Positions 1 through 64,000 of a stretch of 64,000 bases of DNA are shown in pieces. A model generated the notes under the pieces. That model had not been told where the DNA came from. It did no database searches and saw nothing but the letters and a program-made list of their open reading frames with translations. Source of the DNA: Polynucleobacter arcticus. Its GTDB lineage: Bacteria > Pseudomonadota > Gammaproteobacteria > Burkholderiales > Burkholderiaceae. The translations under genes and the position numbers were made by a program. The stretch covers positions 1,967,702 through 2,031,701 of the forward strand of contig NZ_CP028940.1 in assembly GCF_013307205.1 (NCBI RefSeq). The letters run 5' to 3'. Numbering within the stretch: the first letter of the stretch is position 1; each line of letters starts with the position of its first letter.

Positions 1-1
1 A

Positions 2-403
2 AACATCGATATTGTTTTGGATTGCACGGATAACTTTGCCACTCGCCACTTGATTAATGCTGCCTGTTTCAAGCATCAAGTTCCCCTAATCTCGGGATCG
101 GCACTACAGTTTGATGGGCAAATCAGTGTTTTTGATTTTCGGAATCCAGCCTCGCCTTGCTATGCCTGCCTCTTTTCTCCAGAAGATCGACCTGAGGAAG
201 TCAGTTGCGCCAGCATGGGCATATTTTCCCCACTAGTCGGCATTATTGGCGCGATGCAAGCAGCGCAAGCATTGCAAGTATTGATTGGATTTGGACAGCC
301 TCTAGTGGGAAGAATGTTGCTTTGGAATGCGCTCAATACTCAGATTGATGAGATCCGTATTTCTAGAAATCCGGAGTGTGTGGTTTGCAGTCAAGCCCAC
401 TAA
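2..403 (+). CDS. MoeB/ThiF/HesA-family adenylyltransferase, C-terminal part (gene cut by window edge)
   Basis: This is the C-terminal 133 residues of an E1-like enzyme that adenylates the C-terminus of a small sulfur-carrier protein (MoaD or ThiS type). The frame is open to the window edge, reading NIDIVLDCTDNF at the start. DCTDNF..R..IN is the family signature after the nucleotide-binding domain. Two cysteine pairs, CYAC and CVVC, match the structural zinc site of MoeB. The stretch CASMGIFSPLVGIIGAMQA matches the conserved segment before the C-terminal helix. MoeB and ThiF cannot be told apart without the N-terminus and gene context. The stop overlaps the convergent ptsI stop by 4 bases. 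Confidence 0.85.
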   Translation, partial: NIDIVLDCTDNFATRHLINAACFKHQVPLISGSALQFDGQISVFDFRNPASPCYACLFSPEDRPEEVSCASMGIFSPLVGIIGAMQAAQALQVLIGFGQPLVGRMLLWNALNTQIDEIRISRNPECVVCSQAH

Positions 404-2151
404 GCCAGTAACGCTTCGAGCGCAGCCGCCTGCTCCTTAGGCTCAATTGCTTTGAGTACTGGTCCGATACGCGACTTTAGCAAGCCAACATCTGCTTTCA
501 AGATCTCCCGCTTAACTAATAATAGTTGGCTAAAGTGCATTGAGAAATCCGTCAGACCTAAGCCCAGCAGCAACCTCGTCATCGAGGGATCACCCGCCAT
601 CTCGCCACAGACCGCCACTGGAATATTAGCTCGCTTGGCTTGATCAATAATGCTGAACAATAAATTCAGGATAGCCGGATGGTAAGGGTCATACAGATGG
701 GCAACTGCGTGGTCCGCCCGATCGATTGCCAAGGTGTACTGAATCAAATCATTGGTGCCAATAGATAAGAAATCAAAGCGATTAATAAATAATGGCAATA
801 CCAAAGCAGCCGCAGGAATCTCAATCATGGCGCCGACTTGAATATTGGGGTTAAATGCTTGCCCGCGTTGATGCAGCTGCTGCTTAGCTTTTTCAATCAA
901 GCGCAATGTCTCGTCTATTTCCTTTACATGCGCTAGCATCGGAATCATGATCCGTGCCTGACCATGCGCTGAGGCTCTTAAGATCGCTCGTAATTGAGTC
1001 AAGAAAATTTCAGGCTCAGTTAAAGACCAACGAATAGCTCGCAACCCCAAAGGCGAAGTACCGGTCTCAGATAGATCCGAGCTAGAACCGAGTGCCTTAT
1101 CAGCTCCAACGTCGATAGTACGAATATTTACTGGCAAGCCATGCATCAAATCGACTACTCGGCGGTATTCTTGATATTGCTGCTCTTCATCTGGAAGTGC
1201 TTGCTTACGGTCCATGAATAAAAATTCGGAACGAAATAAGCCAACCCCAATGGCCCCCAAATCCACTGCTTGCGCAGCATCTTCCGGCAATTCAATATTA
1301 GCCAAAAGCTCGATGGCAACGTGATCAACAGTTGTAGTGAGCGAATGTTTAAGCTCCTGTAACTTGCTCGTTGCCAAAATCGCCTGCTCTCGCAAGAGAC
1401 GGTATTCAGCAAGCAACTGCTCATCAGGAGCAACAACGACAACACCATGCTCGCCATCAATCACTAACCAATCACCATGGCGAATCATTTCACTAGCATG
1501 GCGCACACCCACTACTGCAGGAATCTCCATACTGCGCGCAACAATTGCCGTATGCGAGGTCTTACCACCCAAGTCAGTGACAAACCCTGTAAAGGCATGC
1601 TCCTTAAATCGCAACATGTCATGCGGGGCGATATCATGCGCCACAATAATGGCATCGATCCCAATATCACTAGGTGACAATAAATCGGAATCGCTTAAGG
1701 TATCTTTTTTCTGAGCGTTGAGGGCCTTGAGTACTCGCTCTGCAACCTGGCGAATATCATTTGCGCGCTCTTTAAGATAGGTATCTTCAATCTCCGCAAA
1801 TTGCTCTAAGAGATCATTTAATTCTGTTGTCAAAGCCCAGGCAGCATTCAAGCGTTGGGTACGAATCAGCTTCAGTGGCTTTTCAGTCAGGGCAGGGTCA
1901 GCCAAAATCATGCCATGTACATCTAAAAATGCCGCCATCTCTTGAGGCGCATCTTTAGGTAAACCTTGTCGTAATTGCGCTAACTCCAGACGCACTTGAT
2001 CAAAGGCATCTAATAACTTTTGGGCCTCAGCCTCTTCTTTGCCGACTTCAACCAAGTAATGACTTACCTCTAATGCTGCACGAGAAATCAGCACAGCTTT
2101 GCCAATGGCAATGCCATTGGATACTGGGATACCGTGCAAAGCAAAAGTCAT
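400..2151 (-). CDS. ptsI: Phosphoenolpyruvate-protein phosphotransferase (PTS enzyme I)
   Basis: Enzyme I takes phosphate from PEP and passes it to HPr in the cytoplasm. The protein is 583 residues, the usual length. The phosphorylated histidine lies in GGKTSHTAIVARS near residue 200, between the HPr-binding N-terminal half and the PEP-binding barrel. The barrel carries FRSEFLFM, a GTNDLIQYTLA motif and the active-site cysteine in AVCGEMAGD near residue 515. I chose the ATG giving MTFALHGIPVSNG because GTGAGGG precedes it at good spacing; a TTG six codons upstream would overlap ptsH. It is the last gene of the gshA-gshB-EIIA-ptsH-ptsI run. No EIIB or EIIC is nearby, so a regulatory role is likely. 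Confidence 0.95.
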   Translation of the reverse strand: MTFALHGIPVSNGIAIGKAVLISRAALEVSHYLVEVGKEEAEAQKLLDAFDQVRLELAQLRQGLPKDAPQEMAAFLDVHGMILADPALTEKPLKLIRTQRLNAAWALTTELNDLLEQFAEIEDTYLKERANDIRQVAERVLKALNAQKKDTLSDSDLLSPSDIGIDAIIVAHDIAPHDMLRFKEHAFTGFVTDLGGKTSHTAIVARSMEIPAVVGVRHASEMIRHGDWLVIDGEHGVVVVAPDEQLLAEYRLLREQAILATSKLQELKHSLTTTVDHVAIELLANIELPEDAAQAVDLGAIGVGLFRSEFLFMDRKQALPDEEQQYQEYRRVVDLMHGLPVNIRTIDVGADKALGSSSDLSETGTSPLGLRAIRWSLTEPEIFLTQLRAILRASAHGQARIMIPMLAHVKEIDETLRLIEKAKQQLHQRGQAFNPNIQVGAMIEIPAAALVLPLFINRFDFLSIGTNDLIQYTLAIDRADHAVAHLYDPYHPAILNLLFSIIDQAKRANIPVAVCGEMAGDPSMTRLLLGLGLTDFSMHFSQLLLVKREILKADVGLLKSRIGPVLKAIEPKEQAAALEALLA

Positions 2152-2152
2152 C

Positions 2153-2422
2153 CTATATACCCTCACCAAATCGATCGTTGATCAAGGCAGTTAAGGCCTG
2201 CATCGCTTCATTCTCTTGATCGCCTACTGTTTCTAGAGTCACCGTACTTCCTATACCAGCAGCTAACATCATCACACCCATAATACTTTTTGCGTTGATT
2301 TGACGGCCGTTACGAGATAGGTAGATTTCGCATGGAAACTCAGCTGCTAGTTGGGACAACTTCGCTGAAGCGCGCGCATGTAAACCTAGCTTATTAATAA
2401 TTTCAATTTCAGCAACCGGCAT
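2153..2422 (-). CDS. ptsH: Phosphocarrier protein HPr
   Basis: HPr is the small cytoplasmic phosphocarrier between enzyme I and EIIA. The 89-residue protein has the classic LGLHARAS motif with His15 as the phosphorylated residue. Ser46 sits in AKSIMGVMMLAAG, the position phosphorylated by HPr kinase where that enzyme exists. The gene lies 8 bases after the EIIA gene and 1 base before the chosen ptsI start, so the three are almost certainly co-translated. Whether an HprK exists elsewhere in the genome cannot be seen here. Confidence 0.95.
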   Translation of the reverse strand: MPVAEIEIINKLGLHARASAKLSQLAAEFPCEIYLSRNGRQINAKSIMGVMMLAAGIGSTVTLETVGDQENEAMQALTALINDRFGEGI

Positions 2423-2430
2423 AGCCCACC

Positions 2431-2865
2431 TTATTTTTCAGTAGTTTCTTGTATGGCCTTAGAACCCAAACGCAAAATTCCATTTTGACCACCTTGAAGT
2501 GCTTTGTGAGCCAAGTCCTCTAGGCCTTCACTGCGATGGGAGATGCAACGCATCAGCATCGGCAAGTTCAATCCTGCAAGGACAATGATTGGGGTATTTA
2601 GACCAGACAATGGCCCTAAGGCTTCAAGCTTGGAGGCTACGTTGGCAGGGGTTGCACCCATCACATCAGTGAGTATCAAGATGCCCTGACCCGTATTGAC
2701 TCCGTAGGCTGCCTTTACAACGCGGTCAAAGCTGACTTTAGTGTCTTCATAAGGCGGAATGTCTACCGCTCTGACACCCTCAGGCAGCACGCCGAAAGTA
2801 TGCTCAGCAAAACCCAGCATCGCACTTGCGACTGGAGTATGAGCAACAATAACGATTCCAACCAT
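2431..2865 (-). CDS. PTS EIIA component, mannose-type (regulatory PTS)
   Basis: This 144-residue protein is an EIIA(Man)-fold phosphoacceptor. The likely phosphorylated residue is His9 in VIVAHTPVASAM, followed by the family motif LILTDVMGATPANVA. Betaproteobacteria commonly have this gene next to ptsH and ptsI without matching EIIB or EIIC domains; it probably acts as a terminal phosphate acceptor and regulator, not in sugar import (inference). A longer reading adds 13 residues upstream, but MVGIVIVAH is the family start and begins 2 bases after the gshB stop, so translation is probably coupled. No strong ribosome binding site is visible before it. Confidence 0.88.
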   Translation of the reverse strand: MVGIVIVAHTPVASAMLGFAEHTFGVLPEGVRAVDIPPYEDTKVSFDRVVKAAYGVNTGQGILILTDVMGATPANVASKLEALGPLSGLNTPIIVLAGLNLPMLMRCISHRSEGLEDLAHKALQGGQNGILRLGSKAIQETTEK

Positions 2866-2867
2866 GT

Positions 2868-3809
2868 TTATGCAATTGCCTTTTCGAGCGCTGTTAACCA
2901 ACATTGTGAAACATCAAATCCACTCTGCTCAGTAATTTCTACAAAACACGTTGGGCTAGTTACATTAATCTCTGTAAGGTAAGACCCAATGAGGTCTAAT
3001 CCTACCAAGAACAAACCGCGCGCATTCAAAATAGGGGCCAGTCGCTCTGCGACCTTCTTTTCGGCATCCGTTAAGGGCATTGCGACACCTTTACCACCAG
3101 CAGCCAAGTTGCCGCGGATCTCCCTGCCCTGCGGAATACGAGCTAAGGCAAACGGAACCACTTCACCACCGATTAAAAGAACCCGTTTATCGCCCAGTGC
3201 AATCTCTGGCAAGAATCGCTGCACCATCAAAGTGCGAGCACCATTCTCACCCAAAGTTTCTACGATACTGGCCAAATTCAATCCATCTGGACCCACGCGG
3301 AAAACCCCCATTCCCCCCATGCCATCCAAAGGCTTAATCACGATATCCTCATGCTCTTGATGAAATACTTCAATCGCACTAAGTTCGCGCGTAATGAGGG
3401 TTGGCGGTATGAGTTCAGGAAATTCAGTAATGGATATTTTTTCGGAGTGATCCCGAATGGCCATCGGATTATTAAGGACTTTCGCACCCTGACGAGTTGC
3501 AGCTGATAGCAACCAAGTGGTGTTGAGGTATTCAATATCAAATGGTGGATCAGTACGCATCAAGACAGCATTAAATGTATTTAATGGACGACTCTCTGCA
3601 GAGCCTAAATCAAACCAAGTTGTGCTACTCGGCTTAATAACTAGAGACTGGCAGTCAGCCACTACAAAGTCGTCCCTCCAAAGAATATGACGGCTTTGAC
3701 AAAACCAAAGCTGATGACCTGCCGCTTGCGCAATACGCATCATTGCCAAAGTGGAATCTTTACTGACCTTAAAAGATTCCAAGGGATCGGCAATGAAAAG
3801 AAGGTCCAT
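2868..3809 (-). CDS. gshB: Glutathione synthetase
   Basis: GshB joins gamma-glutamylcysteine and glycine using ATP, the second step of glutathione synthesis. The 313-residue ATP-grasp protein has the family start DLLFIADPLESFKVSKDST, the glycine-rich DGMGGMGVFRV loop, and the conserved block RIPQGREIRGNLAAGGKG. The C-terminal metal-binding segment is INVTSPTCFVEI. I chose the ATG giving MDLLFIADP; an upstream TTG would add four residues (MGVT). It follows gshA by 27 bases and precedes the PTS genes, so glutathione synthesis and the regulatory PTS share an operon. Confidence 0.95.
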   Translation of the reverse strand: MDLLFIADPLESFKVSKDSTLAMMRIAQAAGHQLWFCQSRHILWRDDFVVADCQSLVIKPSSTTWFDLGSAESRPLNTFNAVLMRTDPPFDIEYLNTTWLLSAATRQGAKVLNNPMAIRDHSEKISITEFPELIPPTLITRELSAIEVFHQEHEDIVIKPLDGMGGMGVFRVGPDGLNLASIVETLGENGARTLMVQRFLPEIALGDKRVLLIGGEVVPFALARIPQGREIRGNLAAGGKGVAMPLTDAEKKVAERLAPILNARGLFLVGLDLIGSYLTEINVTSPTCFVEITEQSGFDVSQCWLTALEKAIA

Positions 3810-3836
3810 CGTTACACCCAAGTAGAAGAAATTAAA

Positions 3837-5135
3837 TTAAGCCGCTTCTGCATTCGGATCTGAACGCTCAAGCTCTAGGGAGGCGGCTAACAGAGCTAGA
3901 CGAGCAACGACGCCATAAAGATAAAAACGATTCGGTGCTGCGCTACCGGGCTTAGCTCCCAAGTCTGGCATCGAATTTTGCTCAAATGCTAAGGGTACAA
4001 AATGCATGCCTGGTGCATTGAGGTTCTCATCGGGGCCACGATCGGTATGCACGCGATAGAAGCCACCGATGACATAACGATCGATCATGTACACCACTGG
4101 CTCGGCAACTGCTTCATTGACTTTCTCGAAGGTATACACACCCTCCTGAATCAATACATCGCTCACTTCAAGACCTTCTTTAACTACACTCATTTTATTG
4201 CGGTCTTTACGGTTCAAATCTTTAAGCTGTGAAGGGTCATTGACTACCATCACACCCATGCCATAAGTACCAGCATCCGCCTTGACAACGACGTAAGGCT
4301 TTTCTTTAATGCCGTATTCACGGTATTTCTTGGCAGTCTTCTTGAGTATCTTTTCGACAGCTACTTGCAACTCTTCTTCACCTTTGCGCTCATGAAAATT
4401 GACGTTAGAGCAACTAGTGAAATAGGGGTTAATCATCCACGGATCAATATCGACCACCTTGGCAAATTTCTTTGCAACTTCATCATAAGCTGCGAAGTGA
4501 TTAGACTTGCGGCGAATATGCCAACCCGCATGCAAACCTGGCAAGAGATATTGTTCATGCAAGTTTTCTAAAATCGGAGGAATGCCTGCTGATAAGTCAT
4601 TGTTCAGCAGAATTGAGCATGGATCAAAATCCTTTAATCCTAAGCGTTGCATCTTTAGCCCGAGGCGTGACAATGGCTCCATCAGTAGACGATTGCCATC
4701 CGGTAAATCAATCCAGGTCGGCTTTTGAATTTCGTCAGACAAGGTGCCCAAACGAACATTAAGGCCTGCTTGACGCAAGATCGAGGAGAGGCGTGCGATA
4801 TTTTGTAAATAAAACGTATTGCGAGTATGCCGCTCTGGTATCAACAGCAAATTTTTTGCTTCTGGGCAAATCTTTTCAATTGCCGCCATTGCGGCCTGAA
4901 CTGCCAAAGGCAGCATCTGAGTTGAGAGATTATTAAAGCCACCTGGGAAAAGGTTCGTATCGACCGGTGCTAGCTTAAATCCAGCATTACGCAAATCCAC
5001 TGAGCAATAGAATGGTGGAGTGTGCTCCTGCCATTCAAGCCTAAACCAGCGCTCAATGGTGGGGGTTGCTTCTAATACCTTCGACTCGAGATCGAGAAGA
5101 GGGCCGCTAAGGGCGGTGATGAGATGTGGGACCAT
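3837..5135 (-). CDS. gshA: Glutamate--cysteine ligase, proteobacterial GshA type
   Basis: GshA catalyses the ATP-dependent ligation of glutamate and cysteine, the first and usually limiting step of glutathione synthesis. The 432-residue protein belongs to the beta/alphaproteobacterial GshA family, not the E. coli-type enzyme. Recognisable blocks are CSVDLRNAGFKLAPVDTNLFPGG near residue 45 (split here by the start of FNNL), VVVKADAGTYGMGVMVV and MIDRYVIGGFYRVH. It is the first gene of the operon. A pair of stem-loops lies just upstream, ending the amtB transcript, so the gshA promoter must sit in or beside that 106-base gap; I could not pick it out confidently. Confidence 0.92.
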   Translation of the reverse strand: MVPHLITALSGPLLDLESKVLEATPTIERWFRLEWQEHTPPFYCSVDLRNAGFKLAPVDTNLFPGGFNNLSTQMLPLAVQAAMAAIEKICPEAKNLLLIPERHTRNTFYLQNIARLSSILRQAGLNVRLGTLSDEIQKPTWIDLPDGNRLLMEPLSRLGLKMQRLGLKDFDPCSILLNNDLSAGIPPILENLHEQYLLPGLHAGWHIRRKSNHFAAYDEVAKKFAKVVDIDPWMINPYFTSCSNVNFHERKGEEELQVAVEKILKKTAKKYREYGIKEKPYVVVKADAGTYGMGVMVVNDPSQLKDLNRKDRNKMSVVKEGLEVSDVLIQEGVYTFEKVNEAVAEPVVYMIDRYVIGGFYRVHTDRGPDENLNAPGMHFVPLAFEQNSMPDLGAKPGSAAPNRFYLYGVVARLALLAASLELERSDPNAEAA

Positions 5136-5165
5136 TCCACCATTGTAAGATTTTTTAAAAGAAAG

Positions 5166-5223
5166 ACGCGGAATCCGAGGATCCCGCGCTTAAAAATCGG
5201 GCAGCCAACCAAAGCCGCCCGAT
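5166..5223 (-). terminator. Double stem-loop terminator after amtB
   Basis: Read on the minus strand, a 10-base stem at 5214-5223 and 5196-5205 (ATCGGGCGGC with GCTGCCCGAT, one G-U pair) is followed at once by five T. A second stem (GCGGGATCC with GGATTCCGC) at 5168-5187 is followed by a T-rich run. This is a convincing intrinsic terminator for the ammonium operon, placed before gshA on the same strand. Confidence 0.8.
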
Positions 5224-5241
5224 AAGGGGTAAATCTACTGA

Positions 5242-6705
5242 TTAAGACTCGTAGGCAGACTCGCCGTGTGAGCTGACATCCAAGCCTTCGCGCTCTTCAT
5301 CTTCCTTAACACGCAAGCCAATCACCATATCCACCAGTTTGAAGGCTATATATGACACCACTCCGGACCAAATCAAGGTAACAATCACACCCTGGCTCTG
5401 AATCCATAACTGGCTAGCAATAGAGTAATCAGGAGCCGCAGCATTAGCCACGTAATCCCAAATGCCTGTTCCGCCTAATGCTGGATCTGCGAACACACCG
5501 GTTAACAAAGCGCCCAAGATACCGCCAACGCCATGCACACCAAATACATCCAAGCTGTCATCTGAGCCCAAAAGCTTCTTGAGACCAGAAACACCCCATA
5601 AGCAAATCACGCCAGCAAGAGCACCGATAACGAGTGCACCCATTGGGCCAACAAAACCAGCAGCCGGAGTAATTGCAACTAAACCGCCTACGCAACCAGA
5701 TGCAGCGCCCAACATAGAAGGCTTGCCTTTAGTAACCCACTCAGCAAATGACCAGCCCAATACTGCAGCAGCTGTTGCCAATAATGTGTTTACGAATGCC
5801 AAGGCTGCGCTGCCGTTTGCCTCGAGAGCTGAACCAGCATTGAAACCAAACCAACCGAACCACAAGAGTGAAGCACCAATCATGACGAACACTAAGTTAT
5901 GCGGCTTCATTGCTTCTTTGCCATAACCCAAACGCTTGCCAATCACAAATGAACCTACTAAGCCTGCAATCGCAGCATTAATATGAACAACGGTACCGCC
6001 AGCAAAGTCGAGAACACCCTTCTGCCACAACCAACCAGCACGAGCTGTAATTGCTTCCAGTGATGCTGCATCTTTAATGTCATCAGGACCAGGCCAGAAC
6101 CAAACCATATGAGCGATTGGCAAGTAGCTGAAAGTAAACCAAAGAATGACAAACAACACGATTGCAGAAAACTTCGCACGCTCAGCAAATGAACCAATGA
6201 TCAAGCAGCAGGTAATCGTGGCGAACGCAGCTTGGAAGGTCATAAATACATACTCAGGAATCACAATACCCTTACTAAAGGTAGCAGCAACTGAGTCTGG
6301 CGTAATGCCTTGCAAGAACAAGCGATCAAGTCCACCAATAAATGGGCTGCCTTCAGTAAATGCAAAGCTGTATCCATAGAGTGACCACAACACAGTCACC
6401 AATGCAAAGATAAACATGCACTGTACGAGTACAGAAAGAATGTTCTTGCTACGTGTTAAACCACCATAGAACAAAGCCAATCCAGGCAATGTCATCAAGA
6501 TTACTAATGCAGTACACACCATCATCCAAGCCGTATCGGCCTTGTTAGGAACTAATGCAGGTGCGGCAGCTACTGCAGCGGCGGCTGCAGCGGCAATTGG
6601 CTTGGCTTCATCAGCAAAAGCCGGCGAAGCCACCATGACGCTGGTTGCACCAATGGCTAAGGCCATTGCGCTTCCAGCTAGGAGTCGTTTCATCCAAGTG
6701 AACAT
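5242..6705 (-). CDS. amtB: Ammonium transporter AmtB with cleaved signal peptide
   Basis: AmtB is a trimeric inner-membrane channel for ammonium/ammonia. The 487-residue protein starts MFTWMKRLL with a signal peptide ending near SPAFADEA, then an alanine-rich linker and eleven membrane segments. Family blocks include ADTAWMMVCTALVILMTLPGLALFYGG, DFAGGTVVHINAAIAGLVG with one pore histidine, and DDSLDVFGVHGVGGILGALLTG with the second. The ATG is chosen because GAGAGG precedes it by about 8 bases; a longer frame would run back through glnK. It follows glnK by 13 bases, so GlnK can block it when nitrogen is plentiful, as is known for the pair. Confidence 0.95.
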   Translation of the reverse strand: MFTWMKRLLAGSAMALAIGATSVMVASPAFADEAKPIAAAAAAAVAAAPALVPNKADTAWMMVCTALVILMTLPGLALFYGGLTRSKNILSVLVQCMFIFALVTVLWSLYGYSFAFTEGSPFIGGLDRLFLQGITPDSVAATFSKGIVIPEYVFMTFQAAFATITCCLIIGSFAERAKFSAIVLFVILWFTFSYLPIAHMVWFWPGPDDIKDAASLEAITARAGWLWQKGVLDFAGGTVVHINAAIAGLVGSFVIGKRLGYGKEAMKPHNLVFVMIGASLLWFGWFGFNAGSALEANGSAALAFVNTLLATAAAVLGWSFAEWVTKGKPSMLGAASGCVGGLVAITPAAGFVGPMGALVIGALAGVICLWGVSGLKKLLGSDDSLDVFGVHGVGGILGALLTGVFADPALGGTGIWDYVANAAAPDYSIASQLWIQSQGVIVTLIWSGVVSYIAFKLVDMVIGLRVKEDEEREGLDVSSHGESAYES

Positions 6706-6718
6706 TGTAAACCTCTCT

Positions 6719-7069
<351 letters not shown>

Positions 7070-7082
7070 TCAGAGGAAGGAA

Positions 7083-7913
7083 TTAGAAAGTTTTGGTAAG
7101 TGTAAGAACACCAGTTGAACCAGCTAAATTCTTGCCTGTTGGCGATGCATAGTTGTATAAACCTGAAGAATTTTTTCCTGCATTGGTGCCGATATAAGCG
7201 GCAGCTAAAGATAGGCCGCCTCCAAAGTCTTTAGTTACACCTAATTTCCAATCTGTATAGCTATACAAGCTTGAGTTAGATGTACCTGCGACTGTTCCAG
7301 AAATATACTGATAGCCAACGTGTGCATTTACTCCAAGGCCCCAAATGCCAGTATCGTAGTTAACAGTTAAATCAGGATAGTAGGATCCAGAGCTGTTTTG
7401 GTTTCCAAATGTATTGGTTACTGCATAAGAAAACTTCAAGAAACCAGTTACTGGACCGAATGTATAGTTTTGAGCCGCATAAATCTCTGTTGTATTTGGA
7501 TTTACGTTGGTACCGGAGAAGTTTCCGCTTGTTGGGTAGTAGTACTGCAATACACCCAAGTCAGATGCAAAACCTTCACCAATTAACTCCTTCTTTACAC
7601 CGGCATAAAAGTCCATTTCAATACTTGAAGCTACTGAGGGGTTTAAGTTATTCACCCAAGAGATTGAGCTATTCCAGTTTCCAATATAGAAACCGCTTTC
7701 ATGCGCATAATCAAATCCGCCTTGAATGGCTGGTCTCAGGTTTGACTGAGAAACACCACGATAGCGATAGTCACTTACCAAAGAAATATTAGCTGTAATA
7801 GGACTCACCTCTGGAGCTGCTGGTGCAGCTGCAGGAGCTGATTGTGCAAATGCTGCAGTTGCGAATAAGCCAGATGTTGCGAGAGCGATGGCTGTCTTTT
7901 GAATCGTTTTCAT
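7083..7913 (-). CDS. TorF-family putative porin (Gcw_chp / TIGR02001 type)
   Basis: The 276-residue outer-membrane protein has a signal peptide (MKTIQKTAIALATSG...AFAQ), then an Ala/Pro-rich segment, then a beta-rich barrel. The blocks ISLVSDYRYRGVSQSN and PAIQGGFDYAHESGFYIGNWNS are typical of this family, which has no firm substrate. It is the promoter-proximal gene before glnK and amtB. I infer that it widens outer-membrane uptake of a nitrogen source under nitrogen shortage. The C-terminus ends in Phe (TLTKTF), as is common for barrels assembled by BAM. Confidence 0.8.
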   Translation of the reverse strand: MKTIQKTAIALATSGLFATAAFAQSAPAAAPAAPEVSPITANISLVSDYRYRGVSQSNLRPAIQGGFDYAHESGFYIGNWNSSISWVNNLNPSVASSIEMDFYAGVKKELIGEGFASDLGVLQYYYPTSGNFSGTNVNPNTTEIYAAQNYTFGPVTGFLKFSYAVTNTFGNQNSSGSYYPDLTVNYDTGIWGLGVNAHVGYQYISGTVAGTSNSSLYSYTDWKLGVTKDFGGGLSLAAAYIGTNAGKNSSGLYNYASPTGKNLAGSTGVLTLTKTF

Positions 7914-8035
7914 GTGATGTTCCTTGCTGTGTGTAATGAAAATGGATGAATGTTTTATTGCATGAGGTGATCATGAATGTCGGGAGACTCCTGCATTTGT
8001 CACAATTCCCTCAAACCATGCAAATGCCCTTTTTT

Positions 8036-8064
8036 GGTGCTTATTTATGCACCAATATGGTACA
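8036..8064 (-). promoter_or_regulatory. Candidate NtrC-like binding palindrome upstream of the porin-glnK-amtB operon
   Basis: TGCACC-AATAT-GGTACA at 8048-8064 matches the NtrC site consensus TGCACY-N5-GGTGCA except for one base. A further half-site GGTGC lies at 8036-8040. The site is about 135-150 bases upstream of the porin start, a normal enhancer distance. I could not find a sigma-54 GG-N10-GC promoter between it and the gene, which weakens the call. Confidence 0.45.
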
Positions 8065-8163
8065 AATTCTCTGTTTTGAGCTATTTCTGCAGGTTTTTAG
8101 CTCTACAACTTAAAATAAGAACTGTATCTTTTAAGCAAATTCAATAGAACGGCGGCCAGCATC

Positions 8164-8418
8164 ATGCAAAAACCAGGCGAAATCCTAGAACAAATTCAGC
8201 GCATTGCTAGCGATATGCAAAACAAAGTTGGTGACGCTATTCGCAATTCACCGGCGCAAGAAATCGAAAAGAATGTGCGCGCCATGATGAATCAAGGTTT
8301 TCAGAGGATGGATCTGGTTACTCGCGAAGAGTTTGATCTGCAATCTAAAGTACTAGCTAAGACCAGAGAGAAGCTGGAAGCTCTTGAAGCTAAGGTTGCC
8401 GCCCTAGAAAAATCTTAA
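8164..8418 (+). CDS. ubiK: UbiK (YqiC/BMFP) family ubiquinone biosynthesis accessory factor
   Basis: The 84-residue protein has an amphipathic N-terminal part (MQKPGEILEQIQRIASDM) and a C-terminal coiled coil ending in LEALEAKVAALEKS. This is the membrane-fusogenic BMFP/YqiC family. The E. coli member, UbiK, helps the Ubi complex make ubiquinone under aerobic conditions. The motif MDLVTREEFDLQ, between the two halves, is highly conserved. The gene stands alone on the plus strand, divergent from the porin operon and convergent with the lipoprotein gene. Confidence 0.85.
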   Translation: MQKPGEILEQIQRIASDMQNKVGDAIRNSPAQEIEKNVRAMMNQGFQRMDLVTREEFDLQSKVLAKTREKLEALEAKVAALEKS

Positions 8419-8475
8419 TTAGAATTTTTGAATTGTAAGCTTGGGGTTTTACGTTTTAAGTCTATCGACTCAGGC

Positions 8476-9075
8476 TTACTCTGGACGAAACTCATCAAAG
8501 AAGTTTGAGTAGGCCTCTTCAGAAAAAAACTGTTTCGCATTCACTCTCGCGGGTGCAGTATGCAAAACTGAAAGTTGATAAATCCGAGCACCGCTATCTG
8601 GCGTGATTCTGGTGATCCAACGCACTCGCATAGACTGCTCTACTGCACCAGTAGATTTGAATTCTAGAAAATAATCTTTAGTTGATAGACGCTGACGATT
8701 AGCAGCTTGATAAGAAGCATCTAGAGCTGCTGCACTTTCAATATTCACGCCCGCCCTACCAAACAGGTTGCCCTGAAGTTGTTCCAACAATTTTGGCGCA
8801 AGCGTGATTTGATCTTTACTTAGTTGAATGGTGCTCACTGAATAAATATCATCATCGATTTTTACTGCTTCCAAGATTTGCGGAATTTCTTGGCTTTGAT
8901 ATGGGATTTTCCGCTCTATCTTTTCAGGCTTACCGGGAAATAATGCGCTGTAACCTTCCTGAGAAGACTGCACTGTACGCCAATCCAACTTGGGGCTGCA
9001 AGCAGAAAGCAGTAATGCAAACGCTAAAACTAACCCAAGCTTTTGGACTATTCGTTTAGACAACGCCTGCCTCAT
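8476..9075 (-). CDS. Predicted lipoprotein of unknown function, downstream of lipA
   Basis: The 199-residue protein starts [11 protein letters not shown], followed by a hydrophobic stretch and a lipobox, LLLSACSP, so it should be a lipid-anchored periplasmic or outer-membrane protein. The mature part opens with [23 protein letters not shown], resembling small conserved lipoproteins of Burkholderiales with no known role. A longer frame would run far back into lipA; the chosen ATG overlaps the lipA 3' end by 20 bases and is the last one before the signal. I do not recognise a function. Confidence 0.7.
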
Positions 9076-10075
9076 GCGCTTGCTGGTCAGCATGGTAGCT
9101 GGAGCGCACCATCGCGCCCACTGCAGCATGTGAGAAACCCATGGCATAGGCCTCCTCTTCGAAACGCTTAAACATATCGGGATGGACGTAGCGCTGAACT
9201 GGCAGATGATGTCCTGAAGGAGCCAAGTACTGGCCGATGGTCAACATGTCGATATTGTGCTCACGCATATCGCGCATGACCTCTAAAATCTCTTCATCCG
9301 TTTCACCCAAGCCAACCATCAAACCACTCTTAGTTGGAATATGCGGGAAGCGCTCTTTGAAGTCTTTTAATAACTTCAGAGAGTGGGCATAGTCCGCGCC
9401 AGGTCTAGCTTGTTTATATAAACGGGGGACTGTTTCCAGGTTATGGTTCATCACATCTGGTAAGCCTTGCGGCGCATGCTCAGAAAAAATATCCAAAGCT
9501 TTATCTAAACGACCCCGAAAATCTGGAACCAACACTTCAATGCGTGTATTAGGAGATAAGCCTCTTGATTGAGAAATACAATCTACATAATGCATGGCAC
9601 CACCATCACGTAAATCATCACGATCCACACTAGTGATCACCACATAATTTAATTTCAGAGCAGCAATGGTACGAGCTAAATTACCAGGCTCTTTTGTATC
9701 CAATGGATCTGGCCTGCCATGTCCCACGTCACAAAATGGACAACGACGCGTACATTTATCACCCATGATCATGAAGGTGGCCGTACCCTTGCCAAAACAT
9801 TCACCAATGTTAGGGCAGCTGGCTTCTTCGCACACAGTCACTAATTCATTTTCACGAAGGATCTTTTTAATTTCAGAAAAACGAGAGTTACCAGAAGCAG
9901 CTCGAACGCGAATCCAGTCCGGCTTCTTAAGCACTTGCTCTAAGGGCACAATTTTGATTGGAATACGCGCGGTCTTCTCGCTCGACTTTTGCTTGCGCGA
10001 AGCGTCGTAGTTGAGATCCTGACGACTATTAGTACTATTGGCTACGGAATCGAGGTCTAGCTTATTGGTGGTCAT
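9056..10075 (-). CDS. lipA: Lipoyl synthase
   Basis: LipA is a radical-SAM enzyme inserting two sulfurs into protein-bound octanoyl groups to make lipoyl cofactors. The 339-residue protein has the auxiliary-cluster cysteines C82, C87 and C93 ([12 protein letters not shown]) and the radical-SAM triad C108, C112 and C115 (CTRRCPFC). The conserved RSSYHA near the C-terminus supplies the serine ligand of the auxiliary cluster. It has a roughly 50-residue N-terminal extension rich in Ser, Asn and Lys. The start overlaps the lipB stop (ATGA), so LipB and LipA are translated as a unit. Confidence 0.96.
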
Positions 10076-10716
10076 GATGAAATCAGTTGCTTTTGCAAAT
10101 GCCCTAAGAGGGTTTGACTAATAATGTCTATATTGTCCTTGATCCCGAGGGATTGCATATCTACCGTCCTTAAGCCCTCATAACCACATGGGTGAATACG
10201 GGCAAAAGCCGCTAAATCCGTAGAAACATTCAAGGCAAGCCCATGATAGGAGCAGCCCTTAGAGACTTTGAGACCCAAAGCGGCAATCTTGGCACCCTGA
10301 TACTCCACCAAAGTCGAGACATTTTGAGCAACATAAATACCGGGCGCTCCAGGGAGCCTCTCTGCCGAAATATCAAAATCTGCCAGGGTATCGATCAGGG
10401 CCTGCTCAATTCGCGACACTAGCTCTTTTACGAATATTCCTAAACGCCTGAGATCCAACAAGAGGTAGATCACGATTTGCCCAGGGCCGTGATAAGTGAT
10501 CTCACCACCACGATCTACCTGCACCATCGGAATCTGACTACTAGGTGAATGCAAATTACCCGGATCTCCAGCAAGACCTAAAGTAAATACCGGGGGATGC
10601 TCAAGGATCCAGATCTCATCTGGAGTTTCACTATCTCGCTGCTGGGTAAAATCTCGCATTGCTTGATAGGTTGACTCGTAATCAGCAACACCCAAATGTT
10701 TTACTAAAAAGGACAT
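10072..10716 (-). CDS. lipB: Octanoyl-[ACP]:protein N-octanoyltransferase
   Basis: LipB moves the octanoyl group from acyl carrier protein to lipoyl domains, the step before LipA. The 214-residue protein has the block [22 protein letters not shown] near residues 68-89, catalytic Lys143 in [14 protein letters not shown], and nucleophile Cys177 in [12 protein letters not shown]. It begins 8 bases after the DUF493 gene, an order (ybeD-lipB-lipA) conserved from E. coli to betaproteobacteria. Confidence 0.95.
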
Positions 10717-10724
10717 GAACGATT

Positions 10725-10994
10725 CTAGAGAACAACACTAACCAAAGGATGTGTTGATAGGGTGCGATATAACTCATCTAACTGTTCACGGCTCGTTGCA
10801 GTAATAGGCAAAGTGATGCCTAAATAATTGCCATCCTTTGATGGACGTTGCTCAACCTTACTCTCATCGAATGTAGGATCAAATTGGCGAGCGATATGCA
10901 AAATTGCAGGTAGATATTCTGGATTCGTTTTACCCATCACCTTAATCGGAAACTCGGATGGATATTCAATAAGGGATTTCTGCTCTTCAGTCAT
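10725..10994 (-). CDS. DUF493 (YbeD) family protein
   Basis: The 89-residue protein matches the YbeD/DUF493 family: [27 protein letters not shown]-type opening and a C-terminal ACT-like fold with HPLVSVVL. The E. coli homologue also sits before lipB; its fold suggests a small-molecule or regulatory role, but no function is established. The upstream 60 bases are extremely A/T-rich, with two tandem copies of an 11-base unit (cttgatttttt on the plus strand, 11020-11041), and no clear ribosome binding site precedes the ATG. Confidence 0.85.
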
Positions 10995-11054
10995 GATGAT
11001 AAATTTTTCTTTCTTTTTTCTTGATTTTTTCTTGATTTTTTCTTTACTCTTGCT

Positions 11055-11771
11055 TTATGGATTGCGATGATCCGGCATGCCCAACCAAGCGCCAGTGATG
11101 ATGTTCCGAATGCAATGTAAACGTCGATGGAAAAAATGATCCGCCCCTGGCACGACTTGAACAGTTAACTCTTGAGGTCGCGCCCAATCCAAAACATCGA
11201 GCAAGGGAATGGTTTCATCCACTTCCCCATGGATCAAAATCGTATCTGCTGGTACGGGTGCCAATGTCCACTTACCCGCTGCACTGCCCACCATCACTAA
11301 GCGTTCAGCAGGACGGCCGAGATCCGCCAATCGTTGCACTAAATGAGTACCAACAAAACTGCCAAATGAAAAACCGGAAACCACTACAGGTAAAGTATTC
11401 GCAGCTTGCATCCACGCTTGATCTGATGTTGCCTCGAATTGATTCCAGCTTGATGGGGTACGCATCCAATCAGTGACATGTAGTAAGTCTTCCATTTCAC
11501 CAACACCATGATCATGCACGCCCGCAGTAGCACCTACGCCACGAAAGTTTGGTCGCACACTGACATAACCCAGTTGGTTGAATGCGCGCGCCATTGTTTG
11601 CGCAACCTTGTTGTCCATTGTTCCACCCATGAGGGGATGGGGGTGAGCTACTAAAGCTAAGCCTCTCACCGAGAAGTCTGGATTACTTTTTAATTCATCG
11701 GGAAGATCGATAGACATTTCAATTTGTCCTACGACACCCTCAATATGAATTATTTTTGTACGGCTATTCAT
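11055..11771 (-). CDS. Alpha/beta hydrolase (COG2945-like)
   Basis: The 238-residue cytosolic protein has an alpha/beta-hydrolase fold. The nucleophile elbow is GFSFGSF near the middle, the acid is probably the Asp in HGEVDETIPLLDVLDW, and the base is His in GADHFFHRRL. HPHPLMGGTMDNKVAQTMARAF is the oxyanion-side block shared by this family. The substrate is unknown. It follows the 2Fe-2S protein gene by 24 bases in a minus-strand run beginning with the VanZ gene. Confidence 0.85.
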   Translation of the reverse strand: MNSRTKIIHIEGVVGQIEMSIDLPDELKSNPDFSVRGLALVAHPHPLMGGTMDNKVAQTMARAFNQLGYVSVRPNFRGVGATAGVHDHGVGEMEDLLHVTDWMRTPSSWNQFEATSDQAWMQAANTLPVVVSGFSFGSFVGTHLVQRLADLGRPAERLVMVGSAAGKWTLAPVPADTILIHGEVDETIPLLDVLDWARPQELTVQVVPGADHFFHRRLHCIRNIITGAWLGMPDHRNP

Positions 11772-11795
11772 GAAGTGGACTTTCTCAAATCTTTC

Positions 11796-12104
11796 TTATG
11801 CTAACTGCAGACGCTCTACTGGACGTCCCTGTATTAAGTGCGATTGAATGATTTCCTCAATGTCTTCGGTATCAATAAAGGTATACCAAATGCCCTCTGG
11901 ATAAATGACCATCACCGGGCCATCAGCGCAACGATCTAAACATCCCGCCTTATTGATGCGAATTTTTCCAGGGCCATTTAATTTCAACTCTTTGACTCGA
12001 TTCTTAGCGTAATCAAATAATGCAAATGCATTGTGGCGATCACAACAATCTTCGCCATTACTACGCTGGTTTAGGCAGAAAAAAACATGGTGTTTAAAAC
12101 TCAT
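11796..12104 (-). CDS. (2Fe-2S) ferredoxin domain protein, thioredoxin-like
   Basis: The 102-residue protein has a thioredoxin-like 2Fe-2S ferredoxin fold, as in NuoE C-terminal domains and stand-alone bacterial ferredoxins. Cluster ligands are probably the cysteines in FFCLNQR, EDCC and AGCLDRC. The block GKIRINKAGCLDRCADGPVMVIYPEG is strongly conserved in this group. I chose the ATG giving MSFKHHVF; a TTG four codons upstream is less likely. The electron-transfer partner is unknown. It follows the VanZ gene by 12 bases. Confidence 0.85.
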   Translation of the reverse strand: MSFKHHVFFCLNQRSNGEDCCDRHNAFALFDYAKNRVKELKLNGPGKIRINKAGCLDRCADGPVMVIYPEGIWYTFIDTEDIEEIIQSHLIQGRPVERLQLA

Positions 12105-12116
12105 ATGCAATCTCAA

Positions 12117-13211
12117 TTAAGGTTTTAAATTAAAGGTTGACTTATTTCGAAGCACCCAAAATAAAGCTAATGGCAACCATACCACTGAAACCCACTGCAT
12201 TAATTCATTAAAGTGCAATAGCCGACCTTGGTGCCAGTGTCGTAAGGTCAGGATGAAGTAGGGATTATCCGGCAATAGATTAATTGCAATGGTGGCACTG
12301 ACCAAACAAACGAGTGCAAGCCAGGCCTTACTGATGCCGGGAAGAGAAAGTGCCCATCTCAGCAGCAAACTTCCCACTAACATTCCCCAAGCTGCTCCAG
12401 CTGTAAGCCAAAGCAAACTAAATTCTGCCCCAAATTGCAATGCTGTAAAGGCAATCTTCACTAAAACAGTGAAGCAAAGTAGGCTATTTAAGATTTTCCA
12501 CTGGGGCGCTTTCACTCGCATCCCCAAGGACAGCAAGAGTCCTGCACCAAGCCAACACATCGCAGTAATGATGGACTCCTGGATGACATGGTTCACCACC
12601 ATCGTCCCCCAGTCGACTGAGGCAAAAATAGCGTGTCCCCACACTCCCGTACCCAGCCAAGAGCTCTGAGGGTAAATCTGAGACCATGGGAACAGCAAAA
12701 ACAATGCGCATGCAGCCCAGTTCAAGCCAAACCACTGATCAAATCGACGTCGGATAGCGCTCCCAGAGAGCCACTGGGGACCCAAGGGGATAGCTAACAA
12801 TCCACCTAACAAGCCGCCCAGCATATTGGCCCACAAGTCCATCTGGCTTGGTATCCGGGTTGGTAGCCAAGTTTGTAAGGATTCCACACTAAAGGCCAAT
12901 ATGGCACTGAAGCTCAACGCGATACCGAGGGCAAGAAAGTTATGCCAACGGGGATAGCAGGCAAAGACCAATAAAAATCCTAAGGGGATATAAGCCAAAA
13001 TATTGACCGAGACATCAAAAAGGGTAATAAAGCGCGGCAAAGGGGCATCTAACCAAGCCCAAGCAGCAATCCCATTCTGGAAGTTGAAATCAAAGGGATT
13101 TAGGCTGACATAAACAATTAATAGCGCATAACTCAAGCTAATAGCCCTGGCCAAAGGCATAGCCTGGAGTGGCCAAACAAACTTCCGAGGGCGCTGATCT
13201 TCGTGACGCAT
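12117..13211 (-). CDS. VanZ-family integral membrane protein
   Basis: The 364-residue protein is strongly hydrophobic with about nine predicted membrane segments. The first third carries the VanZ-like signature: LSLNPFDF-type loop after the first segment, VSVNILAYIPLGFLLV, then ESLQTWLPTRIPSQMDLWANMLGGLLGG. VanZ in enterococci gives low-level teicoplanin resistance, but in Gram-negative bacteria these proteins have no known role. The protein is more than twice the length of VanZ itself, the extra part being additional membrane helices. It heads the minus-strand run to lipA and is divergent from birA. Confidence 0.75.
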   Translation of the reverse strand: MRHEDQRPRKFVWPLQAMPLARAISLSYALLIVYVSLNPFDFNFQNGIAAWAWLDAPLPRFITLFDVSVNILAYIPLGFLLVFACYPRWHNFLALGIALSFSAILAFSVESLQTWLPTRIPSQMDLWANMLGGLLGGLLAIPLGPQWLSGSAIRRRFDQWFGLNWAACALFLLFPWSQIYPQSSWLGTGVWGHAIFASVDWGTMVVNHVIQESIITAMCWLGAGLLLSLGMRVKAPQWKILNSLLCFTVLVKIAFTALQFGAEFSLLWLTAGAAWGMLVGSLLLRWALSLPGISKAWLALVCLVSATIAINLLPDNPYFILTLRHWHQGRLLHFNELMQWVSVVWLPLALFWVLRNKSTFNLKP

Positions 13212-13257
13212 CCCATCATTCTAGGTCAGCTAGGTCAGATCTTTCTACAATGGGGAA

Positions 13258-14058
13258 ATGAGCCCGAATTGCATCCTAGAGCGCGTCGCCACTACTAAAT
13301 CTACTAATGACGATTTATTGGCACGTTGGCGTGCTGGGGAATTGATAGATCCTGTTGCGCGTATTGCGCGTGAGCAGACTGCGGGCAAGGGTAGAGCTGG
13401 GAGGGTTTGGCTGTCAAACCCCGAAGACACCCTATGCTTCTCGCTCGCCCACCCTTTCTACAAAAGCCCAAACGAGCTGAGCGGCCTTAGCCTAGTCATT
13501 GGCTTAGCGGTCATTGCCGGAATTGCGGCAGCACTTGGCATCAGCGAGACAGCACTACATCGACAAGGTTTGCGGCTAAAGTGGCCGAACGATTTGCTCA
13601 TTAACAGTGCCAAGCTTGGTGGCATTCTGATTGAAGGAGGTCAGGCCAACCCAAGCTCGCCCACTTGGCTGGTGATGGGTCTTGGCCTTAATTTGCGCAA
13701 TGTAAATATCATTAAACAGCATTTAGGAGCGAATGCATCTCTCGAAGCAGCTGCCCTCGATCAACTGATGCCCAATCAAATGACGGCTCCTGATACGGAG
13801 TTTATTTGGCTAAAACTGATCGAGTCATTTGAGAGCCATATTGCGCAATTTACTCAGCATGGTTTTGGCCACTTTCAACATCGTTGGAAACAATGGGATG
13901 CTTATGATGGGCTAGCTGTTTATATTTCTGGGGCAGGCAAAGAACCCATCAGCGGAATTGCTTCTGGAGTGAATGACACTGGCGCCCTTCTCCTCAATCA
14001 AAATAACAAAACTATTGCCATCCATGCAGGCGACATTTCTTTACGAGTGCAATCATGA
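13258..14058 (+). CDS. birA: Biotin--[acetyl-CoA-carboxylase] ligase (no DNA-binding domain)
   Basis: BirA makes biotinyl-AMP and transfers biotin to the acetyl-CoA carboxylase carrier protein. The 266-residue protein starts close to the catalytic domain (TKSTNDDLL) and so lacks the N-terminal helix-turn-helix of the E. coli repressor form. The biotin/ATP loop is EQTAGKGRAGRVWLS near residue 40, followed by KWPNDLLINSAKLGGILIE. The C-terminal SH3-like domain is present. An earlier ATG 8 bases upstream is closed at once by a stop. The stop overlaps the coaX start (ATGA). Confidence 0.92.
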   Translation: MSPNCILERVATTKSTNDDLLARWRAGELIDPVARIAREQTAGKGRAGRVWLSNPEDTLCFSLAHPFYKSPNELSGLSLVIGLAVIAGIAAALGISETALHRQGLRLKWPNDLLINSAKLGGILIEGGQANPSSPTWLVMGLGLNLRNVNIIKQHLGANASLEAAALDQLMPNQMTAPDTEFIWLKLIESFESHIAQFTQHGFGHFQHRWKQWDAYDGLAVYISGAGKEPISGIASGVNDTGALLLNQNNKTIAIHAGDISLRVQS

Positions 14059-14876
14059 GTCTCTATTTAGTATTTGATATTGGTAATACCCGTCTCAAAT
14101 GGGCTGCTGTTGAATCTACACAAAACATTGCGGACCGCAATAAGAAATTGTGGGCCTACTCTGGATCTATTAGCAATCAATCCTTCCAATCTCCCGAGTT
14201 GCGCGTAGAGCTATCGGATTACATTTCTAAAACGATGCCAAAGCCCGATGCGATTGGATTTTGCTGTGTAGCTGGTGATACTGCTATTCAAAATCTGCGG
14301 AGTCTTTTTCCACAGTGGCAAGACCTGAATTGGAAGCAACTCACCGGTGACAGTCCCTATGAAGGCCTTCGCACGCTCTATGAAGATCCAAGTCAGCTCG
14401 GTGCAGATCGTTGGGCTGGCGTGATTGGCGCAAGAGCGCTCTCAAGCACCAACACACTGATTATTAATGCCGGGACAGCCACCACCATTGATCTATTGGG
14501 TGGCAATGGCGTTCATTATGGTGGCTGGATTCTGCCAGGACTGAACTTGATGCAAGAAAGTCTCTCAAGCAATACGGCCCAACTTCCATTAGCAGTTCGT
14601 TCCAGTACCACAGCAGCGCAAGCAAGCTTTGGAATGAATACCAACGGGGCAATGACTGGTGGTTGTGATGCGGCGCAAATGGGGGCAATATTGCGCGCAG
14701 CTTATTTAGCCAAAGCAATGAACCATCCTGTTGAACGAATTTGGCTTGATGGTGGCAACGCTAAAATTTTAGCGAATGAGATCAAGCAATTTCCAGAATT
14801 AGCTGCGCTTCCGGTCGAGCCTATTGAGGGCTTAGTGTTACGAGGCCTCTGGGCTTGGCTTCTACAAAATCTCTAA
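14055..14876 (+). CDS. coaX: Type III pantothenate kinase
   Basis: CoaX phosphorylates pantothenate, the first step of coenzyme A synthesis. The 273-residue ASKHA-fold protein opens with LVFDIGNTRLKWA (phosphate loop), and has GADRWAGVIGA and INAGTATTIDLLG in the middle, with a C-terminal LDGGNAK motif. It is translated with birA through a 4-base overlap, a pairing common in Betaproteobacteria. The single gene would supply this activity if no CoaA is present elsewhere. Confidence 0.94.
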   Translation: MSLYLVFDIGNTRLKWAAVESTQNIADRNKKLWAYSGSISNQSFQSPELRVELSDYISKTMPKPDAIGFCCVAGDTAIQNLRSLFPQWQDLNWKQLTGDSPYEGLRTLYEDPSQLGADRWAGVIGARALSSTNTLIINAGTATTIDLLGGNGVHYGGWILPGLNLMQESLSSNTAQLPLAVRSSTTAAQASFGMNTNGAMTGGCDAAQMGAILRAAYLAKAMNHPVERIWLDGGNAKILANEIKQFPELAALPVEPIEGLVLRGLWAWLLQNL

Positions 14877-14913
14877 GGAAATATCCCCATCTTTATTCGT
14901 GCCACTTGAGTAT

Positions 14914-15405
14914 TTAGCTGGTTCGGATCTTACCTAAAAGCGTCGTTGTAGAGCGCTCATATAAAAATGGGATGGCGATTGCTTTGCCACCCCAAGTCTT
15001 GACTAGACGCGTCTCTTCCAAGGTATCGATTTCATAATCACCGCCCTTAACGTAAATATCTGGACGAATTTTGGTAATCAGGTTCACCGGGGTCTGTTCA
15101 GTAAACAGCACCACCAAATCAACACTTGCCAGTGCAGCCAATAAAGCCTGGCGGTCCGCCTCTGTATTAATAGGGCGATCATCCCCTTTTCCCAACATCT
15201 TGACTGAGGTATCAGCGTTCACCCCAACTACCAGGCTAGCCCCCAGCTCTCGGGCTTGAGCCAAATAGCTAGCATGCCCACGATGCAGAATATCAAAGAC
15301 GCCATTAGTGAACACAAGCGGTCTTGGAAGTGCCGCAATACGAGCATCTAATGCTGATGGGGGGCACACTTTGGACTCAAATGAGGGTAACGGTAAAGAG
15401 GTCAT
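14914..15405 (-). CDS. rfaE2: D-glycero-beta-D-manno-heptose 1-phosphate adenylyltransferase
   Basis: This enzyme makes ADP-heptose for the inner core of lipopolysaccharide. The 163-residue protein is the stand-alone nucleotidyltransferase half of the HldE bifunctional enzyme. The HxGH motif lies in VFTNGVFDILHRGHASYL, and the C-terminal half has IRPDIYVKGGDYEIDTLEE. Betaproteobacteria normally carry the kinase half (rfaE1/hldA) as a separate gene; it is not in this window. The gene is convergent with coaX and divergent from the peroxidase operon. Confidence 0.93.
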   Translation of the reverse strand: MTSLPLPSFESKVCPPSALDARIAALPRPLVFTNGVFDILHRGHASYLAQARELGASLVVGVNADTSVKMLGKGDDRPINTEADRQALLAALASVDLVVLFTEQTPVNLITKIRPDIYVKGGDYEIDTLEETRLVKTWGGKAIAIPFLYERSTTTLLGKIRTS

Positions 15406-15495
15406 AACGTCATATTAATGGCATTGAGATAGACCCGACGATATTTGCGAGAATGTCTTAGACTTGGGTATTCCGGCATAAGCAAAAGGCTCTAA

Positions 15496-16074
15496 ATGAT
15501 TCGAAGTTTGACGCGGCACTTATTGGCACTGTTTTTGCTAGTACTGGCTATGCAATTGGCGGAGGCAGCCCCCGCAGCATCCTCGAGCTGTAGCCCCCTT
15601 TTGTCACACAGCTTTCCAAGGTTACAGGATGAGGTGCCACAGAACCTATGCCAATATCAAGGTAAGGTAATCTTGGTAGTAAACACGGCGAGCTTTTGTG
15701 GATTCACTAGCCAATATGACGGCTTAGAGAAGCTATATGCCAAATATAAAGATCGTGGCCTCGTTGTGCTCGGCTTCCCATCAAATGATTTTGGGCAACA
15801 AGAGCCTGGGAGCAATAAAGAAATTGCTGACTTTTGTAAAAATACTTATGACGTGAAGTTCCCTATGTTCGCCAAGAGCGCAGTTAGCGGAAAAAATCCG
15901 AATCCCTTATTTAAGATGCTGATTGCCAAAACTGGTACGACACCTAAATGGAATTTTTATAAATACCTGATTGATCGCAACGGTAATGTCATAGATGCGT
16001 TTGGCAGCATGACTAAACCTACCAGTACCAGCATTACTGGCGAGATAGAAAAACTTCTTGGAGAAAAAATTTAG
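15496..16074 (+). CDS. Exported glutathione peroxidase
   Basis: The 192-residue thiol peroxidase has an N-terminal signal (LLALFLLVLAMQLAEA) before the conserved domain. The peroxidatic residue is Cys68 in NTASFCGFTSQY, so it is a cysteine, not a selenocysteine enzyme. The partner residues are in FPSNDFGQQEPGS and WNFYKYLID. Most such bacterial enzymes use thioredoxin more than glutathione. The signal points to a periplasmic site, unusual for the family in this genus-type genome. It leads a five-gene run; the next gene starts within its stop codon. Confidence 0.9.
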   Translation: MIRSLTRHLLALFLLVLAMQLAEAAPAASSSCSPLLSHSFPRLQDEVPQNLCQYQGKVILVVNTASFCGFTSQYDGLEKLYAKYKDRGLVVLGFPSNDFGQQEPGSNKEIADFCKNTYDVKFPMFAKSAVSGKNPNPLFKMLIAKTGTTPKWNFYKYLIDRNGNVIDAFGSMTKPTSTSITGEIEKLLGEKI

Positions 16075-17459
16075 TGAGTAAGAAAAAAGTTGCCATTATT
16101 GGCGCTGGAATATCTGGCCTCGGTTGTGCCTACGCCTTAAGACAGCATCCCGATTTAGATATCACCATATTTGAGGGCGGCAATCATATTGGCGGTCATA
16201 GCAATACAGTAGATCTCTCCCTAGAAACACCTCAGGGCAAGATTACTCATGGTGTGGATACGGGGTTTTTAGTTTTTAATCGCAAAACCTATCCTCGCTT
16301 GGTTCGGCTATTTGAAGAGATCCAAGTTCCGATTGCGCCTTCAGAGATGTCATTTTCAGTATCCATTGATACCAGTGAAAAAACGGGGGGCGCCAAGAAA
16401 ATTGAATGGGCAGGCAATGATCTCAATTCTTTCTTTGGACAAAGATCAAACTTGTTTTCACCCTCCTTTTGGAGAATGGCCTATGACATCTTGCGCTTTA
16501 ACCGTCTCGCTACTCAACTAGCTGAGGAGCAGATTACCGCTAAACTGGAATACTCTGAGCCAGATGAGCGCATTAAAGACTTTCTGGAGCGTAACCGCTT
16601 TAGCAACAGCTTTAAAGAAAACTATTTCTTGCCGATGATTGGCGCAATCTGGTCATGCTCAGTAGAGCAGATGCTAGAGTTTCCAATTCAGACTATGGTG
16701 CGCTTCTGTCATAACCATGGTCTTTTGCAAATTCAGAATCGCCCTCAATGGCTCACCGTCAAAGGCGGATCCCGAGAGTATGTAAAGTTACTAGTGGCAG
16801 CCCTGGAAAAACATCAAGTTAAAGTCTTGCGTGAATCCGTGATTCGGGTCAATGCGAGCCAAACCAAACAAGCTCTAGCCGAAGTCATCACAGCCTCTGG
16901 CTCTCATTGGTTTGATGAAGTAGTTATGGCATGCCATAGTGATCAGACTTTAAATTTAGTTCACGGCATCACGCAAGATGCCCGTAATATTTTGGCATCA
17001 GTACCCTATCAACAGAACCGTGCAATTTTACATACCGATACCGATTTCTTACCGGCTAACGAGCGCTGCTGGGCTGCATGGAACTACACAGCGAAGTCTG
17101 GTGCCACCCCTACCGCACAGCAACATGTGAGCGTCAATTATTTAATTAATCGTTTACAACCCTTACCTAAAGAGCTGCAGCAGACACAAATTATTGTCAG
17201 CCTCAACCCACTCACGAATCCCAAGCAACACCTAGTGCATCAAGAAATTCATTACGCTCACCCCGTTTTTGATATGCGCGCTGTACAGGCACAGAAAGAG
17301 CTACCCCTCATTCAGGGCAACTCTTCTATTTGGTATTGCGGAGCATGGACAGGCTTTGGCTTTCATGAGGATGGTCTGCGCTCTGGTGAGCTAGTGGCAA
17401 AGGATCTGATGGAAAGCATCTCTCATCGAATTCAACTGAACTCCACCCAGCATATTTAA
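16074..17459 (+). CDS. FAD-dependent amine-oxidase-like oxidoreductase (COG2907)
   Basis: The 461-residue flavoprotein begins with GTG overlapping the peroxidase stop by one base. KVAIIGAGISGLGCAYAL is the dinucleotide-binding site and IFEGGNHIGGHSNTVDL the second FAD motif. The C-terminal FAD segment is YCGAWTGFGFHEDGLRSGELVA. Members of this group occur beside DUF1365 and CFA-synthase-like genes in many Proteobacteria, and are proposed to oxidise or desaturate membrane fatty acyl chains; related gene sets belong to singlet-oxygen responses and furan fatty acid synthesis in Rhodobacter. The exact reaction here is not known. Confidence 0.85.
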   Translation: MSKKKVAIIGAGISGLGCAYALRQHPDLDITIFEGGNHIGGHSNTVDLSLETPQGKITHGVDTGFLVFNRKTYPRLVRLFEEIQVPIAPSEMSFSVSIDTSEKTGGAKKIEWAGNDLNSFFGQRSNLFSPSFWRMAYDILRFNRLATQLAEEQITAKLEYSEPDERIKDFLERNRFSNSFKENYFLPMIGAIWSCSVEQMLEFPIQTMVRFCHNHGLLQIQNRPQWLTVKGGSREYVKLLVAALEKHQVKVLRESVIRVNASQTKQALAEVITASGSHWFDEVVMACHSDQTLNLVHGITQDARNILASVPYQQNRAILHTDTDFLPANERCWAAWNYTAKSGATPTAQQHVSVNYLINRLQPLPKELQQTQIIVSLNPLTNPKQHLVHQEIHYAHPVFDMRAVQAQKELPLIQGNSSIWYCGAWTGFGFHEDGLRSGELVAKDLMESISHRIQLNSTQHI

Positions 17460-17462
17460 TAA

Positions 17463-18248
17463 ATGAATTTGCCAACAATCAATTTTGGAGCGGTACAGCA
17501 TCAGCGTTTTCGCCCTGCCCAAAATCGGTTTGGTTATGGTGTGTTTACAGTATCCATTCCAATGCGCACACGCAAAGCAGACAATACTTTGCTGAGTAAG
17601 CATGGTTTAAGAGACAATCAATTTGGATTGTTTTCCTTCTTTGATCAAGATCACGGAACAGGAAATACCGATAGTCTTGCTTGGATCGAAAAGATACTTC
17701 AAGAGAACTGTATTGAGGGTGTTGATGGTGAAATTTGGCTTCAAACCTTCCCGCGAGTGCTTGGCTATGTCTTTAATCCGGTGAGTTTTTGGATCTGCCA
17801 TAGAGCTGATGGACAAGTGCAAGCGGTACTTGCTGAAGTCAATAACACCTTTGGTGAGCGTCACTGCTACTTACTACATCATGATTCAGGTGCAGCACTC
17901 AAATCTGGAGAGACTCTCATTAGCAAAAAAGTATTTCATGTCTCACCCTTCTGCGATGTGCGTGGAGAGTATCACTTCCGCTTCTTATTTCCCCAGGACA
18001 GCAACTCCAAACGAAATATCGTTTGTCGGATCGAACTCCACGAAGATGGCGCCCCTTTGATCAATACCAGTGTCAGCGGCTTAGCTGAGCCACTGAGAAA
18101 AAGCGTCCTTTACCTTGCATTTCTTCGCTACCCGCTGATGAGTCTCGGAGTCATTGGTAGAATCCATTGGCAAGCATTGAAATTGTGGCTGAAAGGTGTA
18201 CCCTTTCACTCAAAACCTAAACCACCAGAACTTGAAGTTACTCGATGA
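17463..18248 (+). CDS. DUF1365 domain-containing protein
   Basis: The 261-residue protein matches DUF1365: an N-terminal VQHQRFRPAQNRFGYGVFT, then PRVLGYVFNPVSFWICHRADGQVQAVLAEVNNTFGERH (conserved core, given in parts: FNPVSFW, AEVNNTFGERHCYLL), and a C-terminal MSLGVIGRIHWQALKLWLKGV helix. No biochemical function is established, but the family almost always accompanies a flavoprotein and CFA-synthase-like methyltransferase. It lies 3 bases after the former and overlaps the latter by 4, so the proteins probably act together on lipids. Confidence 0.88.
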   Translation: MNLPTINFGAVQHQRFRPAQNRFGYGVFTVSIPMRTRKADNTLLSKHGLRDNQFGLFSFFDQDHGTGNTDSLAWIEKILQENCIEGVDGEIWLQTFPRVLGYVFNPVSFWICHRADGQVQAVLAEVNNTFGERHCYLLHHDSGAALKSGETLISKKVFHVSPFCDVRGEYHFRFLFPQDSNSKRNIVCRIELHEDGAPLINTSVSGLAEPLRKSVLYLAFLRYPLMSLGVIGRIHWQALKLWLKGVPFHSKPKPPELEVTR

Positions 18249-19540
18249 ATCGCCCCGGTCAATCACTGCTATCTCGCCTCACTTTCTCGCGCCCTGAAAA
18301 GCGTGAATCGAAGTTACAACAACATCGCGGCAGTACAAAAACCTTATTAGGTCTTTTGGCGCAATTACGTAGTGGCTACCTTGTCATCACCTTACCCAAT
18401 AAAGAGGTGAGGGAGTTTGGCAACAGCTCAGACACCCTTCATGCAGAAATTCAAATCTTAGACTGGTCTGTGTTTAAACAAGTTTTATCTCATGGCGATA
18501 TTGGCTTTGCTGAAAGCTATATTCGGGGCGAATGGAACACGCCTGATCTCAAGGCTGTTCTAGAGTTAGCCATCCGGAATCGCAATATCCTAGAAAAAGC
18601 AATCTATGGAAGCTGGCTCGGCTCTTTGGCTTATCGCTTAAAGCATTGGTTTAGGGATAACTCAAAAGCTGGTAGTCGCAAAAATATTCATGCGCACTAC
18701 GATCTAGGTAACGCCTTCTACACCCTTTGGCTAGACCCCACTATGAGCTATTCGAGTGCGTGGTTCTCTGAGGGCGACCAGCAATTATTGATTGATGCTC
18801 AGCGCGCCAAAATCAAGCGCATCCTCGACTCCATTCACGCTAAGGCGGGCGATCAACTCCTGGAAATCGGCTGTGGTTGGGGTGGCTTCATGGAGGAAGC
18901 CTTGCGTAATGGCAATCACATCACTGGCCTCACTCTATCGACTGAACAAAAAGCTTTTGCAGACTCCAGACTGAAAAAGGTTATCGCGGAAGTAGGTAGC
19001 ACAGAGAAATTTGAGGTACGCCTTCAAGATTATCGAGATTGCGCCGAGCAATTTGATGGTATCGCCTCTGTTGAAATGTTTGAGGCAGTGGGCGAGAACC
19101 ATTGGGGTGAGTATTTCCAAACCCTTGCTAAACGCCTCAAAAAAGGTGGTAGGGCTTGTATTCAAACTATTGTCATTGCAGAAGATCTATTTGATCGCTA
19201 TCGCCATAGCACTGACTTTATTCAGCAATATGTTTTCCCGGGAGGCATGCTTCCCTCGCCAGCTAGATTTAAGGCTGCAGCCGCTAGTGCTGGTTTAGAA
19301 GTCGAAGCAGAATTTACCTTTGGCGCTGACTATGCCAAAACCCTGTGTATTTGGCGCGATAGCTTTAATCACAAGATTGAGGAAATCTATCGCCTCGGTT
19401 TTGATGAGGCGTTTATTCGTCTCTGGAATTTTTATCTGATGTATTGCGCTGCTGGATTCTCTGAAAAAAATATTGATGTCGTGCAGTACACCCTTAAACA
19501 CCAAGGCATGATTAACACGAGTGATACCCTACGCCCATGA
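18245..19540 (+). CDS. Cyclopropane-fatty-acyl-phospholipid synthase family methyltransferase
   Basis: The 431-residue protein is a SAM-dependent methyltransferase of the CFA synthase family. The N-terminal lipid-binding domain has FAESYIRGEW; the catalytic domain has HYDLGNAFYTLWLDPTMSYS, then the SAM site LEIGCGWGGF near residue 203, then VEMFEAVGENHWGEYF and QYVFPGGMLPSP. Paralogues in this gene context can make cyclopropane, methylated or methylene-type acyl chains, so I give no gene symbol. It is coupled on both sides by 4-base overlaps. Confidence 0.88.
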   Translation: MNRPGQSLLSRLTFSRPEKRESKLQQHRGSTKTLLGLLAQLRSGYLVITLPNKEVREFGNSSDTLHAEIQILDWSVFKQVLSHGDIGFAESYIRGEWNTPDLKAVLELAIRNRNILEKAIYGSWLGSLAYRLKHWFRDNSKAGSRKNIHAHYDLGNAFYTLWLDPTMSYSSAWFSEGDQQLLIDAQRAKIKRILDSIHAKAGDQLLEIGCGWGGFMEEALRNGNHITGLTLSTEQKAFADSRLKKVIAEVGSTEKFEVRLQDYRDCAEQFDGIASVEMFEAVGENHWGEYFQTLAKRLKKGGRACIQTIVIAEDLFDRYRHSTDFIQQYVFPGGMLPSPARFKAAAASAGLEVEAEFTFGADYAKTLCIWRDSFNHKIEEIYRLGFDEAFIRLWNFYLMYCAAGFSEKNIDVVQYTLKHQGMINTSDTLRP

Positions 19541-20313
19541 AACAAAAAGGAATAGATTCTTTTGCAAACCAGCGGATTTGGGTCATTGGTGCCTCAAGTG
19601 GAATTGGTGAGGCTTGTACAAAAGCCTTCATCCAAGCAGGCGCAAAAGTTGCGCTCTCCAGTCGTCGTGCCGAGCGACTAAGTGCCCTCGCACAATCTGG
19701 AAAACCAGGGCAAACCTTGGTTCTCCCACTAGATGTAACCCAGAAAGAGCAGCTTGCCTCTGCGTATCACGACATCCTAGAGGCCTGGGGTGGATTGGAT
19801 CTACTGCTCTTTGTTTCAGGGGTATACACCCCACTACGCGCAGATAATTTTGACTTTGAGGTTGCACAAAAAACAATTGATGCTAACCTGTTAGGCCCTA
19901 TGAGAGCAGTTGAGATAGTGCTGCCGAACATGCTTCAAAACCACAGCGGTCATATTGCAATTGTAGGTAGTGTAGCGGGATATAGCGGACTTCCAAAGGC
20001 GCTAGCCTATGGGCCGAGTAAAGCAGGGATTATCAATTTCTGTGAAAACCTGTATTACGATCTACTCCCACAGGGTGTGAGTGTGCACATGATCTCACCG
20101 GGGTTTGTCGCAACAGAAGCTACTGCACAGAATGATTTTGAGATGCCGGCACTCATCACTGCCGACGAGGCCGCAAAAGAAATCCTCACAGGAATTCAAG
20201 CTGGAGAATTTGATATCCACTTCCCTAAGCGATTTTCAGGATTCTTAAAATTTCTTAGAATCCTGCCCTATCCACTTTATTTCTGGATCATTCGGCGCTT
20301 CGTCAAAATCTAA
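19537..20313 (+). CDS. Short-chain dehydrogenase/reductase
   Basis: The 258-residue protein is a classical SDR: cofactor motif GASSGIGEAC, SSRRAERL after strand 2 (an NADP-type arginine), and the catalytic Ser and YGPSK in VGSVAGYSGLPKALAYGPSKAG. The C-terminus has a hydrophobic tail (FLRILPYPLYFWIIRRF) suggesting membrane association, in line with a lipid substrate. It is the last gene of the peroxidase-flavoprotein-DUF1365-CFA run. Substrate unknown. Confidence 0.88.
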   Translation: MKQKGIDSFANQRIWVIGASSGIGEACTKAFIQAGAKVALSSRRAERLSALAQSGKPGQTLVLPLDVTQKEQLASAYHDILEAWGGLDLLLFVSGVYTPLRADNFDFEVAQKTIDANLLGPMRAVEIVLPNMLQNHSGHIAIVGSVAGYSGLPKALAYGPSKAGIINFCENLYYDLLPQGVSVHMISPGFVATEATAQNDFEMPALITADEAAKEILTGIQAGEFDIHFPKRFSGFLKFLRILPYPLYFWIIRRFVKI

Positions 20314-20350
20314 AGAACTGTTTTTGAACTGCTTTTGAACTACTCGTGAA

Positions 20351-21013
20351 TTATTTGTACTTATCCTTACGGATTTTCTGCTCCAAGTAATCCATCACTA
20401 GAATCGCCTTCGCTTTAGTTCCGGCAATCGATGGAGAAGTTACATAACGACCCTGCATCACGATCGTTGGTACGCCATCAATACGGTATGCTTCAGCCAT
20501 CTGTCTTGCAGCACGCGCTTTCGATATAACGGCAAATGAACGGTATGTTGCCAAGAAAGCGTTACGGTCAATGCCTTGGGAGACTGCCCAATCTGCAATC
20601 TCATTTTCAGTCATGAGACGCTTATTTTCTTTATGCATTGCGTACATGACTTTTTCATTCATGGCATCGCCTTTGCCCATTGCCTCTAAGGCATAAAACA
20701 ACTGACTATGTGGCATGAAGTCATCACGAAACGCAACCGGCACCCTACGGAATGTCACATCTTTAGGTTGACGCTTAACCCATGCGCTTAATTCAGGCTC
20801 AAAGTCATAGCAATGGGGGCAGCCATACCAAAAGAACTCAATGACCTCAACCTTGCCCTTCACCTCAACAGGCTGGGGAACAGGCAGAATTCGGTAATCA
20901 AATCCTTCTTCGATCTTCGGAGTTTGCGCGCTTGAAAAACCAGAAAAGGAAATTGCCAAACCAATAGTGGCAATAGATAAAAGAATTCGCTTGGATTTAG
21001 ATAATGTCATCAT
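20351..21013 (-). CDS. dsbA: Thiol:disulfide interchange protein DsbA/DsbL
   Basis: DsbA oxidises cysteine pairs in periplasmic proteins. The 220-residue protein has a signal peptide ending near GFSSAQ, the active site CPHC at residues 65-68 in FFWYGCPHCYDFEPELS, and the cis-proline loop GVPTIV. The start overlaps the SPOR gene stop (ATGA), with a second ATG directly after it. It is the last gene of the argS-SPOR-dsbA run, an order frequent in Burkholderiales. Confidence 0.94.
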   Translation of the reverse strand: MMTLSKSKRILLSIATIGLAISFSGFSSAQTPKIEEGFDYRILPVPQPVEVKGKVEVIEFFWYGCPHCYDFEPELSAWVKRQPKDVTFRRVPVAFRDDFMPHSQLFYALEAMGKGDAMNEKVMYAMHKENKRLMTENEIADWAVSQGIDRNAFLATYRSFAVISKARAARQMAEAYRIDGVPTIVMQGRYVTSPSIAGTKAKAILVMDYLEQKIRKDKYK

Positions 21014-21624
21014 GATTTACTAGCCTTAATAACGCTTGGTTTAATGCCCATGCCATTGAGCCTGTCTCGCACGGGGTTACTTTCTTCAACACTATTGTAT
21101 GGACCAACGCGAACGCGCCATAGAGTATTACCTTCACTACTGATCTCACTCAATTGCGACTGAATACCTTGAATAGCTAAGCTTGCCTTTTGTGCATCTG
21201 CATCGGCACGTTTATTAAATGCGCCTACTTGCAAGAAATAAATCGCGTCTGATTTTGCTATAGAAGCTGGGGCCACTTCTGCTGGTTTCTTACCTGTAGC
21301 TAAATCTCCAATCGGATCTGCTGAATTAGCAGCAGGTGCGATAGATTTTCCTTGTAAAGGCTTGTTCAGATCTAAAGGCTCTACCGGGGCGGCGGCCTCA
21401 CCCTCTGCGGGGGCCGGACCAGGCTTAATCGTCAACGGGAGATTGGGGGCTCTTACCCCCGGCCGTTCCTGTGGGGTGTTCTTTGAAAGGTAAAACGCAA
21501 TCACAAACGCCACACCCAATCCAACCCCTAAGCCCAAAATAAAGCCTAGGATGGTACCGCCATACTCCGAGTTTGAAGTATTTGCCTTGGAAATATAGCC
21601 AGCCTGTTGATTCGTTTTTTTCAT
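21010..21624 (-). CDS. SPOR-domain cell-division-type membrane protein (FtsN-like)
   Basis: The 204-residue protein has a short cytoplasmic N-terminus (MKKTNQQAG), one membrane helix (ILGFILGLGVGLGVAFVIAF), a Pro/Ala-rich periplasmic linker and a C-terminal SPOR domain beginning FLQVGAFNKRADADAQKASL and ending with VRVGPYNS. SPOR domains bind denuded septal peptidoglycan, so a role at the division site is likely, as for FtsN. A longer frame would overlap argS; I chose the ATG giving MKKTNQ, about 50 bases after the argS stop. Confidence 0.88.
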   Translation of the reverse strand: MKKTNQQAGYISKANTSNSEYGGTILGFILGLGVGLGVAFVIAFYLSKNTPQERPGVRAPNLPLTIKPGPAPAEGEAAAPVEPLDLNKPLQGKSIAPAANSADPIGDLATGKKPAEVAPASIAKSDAIYFLQVGAFNKRADADAQKASLAIQGIQSQLSEISSEGNTLWRVRVGPYNSVEESNPVRDRLNGMGIKPSVIKASKS

Positions 21625-21676
21625 CGCGTCTCCAACCCTCTTTTTTACTTCCGTAGCGCTACTCAACACCCATAGA

Positions 21677-23422
21677 TTACATCTTAGCGGGTGCTGAAAC
21701 ACCCAATACTTTTAAACCATTTTCAAGAACTTGGCGAGTCGCTGAGAGCAAAGCCAAGCGAGCTAACTTCAATGCAGCATCATCCACTAAGACGCGATCT
21801 GCGTTGTAGAAGGTATGGAAGTCTCCCGCTAGATCTCGCAGGTAAAAAGCTAAAGCATGGGGCGCCAAGTCTGCAGCGGCATCAGTGAGCATTTCTGGAT
21901 ACTCAGCAAGGCGACGGAGTAGATGGTCAGAAGCCTTACTTTGCAATAAAGAGAGATCTGCGCCCTTTAGATCGGATGCCTGCCCGCCCCATTGAGTCAA
22001 GATCGAGCAAATACGTGCATGGGCATATTGCACATAGAACACGGGATTCTCATCGTTTTGCTGCAATGCTAAATCAATGTCAAAGACAAATTCGGTATCG
22101 GCCTTGCGAGAGATAAGGAAAAAACGCACAGCATCTCGTCCACGCTGTAATGCAAGCTCACGCTCATCAGCAGTCATCTCTGGCGTAATACCACCAGACC
22201 ACTCAACTAAGTCACGTACAGTCACGTATGAGCCTGCACGTTTAGAAATTTTTACTTCCTCGCCATGACGCATCACTGTGACCATCTTATGTAGAACATA
22301 GTCTGGATAGGTTTTAGGAATATCCCAACCCCGCTTCTGTGCAACTCCCTGCAAGCCAGAGCGTACCCGGGCGATCGTACCGTGGTGATCGCTGCCTTGC
22401 ACATTAATCACTTTCTGAAAGCCACGATTCCACTTACTGGTGTGATATGCCACATCAGGGACAAAGTAAGTAAAAGTGCCATCGGACTTACGCATGACGC
22501 GATCTTTGTCATCGCCATCATCAGTGGTCTTGAGCCAAAGTGCGCCTTCAGACTCATAGGTCTTGCCAATGCTCTCTAATTCTTCAACGATTTTTGCAAC
22601 ACTGCCATCGGTATACAAGGAAGACTCCAAGTAATAGCAATCGAACTTCACACCAAAGATTTTCAAATCGATGTCTTGTTCATTACGCAAGTAAGTAACT
22701 GCAAATTGACGAATCGCCTCCGTCTTTTCTACATCGGATAAGTCATCTCGAAAGCCAGGGGCTACTTTATAAGCACTCGCAATCTCAGCAATGTATTCAC
22801 CGTTATAGGCATTCTCTGGCCATGCGGTATCACCTGGCTTCAAGCCATTTAAACGCGCTTGTACAGATAGAGCTAAATTAGCAATCTGCACGCCGGCATC
22901 GTTGTAATAAAACTCACGATGCACTTTGATACCCTGAGTTGCCAATAAATTAGCTAGCGCATCACCCAGGGCGGCCTGGCGGCCGTGACCCACATGCAAA
23001 GGGCCAGTAGGGTTGGCTGACACAAACTCAATCATCGCGCTAGGTGCAGGCGCATTCTCAGGAGCCAATTGGCCAAACTGGGAACCGGCTGTCAGCACCT
23101 CTTGAACTACTGCCGTTTTAGCGGTATTGCTCAGGCGAAAGTTAATAAACCCAGGGCCAGCGATGTCGCAAGAGGCAATCAGGTCGCTATATCCCGTTTG
23201 TTGCTCTAAACGCTCAACCAAAGCTTGAGCCAGTTCTCGAGGATTCAGTTTCCAGGCCTTAGAGAGCTGAAGGGCGATATTGCATGCGACATCCCCATGA
23301 TCCACTGCCTTAGGGCGTTCCAAGCGCGGCTGGGGCGCCTCACCTAAGCCACGCTCCTGAGCCAAGCCTTGCAGCGCAGCACCGAGCATTTCAATTAAAC
23401 GATTTTTATTAGTTAACAACAT
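21677..23422 (-). CDS. argS: Arginyl-tRNA synthetase
   Basis: ArgS charges tRNA(Arg). The 581-residue class I synthetase has the HIGH-type motif HVGH at residues 143-146 in [25 protein letters not shown]-like element KISKRAG precedes [10 protein letters not shown]. The C-terminal DALR anticodon-binding domain contains [13 protein letters not shown] and ends VLKVLGV-type sequence. It is divergent from the DUF1840 gene with only 35 bases between starts. Confidence 0.96.
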
Positions 23423-23457
23423 AGATAAGTGAGTTTATCAGGTGGTAAGCTATTGAA

Positions 23458-23775
23458 ATGATCTATCAATTTCGCTCCAAAGCGGGTCCAGACGTGATTA
23501 TGTTGGCTGACCTGACCCAACGGATATTTGATATTTTGGCTCGCCCCTTAGAGCCCAGAGGGATTTTGACAGTAGAGCAATTACCCCTCCTCATTAGCTC
23601 CCTAGAAACTGCCATCCTCAAAGACCTTGAGGAACGAGCTAAAGGTAATACCACCGAACAAGATAATGCTGAAAAGCCAAGGCTAGCCGACAGGCTTGGA
23701 CAACGCGCCTACCCTTTTTTAGAGCTGATGAAACAAGCTAAGGCTAAAGAAGAGCCGGTGGTGTGGGGCGTTTAA
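23458..23775 (+). CDS. DUF1840 domain-containing protein
   Basis: The 105-residue protein begins MIYQFRSKAGPDVIML and has a C-terminal LGQRAYPFLELMKQA helix, both typical of DUF1840, a family restricted mainly to Beta- and Gammaproteobacteria with no known function. It is probably cytosolic and largely helical. It is divergent from argS and convergent with metH, with only 18 bases to the metH stop. Confidence 0.85.
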   Translation: MIYQFRSKAGPDVIMLADLTQRIFDILARPLEPRGILTVEQLPLLISSLETAILKDLEERAKGNTTEQDNAEKPRLADRLGQRAYPFLELMKQAKAKEEPVVWGV

Positions 23776-23793
23776 TTGGTGCTTAATCGGTAT

Positions 23794-26547
23794 TTAATCG
23801 ATTGAACTAGCCAACTGGCGACGCACATCCTCAATAGACTCATCACGGCGCTTAGCCAGATCCGCAATCTGGTCGGCAGAAACCTTACCCACATTAAAGT
23901 AGCGTGCCTCTGGGTGAGCTAGGTAGAAACCGCTAACGCTAGAAGCTGGATTCATGGCCATAGACTCTGTCAAGGTCATCCCAATATCTTCAGAACCAAT
24001 CACGCGCAGTAGATCTTTTTTCACTTCATGCGCTGGACAGGCTGGGTAGCCGGGAGCCGGACGAATGCCGCGATATTCCTCGTTAATCATCTGTTCGTTC
24101 GTCAAAATCTCATCGGTCGCATATGCCCAAAGATCGGTACGAACACGGTGGTGCATCAGCTCTGCAAATGCTTCCGCTAAACGATCAGCCAAAGATTGCA
24201 ACATGATTGCGCTGTAGTCATCGTGTTTCGCCTGAAACTCTGCAACCTTTTTTTCAACGCCATGGCCAGTCGTCACTGCAAAGCAGCCCAGGTAATCCGC
24301 AACATTCGAATCTTTCGGGGCTACATAGTCTGCCAGGCAACGATTAGGTCGACGGACGCCGTCAACTATTGGACGCTCAGCCTGTTGACGTAAGTTATGC
24401 CAAACAAATAGTGGGTGCTCGCGGGATTCATCACTATATAAAACAATATCATCGCCAATTGTGTTGGCTGGATAGAAAGCTACTACCGCATCGGCTTGTA
24501 ACCACTGACCCTTGATTAACTTATCCAATAGTGCCTGGCCGTCTTCAAAGACTTTACGCGCCTCTACGCCAACGATTTCATCATCGAGGATTGCCGGGAA
24601 CTTACCGGCTAAATCCCAAGTTTGAAAGAACGGTGTCCAGTCAATGTATTTAGCGATATCACTTAAAGCGAAACTCTTGAAAATGCGACGCCCAATAAAT
24701 TTTGGCTTCTCAGGTACGTAATGAGTCCAATCAATTAGCTCGCGATTCTTACGCGCAGCTTCTAATGAAATCGTGGGGGACGCTTTTTTGTTTGCATGTT
24801 GCTCACGAATTCGAACATAGTCATCACGCAAATCTTGAATAAATTTCTTAGCGCTCTCATCGGAAAGTAAGCTCGATGCTACTGATACGGAACGGGAGGC
24901 ATCTGGAACATAGACTACTGGACCATCGTAGTGTGGAGCGATCTTGACGGCTGTGTGAACACGGGAGGTCGTTGCACCACCAATCATCAACGGAATCTGG
25001 CGCTCACGGAAATAATCATCACGCTGCATTTCTTGCGCGACATAAGTCATCTCTTCCAGTGAAGGTGTGATCAAACCAGACAAACCGACAATATCTGCCT
25101 TTTCTTCTTTGGCACGCTTCAGAATCTCTGCACAAGGAACCATCACACCCATATTGGCAACTTCGAAGTTATTACACTGCAACACAACAGTCACAATGTT
25201 TTTACCAATGTCGTGTACATCACCCTTCACGGTAGCCATGACAATCTTGCCCTTAGCTTTTGCTTCACCACCAGAGGCAACGTGCAGACGCTTCTCTTCT
25301 TCAATATAGGGAATCAAAATAGCGACGGCCTGCTTCATCACACGTGCGCTTTTGACTACTTGTGGCAAGAACATCTTCCCATCACCAAACAAGTCGCCAA
25401 CGACATTCATGCCATCCATGAGCGGACCTTCAATGACTTCTATCGGCCTGCCGCCTGCACCCATGATTTGCGCGCGCAACTCTTCAGTATCATCTTCAAT
25501 GAAATTCGTGATGCCGTGCACTAGGGCATGCGTTAAACGCTCGCGCACTGGAGATTCACGCCATACAAGATTCTCAACCTGCTTTGCACCGCCACCTTTA
25601 AATTGGTCGGCGATATCAAGCAAACGCTCGGTTGGGGTCTTACCTTCTTTTTCTTTAAAACGGTTGAGTACTACATCCTCAACACGCTCACGTAATTCAG
25701 GGTCTAAATCTGCATAGACGCCAAGCTGCCCTGCATTAACAATACCCATGTCCATGCCCGCTTGAATAGCGTGATACAAGAACACAGTATGAATAGCCTC
25801 ACGTACGCGATCATTACCGCGGAATGAAAAGCTGACGTTGGATACACCACCGCTAATCTTTGCTCCCGGTAGATTTTCCTTAATCCAGCGAGTGGCATTA
25901 ATAAAATCAACCGCGTAGTTGTCATGCTCCTCAATACCAGTAGCAATAGCAAAGATATTGGGATCAAAAATAATGTCTTCAGCCGGAAAACCAATCTCAT
26001 TCACCAGAAGCTCATAGGAACGCTGGCAAATTTCCGTCTTACGCTGAAAGGTATCGGCCTGACCAGCCTCATCAAATGCCATGACGACAGTAGCAGCGCC
26101 ATAACGACGAATTAAACGCGCCTGTTTTCTAAAGGGTTCTTCACCCTCTTTCAAGGAAATTGAATTGACAATTGGCTTACCCTGAATACATTTCAAGCCA
26201 GCCTCGATGACGCTCCACTTGGATGAGTCAACCATGATGGGCACACGAGCAATATCAGGCTCAGATGCAATCAGATTTAAGAAGCGTGTCATCGCCGCCT
26301 CAGAATCCAACATCGCTTCATCCATATTGATATCAATGACTTGAGCGCCATTCTCAACTTGCTGTCTTGCTACGGCCAGCGCCTCGTCAAATTGATTATT
26401 GAGAATCATGCGAGAAAACGCTTTGGAGCCGGTAACGTTGGTACGCTCACCAATATTTACAAAACGGATATCAGCGGTGACGTTAAAAGGCTCTAGTCCT
26501 GAAAGCTTCATAGCTGACATAACTGATTTATTTTCTTGAGTGCTCAT
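23794..26547 (-). CDS. metH: Cobalamin-dependent methionine synthase, folate/B12/activation part
   Basis: This 917-residue protein carries the last three modules of MetH. The pterin-binding barrel spans roughly residues 20-280 ([31 protein letters not shown]). A helical cap and the B12-binding domain follow, with the cobalt-ligand motif [10 protein letters not shown], then [13 protein letters not shown] and [13 protein letters not shown]. The C-terminal SAM activation domain contains [15 protein letters not shown]. The homocysteine-binding module is a separate gene just upstream, overlapping by ATGA. The two products must act together to methylate homocysteine. Confidence 0.94.
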
Positions 26548-27608
26548 GCTGATTCCCCAGCACTCTCACGATAGAAGACACGTGGCTTACGCTTTGCTAC
26601 TGCGTTAGCAATTGCGCGAATATGATCCGGCGTGGTTCCACAGCAGCCACCCACGAGATTAACTAAACCATCTTTTGCAAAACCATCTACCAAGCTTGAA
26701 GTAATATCAGGCGTTTCATCAAAGCCAGTGTCACTCATTGGATTAGGTAAACCCGCATTCGGATAGCAAGATACTGCGGCATCACAGATACGAGCGAGCT
26801 CAGCAATATATGGGCGCATCAGTGCGGCGCCTAGGGCGCAATTCAAACCAAAAGTGAGTGGCTTGATATGACGCAAGCTATTCCAAAATGCTTCGACTGT
26901 TTGACCAGACAAAATCCGGCCAGAGGCATCAGTGACTGTTCCTGAAATCATTACTGGTAAGCGTTCACCAGTTTCTTCAAAGAATTCATCTAGTGCAAAC
27001 AGTGCAGCTTTAGCATTGAGCGTATCGAAAATAGTTTCCACTAAAAATAAATCCACGCCGCCTTCAAAAAGACCTTCGATCTGCTCACGATAAGAAGCGC
27101 GTAAGACATCAAAGCTCACATTACGTGCACCGGGGTCATTTACATCTGGGGAAATACTTGCCGTCTTTGGCGTAGGTCCAATTGCACCCGCCGCAAAACG
27201 AGGCTTCTCTGGCGTGCTGTATTTTTCACAAGCCGCGCGGGCCAATTGAGCCGAAACAATATTCATTTCACGCGCCAAACTAGCCATCTTGTAATCTTCT
27301 TGAGCTACCGAGGTGGCACCAAAAGTATTAGTTTCAATAATGTCTGCGCCAGCATCTAAGTACTGCTCGTGAATCTTGCTAATAATTTGGGGCTGCGTCA
27401 GCACCAACAGTTCGTTATTGCCCTTGATGTCATCTGGATGATCTGAAAATCGAACACTACCAGGTAGGCCACGGTAATCCGCTTCAGTCAATTTATATTG
27501 CTGAATCATGGTGCCCATGGCGCCATCCAATATCAGAATGCGCTGCTTAAGTAGCTCGGGTAGCGCCTGACCACGGGTGTAAGGCTGGGATAAACCATTA
27601 GATTGCAT
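26544..27608 (-). CDS. Homocysteine S-methyltransferase module of split methionine synthase
   Basis: This 354-residue protein equals the N-terminal homocysteine-binding barrel of MetH. It has [16 protein letters not shown] near the start and the three zinc cysteines in GLNCALG and [11 protein letters not shown]. It stands alone as a gene in many Burkholderiales, followed directly by the larger MetH part with a 4-base overlap. Both starts and both reading frames are intact, so this is a true split, not a frameshift. The activity is zinc-dependent activation of the homocysteine thiol. Confidence 0.92.
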
Positions 27609-27684
27609 TGCGTAGCCGGGAATAATCTCTAGAATCTAACATTGTATTGGTAATAAGCTATTTTTATCTGACCCGGAGCCCCCT

Positions 27685-28131
27685 ATGTTTGGAACTATCC
27701 CAGAATTCAATCAAAGCCTTGAAATGATGAAAACCATGTGGGGTCAAGCTGCAGCAGGGCAGCCAGGTCAATTCCCCTTCACTACAGATGCCTCTAAGGC
27801 CGCAGGATGCTTTGGCTCTGCATTTCCGGGGCTTGATACTGATGAACTAGAGAAGCGCATCAAAGACCTCAAAAGCGTCGAAAACTGGCTTAATCTTAAT
27901 CTCAATATCCTGAAATCCACCATTCAAGGCTTAGAAGTACAACATGCCACCATGATGGCACTCAAATCGTTTGGCGACGCGGTTTCCGCCTCAGCTGCTG
28001 CTACTGGATCTGGATCTACCGAAAAATCTGGGACAAAGGCGACTAAATCACGCAAAACCGCAACACCCCGTCGTCGCAAAGCTGGCGACTCAACCTTCCT
28101 CGACGAAGTAGGTAATTCAGGTGGGCAATAG
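27685..28131 (+). CDS. phaM: PhaM-family polyhydroxyalkanoate granule protein
   Basis: PhaM links polyhydroxybutyrate granules to the nucleoid and activates PHA synthase in Ralstonia. The 148-residue protein begins MFGTIPEFNQSLEMMKTMWG. Its middle has the family block DELEKRIKDLKSVENWLNLNLN and QGLEVQHATMMALKSF. The C-terminus is a Lys/Arg-rich, Ala/Ser/Thr tail (KSRKTATPRRRKA) fit for DNA binding. The last 89 bases overlap the end of the MBL gene on the other strand. Confidence 0.85.
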   Translation: MFGTIPEFNQSLEMMKTMWGQAAAGQPGQFPFTTDASKAAGCFGSAFPGLDTDELEKRIKDLKSVENWLNLNLNILKSTIQGLEVQHATMMALKSFGDAVSASAAATGSGSTEKSGTKATKSRKTATPRRRKAGDSTFLDEVGNSGGQ

Positions 28132-29113
28132 CCTCACCCATGGCGAATGTCATTTGGTGAATATCTAACTCGCGCTTAAATAGCACTGGCACGATCTCAC
28201 GAGCAGTAGCCGGTTTTTGGCATGCTTCGATAGTCTCAGCTAAGCGCTCGTCATGATGGGCTTTGAGTTGATCGATCCGCAGCTTCATTCCTGTGAACGG
28301 CTTACCATGCGATGGCAATACAAGAGTGTCATCTGGCAAAGGTAGATAGCGATCTAATGAGCTGAGGTACAGTCCCAATGGATCTGCATCTGGGTCTGCA
28401 TCGTAGACGCTAACATTGGTTGAAATGCGTGGCAACAACATGTCACCAGAAATCATTACCCCAAGATCTTTGCAGAATAGTGAGGCATGTTCAGGCGCAT
28501 GGCCAAAGCCCATGATGACCTGCCATTCATGCCCACCTATCAAAATCATTTCACCATCAATGATGCGACGATATTGGCGTGGTACGCCAGGAACCATATT
28601 GCTATAGTAATTAGAGCGTGCCCGAATTTTTTCTAAATCCTCAGGTGCATTGAGGCCGTGTTTCTGAAAGTGATCAGCAGAACCGCCGCCGCCAGCCCGT
28701 GCACCGACAGCCGCTCCACCTTCTTTTTGGCTAAGCCACTGAGCCGTCAAGTAATCCGTCATCGAAATCCAGAGCGGCACCTTCCATTTCTCGCACAACC
28801 ACTGAGAGAGCCCAATATGATCTGGATGCATGTGAGTAGCGATGACTCTCAATACAGGCAAGCCGTCTAACTGCGTAGCAAAAATCTGCTCCCATGCAGC
28901 CTTAGTCTCATCATTAGCAATGCCACAATCCACAATAGTCCAGCCCTGGACGCCCTCAAACTCATCACGTAAAAGCCATAGATTGATGTGATCTAAAGCA
29001 AAAGGAAGGCGCATGCGTAACCAACGCACGCCAGGCACAAGCTCCATTGAACTACCCACCTCGGGTAATACATCCACGAAGGGATAATGAATAGCAGTGT
29101 CAGTATTTCTCAT
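28043..29113 (-). CDS. MBL-fold metallo-hydrolase
   Basis: The 356-residue protein has the metallo-beta-lactamase motif THMHPDHIG, with further metal ligands GHAPEHASLF and LPSHGKPF, giving two metal sites. The C-terminal extension (MGEAIAHLNYLLRRGRL) is a winged-helix type found in long MBL hydrolases of Burkholderiales. Many of these are thioesterase-like or act on CoA esters, but the substrate is unknown. Its 3' end overlaps phaM by 89 bases tail to tail. The AcuI-like gene lies 17 bases upstream on the same strand. Confidence 0.87.
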   Translation of the reverse strand: MRNTDTAIHYPFVDVLPEVGSSMELVPGVRWLRMRLPFALDHINLWLLRDEFEGVQGWTIVDCGIANDETKAAWEQIFATQLDGLPVLRVIATHMHPDHIGLSQWLCEKWKVPLWISMTDYLTAQWLSQKEGGAAVGARAGGGGSADHFQKHGLNAPEDLEKIRARSNYYSNMVPGVPRQYRRIIDGEMILIGGHEWQVIMGFGHAPEHASLFCKDLGVMISGDMLLPRISTNVSVYDADPDADPLGLYLSSLDRYLPLPDDTLVLPSHGKPFTGMKLRIDQLKAHHDERLAETIEACQKPATAREIVPVLFKRELDIHQMTFAMGEAIAHLNYLLRRGRLSRQLCDDGVLRFCVI

Positions 29114-29130
29114 TCGTTATTCGTTATTTG

Positions 29131-30114
29131 TTATTTATTTACATTCACAATTAAGCGACCACGAACATTTCCAGCCATGAGTTCAGCAGCGTACTTCACA
29201 GAATCTTCTAGACTGATTTCGTGAGAGATTTCCTCCAAAGTATTGAGATCAACTAGCTTACTGAGTTGCTCGTAAGCAGCGATACGTTTTGCTTTTGGCA
29301 CGGTCACACTATTAATGCCGTAGAGGGTAACGCCACGCAAAATGAATGGTGCTACGCTCGATGGAAAATCCATTCCCTGTGCAAGGCCGCATGCAGCAAC
29401 TGCACCATCACTCTTGGTTTGGGCGCACGCATTCGCTAGTGTATGACTGCCGACGCTATCGACCACAGCAGCCCAACGCTCTTTAGCCAAAGGCTTTCCA
29501 GGTGACGATAACGCAGCGCGATCAATAACCTCGCTAGCACCCAACTTCTTCAGGTACTCCGCCTCAGCCATACGACCCGTGCTTGCTACAACAGTAAAGC
29601 CCAACTTACTCAACAGAGTAATTGCAAAACTTCCGACGCCACCAGCCGCACCAGTAACCAAAACCTCACCATCGCTTGGCTTCAGGCCATGTTTTTGCAG
29701 GGCCATGACACACAACATCGCCGTATAACCTGCAGTACCGATAGCCAGCGCCTGCTTAGCAGTAAAGCCTTTAGGCAATGGAATTAACCACTCCGACTTC
29801 ACACGTGCCTGCTGTGCTAATCCACCCCAATGTCCTTCGCCGACGCCCCAGCCGTTCAGTAGCACCATATCGCCCACCTTGAATTCAGGACTAGCACTCT
29901 CTAAGACCTCGCCTGCAAAATCAATTCCAGGAACCATTGGGAAACTCCGCACTACTGGACCTTTACCAGTAATCGCCAAGCCATCTTTGTAATTCAGTGT
30001 GGAGTAAAGCACTTTTACCTTGACATCACCCTCAGGGAGGCTTGCTTCGTCCACCTGAGAAAGCTCAGCACGATAGCCTTGATCGTCTTTATTTACCAAA
30101 ATAGCGTTAAACAT
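29131..30114 (-). CDS. MDR-family oxidoreductase, AcuI/YhdH type (acrylyl-CoA reductase-like)
   Basis: The 327-residue medium-chain reductase lacks the zinc sites of alcohol dehydrogenases. It has the family blocks YSTLNYKDGLAITGKGPVVR, PGIDFAGEVLES, and the NADPH motif VTGAAGGVGSFAITLLSKLG. The AcuI/YhdH group reduces acryloyl-CoA to propionyl-CoA in organisms using DMSP or 3-hydroxypropionate. The real substrate here is not certain. I chose the ATG giving MFNAILVNKDDQG; a longer frame is poorly conserved. Confidence 0.87.
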   Translation of the reverse strand: MFNAILVNKDDQGYRAELSQVDEASLPEGDVKVKVLYSTLNYKDGLAITGKGPVVRSFPMVPGIDFAGEVLESASPEFKVGDMVLLNGWGVGEGHWGGLAQQARVKSEWLIPLPKGFTAKQALAIGTAGYTAMLCVMALQKHGLKPSDGEVLVTGAAGGVGSFAITLLSKLGFTVVASTGRMAEAEYLKKLGASEVIDRAALSSPGKPLAKERWAAVVDSVGSHTLANACAQTKSDGAVAACGLAQGMDFPSSVAPFILRGVTLYGINSVTVPKAKRIAAYEQLSKLVDLNTLEEISHEISLEDSVKYAAELMAGNVRGRLIVNVNK

Positions 30115-30201
30115 ATTTCTTCCTTTTAAAAGTGCCCTATTCTCCACAACAGATACGTAATAGGTTTATCCTAACGAGCATTGCTGATTATGGAGGCTTC
30201 C

Positions 30202-30507
30202 ATGAAAAAAATTCTACTATTAACTGCTATTTCTGGTTTAGCGTTGCTTGGATGCTCATCCAGCCAAATTAACATGTCTATGGGTAATATGCGCTTAATC
30301 ACTTCGAGCGCTGCGCCACAAGATGTGATGAATTTTGCTAATACTGCCTGTAAGAATGATTTCTACCAAGGTGCTAGCTTTCTATCTAAAGCCGGCAAAG
30401 AATATCGCTTTAAATGTGTAAAAGCCGAAGAAAACGAAATCCTTAATCCGATTCCTGGCACTACGATTCCTACCGAAGCACCTGCGACGACAGCCGCAGG
30501 GAAGTAA
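30202..30507 (+). CDS. Small predicted lipoprotein, function unknown
   Basis: The 101-residue protein starts MKKILLLT after a strong GGAGG site 7 bases upstream. A hydrophobic signal leads to the lipobox LALLGCSS, so it should be lipid-anchored. The mature part has two further cysteines (NTACKND and FKCVKAEE), which could form a disulfide, and a C-terminal Thr/Pro/Ala tail. I do not recognise the family. It is followed 18 bases later by a flavin reductase gene. Confidence 0.7.
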   Translation: MKKILLLTAISGLALLGCSSSQINMSMGNMRLITSSAAPQDVMNFANTACKNDFYQGASFLSKAGKEYRFKCVKAEENEILNPIPGTTIPTEAPATTAAGK

Positions 30508-30525
30508 GCAGAAAAGTAAAATAAT

Positions 30526-31014
30526 ATGACCCCATTTACCTCTCAAGAGCTACGCAAAGGATTTTCTTCTTTCGCAACCGGGGTCACAGTAATTACCTGC
30601 TTAGATGCTGAGCAAAATGCCCATGGGATTACGATCAGCTCCTTTAATACCGTTTCCTTAGAGCCACCACTGATTTTATGGAGTCTAAAAAAGCACTCCC
30701 GCCTAATGCCTAACTTTGAAGTGGGTCACAAGCAACTCATCCATGTGCTGGAGCGGTCACAAGAAGCGATGGCGATGCATTTCGCTACTGTGAAAGAAGA
30801 TCAGTTCGTGAGTATTCCGCACAAAATTGCGGCAAGTGGTCTCACTCAAATTGAAGGATGTGCCGCCTACTTTGAATGTGAGACCGTATCTGTTCATACT
30901 GGCGGTGACCACAACATCATCGTCGCCAAAGTGCTACACCTGAAACATAGTCCTGACAGCCAACCACTCGTGTTTGCGCATAGCCAATTCGTTGGCGTAG
31001 ATTCATCAACTTAA
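30526..31014 (+). CDS. Flavin reductase domain protein (FMN-binding split barrel)
   Basis: The 162-residue protein matches the NAD(P)H:flavin reductase family that feeds reduced FMN to two-component monooxygenases. It has FATGVTVITCLDAEQNAHGIT near the N-terminus, then SSFNTVSLEPPLILWSL for the isoalloxazine pocket, and GGDHNIIVAKVLHL near the C-terminus. No monooxygenase partner is in the window. It may be cotranscribed with the lipoprotein before it and the GST after it. Confidence 0.87.
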   Translation: MTPFTSQELRKGFSSFATGVTVITCLDAEQNAHGITISSFNTVSLEPPLILWSLKKHSRLMPNFEVGHKQLIHVLERSQEAMAMHFATVKEDQFVSIPHKIAASGLTQIEGCAAYFECETVSVHTGGDHNIIVAKVLHLKHSPDSQPLVFAHSQFVGVDSST

Positions 31015-31036
31015 CATACACAGAATAGGAATTCTC

Positions 31037-31699
31037 ATGATGCGTTTATGGGGGAGAAAGAGCTCTATCAATGTGCAAAAGATTCTCTGGTGCCTGGCAG
31101 AACTTGGACTAGAAAAAGGTAAGGATTTTAAACGTATTGATGCCGGCCTGCATTTTGGCAAAAATCGCACCCCTGAATTTCTAGCGCTCAATCCCAATGG
31201 TCTAGTGCCAACTCTAGAAGATGGTGATCTCGTCCTTTGGGAGTCGAACACCATTTTGCGTTACCTCATTCGTCAGTACAACACCTCAAAACGTTTTCCT
31301 AGCGACATCGCCAGTCAGTATCAGTCTGAGAAGTGGATGGACTGGCAAGTAGGAACCATGTGGCCCGTATTGCGCGTTGCATTTATGGGGCTTACTCGCA
31401 CACCTGAAAGTGAACGTAATTACGACAGTATTTGTAAGGCTTACCAAGATACCAGTGATCTATTGGCGTTACTAGATCAGCAACTTTCAAAGCAGCAGTA
31501 TTGCTCTGGCAATGCTTTTCATATTGGCGATATTCCACTAGCACTGTGCGTCAGTCGCTGGATTTTGCTAAATGAAACCTTTCCAGATCAAACGGGACCG
31601 CGAACACAACTTCATCATATTGATGCCTGGATGCAGCGTATAGAAACTCAGACGAACTATCAGGTAGTGACTGAAAAAGAACTCAATATCGTGAAGTAA
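31037..31699 (+). CDS. Glutathione S-transferase family protein
   Basis: The 220-residue protein has a thioredoxin-like N-terminal domain with the glutathione-site block KSSINVQKILWCLAELGL, NPNGLVPTLEDGDLVLWESNTILRYL (cis-Pro and Glu-Ser motif, VPT and ESNTI), then an all-helical C-terminal domain. The likely activating residue is Ser in KSSINVQK. Two consecutive ATG codons can start it. An intrinsic terminator follows shared with the convergent RND operon. The substrate is unknown. Confidence 0.88.
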   Translation: MMRLWGRKSSINVQKILWCLAELGLEKGKDFKRIDAGLHFGKNRTPEFLALNPNGLVPTLEDGDLVLWESNTILRYLIRQYNTSKRFPSDIASQYQSEKWMDWQVGTMWPVLRVAFMGLTRTPESERNYDSICKAYQDTSDLLALLDQQLSKQQYCSGNAFHIGDIPLALCVSRWILLNETFPDQTGPRTQLHHIDAWMQRIETQTNYQVVTEKELNIVK

Positions 31700-31715
31700 G
31701 TTAGGCTCTCAAATA

Positions 31716-31742
31716 AAAAGGGTGAACTGAGTTCACCCTTTT
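31716..31742. terminator. Bidirectional intrinsic terminator between the GST gene and the RND operon
   Basis: A perfect 12-base stem, AAAAGGGTGAAC at 31716-31727 with GTTCACCCTTTT at 31731-31742, has a 3-base TGA loop and A- and T-runs at both ends. It can end the plus-strand GST transcript and the minus-strand RND transcript. Confidence 0.88.
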
Positions 31743-31763
31743 CTTTTCTACCGCACAATCCAA

Positions 31764-34700
31764 TTACTGTTGCTTGAATTTCTTCTGATGATGATCGGTA
31801 CCAATAAATAAATACATTGCCGGCACAACAAACAATGTAAAGAGCGTGCCAATCGATAAACCTGTAAAGATCACGATGCCCATGGATTGACGGCCAGCAG
31901 CGCCCGCACCAGAGGCAATGACTAGAGGCACTACGCCCAATACCATTGCCGCAGTTGTCATTAGGATGGGGCGCAGACGCACACTACTCGCCTCAACAAT
32001 CGCATCCAACTTCGTGCGGCCAGCTTCTTGCAACTCATTAGAAAATTCCACAATCAAAATACCGTGCTTACTAATCAGCCCCATCAGAGTAACAAGGCCA
32101 ACCTGGGTGTATACGTTCAGGGTAGTAAAGCCAAGGTTAATAAAGATGAGTGCGCCAAATAAAGCCAGCGGGACTGACACTAGGATCACGATTGGATCGC
32201 GGAAGCTCTCAAACTGGGCAGCCAATACTAAGAATACGATCAAGATCGCAAAGAACATGGTGACCAGAAAGCCCCCAGACTCGGCCATGAACTGACGAGA
32301 TGGACCAGCGTAGTCCATTGCGTAGCCATTTGGGGCTACTTCTTTTAAGGTTTGACGCATGAACTCCAGCAAATCTGCTTGAGAGATAAATGGTGTACTC
32401 ACACCAGAGATCGTGGCCGAATTAAGTTGCTGAAAATGATTAATGGATTGAGGAACCACTTTTTTCTGAATACTAGCAATCGTACGTGCCTGAATCATTT
32501 GTCCGCTTGGAGTACGGATGTAGTAATCCAAGATCTGGTCGGGGTTGAGGCGATCTACTTGCTTTACCTGAGGGATCACACGATATGAGCGACCAGCTAC
32601 TGAGAAGTAATTGACATAACCACCACCCAAAGCAGCTGATAAAGCGCTGCCCACCTGCTGCTGAGTCATTCCCAGTGCCGCAACTTTTTCACGATCAATG
32701 ACTAGAACATCTTGAGGCTTATCAATCTTTAAATCCGAGTCAACGAAAAAGAAATTGCCGCTACGACGAGCCTTATCTAGGACTGCCTGAGACACTTCAT
32801 TGAGTTGCTCATAAGATTCGGTAGTGTTGATCACCACTTGAACAGGAAGACCCTGCGCTCCCGGTAAAGCCGGGAACTGAAAAGCCGCCACACGAGCACC
32901 AGCAATCGTATTCCACTTACTCTGCATATCTTCTTGGAACTTGGTAGCATTGCGGCTACGTTGATCCCAATCCTTTAGCAGTACGCCACCAAAGCTACTG
33001 GTTGGACTAGTGATCTGGAACATCTGTTCGTACTCAGGCTCTGCTGCCGATATCTGATAGATCTGATCAGCATAGGTCTGCATCTGATTGACCGTGCTAT
33101 TTGGCGGCCCCGAAGCTTGCATTAGGACAATACCCTGATCTTCCGTTGGCGCAAGTTCAGCACGAGCCGTGGCGTAGAGATACGCAACACCACCCAGCAA
33201 AATAGCACCCATCACAATAATGACCTGCCACGTGCTTAAGAGTTCACGTAAGGTAGTTTGATAACTGTGATGCACCTTATCAAAAATACGATCAATCTTT
33301 TGTACAAAAGGTGAGACCTCTTGTGCTTCCGTAAAGATCCGTGAGCACATCATGGGAGAGAGCGTCAACGCAATCAATCCCGATACCGCCACCGCGCTGG
33401 CCAAGGTAAAGGCAAACTCTGTAAAGAGTGCACCCGTTAGACCGCCCTGGAAGCCGATCGGAATATAAACGGCAATCAACACAATCGTCATTGCCAAAAT
33501 AGGACCGCCCAATTCACGTGCAGCAATGAGAGAGGCCTCTAATGGCGACTTGCCCTCCTTCATATGGCGGTCAACGTTCTCGACCACAATAATCGCATCG
33601 TCGACCACCAAACCAATCGCTAAAACCAAGGCAAGCAGTGTCAGCAAATTAATGGAGTAACCCAAGATCTGCATGAGGAAGAATGTACCAATTAAAGAAA
33701 GGGGCATCGCAATCACCGGGACTGCTACTGCTCGCGCACTGCCTAAGAACAAATAGATCACTACCGTCACAATCAACAACGCCTCTAGCAGGGTCGCTAC
33801 CACTTCGTCAATTGATGTCGTGATGAACTTAGTAGAGTCGTAAACCACTTTGCCAGACATGCCGGTGGGTAACTGCTTTTGAATATCAGGCACTGCGGCA
33901 CGCACACGCTCAGCAACATCTAGTAGGTTGGCTTGTGGCGCAACCTTAATTGCGATGAATACCGACCTCTTGCCGCTGAACGCTACATTGGTGTTGTAAT
34001 CCTCAGAGCCCATGCTCACAGTAGCTACTTGCTCTAAATAAACAATGTTGATGCCATCTTTTTTGATGACTAGCTTGCGGAACTCATCGAGCGTATGTAA
34101 ATCCGTGCCCGCCACTAAGTCGACAGCCACCATATCGCCCTTGGTGCTACCTACTGCCGAAAGGTAGTTGTTAGCGGCCATTGCGCTATAAACATCATCG
34201 GCACCTACTCCCAGACCGGCCATCTTCTCGCGATCGAGCCAAGCGCGCAGAGCAAACTTTCTACCGCCAGTAATCTCCGCATTTTGTACGCCGTCAATTG
34301 AATCTAACTTGGGCTTAACTACGCGTAACAAATAATCCGTAATCGCATTATTGGGGATCTCATCACTGTAAAAGCCCATATACATTGCCGCAGTCGACTG
34401 ACCAATCTGTACCGTCAGCACCGGTTGCTGAGCCTGTGGTGGCAGTTGATTCTTAACGGAACTAATTTGTGTCTGAATCTGCGTCAACGCCGCATTGGAG
34501 TCGTAGTTGAGTTTTAAGGTAGCTGTGATTGTGGATAAGCCACTCACACTCATCGATGATAAGTAATCGATACCCTGGGACTGGGCAATCGCCGTCTCTA
34601 ATGGTTGCGTGATAAATCCAGCAATCGTTTCAGGGTCTGCACCATAGTACGCAGTCGTAATGGTAACAATGGCATTTTGTGTTTGTGGATACTGGTTGAC

Positions 34701-34799
34701 GGGCAAAGATCCTACCGCCTTCAAGCCAAACACCAAGACAAGCGCACTCACCACCAGCGAGAGTACTGGTCTACGAATAAATATGTCAGTCCAATTCAT
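31764..34799 (-). CDS. RND-family efflux pump inner-membrane permease (AcrB/MexB type, HAE1)
   Basis: The 1011-residue proton-driven drug exporter starts MNWTDIFIRRPVLSLVVSALVLVFGL, the first membrane helix. It has two homologous halves, each with one helix, a large periplasmic loop and five to six helices. The paired aspartates for proton transfer are in LAIGLVVDDAIIVVENV. The loop has LPVNQYPQTQNAIVTITTAYYGADPETI-type sequence (LPVNQYP, YYGADPETI). It is the third gene of an OMF-adaptor-permease operon, 7 bases after the adaptor. Substrates cannot be told from sequence. Confidence 0.93.
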   Translation of the reverse strand: MNWTDIFIRRPVLSLVVSALVLVFGLKAVGSLPVNQYPQTQNAIVTITTAYYGADPETIAGFITQPLETAIAQSQGIDYLSSMSVSGLSTITATLKLNYDSNAALTQIQTQISSVKNQLPPQAQQPVLTVQIGQSTAAMYMGFYSDEIPNNAITDYLLRVVKPKLDSIDGVQNAEITGGRKFALRAWLDREKMAGLGVGADDVYSAMAANNYLSAVGSTKGDMVAVDLVAGTDLHTLDEFRKLVIKKDGINIVYLEQVATVSMGSEDYNTNVAFSGKRSVFIAIKVAPQANLLDVAERVRAAVPDIQKQLPTGMSGKVVYDSTKFITTSIDEVVATLLEALLIVTVVIYLFLGSARAVAVPVIAMPLSLIGTFFLMQILGYSINLLTLLALVLAIGLVVDDAIIVVENVDRHMKEGKSPLEASLIAARELGGPILAMTIVLIAVYIPIGFQGGLTGALFTEFAFTLASAVAVSGLIALTLSPMMCSRIFTEAQEVSPFVQKIDRIFDKVHHSYQTTLRELLSTWQVIIVMGAILLGGVAYLYATARAELAPTEDQGIVLMQASGPPNSTVNQMQTYADQIYQISAAEPEYEQMFQITSPTSSFGGVLLKDWDQRSRNATKFQEDMQSKWNTIAGARVAAFQFPALPGAQGLPVQVVINTTESYEQLNEVSQAVLDKARRSGNFFFVDSDLKIDKPQDVLVIDREKVAALGMTQQQVGSALSAALGGGYVNYFSVAGRSYRVIPQVKQVDRLNPDQILDYYIRTPSGQMIQARTIASIQKKVVPQSINHFQQLNSATISGVSTPFISQADLLEFMRQTLKEVAPNGYAMDYAGPSRQFMAESGGFLVTMFFAILIVFLVLAAQFESFRDPIVILVSVPLALFGALIFINLGFTTLNVYTQVGLVTLMGLISKHGILIVEFSNELQEAGRTKLDAIVEASSVRLRPILMTTAAMVLGVVPLVIASGAGAAGRQSMGIVIFTGLSIGTLFTLFVVPAMYLFIGTDHHQKKFKQQ

Positions 34800-34806
34800 C
34801 TAGGAC

Positions 34807-36138
34807 TTATTCCTGTGGTTGTGGGTTTGGTGAATTCGCAGGCTGAACTTTGTTATTCACAATCAGTGGCGTGCCATTCTTCAACTTGAGCTGGCCGCTA
34901 GTTACCACTGTAGCGCCCTCCTCAAGACCTTTTAAGATGGCAACTTGGTCGCCGCGCGTTAGGCCCGTAGTCACAAATACTTGCTGCGCTTCGAGTGTAG
35001 GCTTGCCTTGCTTATCTTTCTTACCTGTTGGCTTAGCGATAAACACTGTCGAGCCGTAAGGGTTGTAGGTAATGGCGGTCTGCGGCAAAGTTAGCAACTT
35101 CACTTCATCACCCAGCTTGATATTCACATTAGCAAACATGCCTGGCAAAATCTTTTTATCCGGATTGGCTAATTGCGCTTCAATCTGAATATTGCGGGTA
35201 TTGGTGTCTACCTTGGGACTCACTGCGGTGACTTTTCCTGTAAAGCTCGCATCTTTAAATGCATCTGTCGTTACAGTAATTTCTTGGCCCACCTGAATCT
35301 GTGCCGCATTACTTTGTGGCAAAGTAAAGTCAACAAAAATAGGATCTAAGGTTTGTAGCGTGAGTAATTTATCGCCAGGATTCACGTACTGACCTGGGTT
35401 AATCATCACAATACCTACGCGCCCACTAAATGGGGCTTTTAGATTCTTTTTAGCCACTAAAGCCATTTGCTGCTCTACCTGAGCTTGCTTAGATTTCGCA
35501 TCCGCTTTACTGGTATCAAATACATTCTTACTAATCGCCTGAATCTCTAGCTGCTGTCTATCACGCTCATTAATGACCTTAGCTAAATCCGCTAATGCTT
35601 TTAGTGAATTTAATTGGGCCATATCCGATACATCATTTAACTTGATGAGTAAATCACCTTCTTTTACATCCATGCCAGATTTAATCGGTACGGTTTGTAC
35701 AAGGCCGCCAATTTCAGTACTGAGCTCAACGCCTCGGTAAGCACGTACATTGCCGACGCTGGTGAGCTTAGGTTGCCACTCTGAAGAGTTAACCAATAAG
35801 GTGGACACAGTTGCAGGAGGCAATCCCATGCCTGCAATGAAATACTTAATTAAGGATGTCTTCAGTTGATTAAAGCCAAAGATCAAGCCCAGCAACAAAA
35901 ATACACCGCACAACATAATGGTCATGCGACGACCCAAAGGAGTCATCGACTGGAGTTTAGCGTTGACCTTGCTACGTACAAATCGTTCACGTAACCGCGC
36001 CCACCAACCCGTTACTTTTCCCCATAGTGCAATGAGCCTCTCGCGCAGTTTCCACTCTACTGCCTTCGCAAGTATCCAAGTCCATAAAGCAACTGCAGTA
36101 GCAGTGACTTTGGTTTTAATTGTTTCCAGAAGTTTCAT
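34807..36138 (-). CDS. RND efflux periplasmic adaptor subunit with long N-terminal extension
   Basis: The 443-residue membrane-fusion protein joins the RND permease to the outer-membrane channel. It has an unusual 70-residue N-terminal stretch rich in Trp, Arg and Lys (WTWILAKAVEWKLRER, GWWARLRERFVR) before the membrane anchor IMLCGVFLLLGLIFGF at about residues 73-90. The lipoyl/hairpin and beta-barrel domains follow: RGVELSTEIGGLVQTVPI, LKAPFSGRVGIVMINPGQYVNPGD (LKAPFSGRVG block), ILPGMFANVNI. The start overlaps the OMF gene by 23 bases. Confidence 0.88.
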   Translation of the reverse strand: MKLLETIKTKVTATAVALWTWILAKAVEWKLRERLIALWGKVTGWWARLRERFVRSKVNAKLQSMTPLGRRMTIMLCGVFLLLGLIFGFNQLKTSLIKYFIAGMGLPPATVSTLLVNSSEWQPKLTSVGNVRAYRGVELSTEIGGLVQTVPIKSGMDVKEGDLLIKLNDVSDMAQLNSLKALADLAKVINERDRQQLEIQAISKNVFDTSKADAKSKQAQVEQQMALVAKKNLKAPFSGRVGIVMINPGQYVNPGDKLLTLQTLDPIFVDFTLPQSNAAQIQVGQEITVTTDAFKDASFTGKVTAVSPKVDTNTRNIQIEAQLANPDKKILPGMFANVNIKLGDEVKLLTLPQTAITYNPYGSTVFIAKPTGKKDKQGKPTLEAQQVFVTTGLTRGDQVAILKGLEEGATVVTSGQLKLKNGTPLIVNNKVQPANSPNPQPQE

Positions 36139-37651
36139 GTTGATCTTTGTTCGCTATGGCTTTTGGTTGAAAGGCTGGGCCAGTGCGATTCCACCAGCCT
36201 CCACCTAATGCTGCAAATAATGCTGCTGAGTCTGAGAAGCGAGTAGCTTGCGCAGAAACGGATTTGACTTTAGCAATTTGATATTGATTCTGATAATAGA
36301 GAACAGCCAAGTAGCTTGCTGTACCTAATTTATATTGCTGTTGCACTAATTCGAGCGTCTCGTAAGCGTAGCGCTCTGCATCTGATGCCGACTTCAGGGC
36401 CTGAGCACCCGTCTCTAAAGCACGCAATGCATCGGCTACCTCCTGGAATGCTTTGAGAGTAGTAGCTTGATACTGGAATACTGCTTGCTCATAATTCGCG
36501 ATAGCGCCTCTGCGCTGTGCCAATAGTTGCCCGCCCTGAAAAAGTGGTTGAAAGATGCCGCCGGCAACAGACCATAAAGCCGCATTCGGCCCAAAGAGGG
36601 CATTACTCGTTAAAGCTGCAGAGCCAATAGCCCCAGTAATATTAAATTGTGGCAACAAGTTTGCAGTAGCGACACCGACCAAGGCATTGGTTGCCTTTAA
36701 CTGGGCTTCAGCTGCACGCACATCAGGACGTTGACGTACTAAGCTAGATGGCACTGACAATGGCAACTTCTCTGGTAGGCGCAAGGACTTCAGATCAAAC
36801 TGAGTGATATTGGCGTTACTGGGTAAATCACCAACCAAAACTGCCAACTGATTGCGCGCAAAAGAGAGATTGCGCTCGTAGTTAAATAAATCTACCTGAG
36901 AGTTGGACACTAAAGTTCTTTGCGAGGTAACGTCAACTTTAGAAACTGTTCCGATTGCCAATTGCTTTTCTGTGACTTCGGCTAAATTGGTTTGCGCTTT
37001 CAGAATTTCTTCAGTGGCTTGCATCTGGGCGCGCAGAGCTGCTTCACGAACAGCACCAGTAACGATATTGGCCGTTAAAGAAAGATAGGCGCCCTCTAAT
37101 TGGAACTGTGCGATCTCCGCTCGCGCTCTCGCATTTTCAACCGTACGACGAGCGCTGCCAAAAATATCTAGCTTATAGGTGACATTCACTGATGCGTTAT
37201 AGAGGTTGTAAGTATCGGACCCATAAGGCAAGCCATAGATAGCCGAGGGCTGAAGCTGACGTGCGGCACCACCATTTAAGCCAATCGCCGGAAAATACTG
37301 TCCGCCAATTTGTGCGTTGACATTCTCTTGGCTAGCGCGCAGTGCTGCATCTGCAGCACCTAAGTTGGGGTTTTGTTGAAGAGCCTTTTTAATTAATGCA
37401 TCTAACTCGGGAGATTTAAATAATTCCCACCACTGAGCTTCAATATCCGCACCCTCAATAAACTCTTGATTGGTACCACCAGGCACTCCAGGGGCAGTCG
37501 CTAGTTTTTGAGACAGCGGAGTCTCGGTGTAAGTAGATGTATTGGGAGCGGCTGGCTGCTTAAAGTCTGGTCCCGCCGCACATGCAGAGAGAAGGCTCAC
37601 AGAAAGTAGCAAGAGCAAACGCACAATAGAGATATCTTTTAAATCAAACAT
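36116..37651 (-). CDS. RND efflux outer-membrane channel lipoprotein (NodT/OprM family)
   Basis: The 511-residue protein is a TolC-like outer-membrane factor. It has a signal with lipobox LLSACAAGPDF, typical of NodT/OprM channels. Two repeats of the coiled-coil/barrel module are visible: DALIKKALQQNPNLGAADAALRA and PSSLVRQRPDVRAAEAQLKATNALVGVA (short blocks RQRPDVRAAE, NPNLGAADA). I chose the ATG giving MFDLKDIS; a frame 15 codons longer is also open. As the first gene of the operon, it is preceded by a palindromic region (37691-37716). Confidence 0.9.
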   Translation of the reverse strand: MFDLKDISIVRLLLLLSVSLLSACAAGPDFKQPAAPNTSTYTETPLSQKLATAPGVPGGTNQEFIEGADIEAQWWELFKSPELDALIKKALQQNPNLGAADAALRASQENVNAQIGGQYFPAIGLNGGAARQLQPSAIYGLPYGSDTYNLYNASVNVTYKLDIFGSARRTVENARARAEIAQFQLEGAYLSLTANIVTGAVREAALRAQMQATEEILKAQTNLAEVTEKQLAIGTVSKVDVTSQRTLVSNSQVDLFNYERNLSFARNQLAVLVGDLPSNANITQFDLKSLRLPEKLPLSVPSSLVRQRPDVRAAEAQLKATNALVGVATANLLPQFNITGAIGSAALTSNALFGPNAALWSVAGGIFQPLFQGGQLLAQRRGAIANYEQAVFQYQATTLKAFQEVADALRALETGAQALKSASDAERYAYETLELVQQQYKLGTASYLAVLYYQNQYQIAKVKSVSAQATRFSDSAALFAALGGGWWNRTGPAFQPKAIANKDQHETSGNN

Positions 37652-37690
37652 GAAGGGGAATACATATCCTTTTCTACAACAGATATTGGA

Positions 37691-37716
37691 ACACACTTTA
37701 CTAATCTAGTCTGTGT
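37691..37716 (-). promoter_or_regulatory. Candidate operator upstream of the RND efflux operon
   Basis: ACTA-ATC-TAGT at 37700-37710 is a perfect inverted repeat, flanked by ACAC at 37691-37694 and GTGT at 37713-37716, so about 16 bases are paired in arms. It lies 40-65 bases before the OMF start. The inner arms resemble the ACTAGT/TAGTA elements upstream of marR. No regulator gene adjoins the operon. Confidence 0.35.
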
Positions 37717-37796
37717 AACACCTTGATTTGAATAGTGAAATTTATTCATCACGAAACGTTAAAGTCAAACAGTTTTTTTACGCTCTTTGCACATCA

Positions 37797-38597
37797 TTAG
37801 TGAGTAATTTCCCCAAAGCTTCCGCTATTGAAGTCGTGCATCGCTTGAGCAATCTCTTCCTTAGTATTCATGACAAATGGCCCATAACCAATAATGGGCT
37901 CATCGATAGGCTCGCCACTCAGTAACAAGGCAATCGTGTCTTCCAACACATTAACTTCAATATCCTGGCCTGGATTACTAAACATTAACATCTGAGCATC
38001 TTTGGCTACTGTGCCCTCACCGGCTTCTACAGCGCCTTTCAGCACTATTAGCGCAGTATTCCACCCCTCGGGGACGGGAATGGTTAATGCACCCGGCTTT
38101 AATTTCAGATCAGTGACATTCATAGGCGTGAAGGTATTAGCCGGACCAGTATTGCCTTCAAACTCTCCAGCAATGATGCGTGCGACTCCTGCACCATGCT
38201 TAAGCTCAATTTCGGGAATTTGCTGATTCAGAATAGCTTGGTAGCCTGGCTTAGTCATTTTGTGCTTTGCTGGCAAATTCACCCAGAGTTGCACCATATG
38301 CAAGGTTCCACCATGCTTAGCAAAACCCTCTGAGTGGAACTCTTCATGCAAGATGCCCGAGCCGGCAGTCATCCACTGCACATCGCCAGGACCAATTACA
38401 CCGCCCTGTCCTGTTGAATCCTTATGCGCTACTTCACCCTCGTACACAATCGTCACCGTTTCAAAGCCACGATGGGGATGTGAGCCCACACCCTTACGAT
38501 CAGTCGTTGGAGGAAACTCTGCTGGACCTGCGTAATCGAGCATCAAGAACGGACTCATTTGCTTTCCTAAGTGTTGATAGAAAAACAAAGTGCGCAC
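37797..38597 (-). CDS. Pirin family protein (start uncertain)
   Basis: Pirins are cupin-fold metal proteins, some with quercetin dioxygenase activity. The metal ligands are in SHPHRGFETVTIVYEGEVAHKD and GILHEE. The block QWMTAGSGILHEEFHSEGF is a family signature. The first usable start codon is a GTG giving 266 residues (VRTLFFYQHLG). However, the frame upstream stays open and encodes VIGIQGNDQGHWVGDGFP, which matches the usual pirin N-terminus, until a TAA beside an 8-A run at about 38652-38660. No ATG, GTG or TTG lies in that segment. The true start may be a rare codon, or the A-run may hold a frameshift. Confidence 0.8.
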   Translation of the reverse strand: MRTLFFYQHLGKQMSPFLMLDYAGPAEFPPTTDRKGVGSHPHRGFETVTIVYEGEVAHKDSTGQGGVIGPGDVQWMTAGSGILHEEFHSEGFAKHGGTLHMVQLWVNLPAKHKMTKPGYQAILNQQIPEIELKHGAGVARIIAGEFEGNTGPANTFTPMNVTDLKLKPGALTIPVPEGWNTALIVLKGAVEAGEGTVAKDAQMLMFSNPGQDIEVNVLEDTIALLLSGEPIDEPIIGYGPFVMNTKEEIAQAMHDFNSGSFGEITH

Positions 38598-38675
38598 CGG
38601 AAAGCCATCACCGACCCAATGACCTTGATCATTACCTTGAATACCGATTACTTTTTTTTAAAGCTTCCCCCTAAT

Positions 38676-38692
38676 ATATTGACAGTCAATAT
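38676..38692 (-). promoter_or_regulatory. 17-base palindrome in the pirin promoter region
   Basis: ATATTGAC-A-GTCAATAT is a perfect 8+1+8 inverted repeat between the flavodoxin gene stop and the pirin start. On the minus strand it contains TTGACT, a -35-like hexamer, and is followed by TATATT. It looks like the operator of a dimeric regulator, perhaps the nearby MarR-type protein or another redox sensor (inference). Confidence 0.45.
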
Positions 38693-38703
38693 GGATAACT
38701 CGA

Positions 38704-39261
38704 TTACTTAGCTTTAAATTGGTCTGCAATCTTGGTAATACGCTCACCATATAGACGAGCAGTCTCCAAATCACCCACGTTCACTTCATCAGCACTTGCA
38801 TCTGATGGTGTCTGCATCATGGCACCAGCAAATGAGCCAACATAATTCACATCATCGCGTTTTGCAGCCTTGGAGTTAGAAGGCATCAGACCGGTGCCCA
38901 CCCAAATTCCTGAGTGCTGCATCGCAAGGGTAAAGAAATAATGCAAAGTGGAATGCTTATCGCCATTCATGGTGGCAGAGTTTGTAAAGCCGCCAAAGAT
39001 CTTATCTTTCCATTGCTGTGAAAACCACTGTTTAGAGCTAGCATCAGCGAATTTCTTAAATTGCCAGCTCACTGTACCCATATAAGTTGGCGAACCAAAT
39101 ATGATGGCATCAGCTGCATTTAAAGCATCCCACTGCTCTGAAGTAATATTACCTTCAGCATCAATCGCTATTAGAGCGCCATTGGAGCCCTTAGCAACTG
39201 CCTCAGCCTGTTTAACAGTATGGCCATATCCACTATGAAATACAACGACTACTTTAGTCAT
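38704..39261 (-). CDS. Flavodoxin family protein (WrbA-like NAD(P)H:quinone/FMN reductase)
   Basis: The 185-residue flavodoxin-fold protein has the FMN phosphate loop VVFHSGYGHTVKQAEAVAKG near the N-terminus and the isoalloxazine loop IFGSPTYMGTVSWQFKKF. The segment GGFTNSATMNGDKHSTL is shared with WrbA-type quinone reductases, which detoxify quinones by two-electron reduction. It follows doxX by 24 bases in the marR-doxX-flavodoxin run. The gene is likely induced by quinones or electrophiles through the MarR regulator. Confidence 0.86.
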   Translation of the reverse strand: MTKVVVVFHSGYGHTVKQAEAVAKGSNGALIAIDAEGNITSEQWDALNAADAIIFGSPTYMGTVSWQFKKFADASSKQWFSQQWKDKIFGGFTNSATMNGDKHSTLHYFFTLAMQHSGIWVGTGLMPSNSKAAKRDDVNYVGSFAGAMMQTPSDASADEVNVGDLETARLYGERITKIADQFKAK

Positions 39262-39285
39262 GATTTTTTCCTTAAATAAATGAAA

Positions 39286-39696
39286 TTACTTCACTACCTT
39301 ACGAGCATCGATACTGAAACTGCCAGCACCAGCAGAGGCTAGAACTAATAAGCCACCCATTACAGCAATATTTTTAAAGAACAATAATTGTGCGACATAC
39401 ACCGCATCAGCAGGAGCAGCCCAGAATGCATGGCCAGTAACAGCTGCGATTAAGGTAAAGACTGCCATGATCACAGCAACGATTCTTGTTTGAAAGCCTA
39501 CGAGCAAAGCAATGCTTCCGGCAATCTCAATCACGATTGTTGCTACCAACGCAAATACTGGTGCTGGGATCCCTATTGATGCGAAGTACGCTAGCGTGCC
39601 TTCAAAGCCAGATAGCTTAGCCAGGCCTGCCGGCAGAAAGAGGGTCGCAATTAATAGCCGGCCGACTAAATTCAATACACTTTGATATCCATTCAT
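39286..39696 (-). CDS. DoxX family membrane protein
   Basis: The 136-residue protein has four membrane helices, starting MNGYQSVLNLVGRLLIATLFLPAGLAKL. The DoxX signature is LFLPAGLAKLSGF and the later loop VGFQTRIVAVIMAVFTLIAAVTGHAFW (VGFQTR block). DoxX proteins often accompany quinone reductases and MarR regulators. In mycobacteria a DoxX member joins a membrane oxidoreductase complex. The specific role here is unknown. Confidence 0.85.
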   Translation of the reverse strand: MNGYQSVLNLVGRLLIATLFLPAGLAKLSGFEGTLAYFASIGIPAPVFALVATIVIEIAGSIALLVGFQTRIVAVIMAVFTLIAAVTGHAFWAAPADAVYVAQLLFFKNIAVMGGLLVLASAGAGSFSIDARKVVK

Positions 39697-39725
39697 ATGA
39701 AATTTTCCTTTTGATGCTTTTTTGA

Positions 39726-40142
39726 TTAATTAAAAATTACTTTTACGTTTCGCAAAACTGTCACTGCTTCTTCTAATTCTTTCTTACTGAGTTTTCCAAA
39801 AGCCTTGCCGAGGTACTCCACATGCTCTGGGAAAACTTTTTTGAATAACTTATCTCCAGCCTTAGAGAGGCCGATTTTGTAGCTGCGGCCATCCTCGATA
39901 TTCAAGAACTTTTCAATCAGTCCTTTGGCCTCGAGTCTTTCGAGTACCCCTGTCATGGTGCCCTTTGAGACCAGAGTTTTTTCACCCAACTCCTTGCAGG
40001 TCATGGGCGGCTGATTACCAAGGGTTGCCACGATATCAAACTGGGTCATTGTTAAGCCCATAGCCTTGATATGGGCTGCCGAATGCGCTTCAAAAGCCTG
40101 ATACGCCTGAACCAATTCCCTGACCAGCGATAGATGATTCAT
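39726..40142 (-). CDS. MarR family transcriptional regulator
   Basis: The 138-residue protein has a winged helix-turn-helix with MTCKELGEKTLVSKGTMTGVLERLEAKGLIEK as recognition helix and wing (blocks MTCKELGEKTLV, GTMTGVLERLEAKGL). No cysteine sits in the classic OhrR sensing position. Cys41-type residue in TCKEL lies in the DNA-binding part. It heads the run to doxX and the flavodoxin gene and probably represses it. The promoter and repeated half-sites just upstream fit autoregulation. Confidence 0.88.
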   Translation of the reverse strand: MNHLSLVRELVQAYQAFEAHSAAHIKAMGLTMTQFDIVATLGNQPPMTCKELGEKTLVSKGTMTGVLERLEAKGLIEKFLNIEDGRSYKIGLSKAGDKLFKKVFPEHVEYLGKAFGKLSKKELEEAVTVLRNVKVIFN

Positions 40143-40169
40143 ATCTGCACTCCAATTTAGTCTGTATGC

Positions 40170-40203
40170 GTACTATTTTAGTACTAGTTAGTACCAATTG
40201 CAA
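40170..40203 (-). promoter_or_regulatory. marR promoter with overlapping MarR-type half-sites
   Basis: On the minus strand, -35 TTGCAA (40198-40203), a 17-base spacer and -10 TAAAAT (40175-40180) make a fair sigma-70 promoter. The half-site GTACTA or its complement TAGTAC recurs at 40170-40175, 40179-40184, 40181-40186 and 40189-40194, overlapping the spacer and -10. A repressor bound there would block its own promoter. Confidence 0.55.
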
Positions 40204-40211
40204 GAAGCTTA

Positions 40212-40249
40212 TAAAAAATAGGGTAATTCAGAGTAGCGCTTTGAATTAC
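40212..40249 (-). terminator. Intrinsic terminator after glmS
   Basis: On the minus strand an 8-base stem, GTAATTCA (40242-40249) with TGAATTAC (40223-40230), is followed by CC and TATTTTTTAT. This fits a Rho-independent terminator for the glmU-glmS transcript, about 50 bases after the glmS stop. Confidence 0.75.
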
Positions 40250-40299
40250 GCCTGAATTAAATGGAAATACTGAGTTTGTTTAGGCCCACCCCAGCAGAA

Positions 40300-42132
40300 T
40301 TACTCGACCGTAACGCTCTTTGCGAGATTGCGTGGCTTGTCGACATCCGTACCTAGGGCACAGGCTGTGTGATACGCCAAGAGTTGCAAAGGGACCACAT
40401 GCAAGATTGGTGAGAGATTGCCGTAGTGCTCGGGCAAACGAATCACGTTGATGCCCTCACTGCTAGTAATGTCGGTATCTTGATCTGCGAAAACATATAG
40501 CTTGCCACCGCGCGCCTTAACTTCCTGCATATTGGATTTCAGTTTCTCCAATAAATCATCTTTAGGAGCTACGGTTACCACTGGCATCTTCTCAGTCACC
40601 AAGGCAAGCGGTCCATGCTTAAGCTCACCAGCCGGATAAGCTTCAGCATGAATATATGAAATCTCTTTGAGCTTTAACGCACCTTCAAGTGCAATCGGAT
40701 AGTGCATACCGCGACCCAAGAACAAAGCGTTCTCGCATTTAGCAAAAGTTGTACTCCACGCCATAATCTGCGGCTCAAGCGCTAAGACAGCATGCAAAGC
40801 TTTTGGTAAATGACGCAAGTCTCTGAGCAGCTCTTTTTCTCTTTCAGGGCTCACTTTGCCAGCACGCTTGGCCAATGACACTGCCAAGAGGTAAAGGGCA
40901 ACCAGTTGAGTAGTAAAGGCCTTGGTAGAGGCTACGCCAATCTCGGTACCAGCCTTAGTTAAGAAGTTCCAATGGGTTTCTCGGACCATGGCGCTACTGG
41001 CCACATTACAAATAGCCAAGGTGTACTGATGACCTAGGGCTTGCGCATGACGCAAAGCAGCTAAGGTATCGGCAGTCTCGCCAGACTGGGATACGACCAC
41101 AATTAATGTATTGGGATTGGGTACAGTAGTGCGATAGCGATACTCACTCGCAATCTCTACCTGCGTCGGAATGCCCGCTAAATCTTCCAACCAATATTTA
41201 GCTACACACGCCGAGTAATAACTCGTGCCGCAAGCCAAGATCAAAATTTGATCGAATTCTTTCCATTGCTCCGGATCGGCATGAAAAAGCTCTGGGCCAA
41301 AGTGCGCGATATTCGCAAGTGTGTCGCCAATTGCTCTTGGTTGCTCAAAGATTTCTTTTTGCATGTAGTGCTGATATGGACCCAAATCAACAGAGTCAGC
41401 TTGGGTAGGCATCGCCTTATGCTCTCTTTGCACTACCTTACCAGCCTGATCAATGATCTCCACGCTATCCGCTTTCAGAATGGCAACATCGCCTTCTTCT
41501 AAATACATCATCGAATGGGCGCGACCAGCGAGTGCTAAAGCATCGGAAGCGAGGAAATTTTCATGCTCGCCAAGCGCTACCACTAGTGGAGAGCCAACAC
41601 GTGCACCTACCAACATATCTGGATGGTCTTGCGCGATCACGCCAATCGCATAAGCTCCATGTAGTCGCGGCAATACTGAGCGCACTGATGCCACTAAGTC
41701 CACCTGCTTATCGGCTACATAAGCTTGATGAATTAAGTGCGCAATTACCTCAGTATCTGTTTCAGAGGTAAATACATAACCCGTAGCCTTAAGCTCCGTG
41801 CGTAGGGATTCATAGTTTTCAATAATGCCGTTGTGCACTACGGCGATTAGTCCGCCAGAGATATGGGGATGGGCATTTTGTGTATCAGGCTTGCCGTGCG
41901 TTGCCCAACGGGTATGTGCAATACCCAAGGTACCGTGAAAGTCTTTGCCTTGCTCTGCCAACTCAGAAACACGGGCAGTGGTACGAGCACGCTCAATCGG
42001 ATGCTTCGCATCATCACCGTTAATTACAGCAAAGCCACAAGAATCATAGCCACGGTACTCAAGGCGACGTAGGCCTTCAATCAAGACCTCAACAATATTT
42101 TTATGCGATGCTGCACCAACAATTCCGCACAT
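40300..42132 (-). CDS. glmS: Glutamine--fructose-6-phosphate aminotransferase (isomerizing)
   Basis: GlmS makes glucosamine-6-phosphate from fructose-6-phosphate and glutamine, the entry into peptidoglycan and LPS amino sugars. The 610-residue protein starts MCGIVGAAS; Cys2 becomes the N-terminal nucleophile. The glutaminase domain has [12 protein letters not shown] and the isomerase half has two SIS domains with [14 protein letters not shown] and [14 protein letters not shown]. The C-terminus ends NLAKSVTVE, as usual. The ATG overlaps the glmU stop (TAATG), so the two successive pathway enzymes are coupled. No glmS ribozyme is seen. Confidence 0.97.
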
Positions 42133-43622
42133 TATTTTTTTACCTTCACCGATTTTTTAGCGCTAACTCTCTTTGTAGCTACTTTCTTTGCCACTACTTT
42201 CTTTACCGCTGCTTTCTTATCCTTTTTTACCGGACGCTGCCACTGCAAAGAGATTTGCTTGGCGCGAGAGACTGTTAACTGGTTGGGCGGTGCATCCTTA
42301 GTTAAGGTAGTTCCCGCACCTAAGGTGGCACCACGGCCGACGCGCACTGGAGCAACTAACTGAGTATCAGAGCCAATAAATACATCATCTTCGATAATGG
42401 TTTGGTGCTTATTGACGCCATCGTAGTTGCACGTAATCGTACCTGCACCAATATTGACTCTAGATCCTACAATCGAATCGCCCACATAGGCCAAGTGATT
42501 GGCTTTGCTATTGGCAGCAATCTTACTGTTCTTCACTTCGACAAAGTTGCCGATATGAACGTCATTTGCCAAATCTGCACCTGGGCGCAAGCGGGCATAA
42601 GGGCCAATCAAGGAACCTGCGCCAACCTTAGCACCATCAAGGTGGCTATAAGGATGAATGGTGACATTCTTACCAATTGCGCTATTACGAATAATGCAGT
42701 ACGGACCTACTTTCGTACCTGCAGCTAAAGTGACGGATCCTTCAAATACACAACCCACATCAATAAATACATCAGTGCCACACTCCAGCGCTCCACGAAT
42801 ATCGATACGTGCTGGGTCGGCCAAAGAAACGCCGGCATCCATTAATTGATGGGCTTGATTGAGTTGATGAACGCGCTCTAACGCAGCCAACTGATCACGG
42901 CTATTGACACCAACAGTCTCATACTCGGCATCAGCTTGTGTCGTACGAATGGGCACCCCATCATTCACCGCCATCGCAATCACATCGGTTAAATAATATT
43001 CACCCTGGGCATTGCTGGACCGTAAAGCCTTCAACCATTTTTTTAATGCATTGGTTGGCAACACCATGATCCCGGTATTAATTTCTGAAATACGCTTTTG
43101 CTCAGGCGATGCATCTTTTTCCTCGACAATCGCTTTTACTGATCCATCAATATCGCGCACGATACGGCCGTAGCCTGTTGGATTGCTGAGATGCTGGGTG
43201 AGCAGCGCTAAAGCAGAATCTTGACCACGCACTCCGTCAGCCAGCTTGGCCAATTTAGCCAGCGTCTTTTTGCTTGTCAGGGGTACATCGCCGTAAAGAA
43301 CCAAGGTAGGCTCATTCATATCCAATTTAGGCAAGGCTTGCAATAAAGCGTGGCCCGTTCCCTTTTGCTCGGCCTGCAGTGCAGTAATTACTTTGCTAAA
43401 GCTAGGATCCTGCTCACTGACCACTTGGAGAAATTGCCTGATATCAGCAGCACCATGGCCAACTACGACGATGGGGCCAGTTTTAGCGCTCTTACCCTGA
43501 AGGCCTAAGGCAGTGTTGAGAACATATTGGAGAAGCGGTTTCCCGGCCAAGGTTTGAAGAACCTTGGGTAAGGCGGATTTCATCCGCTTTCCCTGCCCAG
43601 CAGCCAAGATAACGATGTTCAT
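42132..43622 (-). CDS. glmU: Bifunctional UDP-GlcNAc pyrophosphorylase / GlcN-1-P acetyltransferase
   Basis: GlmU acetylates glucosamine-1-phosphate and links it to UMP, giving UDP-GlcNAc. The 496-residue protein opens with [20 protein letters not shown], the uridylyltransferase loop. The second half is a left-handed beta-helix with hexapeptide repeats and the acetyltransferase residues around [22 protein letters not shown]. It has a C-terminal Lys/Ala/Val-rich tail of about 35 residues ([19 protein letters not shown] and onward) beyond the normal end. The start overlaps the ttcA stop by 4 bases. Confidence 0.96.
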
Positions 43623-44527
43623 AGAGAGGGATTATAAGACCCTTGAATGAGTGTTCCACAGGCTAATTCATCGATTTCTGTCTCATCGATTGCTTTATCA
43701 CCGGATGATCTGGCAGCAATACCCGACAGTTCTGTTGAAATCTCTAGGCTCTTGAAATCAAATGCTTCGCCATCCATTAAATGGGAGGGGACAATATGGT
43801 GCATAGAGCGGAATAGATTCTCAACGCGACCAGGGTGCTTTTTCTCCCACTCGCGCAATAATTCTTTCATAGCGCCACGTTGTAGATTGGGCTGACTGCC
43901 ACAAAGATTGCAAGGAATAATTGGGAAATTCATATCTACCGCATAACGCTCAAGTAACTTTTCAGGAACATAGGCAAGGGGACGAATCACAATATGCTTA
44001 CCATCATCGGACCGTAGTTTTGGCGGCATGCCTTTGAGCTTGCCTGCAAAGAACATGTTCAATAACAGCGTTTCTAATATGTCGTCACGATGGTGACCCA
44101 ATGCAATCTTTGTTGCACCCAACTCATCTGCTACGCGATACAAGATGCCACGACGCAAACGTGAACATAAACCACAAGTAGTTTTTCCTTCAGGAATAAC
44201 CCGCTTCACAATACTGTAAGTATCTTGGTTTTCAATATGGTACTGAACACCTAAAGCTTTTAAATAGTTTGGCAAAATCTCCGCTGGAAATCCTGGCTGC
44301 TTTTGATCGAGATTCACAGCAATAATTTCAAAATCAATTGGGGCGCGTTCACGCAACTTTAAAAGAATATCGAGCATGGCATAACTATCTTTACCGCCTG
44401 ACAAGCACACCATCACCTTGTCACCATCTTCGATCATGCCGAAGTCACCAATTGCTTGGCCCACTAAACGGCATAGTTTTTTCTCAAGCTTGTTTTCTTC
44501 GAAGACAACTTTACGGGTATCACTCAT
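43619..44527 (-). CDS. ttcA: tRNA 2-thiocytidine biosynthesis protein TtcA
   Basis: TtcA thiolates cytidine 32 of certain tRNAs, using ATP and a [4Fe-4S] cluster. The 302-residue protein has the PP-loop SGGKDS at residues 43-48. Two CxxC pairs at C118/C121 (TTCGLC) and C206/C209 (PCNLC) provide the cluster ligands. [18 protein letters not shown] is the conserved block after the PP-loop domain. It lies 30 bases after folB and overlaps glmU by 4 bases. Confidence 0.95.
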
Positions 44528-44557
44528 GGCTACTGAATTCTTTTCTGAATATTTTCT

Positions 44558-44953
44558 TTAAGCCTGTTTTATCCGGAAGACCTCAACGCCTACCGAATGG
44601 CAATCTGGATATACGTCTGGCTTGGCCGTGCTAACGCATGCTGCAACAACTTTGGGGTGCAGCAACATCGCATTGACGATGTCATCGCAAAAGGTCTCTT
44701 GTAATTGGATATGCCCATGGGAAGACAAGGCCTTAATAGTTTCGCGCATAAAGTCGTAATCAACGACCTCTTCTAATGCATCCTTAGAAGGTGTATTCAT
44801 ACTCAGAGGAATGTACAGATCTACATTGAGAATGACGCGCTGCTCTGCTTTCTTCTCAAAATCATGAACGCCAATATTGATGTAGATTTCATAATCACGT
44901 AAAAATAAGCGGCGGCAATCAGCTAATGCGGGATGAGAAAGAATGGCATGCAT
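44558..44953 (-). CDS. folB: Dihydroneopterin aldolase
   Basis: FolB cleaves dihydroneopterin to 6-hydroxymethyldihydropterin in folate synthesis. The 131-residue protein has the family opening LRDYEIYINIGVHDFEKKAEQRVILNVDL in pieces (IGVHDFEK, QRVILNVDL), the conserved VVDYDFMRETI and ETFCDDI segments, and a C-terminal V(S)TAKPDVYPDCHSVGVEVFR strand. It sits 55 bases downstream of an SDR of the pteridine-reductase type, suggesting a shared pterin/folate function. Confidence 0.88.
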   Translation of the reverse strand: MHAILSHPALADCRRLFLRDYEIYINIGVHDFEKKAEQRVILNVDLYIPLSMNTPSKDALEEVVDYDFMRETIKALSSHGHIQLQETFCDDIVNAMLLHPKVVAACVSTAKPDVYPDCHSVGVEVFRIKQA

Positions 44954-45008
44954 AAATGGTGTATTAACTCTTTCTTAATGAACTATTTTTTATTCTGATT
45001 TGGAATAC

Positions 45009-45830
45009 TTAATTTGTTTTAAACATCACATCGCGTGATGATGGCAGTAGATGTTGTCCGCCATCGACGTATAAGGTGGTGCCCGTGACTGCATTAGAGC
45101 TTGCCAAAAATATTGCTGCCTTTGCAATATCACTGGGGGTTGATGACTTACCTAATGGCGTCATCTGATGTGCTTTAGTAAAACCATCATCCGTTTGGTC
45201 GCCAGAGGTCAGCGTAATACCTGGGGCCAAACCAATGACCCTTAAGTGAGGGGCAAAATCCATCGCCAATATTTCTACTGATGTGAGTAGTGCCGCTTTG
45301 GATAATGTGTAAGACAAATAATCCGGATTGAGATTCACTAATTTTTGATCGAGCAGTTGTATGACCGAGGGAATGGAAACCTCTTCCTCGTTTGCCTTTT
45401 TAGCTTTGCTCTTATGATGTTCAAACATCAATTGAGACAGTAAGATGGGCGCCGCTAAGTTGACCTGCATGTGGTCATGTAAGCTTTTACTACTCAGTTG
45501 TGTATCAGAATTAGCGCGATCATATTCAAAGATCGAAGCGCTATTCACCAAACACTCTAAGTTGCCGAACTCAGCAACAACTGCAGTGAACAAGGAGTGA
45601 ATTGCTGATTCGTTAGCGAGGTCAGCCTTAAACGCAACCGCCTTAGCTCCCAGCCTCTGGATTTCAGCTACGGTGGCCTGGGCGTCTGCTTCCGACTGGC
45701 CATAATGGATGGCCACATCCCAGCCCTGGCGTGCAAACTCCAAGGCAATATACCGGCCAAGACGCTTGGCAGCGCCGGTCACTAAAACCGCTTTATTTTG
45801 CCGAGGTTGTGGGTTTGAACTCAAGTTCAC
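45009..45830 (-). CDS. SDR family oxidoreductase, pteridine-reductase (FolM/PTR1)-like
   Basis: The 273-residue SDR has the cofactor motif TGAAKRLGR, that is TG-x3-R-x-G, which marks pteridine reductases (PTR1, FolM), not the usual TGxxxGIG. It has VNSASIFEYD and the catalytic YTLSKAALL (YxxxK), and the C-terminal TGTTLYVDGGQHL. FolM reduces dihydromonapterin and weakly dihydrofolate. Being directly before folB strongly supports a pterin substrate. A 20-residue insert rich in Lys and Glu (KSKAKKANEEEV) before the active site is unusual. Assignment is from motif and context. Confidence 0.78.
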   Translation of the reverse strand: MNLSSNPQPRQNKAVLVTGAAKRLGRYIALEFARQGWDVAIHYGQSEADAQATVAEIQRLGAKAVAFKADLANESAIHSLFTAVVAEFGNLECLVNSASIFEYDRANSDTQLSSKSLHDHMQVNLAAPILLSQLMFEHHKSKAKKANEEEVSIPSVIQLLDQKLVNLNPDYLSYTLSKAALLTSVEILAMDFAPHLRVIGLAPGITLTSGDQTDDGFTKAHQMTPLGKSSTPSDIAKAAIFLASSNAVTGTTLYVDGGQHLLPSSRDVMFKTN

Positions 45831-45855
45831 TGAAATTCTCTTAGACTAGCGAGCT

Positions 45856-47043
45856 ATGGATATTACCTTGACCAGCCTTGAAACGGCGCATACCGAGCTA
45901 CTGAGCCAGAAAATAATCGCAGAAATCGCCTCTCAAAGTGGCTGGATGCCTTTTTCAAGGTATATGGAAATGGTCCTTTATGAGCCAGGAATGGGGTATT
46001 ACAGTGCTGGGGCACATAAACTGGGTGCTGGCGGCGATTTCACGACTGCACCCGAGCTCTCCCCCTTATTTGGGGCAGCAATTGTTGAGACGCTGTTACC
46101 CGTCCTAGAAAGCCTCAAAGCTCAGGGGCTTCCTACCCAGATTCTGGAGTTTGGTGCCGGCACCGGCAAGCTGGCCGAATCCATCCTCACCCGTCTCAAT
46201 AATCTAGGTTTCGAATTAGATCGCTATGACATGATTGAAATCTCTCCCGATCTAGCCCAAAGACAAGAGGAGCGCATTCAGCAGCTTTCAAAAGAACTGA
46301 ATCTATCTACACAATGCCACTGGCTAAGCTCTTTGCCTAATAACTTCAAGGGCATTATTTTGGCTAACGAGGTAATTGATGCGATTCCTTGTGATGCCAT
46401 CATTTATCAAAATGACTTTTGGTACTGGCAAGGCGTTACCGTTGTGGATAACAAACTTACTTGGTCGGTAGGAAAGCCTGTCGAGCAGTCCCTACTTCCA
46501 GAAGCATTGCGTAATGGAAATTTCTCTGAAGGCTATGTCACAGAGCTACACACACCAGCGAATGCCTGGATTCGCGAGGTAGCTAATCATCTCGATACCG
46601 GCCTCTTCCTCACTTTTGACTATGGCTTTCCAGAAAGCGAGTACTACCATCCTCAAAGAGCGCAAGGGACCATCATGGTGCATCATCGACATCATGCGAT
46701 TCAAGATCCCTTTCATCTTCCTGGACTATGTGATTTAACAACGCATGTCGATTGGTCACAGATTGCGCGTAGTGCACTCGTAGAACAAGTCGATGATGTC
46801 TACCTTAGCAATCAAGCCAGCTACTTGCTTGATGCAGGTATTGGCGATATCGCCTTAGAAATTGGTGATCCCAGTAATCCAGTAACTTTCTTGCCGATTT
46901 CTAATGCATTACAAAAGTTATTGTCTGAAGCAGAGATGGGTGAGCTATTCAAAGTCTTTGCTTTTTCAAAGAACTTGAATAATTTACTGCCAGACCATAC
47001 CTTAGAGGACTTGCCTGGCCTCAGGGCCAGAAACCGACTCTAA
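45856..47043 (+). CDS. SAM-dependent methyltransferase, MidA/NDUFAF7 family (COG1565)
   Basis: The 395-residue protein matches the MidA/NDUFAF7 family: GWMPFSRYMEMVLYEPGMGYYS near the N-terminus (RYMEMVLYEPGMGYYS), then GDFTTAPELSPLFG, then the SAM-binding LEFGAGTGKLAESIL, then ANEVIDAIPCDAI and LTFDYGFPESEYYHPQRAQGT (DYGFPESEYYHP). The mitochondrial member methylates an Arg of complex I subunit NDUFS2 during assembly. An NDUFA9-like gene lies close by on the other strand, which may be meaningful. The bacterial substrate is unproven. Confidence 0.86.
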   Translation: MDITLTSLETAHTELLSQKIIAEIASQSGWMPFSRYMEMVLYEPGMGYYSAGAHKLGAGGDFTTAPELSPLFGAAIVETLLPVLESLKAQGLPTQILEFGAGTGKLAESILTRLNNLGFELDRYDMIEISPDLAQRQEERIQQLSKELNLSTQCHWLSSLPNNFKGIILANEVIDAIPCDAIIYQNDFWYWQGVTVVDNKLTWSVGKPVEQSLLPEALRNGNFSEGYVTELHTPANAWIREVANHLDTGLFLTFDYGFPESEYYHPQRAQGTIMVHHRHHAIQDPFHLPGLCDLTTHVDWSQIARSALVEQVDDVYLSNQASYLLDAGIGDIALEIGDPSNPVTFLPISNALQKLLSEAEMGELFKVFAFSKNLNNLLPDHTLEDLPGLRARNRL

Positions 47044-47047
47044 TTAC

Positions 47048-48187
47048 TTAGCTGTTGAGTGCAACAGTAATGGCGGATAGCCTTGCAAGATCAACAGCAC
47101 TCCGAATGCGCTCGCCATTCGATCGATCTTCAGCAGGAACACTCGCAATGATTTCTGCAGTGTTGAGTGATTGAGCTTGCTGCACTGCGTTTATTAAAGC
47201 CGACACAGGCAAATGAATCTGTTGAGCAAGTTTGAGCAAAGCGAGTCCGCGATCCGGCTTGCGCCAAACATCGGCTCGATTAAACCAAGCTAATACATCG
47301 AGTGCTTGGTATATGCCACCAAATTTGCCGGCGGTATTTTTAATCAGGAGATTGAGATCGCTAAATATTTCACTGAAATCACGTACCTCGTTTGGCGTCT
47401 TGACTGACTCTGCCCATGAACGAATTTCACTAGCAGGTAAATGCATCAGGATTATCGCGCAACGATCCTCCAGGCGACTATCTGATACTTGCAAGTGAGC
47501 GATCAATTCCTCGCGATATTCTTCTTTAGCCAAATGCGATGTCAGCGTCGACGGCAGCAAAACTCTGGCCGCGTCTGTATCTAGTAAAACTTGAAACATG
47601 CGCATTGGCTTGTTGGCAGCAAAACCTCTGGCCAGCTCCTGCCAGATCCTCTCGGCCGAAAGTGCTGATAACTCATTCGACTGCACAATGGCTTTTAAGG
47701 CATCCAGTGTTTCTGGTGCGACCATGAACTCCGGAAAGCGCGCAGCAAATCTGGCGATACGCAACAGGCGTAAGGGATCCTCTGCAAAAGCATCTGAGAC
47801 ATGACGAAATATTTTGGCAGCTAAATCTTGCTGACCGTTGTAGGGATCCAAAATGGGTCCGACCCAACTGCCATCAGCAGCTACTTCGCGTGCCATCGCG
47901 TTAATAGTCAAGTCTCGGCGCTCTAAGTCTTGCTCCAAGGTAACGGTCGGGTCAGCATAAAACATAAAGCCCTTATAGCCTTTGCCCGTTTTACGCTCAG
48001 TTCGCGCCAGCGCATATTCAGCTTGAGTCTCTGGATGTAGGAATACCGGGAAATCTTTACCAACGGGACGATAACCCTGAGAAAGCATTTCTTCTACGCT
48101 AGAACCCACCACTACGTAATCAATGTCGTGCACAGGTAGCCCCATGAGGGTATCCCGAATAGCGCCACCGACTGCGTAGATCTTCAT
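47048..48187 (-). CDS. cca: CCA tRNA nucleotidyltransferase
   Basis: Cca adds or repairs the CCA 3' end of tRNAs. The 379-residue class II enzyme starts [26 protein letters not shown] with catalytic aspartates in DID. It has [21 protein letters not shown] in parts ([16 protein letters not shown]), then [11 protein letters not shown] and the tRNA-handling [16 protein letters not shown] do not see an HD phosphohydrolase motif in the C-terminal third, so the extra phosphatase activities of the E. coli enzyme are probably absent. It follows the NDUFA9-like gene by 4 bases. Confidence 0.93.
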
Positions 48188-48191
48188 TGTT

Positions 48192-49100
48192 TTACTTCAT
48201 ACCCTCTAATGTGCGACGACTAATACCAAATACGCTACTTAATGCATCAATCCCATTGAGCGGCAGGATGTTCGGGACTTGCATAGAGGCAATATTGTCA
48301 CGCGACATTAAAGTTGGTACTGGCAAGAACTCAAAAGCTAAGGCTTGCAAATATCCTACAAAAGCAGGCATAGGAATGATGGCGCAGCGGGTATTCACTT
48401 TGCGAGCAGCAAATTCCACAATCTCCTTCATGGAGTACACCTTAGGTCCGACTAAATCATAAGATTGATGAATAGTTGATGGCATTTTCAAAGACTTAGT
48501 AAATGCAGTTGCCACATCATCCACGCTCACCGGCTGAAACTGTGCATCTGAATTTGCTAAAGGCATCGCTGGGAATAATTTCGTTAACTTGGAAAACAAA
48601 TTAATAAATTGATCTTGCGCGCCAAAAACAACGGATGGTCTAAAAATCGTCCAATCTACATTGCCGGCCTTTACTACTGCCTCGCCATCACCCTTACTAC
48701 GCTGATACATCGATGGACCCTTTGAGTCTGCACCTAAGGCGCTCATATGCAAGTAACGCTTAAGGCCATTCATCTGCATAGCGGTAATGATACTTTTGGG
48801 GAGATCAACATGTGCCGCTTGAAATATCTTCCCATAAGGCTCCGCTGGCTTGTCATGCAATACGCCCACTAAATTAATGACAGCACCATTTGGTTTGATA
48901 CGCGAGCAGAGCTCTTGCAGAGAATCAAACTCATGTACATCGGCATCTTCTAAATGGATTTTGGGAAGCATACGTAATTCACGTGCGGCCGCTAAGTGCC
49001 GTGTCGGCAATAAAACAGAATAGCCCTCTGCCTGCAATTGAGCGGCTAGAACCCTGCCAACGAAACCGTTACCACCGATCAACAGAATGTCATATTTCAT
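48192..49100 (-). CDS. Complex I NDUFA9 subunit family protein (atypical SDR)
   Basis: The 302-residue NAD(P)-binding protein has [18 protein letters not shown] at the N-terminus and no catalytic YxxxK of normal SDR enzymes in a clear place, though [12 protein letters not shown] matches the extended-SDR position. [12 protein letters not shown] and [13 protein letters not shown] are shared with NDUFA9, an accessory subunit of mitochondrial complex I. In bacteria the family is proposed to act in NADH dehydrogenase or quinone metabolism. It sits between the lytic transglycosylase and cca in one minus-strand run. Confidence 0.84.
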
Positions 49101-49123
49101 AAAACTCCAATGTTGTAGAAATA

Positions 49124-51082
49124 CTAAGGTAGCTCTGACGCATTTGCTGCTTTAGGTGCAATCACACCTAAACGCTGCTTTAGAGACTGGGTTTGTCCAT
49201 GCATCACCGATGAGTAATAGGTCGCATTCGCCAAAACATTTTTTACATAGGTCCGCGTCTCGTGGAACGGAATCGTTTCCGCGAAAATCGCGCCCTCAGT
49301 TGGACTGGTTAACTTTTCACGCCAAGACTTGGAACGTGAAGGACCGGCGTTATAAGCCGCTGATGCCAGCACCCATGAACCATCCAAGTCCCCCAAGACC
49401 ATATTTAGATAATTACTACCCAATGTGAGATTGGTATTGGTATCGGTGAGCTTGTCATTGGTATACGAAGTCATGCCAATTTTCTTAGCCACATACTTTG
49501 CTGTATTGGGCATCACCTGCATCAAGCCAGAAGCGCCTACAGAGGAAGAGGCATTCATGATGAAGCGGGACTCTTGACGAATCAATCCATAGGCCCACGC
49601 TAGGTTCAAATCAATTTGCTTGGCGATCGGAGCCAGTTCATCTCGATAAGGGGTTGGATAGCGCAAACTAAAATCATGCTCTTGCTTGGTTCGGTCTGCA
49701 GTATTCACCACGCGGTCATACAGGCCAATACGTTTAGCGTACTCAGCCGAGGCCAATAACTGCTTGTCGCTCATATTGCGCAATTCCCAGTTCCATTCGC
49801 GGTTGCCTTCAAACCGTAAATTCATCGCATAGAAGCGCTCGCCCCGAATAAAGCCTTTACGACTGGCTACCGTATCAATATCTTGGTCGCTTACTTTAGT
49901 GCGTGCAGGTGCCTGATTAGATTTTCCCAGATCTTCGCGAGCTAATTGTCCATAGAAGTTGTACTGCTCTGCAACAAGCTCAAGGTTCTCACGCGCTTTT
50001 TCGTTTTGACCATCCACCTTTAATGCACGTGCATACCAATAAGTCCAAGCGGGATCCTTACTACGCACTGCGGGGTTCATACCCTCAATCGCATTCTTGA
50101 CCAGCATCCAATCCTTGGCGCGTAAGCCTGCGCGCACTTTCCACTCTTGTCCTTCAGTAGAAAGCAGTTCGTTATAGCCCAACTCTTGTTGCAGACGATA
50201 GGCATCATCCGCATTGGGATCTAATTTCTTAGCGAGGAACTGACCAATCACACCCCAAGCCACAGCTTGATTTTCTTTGCTGTAACGCGATGCATTTTGT
50301 GAAAAATCTTTAAATGCTTTTGCAGGGTCTGCTTTGGCCGCTTTCACAATCTCAGCAACAGGGTCTTCGCCACCCAAGCGGCGTGACATCGTATCAAAGC
50401 CCATTTCACTGGCAGCACGACCAATTGCCTTTGCCTCGCTTGGCGTCATGCCGCCTGCGCTGACTAAGGCAGGAACTAGCTCTTGGCAGGCTTGCCCGAA
50501 GTAACGTGGGTCTAACAATATTGCACGCGCATCAATCGCAACTTTAGTTGCATTCTCGCCTTGAGCCAATTTAGATTGCAATGCATAACACTTCACTTGA
50601 GTGTCATCATCCAAAACAAATTTGGGATATTCAATATCAAAACGTGACCAGTCTTTACGCTTGCCCAAAACTAGCAGCCAATCATTACGCATCCGGTCAG
50701 CTAAAGCAGTGCCTTGATATTGATTCAGAAATGCAACAACCTGAGAGTCTGCATTACTATCCGCACGAGCACCACCAGCGCTATCAAATAATTGGGGCTT
50801 AATACGGAAATAGGCTACATAGTCATCATAGGGATAGTTAAAAAGACTAGCGGCTAATGTTTGTGCACGGGCCACATCGTTTCTTTTGGCTGCTTCACGC
50901 AGCTCAATAAAGGCACGATCACCCTCGGTGATTTCTAAAGCAGAGGCTCTGCTTTCCTTGGCGGAAATGGTTTTCTTAGACTTCTCTGCCCAAACGCTGG
51001 GGACGCTCGCTAGCAAAGCGAGGAATACCATCCCGCCTACCTTTATTTGCCAGCCATTTAAAAGATCAAACCTCTTTTTCAC
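49124..51082 (-). CDS. Soluble lytic murein transglycosylase (Slt70-like)
   Basis: The 652-residue exported protein cleaves peptidoglycan glycan chains with 1,6-anhydro ends. It has a signal sequence (VGGMVFLALLASVPSVWAEK), a long helical superhelix of about 400 residues, and a C-terminal lysozyme-like domain with catalytic Glu in LIRQESRFIMNASSSVGASGLMQVMP (in parts: RQESRF, GASGLMQVMP). Later LGSNYLNMVL and ASAAYNAGPSR complete the family signature. The architecture is that of Slt70. An AmpG-like permease for the released muropeptides is encoded at 59-60.5 kb. Confidence 0.92.
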   Translation of the reverse strand: MKKRFDLLNGWQIKVGGMVFLALLASVPSVWAEKSKKTISAKESRASALEITEGDRAFIELREAAKRNDVARAQTLAASLFNYPYDDYVAYFRIKPQLFDSAGGARADSNADSQVVAFLNQYQGTALADRMRNDWLLVLGKRKDWSRFDIEYPKFVLDDDTQVKCYALQSKLAQGENATKVAIDARAILLDPRYFGQACQELVPALVSAGGMTPSEAKAIGRAASEMGFDTMSRRLGGEDPVAEIVKAAKADPAKAFKDFSQNASRYSKENQAVAWGVIGQFLAKKLDPNADDAYRLQQELGYNELLSTEGQEWKVRAGLRAKDWMLVKNAIEGMNPAVRSKDPAWTYWYARALKVDGQNEKARENLELVAEQYNFYGQLAREDLGKSNQAPARTKVSDQDIDTVASRKGFIRGERFYAMNLRFEGNREWNWELRNMSDKQLLASAEYAKRIGLYDRVVNTADRTKQEHDFSLRYPTPYRDELAPIAKQIDLNLAWAYGLIRQESRFIMNASSSVGASGLMQVMPNTAKYVAKKIGMTSYTNDKLTDTNTNLTLGSNYLNMVLGDLDGSWVLASAAYNAGPSRSKSWREKLTSPTEGAIFAETIPFHETRTYVKNVLANATYYSSVMHGQTQSLKQRLGVIAPKAANASELP

Positions 51083-51128
51083 CGTCTTGCCCTATTGATT
51101 TACTGTATCTCTCAATTTTCGCCTGATA

Positions 51129-51767
51129 ATGGCTGATATGCACGGCAATTCTCTAAAATCGCTACGGCAGGACTTACTGGCTCAAAGGAAACAGTTTGCG
51201 GCCAGCGAAAGCTATCTGGCTAAACGAGACGCGGTTTTGACTGGCCTCACCCAATTTCTTGCAAATTACGGCGCACAAATCCAATCCCTTGCTTTATATT
51301 GCCCCATTCAAGATGAGCTTGATCTACGAGCGGCTCTATTGGCATGGGCTGCTAGCAATACAGACAAGACCCTTGCGCTCCCTTTTGCGCGCCCTGACAA
51401 ACATCTGGATTTTTACACTTGGCAGGAGGGTGACCTTCTCATACCGAGTCGTCATGGCGTACCAGAACCAGATCCCAATAATCCCCGTCGGCCTCAAGTT
51501 GCGCCAGATTGCATCCTGATTCCCTGCGTGGGATGGTCAGAGTCAATATCGGGGGATAAAAAACATTATTGGCGCCTTGGCTATGGCGGCGGCTATTTTG
51601 ATCGCACTTTGGCGCAGTTGCGGGCTGAAAAACCCAAGCTATTGTGTGTAGGCATTGGATTTGAATGGCAAAAACTCGATGATGCACAGTGGCGGGCTCA
51701 AACCCATGATGAGCCCTTGGATCTACTGCTTACTGAGTCAGGGCTTTTGCCCTCATTACCTTATTAA
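51129..51767 (+). CDS. 5-formyltetrahydrofolate cyclo-ligase
   Basis: This enzyme converts 5-formyl-THF to 5,10-methenyl-THF, returning stored folate to the one-carbon pool. The 212-residue protein has LRQDLLAQRKQFAAS, then FARPDKHLDFYTW for the substrate pocket, and the ATP-binding signature WRLGYGGGYFDRTLAQL. In many Proteobacteria the 6S RNA gene adjoins this gene. The 46-base gap to the transglycosylase gene is too short for it here. It is convergent with metF, another folate enzyme. Confidence 0.9.
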   Translation: MADMHGNSLKSLRQDLLAQRKQFAASESYLAKRDAVLTGLTQFLANYGAQIQSLALYCPIQDELDLRAALLAWAASNTDKTLALPFARPDKHLDFYTWQEGDLLIPSRHGVPEPDPNNPRRPQVAPDCILIPCVGWSESISGDKKHYWRLGYGGGYFDRTLAQLRAEKPKLLCVGIGFEWQKLDDAQWRAQTHDEPLDLLLTESGLLPSLPY

Positions 51768-51783
51768 GTCTGCATATTCAGAC

Positions 51784-52614
51784 CTACTTATTCAGACTCA
51801 AATTATCAGCAATAGCCAAGACAGCATCCGCCTGATTGAGTGAGTAGAAGTGCAATCCGGGAGCACCGGCGACTAAAAGCTGGTCACAAAGATCAGTCAC
51901 GACTTGTTCTCCAAAAGCCCGAATTGAAGCGCTGTCATCACCATAAGACTGCAAACGCAAACGAATCCAGCGTGGAATCTCTGCGCCACAAGCATCTGAA
52001 AAACGCAGTAACTGCGTGCTGTTGGTAATCGGCATAATGCCGGCAATCACGGGTTGAGTCACACCTAAGTTATATGCCTCATCTACAAAGCGAAAATAGG
52101 CATCGCTGTTATAGAAATACTGAGTCACTGCTGAATTAGCCCCAGCCTTCATCTTCTCGACAAAGAAATGGATATCACTTGCAGGTGATTTAGCCTGAGG
52201 ATGGCATTCCGGATAAGCGGCCACATCAATATGAAACCAATCGCCCGTTTCTGCACGAATAAATTCAACTAATTCATTAGCGTGATGGAACTCGCCATAC
52301 TGACCCATGCCAGATGGCAAGTCGCCACGCAAAGCCACAATACGTTTAACGCCTAAAGCTTGATATTGCTTCAGCATTTCGCGCACGCTTTCACGTGAGC
52401 TGCCGACACAAGATAGGTGTGGAGCTACCGCTGCACCAGCAGCATGAATATCACTCACTACCTTTAATGTGCCAGATTGAGTAGAGCCACCGGCACCAAA
52501 AGTCACAGAATAAAAAGCGGGCTTCAGCGTTTCACTAAAACGCTCGCGTACGAGATGTAACTTATTCTCACCTTCAGGTGTTTTTGGAGGGAAGAATTCA
52601 ACGCTTAATTCCAT
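51784..52614 (-). CDS. metF: 5,10-methylenetetrahydrofolate reductase
   Basis: MetF makes 5-methyl-THF, the methyl donor for MetH, using NADH and FAD. The 276-residue protein has the opening LSVEFFPPKTPEGE, then FGAGGSTQSGT, then IVALRGDLPSGMG, then AVTQYFYNSDAYFRFVD. All are standard for the family. It lies 55 bases after ahcY on the same strand, so it is likely under the SAH riboswitch too: high SAH would raise both SAH hydrolysis and methyl-folate supply. That link is an inference. Confidence 0.95.
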   Translation of the reverse strand: MELSVEFFPPKTPEGENKLHLVRERFSETLKPAFYSVTFGAGGSTQSGTLKVVSDIHAAGAAVAPHLSCVGSSRESVREMLKQYQALGVKRIVALRGDLPSGMGQYGEFHHANELVEFIRAETGDWFHIDVAAYPECHPQAKSPASDIHFFVEKMKAGANSAVTQYFYNSDAYFRFVDEAYNLGVTQPVIAGIMPITNSTQLLRFSDACGAEIPRWIRLRLQSYGDDSASIRAFGEQVVTDLCDQLLVAGAPGLHFYSLNQADAVLAIADNLSLNK

Positions 52615-52669
52615 GGTCTTGGGCCTGTATCTCTATTTCTCTATTGAACAATATCTAACAAAAAGCAAA

Positions 52670-54115
52670 TTAATAACGATAGTGCTCAGTCTTGTATGGG
52701 CCTTCCTTCGTGACACCAATATAAGAGGCTTGCTGATCAGACAGTACAGTTAATTGCGCATTCAATGTCTTCAACTGCAAACGCGCTACCTTCTCATCCA
52801 AATGCTTAGGCAGGGTGTAAACACCGACTGGGTACTTGTCTGTACCAACTGCATTCCATAACTCGATCTGTGCAATCACTTGGTTCGCAAATGAAGAGCT
52901 CATCACATAAGATGGGTGACCTGTACCGCAACCGAGGTTGACCAAGCGACCTTTTGCCAAGATGATGATGCGCTTCTCGGGATTGCCATTGGCTGCTGGG
53001 AAAATTACGTGATCTACTTGTGGCTTAATTTCTTCCCACTTGTATTTTTCAATGCCAGCAACATCAATCTCATTATCAAAGTGGCCGATATTACAAACGA
53101 TGGCTTGATTTTTCATCTTGATCATATGATCATGCGTAATCACATGGTAGTTACCTGTTGCAGAAACAAAGATGTCCGCTTTATCAGCAGCGTAATCCAT
53201 GGTTACTACACGGTAGCCTTCCATTGCCGCTTGTAGTGCGCAAATTGGATCCACCTCAGTAACCCAAACCTGAGCAGACAAAGCGCGCAATGCTTGCGCT
53301 GAACCCTTACCCACATCGCCGTAACCGCAAACCACTGCAACCTTACCGGCAACCATAACATCGGTGGCGCGCTTGATCGCATCAACCAAAGACTCTCGGC
53401 AACCATAGAGATTATCAAATTTGCTCTTCGTAACAGAATCGTTAACGTTAATTGCTGGGAACTTCAATTCACCCTTGGCAAACATTTGATACAAACGATG
53501 AACACCAGTAGTGGTTTCTTCGGTAACGCCTTTAACTTTTTCTAAGCGTGTGGAATACCAAGTTGGATCTTGCGCCAATTTATTCTTAATGGCTGCAAAC
53601 AAAATGGTTTCTTCTTCACTGCTAGGGTTATTTAAGCAGGCTTGATCTTTCTCAGCACGGGCGCCGAGGTGTAATAACAAAGTGGCATCGCCACCGTCAT
53701 CCAAAATCATATTAGTAAAGCCACCGTCAGCCCATTCAAAAATACGGTGGGTGTAATCCCAATACTGCTCAAGAGTTTCACCTTTGATTGCGAACACAGG
53801 CGTGCCATTAGCAGCGATCGCTGCAGCAGCGTGATCTTGGGTAGAGAAAATGTTGCAAGAAGCCCACTGCACTTGAGCGCCGAGCGCTTCCAGCGTCTCG
53901 ATCAATACTGCAGTTTGAATGGTCATGTGCAATGAACCAGTAATACGTGCACCGCGCAATGGCTGCTGCGCTGAGAACTCGTCACGAATTGCGATGAGGC
54001 CTGGCATTTCAGTTTCTGCAATGGCGATTTCTTTACGACCAAAGTCAGCCAAAGAAATATCGGCAATAGCGCAACGGGTTGCTACAAAGTTATTTAAATC
54101 GGAAACGGTATTCAT
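52670..54115 (-). CDS. ahcY: Adenosylhomocysteinase (SAH hydrolase)
   Basis: AhcY splits S-adenosylhomocysteine to adenosine and homocysteine. The 481-residue protein has the family start [16 protein letters not shown], the catalytic blocks TQDHAAAAI and [13 protein letters not shown], the NAD site [18 protein letters not shown], and the C-terminal [18 protein letters not shown]. It ends KTEHYRY, the canonical C-terminus with Lys and Tyr for NAD. The ATG giving [10 protein letters not shown] is preceded by GGAG at 5 bases. A longer frame upstream belongs to the riboswitch leader. SAH riboswitch upstream, metF downstream. Confidence 0.97.
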
Positions 54116-54120
54116 GAATG

Positions 54121-54186
54121 CTCCAGCTAAATACAATCCAACGCTGGAGTAGAAACTCGCTAGCCATTGAATCATGGGTTAGCGAG
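54121..54186 (-). promoter_or_regulatory. Expression-platform helices between SAH aptamer and ahcY start
   Basis: Two stem-loops lie between the aptamer and the start codon on the minus strand. GCTGGAG (54121-54127), which contains the ribosome binding site, can pair with CTCCAGC (54143-54149). GGCTAGCGAG (54156-54165) can pair with CTCGCTAACC (54177-54186), one mismatch. The second helix uses bases of the 3' strand of the aptamer, so the two folds compete. This suits translational control by hiding the GGAG. Confidence 0.55.
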
Positions 54187-54287
54187 CGCGGTTGCAATTA
54201 GCAAACTCTGGGGTTACCTGGGAGTCCACTCCCTTCAAGCCTGGGGAAACACTGGTTCTCAGCATTCCTTGCAACGCTCCTTGAAGG
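54183..54287 (-). promoter_or_regulatory. SAH riboswitch aptamer upstream of ahcY
   Basis: On the minus strand, stem P1 is CCTTCAAG/CTTGAAGG (54279-54287 with 54232-54239). Inside it are the conserved GGAGCGTTGCAA and CCCAGGC segments, and after it a GGGAG-tgga-CTCCC hairpin and the distal ACCGCGCTC. GAGCG near the 5' end pairs with CGCTC (54184-54188), closing the pseudoknot. The set matches the known SAH riboswitch (Ralstonia, ahcY) segment by segment. SAH binding turns ahcY on in known cases. Confidence 0.92.
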
Positions 54288-54317
54288 TATGGCGAAATTG
54301 TAATCAATTTCGCCATA
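54288..54317. repeat. 13-base perfect inverted repeat between metK and the SAH riboswitch
   Basis: TATGGCGAAATTG and CAATTTCGCCATA form a perfect 13-base stem with a 4-base TAAT loop. It directly abuts the aptamer and lies about 50 bases after the metK stop. There is no U-run, so it is not a plain intrinsic terminator; it may be an operator, an RNA-end protector of metK mRNA, or part of the ahcY promoter. Confidence 0.6.
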
Positions 54318-54367
54318 TTTCGCCTCAATACACAAACATACTACTTATTTACTACTCAGAAAGCCTC

Positions 54368-55534
54368 TTACAGGCCAGCAGCAGCACGTAATGCAGGTGC
54401 CTTGTCGCACTGCTCCCAAGTAAATTCTGGCTCTTCACGACCAAAGTGGCCATAAGCAGCAGTCTTACGATAAATCGGGCGCAACAGGTTCAACATCTTC
54501 ACAATGCCTTTTGGACGTAAGTCAAAGTGCTCAGATACCAATTGCGCAATCTTTTCGTCAGAGATTTTGCCGGTGCCAAAGGTGCTCACCATCACTGAGG
54601 TGGGCTTGGCTACACCAATAGCGTAAGAGATCTGGATCAAGCACTTGCTTGCTAAACCAGCAGCAACGACGTTCTTCGCTACATAACGACCAGCGTAGGC
54701 AGCAGAGCGGTCAACCTTAGAGGGATCTTTACCGGAGAACGCACCACCGCCGTGAGGGGCTGCACCGCCGTAGGTATCCACAATGATCTTGCGACCAGTC
54801 AAACCACAATCACCCTGTGGGCCGCCGATGACAAAGCGACCAGTTGGGTTCACCAAAAAGTTAATTGCGCCTTTAATCAGATGCTTTGGCAATACAGGCT
54901 TGATGATTTCTTCGATTACGGCTTCGCGTAATTTCTCGAGAGAAATATCTTCATCGTGTTGTGTAGAGAGTACAACCGTGTCAATCGAATCTGGCTTGCC
55001 ATCAACGTAACGTAAAGTCACCTGAGATTTTGCATCTGGGCGCAACCAATTCAAACGGCCATCACGGCGAAGTTGAGATTGACGCTCTACTAAACGGTGT
55101 GACAAATGGATCGGCAAAGGCATGAGTTCTGTAGTCTCATCACAAGCGTAACCAAACATCAAACCTTGGTCACCAGCACCTTGGTCTAGGCCGTCATCAT
55201 GCGCTTTATCTACGCCCTGAGCGATATCAGGGCTTTGCTTGTCATAGGCCACCAATACCGCACAGCCTTTATAGTCAATGCCGTAGTCAGTATTGTCGTA
55301 ACCAATTTCACGCAAAGTATTGCGAGCGACTTGGATGTAATCGACGTTGGCATTGGTAGTGATTTCACCAGCCAAAACAACTAAGCCGGTATTGCACAAA
55401 GTTTCTGCAGCAACACGTGCTGTTGGATCTTGAGCCAAGATGGCATCCAAGATGGAATCAGAAATTTGGTCTGCTACTTTATCGGGATGACCTTCAGAGA
55501 CGGATTCTGAGGTAAAGAAGTAATCATTTGCCAT
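54368..55534 (-). CDS. metK: S-adenosylmethionine synthetase
   Basis: MetK makes SAM from methionine and ATP. The 388-residue protein begins [26 protein letters not shown] with the ATP-binding His. Other signatures are [12 protein letters not shown] and the phosphate loop [19 protein letters not shown]. The start is preceded by AAGGA at 8 bases. It lies upstream of ahcY in the same direction, with its own promoter and what appears to be a SAM-II riboswitch in its 5' leader, so it should be repressed when SAM is plentiful. Confidence 0.97.
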
Positions 55535-55597
55535 TGCATATTCCTTAAAAAAATTAACACGATCTTTGGGACAACTCGACGTGCCAGGAACTACAAC

Positions 55598-55653
55598 GGC
55601 GACGCTTTAGCAGAATTTATGAATCGCCCTGCAAGTTGCCTTAACTCAGCGAT
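55598..55653 (-). promoter_or_regulatory. Probable SAM-II (SAM_alpha) riboswitch upstream of metK
   Basis: On the minus strand: stem P1 ATCGCT (55648-55653) pairs with GGCGAT (55623-55628). The loop is GAGTTAAGGCAACTTGCAG; known SAM-II has GAUUUAACCGUAUUGCA here. After P1 comes TCATAAATTCTGCTAAA; the known Sargasso metX aptamer has UGAUAAAUGUAGCUAAA. GGC in the loop can pair with GCC at the 3' end (55598-55600) as the pseudoknot. Order, spacing and conserved bases all agree, and it begins at the predicted transcription start. SAM-II is known mainly from Alphaproteobacteria. Confidence 0.8.
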
Positions 55654-55659
55654 ATAGAT

Positions 55660-55689
55660 ATTCTATCTGAAAAACGCCCTATTTATCAA
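55660..55689 (-). promoter_or_regulatory. Sigma-70-type promoter of metK
   Basis: On the minus strand, -35 TTGATA (55684-55689), an 18-base spacer and -10 TAGAAT (55660-55665) each match the consensus in five of six bases. Transcription should start near 55653, the first base of the SAM-II-like aptamer, giving a leader of about 120 bases. Confidence 0.65.
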
Positions 55690-55738
55690 TCTGTAGGAGA
55701 AATTTGGCCCTACCGCCCGCATTGAATATCATTAGAAG

Positions 55739-56599
55739 GTGCGCAAACTACTTCTCAAGCTAACCCTCAATGTCATTGCCGTGTTGCCCCTATTTCTGGT
55801 TCAGACAATTGGCGCTGCTCTGGGAGTGTTGGCCTATGTGGGCTCCAAGCAATATCGATCGCTTTTTCGTCCTCAATACGAAGCCGTTGTTAAAGAGCAT
55901 CATTTACCCAGGCAAATCTGGAGTGCGGCTGCAGCTTCGGGCCAACTCTTCTCAGATAGCCTGTGGATTTGGCGTAACCCACAAAAAGCTCTAGAACTAG
56001 TGGAAGTGCAAGACTGGGACTTAGTTGAGGCAGCCATTAATGAAGGTCATGGCTTGGTGATGCTCACACCCCACCTAGGTGGCTTTGAAATCATTCCTCG
56101 TGTTTTGGCGCAGCACTTTCCGGCAACGATTCTCTATCGCCCATCACGCCAAAAATGGCTTAATGAAGTAGTTGAGGAAGGGCGCGCCTATCCCAATATG
56201 CATTTTGTACCAACCAACCTCAATGGCGTTCGTCAAATGACGCGGGCGCTCACACGCGGCGAAGCAATTGGCATTCTTCCAGATCAAGTCCCAAGTGGTG
56301 GCGAAGGCGTTTGGGTGCCATTCTTTGGGCGCCCTGCTTATACAACCCCGCTACCAGCTCGCCTCGCAAATCGCAACAACACACCGGTTGTGATGTTTAC
56401 GGCCAAACGTAAAGGGCTTGGCAAAGGCTGGCTCATGCAAGCCAAGAGGCTAGGGCCACTTTCTGAAGATTCCACACTGGCAGCTGCCGAACTCAACGTT
56501 GCTATTGAGAACGCAATCCTAGTTGCACCTAATCAGTTCATCTGGGCATACAACCGCTATAAACATCCTAGCGGAGCAGAATTACCTCCGGGTAATTAG
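55739..56599 (+). CDS. lpxL: Lipid A biosynthesis lauroyl-type acyltransferase (LpxL/HtrB family)
   Basis: The 286-residue inner-membrane enzyme adds a secondary acyl chain to lipid A. It has one N-terminal membrane helix (LNVIAVLPLFLVQTIGAALGVLAYV, in pieces VIAVLPLFL), the catalytic His-x4-Glu motif in LTPHLGGFEIIPR, and GILPDQVPSGGEGVWVPFFG. It starts with GTG; an in-frame TAG lies two codons upstream, so no longer start exists. LpxL and LpxM subtypes are not separable here. It is divergent from metK. Confidence 0.86.
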   Translation: MRKLLLKLTLNVIAVLPLFLVQTIGAALGVLAYVGSKQYRSLFRPQYEAVVKEHHLPRQIWSAAAASGQLFSDSLWIWRNPQKALELVEVQDWDLVEAAINEGHGLVMLTPHLGGFEIIPRVLAQHFPATILYRPSRQKWLNEVVEEGRAYPNMHFVPTNLNGVRQMTRALTRGEAIGILPDQVPSGGEGVWVPFFGRPAYTTPLPARLANRNNTPVVMFTAKRKGLGKGWLMQAKRLGPLSEDSTLAAAELNVAIENAILVAPNQFIWAYNRYKHPSGAELPPGN

Positions 56600-56741
56600 T
56601 TTACAAAGCCGATACTGTGCGCCCGAAGAAATGCACAGCAGACCTTGTCCGAGAAAGGCCAGCAGAGTACTATTGGGTTCATAAACGCTTCAAACATCGA
56701 CCCCCTGGCGAGCCTAGTCTTTACAACTAATTGGAATTCTT
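56600..56741 (+). other. Intergenic region between lpxL and dapF with possible RNA hairpins
   Basis: The 142-base gap has a hairpin CTGTGC/GCACAG (56615-56638), a CCTT/AAGG element and a GCCAG/CTGGC long-range pair. No T-run follows. It may be the dapF leader or a small RNA. I could not assign it to a known RNA family. Confidence 0.25.
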
Positions 56742-57644
56742 TTGAGCACGAATGTAAGCAACTCTCAACGCAAATTGCGCTTCACCAAAATGCATGGTGC
56801 TGGCAATGATTTCATTGTGCTAAATGGTATCGACCAAGATCTCAGCAATGTGACTCGCGAGCAATGGCAACAGTTAGCCCATCGCCAATTGGGTATTGGA
56901 GCAGATCAAATTCTCTTGGTTGAAAAAGCCACGCGCCCTGATGCAGACTTTCGTTATCGAATTTTTAATGCTGATGGTGGTGAAGTTGAACAATGCGGCA
57001 ATGGCTCACGCTGCTTTGTACGCTTTGTACTAGACCAAGGCTTATCTACAAAAAATCCTTTACGCGTTGAAGTAGCGCATACCGTACTCACACTCAAGTC
57101 CAATGAGGATGGGCAAGTGGAAGTGGATATGGGGGCGCCTATTTTTGAACACAGCCATATTCCCTTTAATGCAAATGGTTTAGCGAGTAAGCAAGAGTTT
57201 CATGAAATGCTCTACGCACTTCCCATTGCAACTCCTGCGACTCACGATAGCTGGATAGGCGTAGTCTCCATGGGTAATCCGCACGCCGTTCAAGTAGTCG
57301 GCGATGTAGATAGTGCGCCCGTATTGGAAGAAGGTCCGTCAATCGAGAAACATGCCGTGTTTCCAAAGAGAGTGAATGCTGGCTATATGCAGATTCTGAA
57401 TCGCCATCAAATCAAGTTGCGCGTCTTTGAGCGTGGCGCTGGCGAGACTCTGGCTTGTGGAACTGGCGCATGCGCCGCAGTAGTTTCAGGCATTCGCCGT
57501 GGATTGCTAGCTTCACCAGTGAAGGTCAATACCCGTGGTGGCGATTTGCTAATCGCTTGGGGCGGCATGATCAATGAAGTGGCTCAGCCCGTCATCATGA
57601 CTGGTCCGGCAATCACCGTATTTGAAGGCGAAACAGTTATTTAA
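56742..57644 (+). CDS. dapF: Diaminopimelate epimerase
   Basis: DapF turns LL- into meso-diaminopimelate for lysine and peptidoglycan. The 300-residue protein has [14 protein letters not shown] at the start, the first catalytic cysteine in [14 protein letters not shown] and the second in [14 protein letters not shown]. It begins with TTG, preceded by GGA at about 7 bases; the first ATG (in KMHGAG) would cut off conserved residues. The start at a rare TTG codon may keep expression low. A stem-loop follows its stop. Confidence 0.93.
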
Positions 57645-57648
57645 CAGC

Positions 57649-57679
57649 GGGGCTTCTATAGCCCCTTCTCTGCCTTTTT
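57649..57679 (+). terminator. Probable terminator after dapF
   Basis: GGGGCT (57649-57654) and AGCCCC (57660-57665) form a 6-base GC-rich stem with a 5-base loop, 5 bases after the dapF stop. The T-run (TTTTT at 57675) comes about 9 bases later, so efficiency is uncertain. It lies between convergent dapF and pyrE. Confidence 0.5.
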
Positions 57680-57681
57680 AA

Positions 57682-58350
57682 TTAAATGCCGTATTTCTCG
57701 CGGTAAGCTTTTACGGCAGGCAGGTAAGTTGTTAACTCAGCATTGCTTGAGGCTGTCAAGAAAGACATCACATCAACCAAGCTGGCAATCGCCACCACCG
57801 GCAATCCAAATTCTTGCTCCACTGCCTGCACCGCTGACTTGTCGCCAACTTCGGTTGCAGTGCCAGACTTTTCCATGCGATCAAGCGCAATTAATACCGC
57901 CGCAGGCTCTGCTCCCGCATCACGAATCAATTTCACAGACTCTCTGACAGATGTTCCAGCAGAAATGACATCATCAATAATGACGACCCTACCTTTCACT
58001 GGGGCGCCCACTAAGGAGCCCCCTTCGCCGTGATCTTTAGCCTCTTTGCGGTTGTAGGCGTAAGGCACATTGCGGCCGACATCAGCTAGGGCAATGGCTG
58101 TAGCAGCAGCCAAGGTAATACCTTTATATGCAGGGCCATAAAGCATGTCGTACTCGATACCAGATTCTTGTAAGGCTTTAGCGTAATAACGACCCAAGGC
58201 ACTTAAAAGGGCGCCATTATTGAACCCCCCCGCATTAAAGAAATAAGGAGAAAGTCGCCCCGCTTTAGTTTTAAACTCCCCAAACGACAAAACATTTGCC
58301 TCCAGGGCAAATTGAATAAAGTTATCTTGATTAGAATTTTTTGAGCTCAT
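57682..58350 (-). CDS. pyrE: Orotate phosphoribosyltransferase
   Basis: PyrE joins orotate and PRPP to give OMP in pyrimidine synthesis. The 222-residue protein has [16 protein letters not shown] for orotate, the loop [17 protein letters not shown] with catalytic Lys, and the PRPP motif [17 protein letters not shown]. Its start is only 8 bases from the start of the divergent xth gene, so each promoter must lie within the other gene or the two transcripts nearly lack leaders. Confidence 0.95.
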
Positions 58351-58358
58351 AGGCCTAT

Positions 58359-59144
58359 ATGTTACGCATCATTTCTGCCAACCTCAACGGTATCCGTTCT
58401 GCAGTCAAAAAAGGCTTTCTGCCATGGGTTGCCAAACAAAATCCAGACTTTGTTTGTATGCAGGAGCTCAAAGCTCAGCAAGATGACCTCGAGGATGCCA
58501 TTCTCAATCCCGATGGCCTGCACGGCTTCTTTCATCATGCCGAGAAAAAAGGCTATAGCGGATGCGGTATTTATACGCCACACAAGCCTGACGAGGTGCT
58601 CTATGGCTATGGCAATGCAGAATTTGATGCTGAGGGTCGCTATGTTGAAGCTCGATTTAAAAAGCTTTCAGTAATCTCCGTATACATGCCCTCTGGATCA
58701 AGCTCGCCTGAAAGGCAGGAAGCCAAATATCGCTATTTAGATTCATTCTTACCTCACCTAGTAGAACTGAAAAAATCTGGGCGAGAGATTGTGTTGTGTG
58801 GCGATGTCAATATTGCCCACCATGAGATTGATCTTAAGAACTGGAAAGGCAATCTCAAAAACTCGGGATTTTTACCAGAGGAGCGCGCCTGGCTTACCAA
58901 TCTATTTGATAAGGTAGGTTACGCAGACGTCTATCGAAAATTAGAACCAGAAGCTTCTGACACCTGCTATACCTGGTGGAGTAATCGCGGCCAAGCCTAT
59001 GCAAAGAATGTAGGCTGGCGTATCGACTATCACATCACTACCCCAGGGATTGCAGCTAGCGCTAAGAATACTGCCATCTACAAAGATGAGCGCTTCTCAG
59101 ATCATGCGCCACTCACTGTAGATTACGACTGGTCTCTTAAATAA
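58359..59144 (+). CDS. xth: Exodeoxyribonuclease III (AP endonuclease)
   Basis: ExoIII cuts DNA at abasic sites and trims 3' ends in base-excision repair. The 261-residue protein has [28 protein letters not shown] with the metal-binding Glu, the block [26 protein letters not shown], and WRIDYH with DHAPLTVDY at the C-terminus. It is the E. coli ExoIII/ExoA type. A TAGAAT hexamer at 58332-58337, inside pyrE, may be its -10. Its stop overlaps the convergent AmpG-like gene by 8 bases. Confidence 0.93.
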
Positions 59145-60468
59145 TCTGCGAGTCGTGTTTTTTAAATTCGACTACCTTCAGTCGAATGGTCAGCCAGATC
59201 AGAATTAACACTGGCGCACCAATAATGGCAGTGGCAATAAAGAAGGGTTGGTATCCAAAAGTATCGACAAAAACGCCTGAAAATCCAGCCAACCACTTCG
59301 GTAAGAGCAACATCATTGAGCTAAACAGTGCGTACTGCGTAGCGGAGTACTGAATATTCGTCAGCGAAGACAAAAATGCGATGAAAGCAGCTGTGGCAAT
59401 TCCGGAGCTCAAGTTATCTGCGGAAATGACCCATACCAAGCCATGTAAGTCATGGCCCTGAGTGGCTAACCAAGCAAACAATAAGTTACTTACGGCTGAT
59501 AAGATCGCGCCAAGAAACAAAATTCGCATGACACCAAAGCGTAAAGTGAATACCCCACCCAAAAAGGCACCTACAAGAGTCATCACTACGCCAAATACTT
59601 TACTGACAGCAGCCACCTCATCCTTGGTGTAACCCATATCAACATAAAAGGGATTGGCCATGATGCCCATGACAACATCGCTGATGCGATAAATTGCAAT
59701 CAGGGACAAAATCAGAATAGCGTGCCAGCCATAGCGTTTAATAAAATCAGCAAATGGCTCAATCAAAGTTTGATGCAACCAAGCTTTAGCATTGCGTGCC
59801 TTCGATAGCTCGATACGCACCGGCTCTTTACTAAACAAAGTAGTGATCACACCGACGCCAATCGACAGCGCCATACATAGGTAGGCAAACTGCCAAGCAC
59901 TTGCATCGTAGCCAGCGCTACCAGCCTCAGCACGGGCTGCCAACCAAAGAACGCCCGCTCCCGACCAAATCAAAGCCAAGCGATAACCTGTTTGATAAGT
60001 AGCCGCCAAAGCGGCTTGATGATCGCTATCAGCAGACTCAATACGGAAAGCATCTAAAGCAATGTCTTGCGTTGCAGAGCCAAAGGCAACCAAAAGGGCA
60101 CACCAGACAATCGGCGTGAGCTGAGCCTGAGGATCAATGCTGGCCATACCCAGCAACCCACAAACGATGAGTAATTGCGCAAAGAGTAACCAGCTACGTC
60201 TTCTACCAAATAGCTTCGTGAGTAAGGGAATCGGAAGTCGATCAACTAAAGGTGCCCACATCCATTTAAAGGCATAGATTAAGCCAACCCAGGTGAGGTA
60301 ACCAATGGTGCTGCGATCAATGCCCGCCTCCCTTAGCCAAAAACTGAGCGTTCCTAGAATGAGCAGTAGAGGCAGGCCTGCGGAGAAGCCTAAAAAGAGC
60401 ATACGCAAACAAGGCCACTCGAGATAAACCCGAAAATCTCTTAGCCAGGACTGGGCGGTGCTAAGCAC
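59137..60468 (-). CDS. MFS transporter, AmpG-like muropeptide permease
   Basis: The 443-residue protein has 12 predicted membrane segments and the AmpG family opening RMLFLGFSAGLPLLLILGTLSFWLRE, followed by GYLTWVGLIYAFKWMWAPLVDRL (short blocks SAGLPLLL, FKWMWAPLVDR). ATQDIALDAFRIE is a further AmpG signature. AmpG imports anhydro-muropeptides for recycling. I chose a GTG start ([12 protein letters not shown]), which overlaps metW by 8 bases; a TTG ten codons upstream is possible. No ampC or ampR is near. Confidence 0.86.
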   Translation of the reverse strand: MLSTAQSWLRDFRVYLEWPCLRMLFLGFSAGLPLLLILGTLSFWLREAGIDRSTIGYLTWVGLIYAFKWMWAPLVDRLPIPLLTKLFGRRRSWLLFAQLLIVCGLLGMASIDPQAQLTPIVWCALLVAFGSATQDIALDAFRIESADSDHQAALAATYQTGYRLALIWSGAGVLWLAARAEAGSAGYDASAWQFAYLCMALSIGVGVITTLFSKEPVRIELSKARNAKAWLHQTLIEPFADFIKRYGWHAILILSLIAIYRISDVVMGIMANPFYVDMGYTKDEVAAVSKVFGVVMTLVGAFLGGVFTLRFGVMRILFLGAILSAVSNLLFAWLATQGHDLHGLVWVISADNLSSGIATAAFIAFLSSLTNIQYSATQYALFSSMMLLLPKWLAGFSGVFVDTFGYQPFFIATAIIGAPVLILIWLTIRLKVVEFKKHDSQII

Positions 60469-61042
60469 GACGAACGCGGAATAGCGCCAGACTTCCAAAA
60501 AGATTAGGCATTAAGGTGACCTGACGGCCTTCATGCAAGATGCATTGATCCAAAATCTGGAGGCCTAGGCTTGATGCTAATTTTTCAAAATCAGCCACTG
60601 TCAGAACGCGCACATTGGGCGTGTTGTACCACTGATAAGGCAGGCTTTTAGAGACCGGCATCCGTCCAAAACCTACTGACAAGCGATGAGACCAGTGAGC
60701 AAAATTAGGAAAGGACACTATCGACTCTTTGCCGACTCGTGCAACTTCTCGCAAGATCTTTTCAGTCTCATGAATCGTTTGTAAAGTTTGTGACAGCACA
60801 ACAGTGTCAAAACTATTGTTCTCAAACAACGCCAAACCACCCTCTAAGTTTTGCTGAATGACATTCAAACCTTTTTGCACGCAGGACAATACGCGTGCAT
60901 CATCAATCTCTACACCATAGGCATGTACGGGTTTTTGTTTTTGCAAATACTCAAGAAAGCTACCGTCACCACAACCAAGGTCTAGCACTTCGCTATTGGG
61001 TGCGATCCAATTGGCTATTGCGGCGAAATCTGCGCGCATCAT
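60461..61042 (-). CDS. metW: Methionine biosynthesis protein MetW
   Basis: The 193-residue protein is a class I methyltransferase-fold partner of MetX. It has [21 protein letters not shown] as its SAM-like site, [24 protein letters not shown], and [35 protein letters not shown] (in blocks [24 protein letters not shown]). metX-metW pairs are standard in Betaproteobacteria and MetW is needed for MetX activity in several. The ATG overlaps the metX stop (ATGATGA). Confidence 0.93.
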
Positions 61043-62178
61043 GATTGGACCTCTAGCATTTGCTCAAAGTAAGCACGAATCAGATTGTGATAACGAGGGT
61101 CATCCAACAAAAAAGCATCATGACCATGTGGTGCATCAATCTCGGCATAACTCACTTCACTCTTATTACTGAGTAAAGACTCCACAATCTCACGACTGCG
61201 ATTTGGCGGAAAACGCCAGTCGGTAGAAAAACTCACCACCAAGAATTTAGCTTGCACTTCGGCAAGGGCGCGATTCAGACTACCCCCGTATCGACGGGAA
61301 GGATCAAAATAATCAAGCGCTCTGGTAATGAGCAAATACGTATTGGCGTCAAAGTAAGTAGAAAACTTATCACCTTGATGGTGTAAATAACTTTCAACCT
61401 CAAATTCCACGTCAAAACTGAAGCGGTAATCCTGAGGCTCTCCATTAGGTCTTTGTAGCTCGCGTCCAAATTTTTCGGCCATGTCATCATCAGATAGATA
61501 GGTGATGTGACCTACCATGCGTGCCAACCTCAGACCACGCTTAGGGACTACACCATGCTCATAGTAGTTACCACCATGAAAATCCGGATCAGACAAAATG
61601 GCATTACGTGCCACTTCATTAAACGCAATGTTCTGAGCGCTCAGTTTTGGGGTGGATGCAATTACCAAGCAATGTGCCAAGCGTTTTGGAAACTGAATGG
61701 ACCAAGCCAATGCCTGCATGCCACCCAAGCTTCCCCCCATCACTGCAGCAAAACGGCGAATACCCAACTTGTCAGCTAGGCGTGCCTGGGTATTTACCCA
61801 ATCTTCCACTGTAATGACAGGAAAATCTGCACCGTACTGCTTACCGCTAGCGGGATTAATACTCTTTGGCCCAGTGGATCCAAAACAAGAGCCCAAATTA
61901 TTGACGCCAATGACAAAGAAATGATCTGTATCGACTGGCTTGCCTGGCCCAATCATGTTGTCCCACCAACCAATATCTTTGGCATCGTCCGGATTAGAGC
62001 CTGCTACATGATGTGATGCGTTCAGTGCATGACACACCAATACGGCATTACTTTTATCGGCATTGAGTTTGCCGTAAGTTTCAATGACTAAGTCGTATCC
62101 AGATAAGATGGCGCCACTTTGCAAAGGCAAGGGCTCGGCAAAATGGATGGTATTTCTAGAGAGATGTAGCTCGCTCAT
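61039..62178 (-). CDS. metX: Homoserine O-acyltransferase MetX
   Basis: MetX acylates homoserine, the first committed step of methionine synthesis. The 379-residue alpha/beta-hydrolase-fold protein has nucleophile Ser150 in [12 protein letters not shown], oxyanion block [12 protein letters not shown] and catalytic His in [12 protein letters not shown]. MetX proteins paired with MetW in Proteobacteria mostly use succinyl-CoA, not acetyl-CoA, so O-succinyltransferase is likely (inference). It overlaps slmA and metW by 4 bases each. Confidence 0.94.
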
Positions 62179-62831
62179 TCTGATAGAAGAATGCGAAGGC
62201 TAATATCGGATGCCTCGGTTGGAAGCTTTTTGAAGCCGCTTCGAGCAAAACGATGCCAGCGTCCTAAAACATAGCTCATCAACATGGCCGCCCGAATACT
62301 CACTTCATCTTGAGACACATTGGCCCATGCCCCACCTTGGGTTTGGGCAATGCGCAAGGCCTGCTTTAAAGATGCCTCTACTCGATCAAGCACTTGTGTG
62401 ATGCGCTCTTGTAAGCGGTCATCCTCTTGGAGCAAAGCATCGCCCAACAGTACGCGGGTCATGCCTGGATTCTTTTCGGCGAAAAATAATAGCATCTGCA
62501 AAATACCGCGTGCCTGTGCGAGCCCAGACTCTTCTTTTTGATTGATCTGATTAATCAGGCCAAAAACAGTCTGCTCAATAAACGCAATCAGACCTTCAAA
62601 CATCTGCGCCTTACTGGCGAAGTGTCGGTAGAGTGCCGCTTCTGAAACTTGAATTTTTGCTGCTAATGCCGCTGTAGTTACACGCTCACCCTTTGGGTTT
62701 TGTAACATCTCTGCGAGCACTTGCAAAATCTGCAAGCGACGCTCGCCTGGACGGGGACGTTTACGCGTCTTACCCTCAACTGCAACAGTTGCTTCGATCT
62801 CTGATGGATTGGGGTCTAAAGAATCGCGCAT
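62175..62831 (-). CDS. slmA: Nucleoid occlusion factor SlmA (TetR family)
   Basis: SlmA binds sites across the nucleoid and blocks FtsZ assembly over DNA. The 218-residue protein has the TetR-type helix-turn-helix [33 protein letters not shown] (block [20 protein letters not shown]) and the family C-terminal [22 protein letters not shown]. Its place between argB and metX in one run is typical of Burkholderiales, though functionally unlinked. Confidence 0.92.
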
Positions 62832-62853
62832 GGTTATATCCCTTGTTCGACTC

Positions 62854-63756
62854 TTAACGCGAGCGAATCATTGTTCCAAATGCTTGCTCAGTCAGAATCT
62901 CTAACAATAAAGAGTGCTCAATTCGCCCATCAATAATATGCACTGAATTCACGCCACTCTTTGCCGCATCTAAGGCAGAAGAAATCTTTGGCAACATCCC
63001 GCCAGAAATCGTACCGTCAGCAAATAATCCATCAATCTCGCGTGCAGTGAGGTCAGTCAAGAGTGTGCCGTTCTTATCCATCACGCCCGGGATATTCGTC
63101 ATCATGACTAATTTCTCTGCATGCAGGATTTCAGCCATCTTCCCTGCCACTAAATCGGCGTTGATGTTGTAAGCCTGACCCTCTTCACTAAATCCGATAG
63201 GGGAAATCACGGGAATAAAAGCATCATCCTGCAGGGCTTTTACTACCGCAGGATTAATGGCCTCAATCTCGCCAACAAAGCCTAGATCAATCATGGCACC
63301 AGCCTGCTTTTGATCAGGAATCAACATTTTCTTCGCGCGAATCAAGCCCCCATCTTTGCCTGTCAAGCCTACTGCTTGACCACCAAAGTGGTTGATCAAC
63401 ATCACAATATCTTGCTGCACTTCGCCACCGAGAACCCACTCCACTACTTCCATGGTTTCTTCATCGGTCACGCGCATACCTTGAATAAAGGTACCGGCCT
63501 TACCAATCTTTTTCAAAGCCTCATCAATTTGCGGGCCGCCGCCATGAACCACTACGGGATTCATACCTACGAGCTTGAGCAGGATGACATCGCGCGCAAA
63601 ACTTTCCTTCAGCCGCTCTTCCACCATAGCGTTTCCGCCATATTTGATCACGATGGTTTTACCGTGATACGCGCGAATGTAAGGTAATGCTTCGGCTAAA
63701 ATCTCCGCCTTCAATAAAGGAGAGATTTCGCTAATAGATGGAGATTGCTTAGTCAT
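62854..63756 (-). CDS. argB: Acetylglutamate kinase
   Basis: ArgB phosphorylates N-acetylglutamate, the second step of arginine synthesis. The 300-residue protein has [66 protein letters not shown] (in parts: [13 protein letters not shown]), and [18 protein letters not shown]. The N-terminal helix ([19 protein letters not shown]) is the type found in arginine-inhibited hexameric enzymes, so feedback control by arginine is likely. dksA precedes it on the same strand. Confidence 0.95.
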
Positions 63757-63783
63757 TGCTACTGATGTATTAGGTTTAGTAAA

Positions 63784-64000
63784 TTAATCACCAAACAATT
63801 TTTGACGGAGTTCACGACGCTCTTGAGCCTCGAGAGAGAGGTTGGCAGTAGGGCGAGCAATTAAACGGTTGAGGCCAATCGGTTCGCCAGTTTCTTCACA
63901 CCAGCCGTAATCACCGGACTCAATCCGGGCTAGAGCCTGCTCTACTTTTTTCAATAGCTTACGTTCACGGTCTCGGGTGCGCAACTCAAGAGCGTGCTCC
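63784..64000 (-). CDS. dksA: RNA polymerase-binding protein DksA, C-terminal part (cut by window edge)
   Basis: DksA works with ppGpp at the RNA polymerase secondary channel. The frame is open to the window edge (EHALELRTRDRERKLLKKVEQALARI), ending with DYGWCEETGEPIGLNRLIARPTANLSLEAQERRE in blocks (GWCEETGEPIG, RPTANLSLEAQ). Only one of the four zinc-finger cysteines of E. coli DksA is present. This pattern is usual in Alpha- and Betaproteobacterial DksA, so the fold does not depend on zinc. The N-terminus lies outside the window. Confidence 0.92.
   Translation of the reverse strand, partial: EHALELRTRDRERKLLKKVEQALARIESGDYGWCEETGEPIGLNRLIARPTANLSLEAQERRELRQKLFGD

Follow-up and report, generated by a model that had tools for sequence, protein, structure and literature searches.

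A variant SAM-II-family riboswitch predicted ahead of metK in Polynucleobacter arcticus and its relatives

Ahead of metK in Polynucleobacter arcticus the minus strand at 55653-55601 of the window (the whole stretch of 64,000 nt analysed here, positions 1,967,702-2,031,701 of the forward strand of NZ_CP028940.1, assembly GCF_013307205.1) carries what is, judged by sequence comparison, a variant SAM-II-family riboswitch with a target and a consensus that are new within the literature searched. It reads AUCGCU GAGUUAA GGCAACUUGC AG GGCGAU UCAUAAAUUCU GCUAAA GC GUC, and the metK start codon is 67-119 nt downstream of these bases. Very probably it acts at the extreme 5' end of the metK mRNA, where SAM would repress metK translation. 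The product of metK makes SAM. Computation shows homology to SAM-II, conserved pairings, gene context and a match between an anti-Shine-Dalgarno (anti-SD) strand and its target. A sequence-only reading had listed SAM-II motifs in order on the minus strand of 55598..55653, and every base of them is in the sequence as listed.

On the minus strand the genes run metK, SAH riboswitch, ahcY, metF; an acyltransferase gene diverges from them at 55739. One gene row here holds both a SAM-type and an SAH-type riboswitch, the latter at 54288-54177 (minus strand). The features are:

55684-55689, minus strand: -35-like hexamer TTGATA (promoter scan)
55660-55665, minus strand: -10-like hexamer TAGAAT, 6 nt before P1 (promoter scan and leader comparison)
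55601-55653, minus strand: SAM-II-type aptamer (P1, L1, pseudoknot P2, L3), predicted by model R3 at 46.2 bits, E 4.3e-12
55648-55653, minus strand: P1 5' strand AUCGCU, from the sequence; partner 55628-55623, outer pairs covary
55641-55647, minus strand: L1 GAGUUAA, with G8, A9, G10 (U in canonical SAM-II), U11 and U12 in 2QWY numbering; residue roles from PMC3764141 and PMC6061858
55631-55640, minus strand: P2 5' strand GGC AAC UUGC (UUGC at 55634-55631), from pairing across aptamers
55623-55628, minus strand: P1 3' strand GGCGAU, from sequence and covariation
55612-55622, minus strand: L3 linker UCAUAAAUUCU, including ATAAAT at 55620-55615
55601-55611, minus strand: P2 3' strand GCUAAA GC GUC (GCUAAA at 55611-55606); slid registers score far lower
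55586-55600, minus strand: anti-SD strand GCCGUUGUAGUUCCU, pairing with 55545-55530, duplex -18.3 kcal/mol
55579-55605, minus strand: competing hairpin GCGUCGCCG...UGGCACGU, -6.8 kcal/mol, pairs conserved in the 34-row genus alignment
55570-55575, minus strand: GUUGUC, possible genus-level partner of 55640-55635, from pattern matches in genus leaders
55542-55546, minus strand: metK Shine-Dalgarno-like AAGGA, from the sequence
55530-55545, minus strand: SD and start codon region AGGAAUAUGCAAUGGC, anti-SD target by minimum-energy fold and duplex energy
54368-55534, minus strand: metK, methionine adenosyltransferase (NCBIfam metK, 611.2 bits)
54177-54288, minus strand: SAH riboswitch RF01057 between metK and ahcY (47.3 bits, cut-off 37)
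52670-54175, minus strand: ahcY, adenosylhomocysteinase (protein family match)
51784-52614, minus strand: metF, methylenetetrahydrofolate reductase (protein family match)

By the curated cut-off of Rfam, 36 bits for SAM_alpha (RF00521), the window element is not a SAM-II member. The SAM_alpha model does not report it at gathering level, nor is it among the 13 matches that the model gives over the whole genome at E up to 10, and the leader alone has no match among 4227 Rfam families at that limit. At the window metK leader the SAM/SAH (RF01727), SAM-V and SAH (RF01057) models likewise give no match at E <=10, and SAM-V, which we take to be RF01826, is absent from every result table of the Rfam scans that were run. 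Against the same 4227 families, again at E <=10, the leaders of nine relatives gave three matches, all of them SAM_alpha and in register, below cut-off at 19.4, 16.3 and 14.9 bits (L049, L081 and L057 respectively); two further metK leaders reach 21.8 and 20.4 bits. None of the relatives' 31 metK leaders tested (9 + 14 + 8, with E limits of 10, 0.5 and 1) is above the cut-off, the best reported score being the 21.8 bits just given. The element exceeds what chance would give: when the leader was shuffled 20000 times with dinucleotides preserved, a bare core (G..TT[AG], TTG[CT], a 5-bp P1 and GCTAA) turned up 13 times.

Searches of the order and the class brought in canonical SAM-II elements reading GAUUUGA..CAGCUUGC..GCUAAAGCG, many of them, where the 3' side was inspected, with a terminator-like hairpin and U-run following, and several preceding a similar reading frame which in L252 is a match to a Cys/Met-metabolism family. 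Six exceed the SAM_alpha cut-off (L196 44.8, L255 39.7, L265 39.4, L244 37.1, L180 36.9 and L253 36.8 bits); other copies of canonical type are below it, for instance L201 at 33.5, L308 at 33.1 and L256 at 32.0 bits. Twenty canonical terminator-type copies (alignment A4) are the seeds of model R3: six lie under above-cut-off SAM_alpha matches, and 14 are below that cut-off or unreported by SAM_alpha. No seed has metK within 260 nt behind it, and the sole metK match in the seed loci is about 1.7 kb off. These 20 were taken from 29 'canon' entries; six omitted ones overlap seeds, L258:1337-1396, L287:6041-6102 and L264 were left out for an unlike P1 or long inserts, and L261 was classed by script as metK-type.

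The R3 match in the window spans 55654-55599, with the runner-up place there at E 0.017, and over the whole genome the element has E 1.4e-10 and the runner-up 0.14. There is no second SAM-II-like place in this genome below E 0.1, the window copy being solitary. All 41 metK loci given to R3 have at least one match, partly split, the weakest best match having E 0.0085. In the other direction model R2, built solely from metK leaders (alignment A3, for which 43 of the 46 rows extracted were used and L009 and L043 added), matches copies that pass Rfam: L196 with 28.4 bits, E 1.8e-7, and L180 with 24.0 bits, E 3.9e-6. The genus model R1 rests on alignment A2, 34 rows picked for variety from the 60 distinct genus rows of A1, with L091 (internal duplication) and L081 (3' end cut) omitted. 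Since R3 finds metK leaders and R2 finds canonical copies, there is homology in both directions despite the curated cut-off not being reached; as read from these model searches, the window element is homologous to SAM-II and likely works like it. This bears out the proposal of a SAM-II-type aptamer before metK. The sequence-only reading had added that the proposal would fall if a low Rfam score went together with loss of P1 and pseudoknot pairing in related leaders; the score is indeed below cut-off, but in the relatives P1 and the pseudoknot stay paired.

The anatomy of the aptamer was derived from 120 distinct metK aptamers representing 274 elements. Four of the 120 rows, one each from L042, L134, L147 and L322, are false second matches in the same leader, so that a cleaned set has 116; the four are still inside the figures for 120 aptamers, the fold test, the anti-SD permutations and the -10-box count. 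By the strict script rule 10 of the 279 loci with a resolved metK start are without the element; the gammaproteobacterial leaders L254, L260 and L263 failed that rule, yet are matched by covariance models. The inner five pairs of P1 are present in 120/120, a condition imposed by the entry rule. Its sixth pair is AU in 53, UA in 22 and GC in 20 of the 120, and is paired in 99 versus 57 expected, a covariation reached by none of 1000 permutations. In the 34 rows of the Polynucleobacter metK leader alignment both-side changes occur at two of the six P1 pairs. That P1 is kept by pairing and not by sequence, as had been supposed, is thus seen both within the genus and across the 120.

P2, the pseudoknot, consists of UUGC with GC-U-AA together with an extension, P2a, of GRC with GUC, in the window 55640-55638 (GGC, usually GAC elsewhere) with 55603-55601. 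All three P2a pairs are present in 114 of the 120 aptamers (114 of the cleaned 116), and registers slid by one to three bases either way give all three in 0-8 of 120. The GGC/GCC pseudoknot that the earlier reading had thought possible is one of these slid registers (+3), found in 8/120 (8/116 cleaned), and gives way to GUC. At one P2a pair the two bases change together (GC 108, AU 6), with 0/1000 permutations doing as well; the other two vary too little for covariation to be seen, the observed pairing being reached by 41 and 145 of 1000 permutations. Changes consistent with P2a occur in single non-metK loci, GUC/GAC in L225 and AAC/GUU in L235.

Another partner had been considered for the pseudoknot, GACAAC (55640-55635) with GUUGUC (55575-55570). 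A pattern that itself requires GUUGUC matches 86 of 90 genus leaders, but none of the 40 fetched family loci from outside the genus has GUUGUC within 110 nt after the core; this candidate was therefore rejected and the pseudoknot reassigned to GRC/GUC. Within the genus GRCAAC can pair with the downstream GUUGUC (in the window with a duplex energy of -9.7 kcal/mol), and this may be a genus-level competing helix.

Thirteen SAM-II nucleotides are described as completely conserved (U10, U11, U12, U20, U21, G22, C23, G42, C43, U44, A45, A46 and A47; PMC3764141, this and the other papers being cited from excerpts). The window keeps twelve, U 55609 corresponding to the SAM-contacting U44 and A 55606 to A47 in 2QWY numbering, and has G in place of U10. 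That exchange is general: nucleotide 10 is G in 114, U in 5 and C in 1 of the 120 aptamers (G 111 and U 5 of the cleaned 116). The conservation of G8, U11, U12, U20-G22 and G42-A46 was built in by the search pattern and so is not independent evidence. Could the prevalence of G10 signify an aptamer related to SAM-II whose ligand is not mainly SAM, perhaps SAH or both? A variant SAM-I aptamer offers a precedent (PMC10853860), and in SAM-V the like base is described as pairing weakly with the uridine that holds the adenine of SAM (PMC6061858; the match of SAM-V to SAM-II numbering at nucleotide 10 is a reading made here). By the same description, however, the altered base pairs with that uridine with no touch of the ligand; moreover the window keeps U11 and U21, which face the sulfonium, as well as U44 and A47, which contact adenine and methionine, five metK aptamers retain U10, and ahcY in the same row already has a separate SAH riboswitch. 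We consider a change of ligand unlikely. With SAM as the probable ligand, G10 may tune affinity while the ligand contact is kept, because the like base of SAM-V pairs with the adenine-holding uridine.

Where does the transcript start? In the window alone a promoter scan finds two promoter-like sites versus 2.3 expected by chance. Comparison is more telling: of 119 leaders 94 have a -10-like box within the 20 nt that precede P1, against 3 of the 119 with such a box in a control segment, and from the end of the box to P1 the distance is 6-7 nt in 81 of the 94. Viewed by eye, conservation in the genus leaders begins at P1 with the -10-like box ahead. From the placement of the box across leaders the transcript most likely starts with the aptamer. 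A conserved block that directly follows a -10-like box might instead be a DNA operator for a methionine-related transcription factor, several of which are described in Proteobacteria (Leyn 2014, PMC4239095), but base changes on both sides preserve pairing, and the linker between the halves varies in length between about 6 and 60 nt, as fits a pseudoknot in RNA rather than an operator; an operator seems most improbable. L3 is longer in other Burkholderiaceae, where a hairpin is often possible (by eye).

For the SAM-II-family riboswitch, the expression platform would be translational. The anti-SD strand GCCGUUGUAGUUCCU begins directly after the C at 55601 that ends the pseudoknot, and its target AGGAAUAUGCAAUGGC extends from the SD through the start codon into the second codon. 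Across 119 leaders the mean energy is -18.16 kcal/mol for the native pairing against -12.75 for swapped partners, and none of 2000 permutations matches it; thinned to 85 leaders below 75% identity the values are -17.36 and -12.49, again with 0/2000. Taken one by one, native partners are better than 95% of swaps in 41 of the 119 leaders and 31 of the thinned 85. The much closer fit of the strand to its own SD and start codon than to swapped ones suggests translational repression. The competing hairpin at 55605-55579 draws on bases of P2 and on those with which the anti-SD strand begins.

How the aptamer would be coupled to this platform is less plain. In the minimum-energy fold of the window leader (L009) the SD-blocking stem is present, and it forms whether the P2 bases are free or held. 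A fold test over 118 leaders, with bases 50-54 held versus free, shifted the accessibility of the SD by over 0.05 in no more than 13, eight in the predicted direction and five in the opposite one; there being no clear effect, the switching step is something that we infer, and co-transcriptional order may matter for it. The indifference of the stem to P2 is what an element with no ligand at all would show, a conserved hairpin blocking the ribosome-binding site as an RNA thermometer or a protein site for metK autoregulation. Such a hairpin would, however, leave the strongly conserved P1/P2/L1 core unexplained, a core which matches SAM-II models and is found before genes other than metK too, and we regard it as very unlikely.

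In the riboswitch scheme that we infer, with SAM as ligand and repression as the direction of control, transcription would begin at or near the first base of P1, exact start included in the supposition. P1 would form, GRC-AAC-UUGC and GC-U-AAA-GC-GUC would make an H-type pseudoknot, and the L1 uridines would sit in its groove, forming the SAM pocket. At high SAM the pseudoknot would be held, and the strand from 55600 would pair with the metK ribosome-binding site and start codon, blocking translation. At low SAM the P2 bases would be freed for the competing hairpin at 55605-55579, the anti-SD strand would be sequestered and metK would be translated.

In the genus 144 of 151 genomes have a match in a MetK protein search, and 90 leaders were examined, from the 30 best MetK matches and 60 picked for variety; 86 of the 90 carry the element, and the four without it (L082-L085) precede a second metK of 67-69% identity. 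One such second metK is at G000:C1:690918-692072 (L084, 67% identity, leader without the element), with second copies likewise in G008, G039 and G149. At E <=0.1 the genus model matches 281 of the 299 genomes and 21 of the 25 genera in the family, many of the matches being weak (E 0.001-0.03), and the element precedes metK in 39 of the 40 fetched family matches from outside the genus. The exception, L130, has a strong genus-model match (51.3 bits), U at nucleotide 10 and neither metK nor a long frame downstream.

At the level of the order the aptamer model at E <=0.01 matches 220 of 399 genomes and 106 of 158 genera, the gene behind the match being metK or another; among the 69 order loci fetched (L169-L237, out of the 220 genomes with a match, and with L196 and L202 being one place) metK is at the element in 51. 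A sample of one genome per family, chosen by MetK alone, gives 8 of 29 readable metK leaders with the element, from which we take it to be widespread but patchy. Of its 31 genomes 30 are in the locus list; L415 lacks DNA upstream, L396 escaped the pattern and was added to the count on visual inspection, and the unlisted G434 carries the element (L211). A search of the class finds matches in 54 of 369 genomes, including the genome itself and two others of the order; those outside the order include the metK leaders L254, L260 and L263 and the metK start in L246. An exact-pattern search of contigs, in which at least 120 stretches matched, has the element before metK in 74 of 80 loci among the matches listed, with Polynucleobacter, Cupriavidus, Limnobacter, Dechloromonas, Azonexus, Thauera and Inhella among the carriers in those listed.

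The same aptamer type also stands before a small protein that starts MYDC or MFDC (L194, L196 (=L202), L197, L198, L204, L208, L214, L221, L224 and L237), 102-114 aa long where the frame is read from that start; neither Pfam nor NCBIfam has a match for the single full-length copy scanned (L204). Behind the small protein in L194, L196, L197, L198 and L237 comes a frame resembling a MATE transporter, with Pfam MatE confirmed on L194 only. In L239, L244 and L248 the aptamer type precedes an AAA ATPase-like frame, the Pfam match, on a fragment in L244, being weak and below cut-off. On the strand opposite SAM-II copies the Rfam family RF02424 (Bp2_287, 'Burkholderia sRNA') has matches below its 70-bit cut-off, all on the plus strand: L235:670-779 at 39.0, L287:6595-6720 at 38.2, L241:1573-1695 at 35.0 and L244:1580-1688 at 29.8 bits. 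It may be that RF02424 is an antisense RNA, or that a SAM-II element was assigned to the wrong strand when the family was annotated.

Tandems, with a canonical SAM-II copy followed by a metK-type element, occur in L180, L194, L196, L197, L198, L244, L253 and L308, and a terminator-like hairpin follows the canonical copy in all those inspected (L180, L194, L196, L197, L253 and L308). Tandem SAM-II arrangements with mixed platforms are described (PMC9481103), and the canonical plus metK-type pairs of L180, L194, L196, L197 and L308 are alike; the window copy, unlike these, stands alone.

With SAM-II (RF00521) the metK type shares P1 and the H-type pseudoknot, the L1 uridines, the UUGC/GCUAAA core, reciprocal model matches and a methionine/SAM gene context. 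It differs in having mostly G10, an L1 of GAGUUAA (GAUUUG in the canonical A4 copies), a two-base spacing from UUGC to the 3' strand of P1 (109 of 116 cleaned aptamers), P2a as GRC/GUC, a long L3 in other Burkholderiaceae, metK as target and a sub-cut-off Rfam score. A short P2a and a blocked ribosome-binding site are shared with translational SAM-II (Sargasso metX) and SAM-V, but there the SD is described as being within P2a (PMC6061858), whereas in the window element the SD and the start codon would be blocked by a further strand, downstream of the pseudoknot. The SAM/SAH riboswitch (RF01727) also precedes metK in Proteobacteria, namely Rhodobacterales (PMC2864571), and also has an H-type pseudoknot (PMC7367207); unlike it, the window leader and those of nine relatives have no match to its model at E <=10.

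SAM-II is described as binding SAM and rejecting SAH (PMC1273637), and translational (PMC6061858) as well as tandem (PMC9481103) forms are known. It had been suggested that a Polynucleobacter-like host would extend the range of the class, which does not hold, SAM-II being already reported from beta-proteobacteria (PMC2258182, PMC1273637). The suggestion that metK would be a new target has fared better: in the main texts of the open-access literature searched no report of SAM-II before metK was found, and metK is absent from the main text, as excerpted, of a survey that includes a Polynucleobacter genome (PMC8632094). In the excerpts used, Leyn 2014 (PMC4239095) finds SAM_alpha confined to Rhizobiales and Rhodobacterales and describes a separate element of metXZ for the beta-proteobacteria; metK in the latter is stated to have no known regulator, the comparative search of that study for one having failed.

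A bolder proposal, tentative and to our minds with rather less than an even chance, is of a distinct translational SAM-II subclass, marked by a consensus (GAGUUAA, GACAACUUGC, GCUAAAGCGUC) and an SD- and AUG-blocking platform that are its own. The second copy in tandem SAM-II pairs of terminator-plus-RBS type would have given rise to it, G10 would have retuned its pocket, and in many lineages of betaproteobacteria, as well as in some gammaproteobacteria, it would supply the long-missing SAM feedback of metK.

Since SAM_alpha stays short of its cut-off on the window copy and on the 31 leaders of relatives tested, while the aptamer model finds this type in 220 of the 399 genomes sampled from the order, present counts of SAM-II are likely too low. 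In P. arcticus neighbouring genes of one cycle would be under riboswitches of SAM type and of SAH type. For the beta-proteobacteria more widely the element offers a testable answer to the missing regulation of metK: SAM repressing its own synthase.
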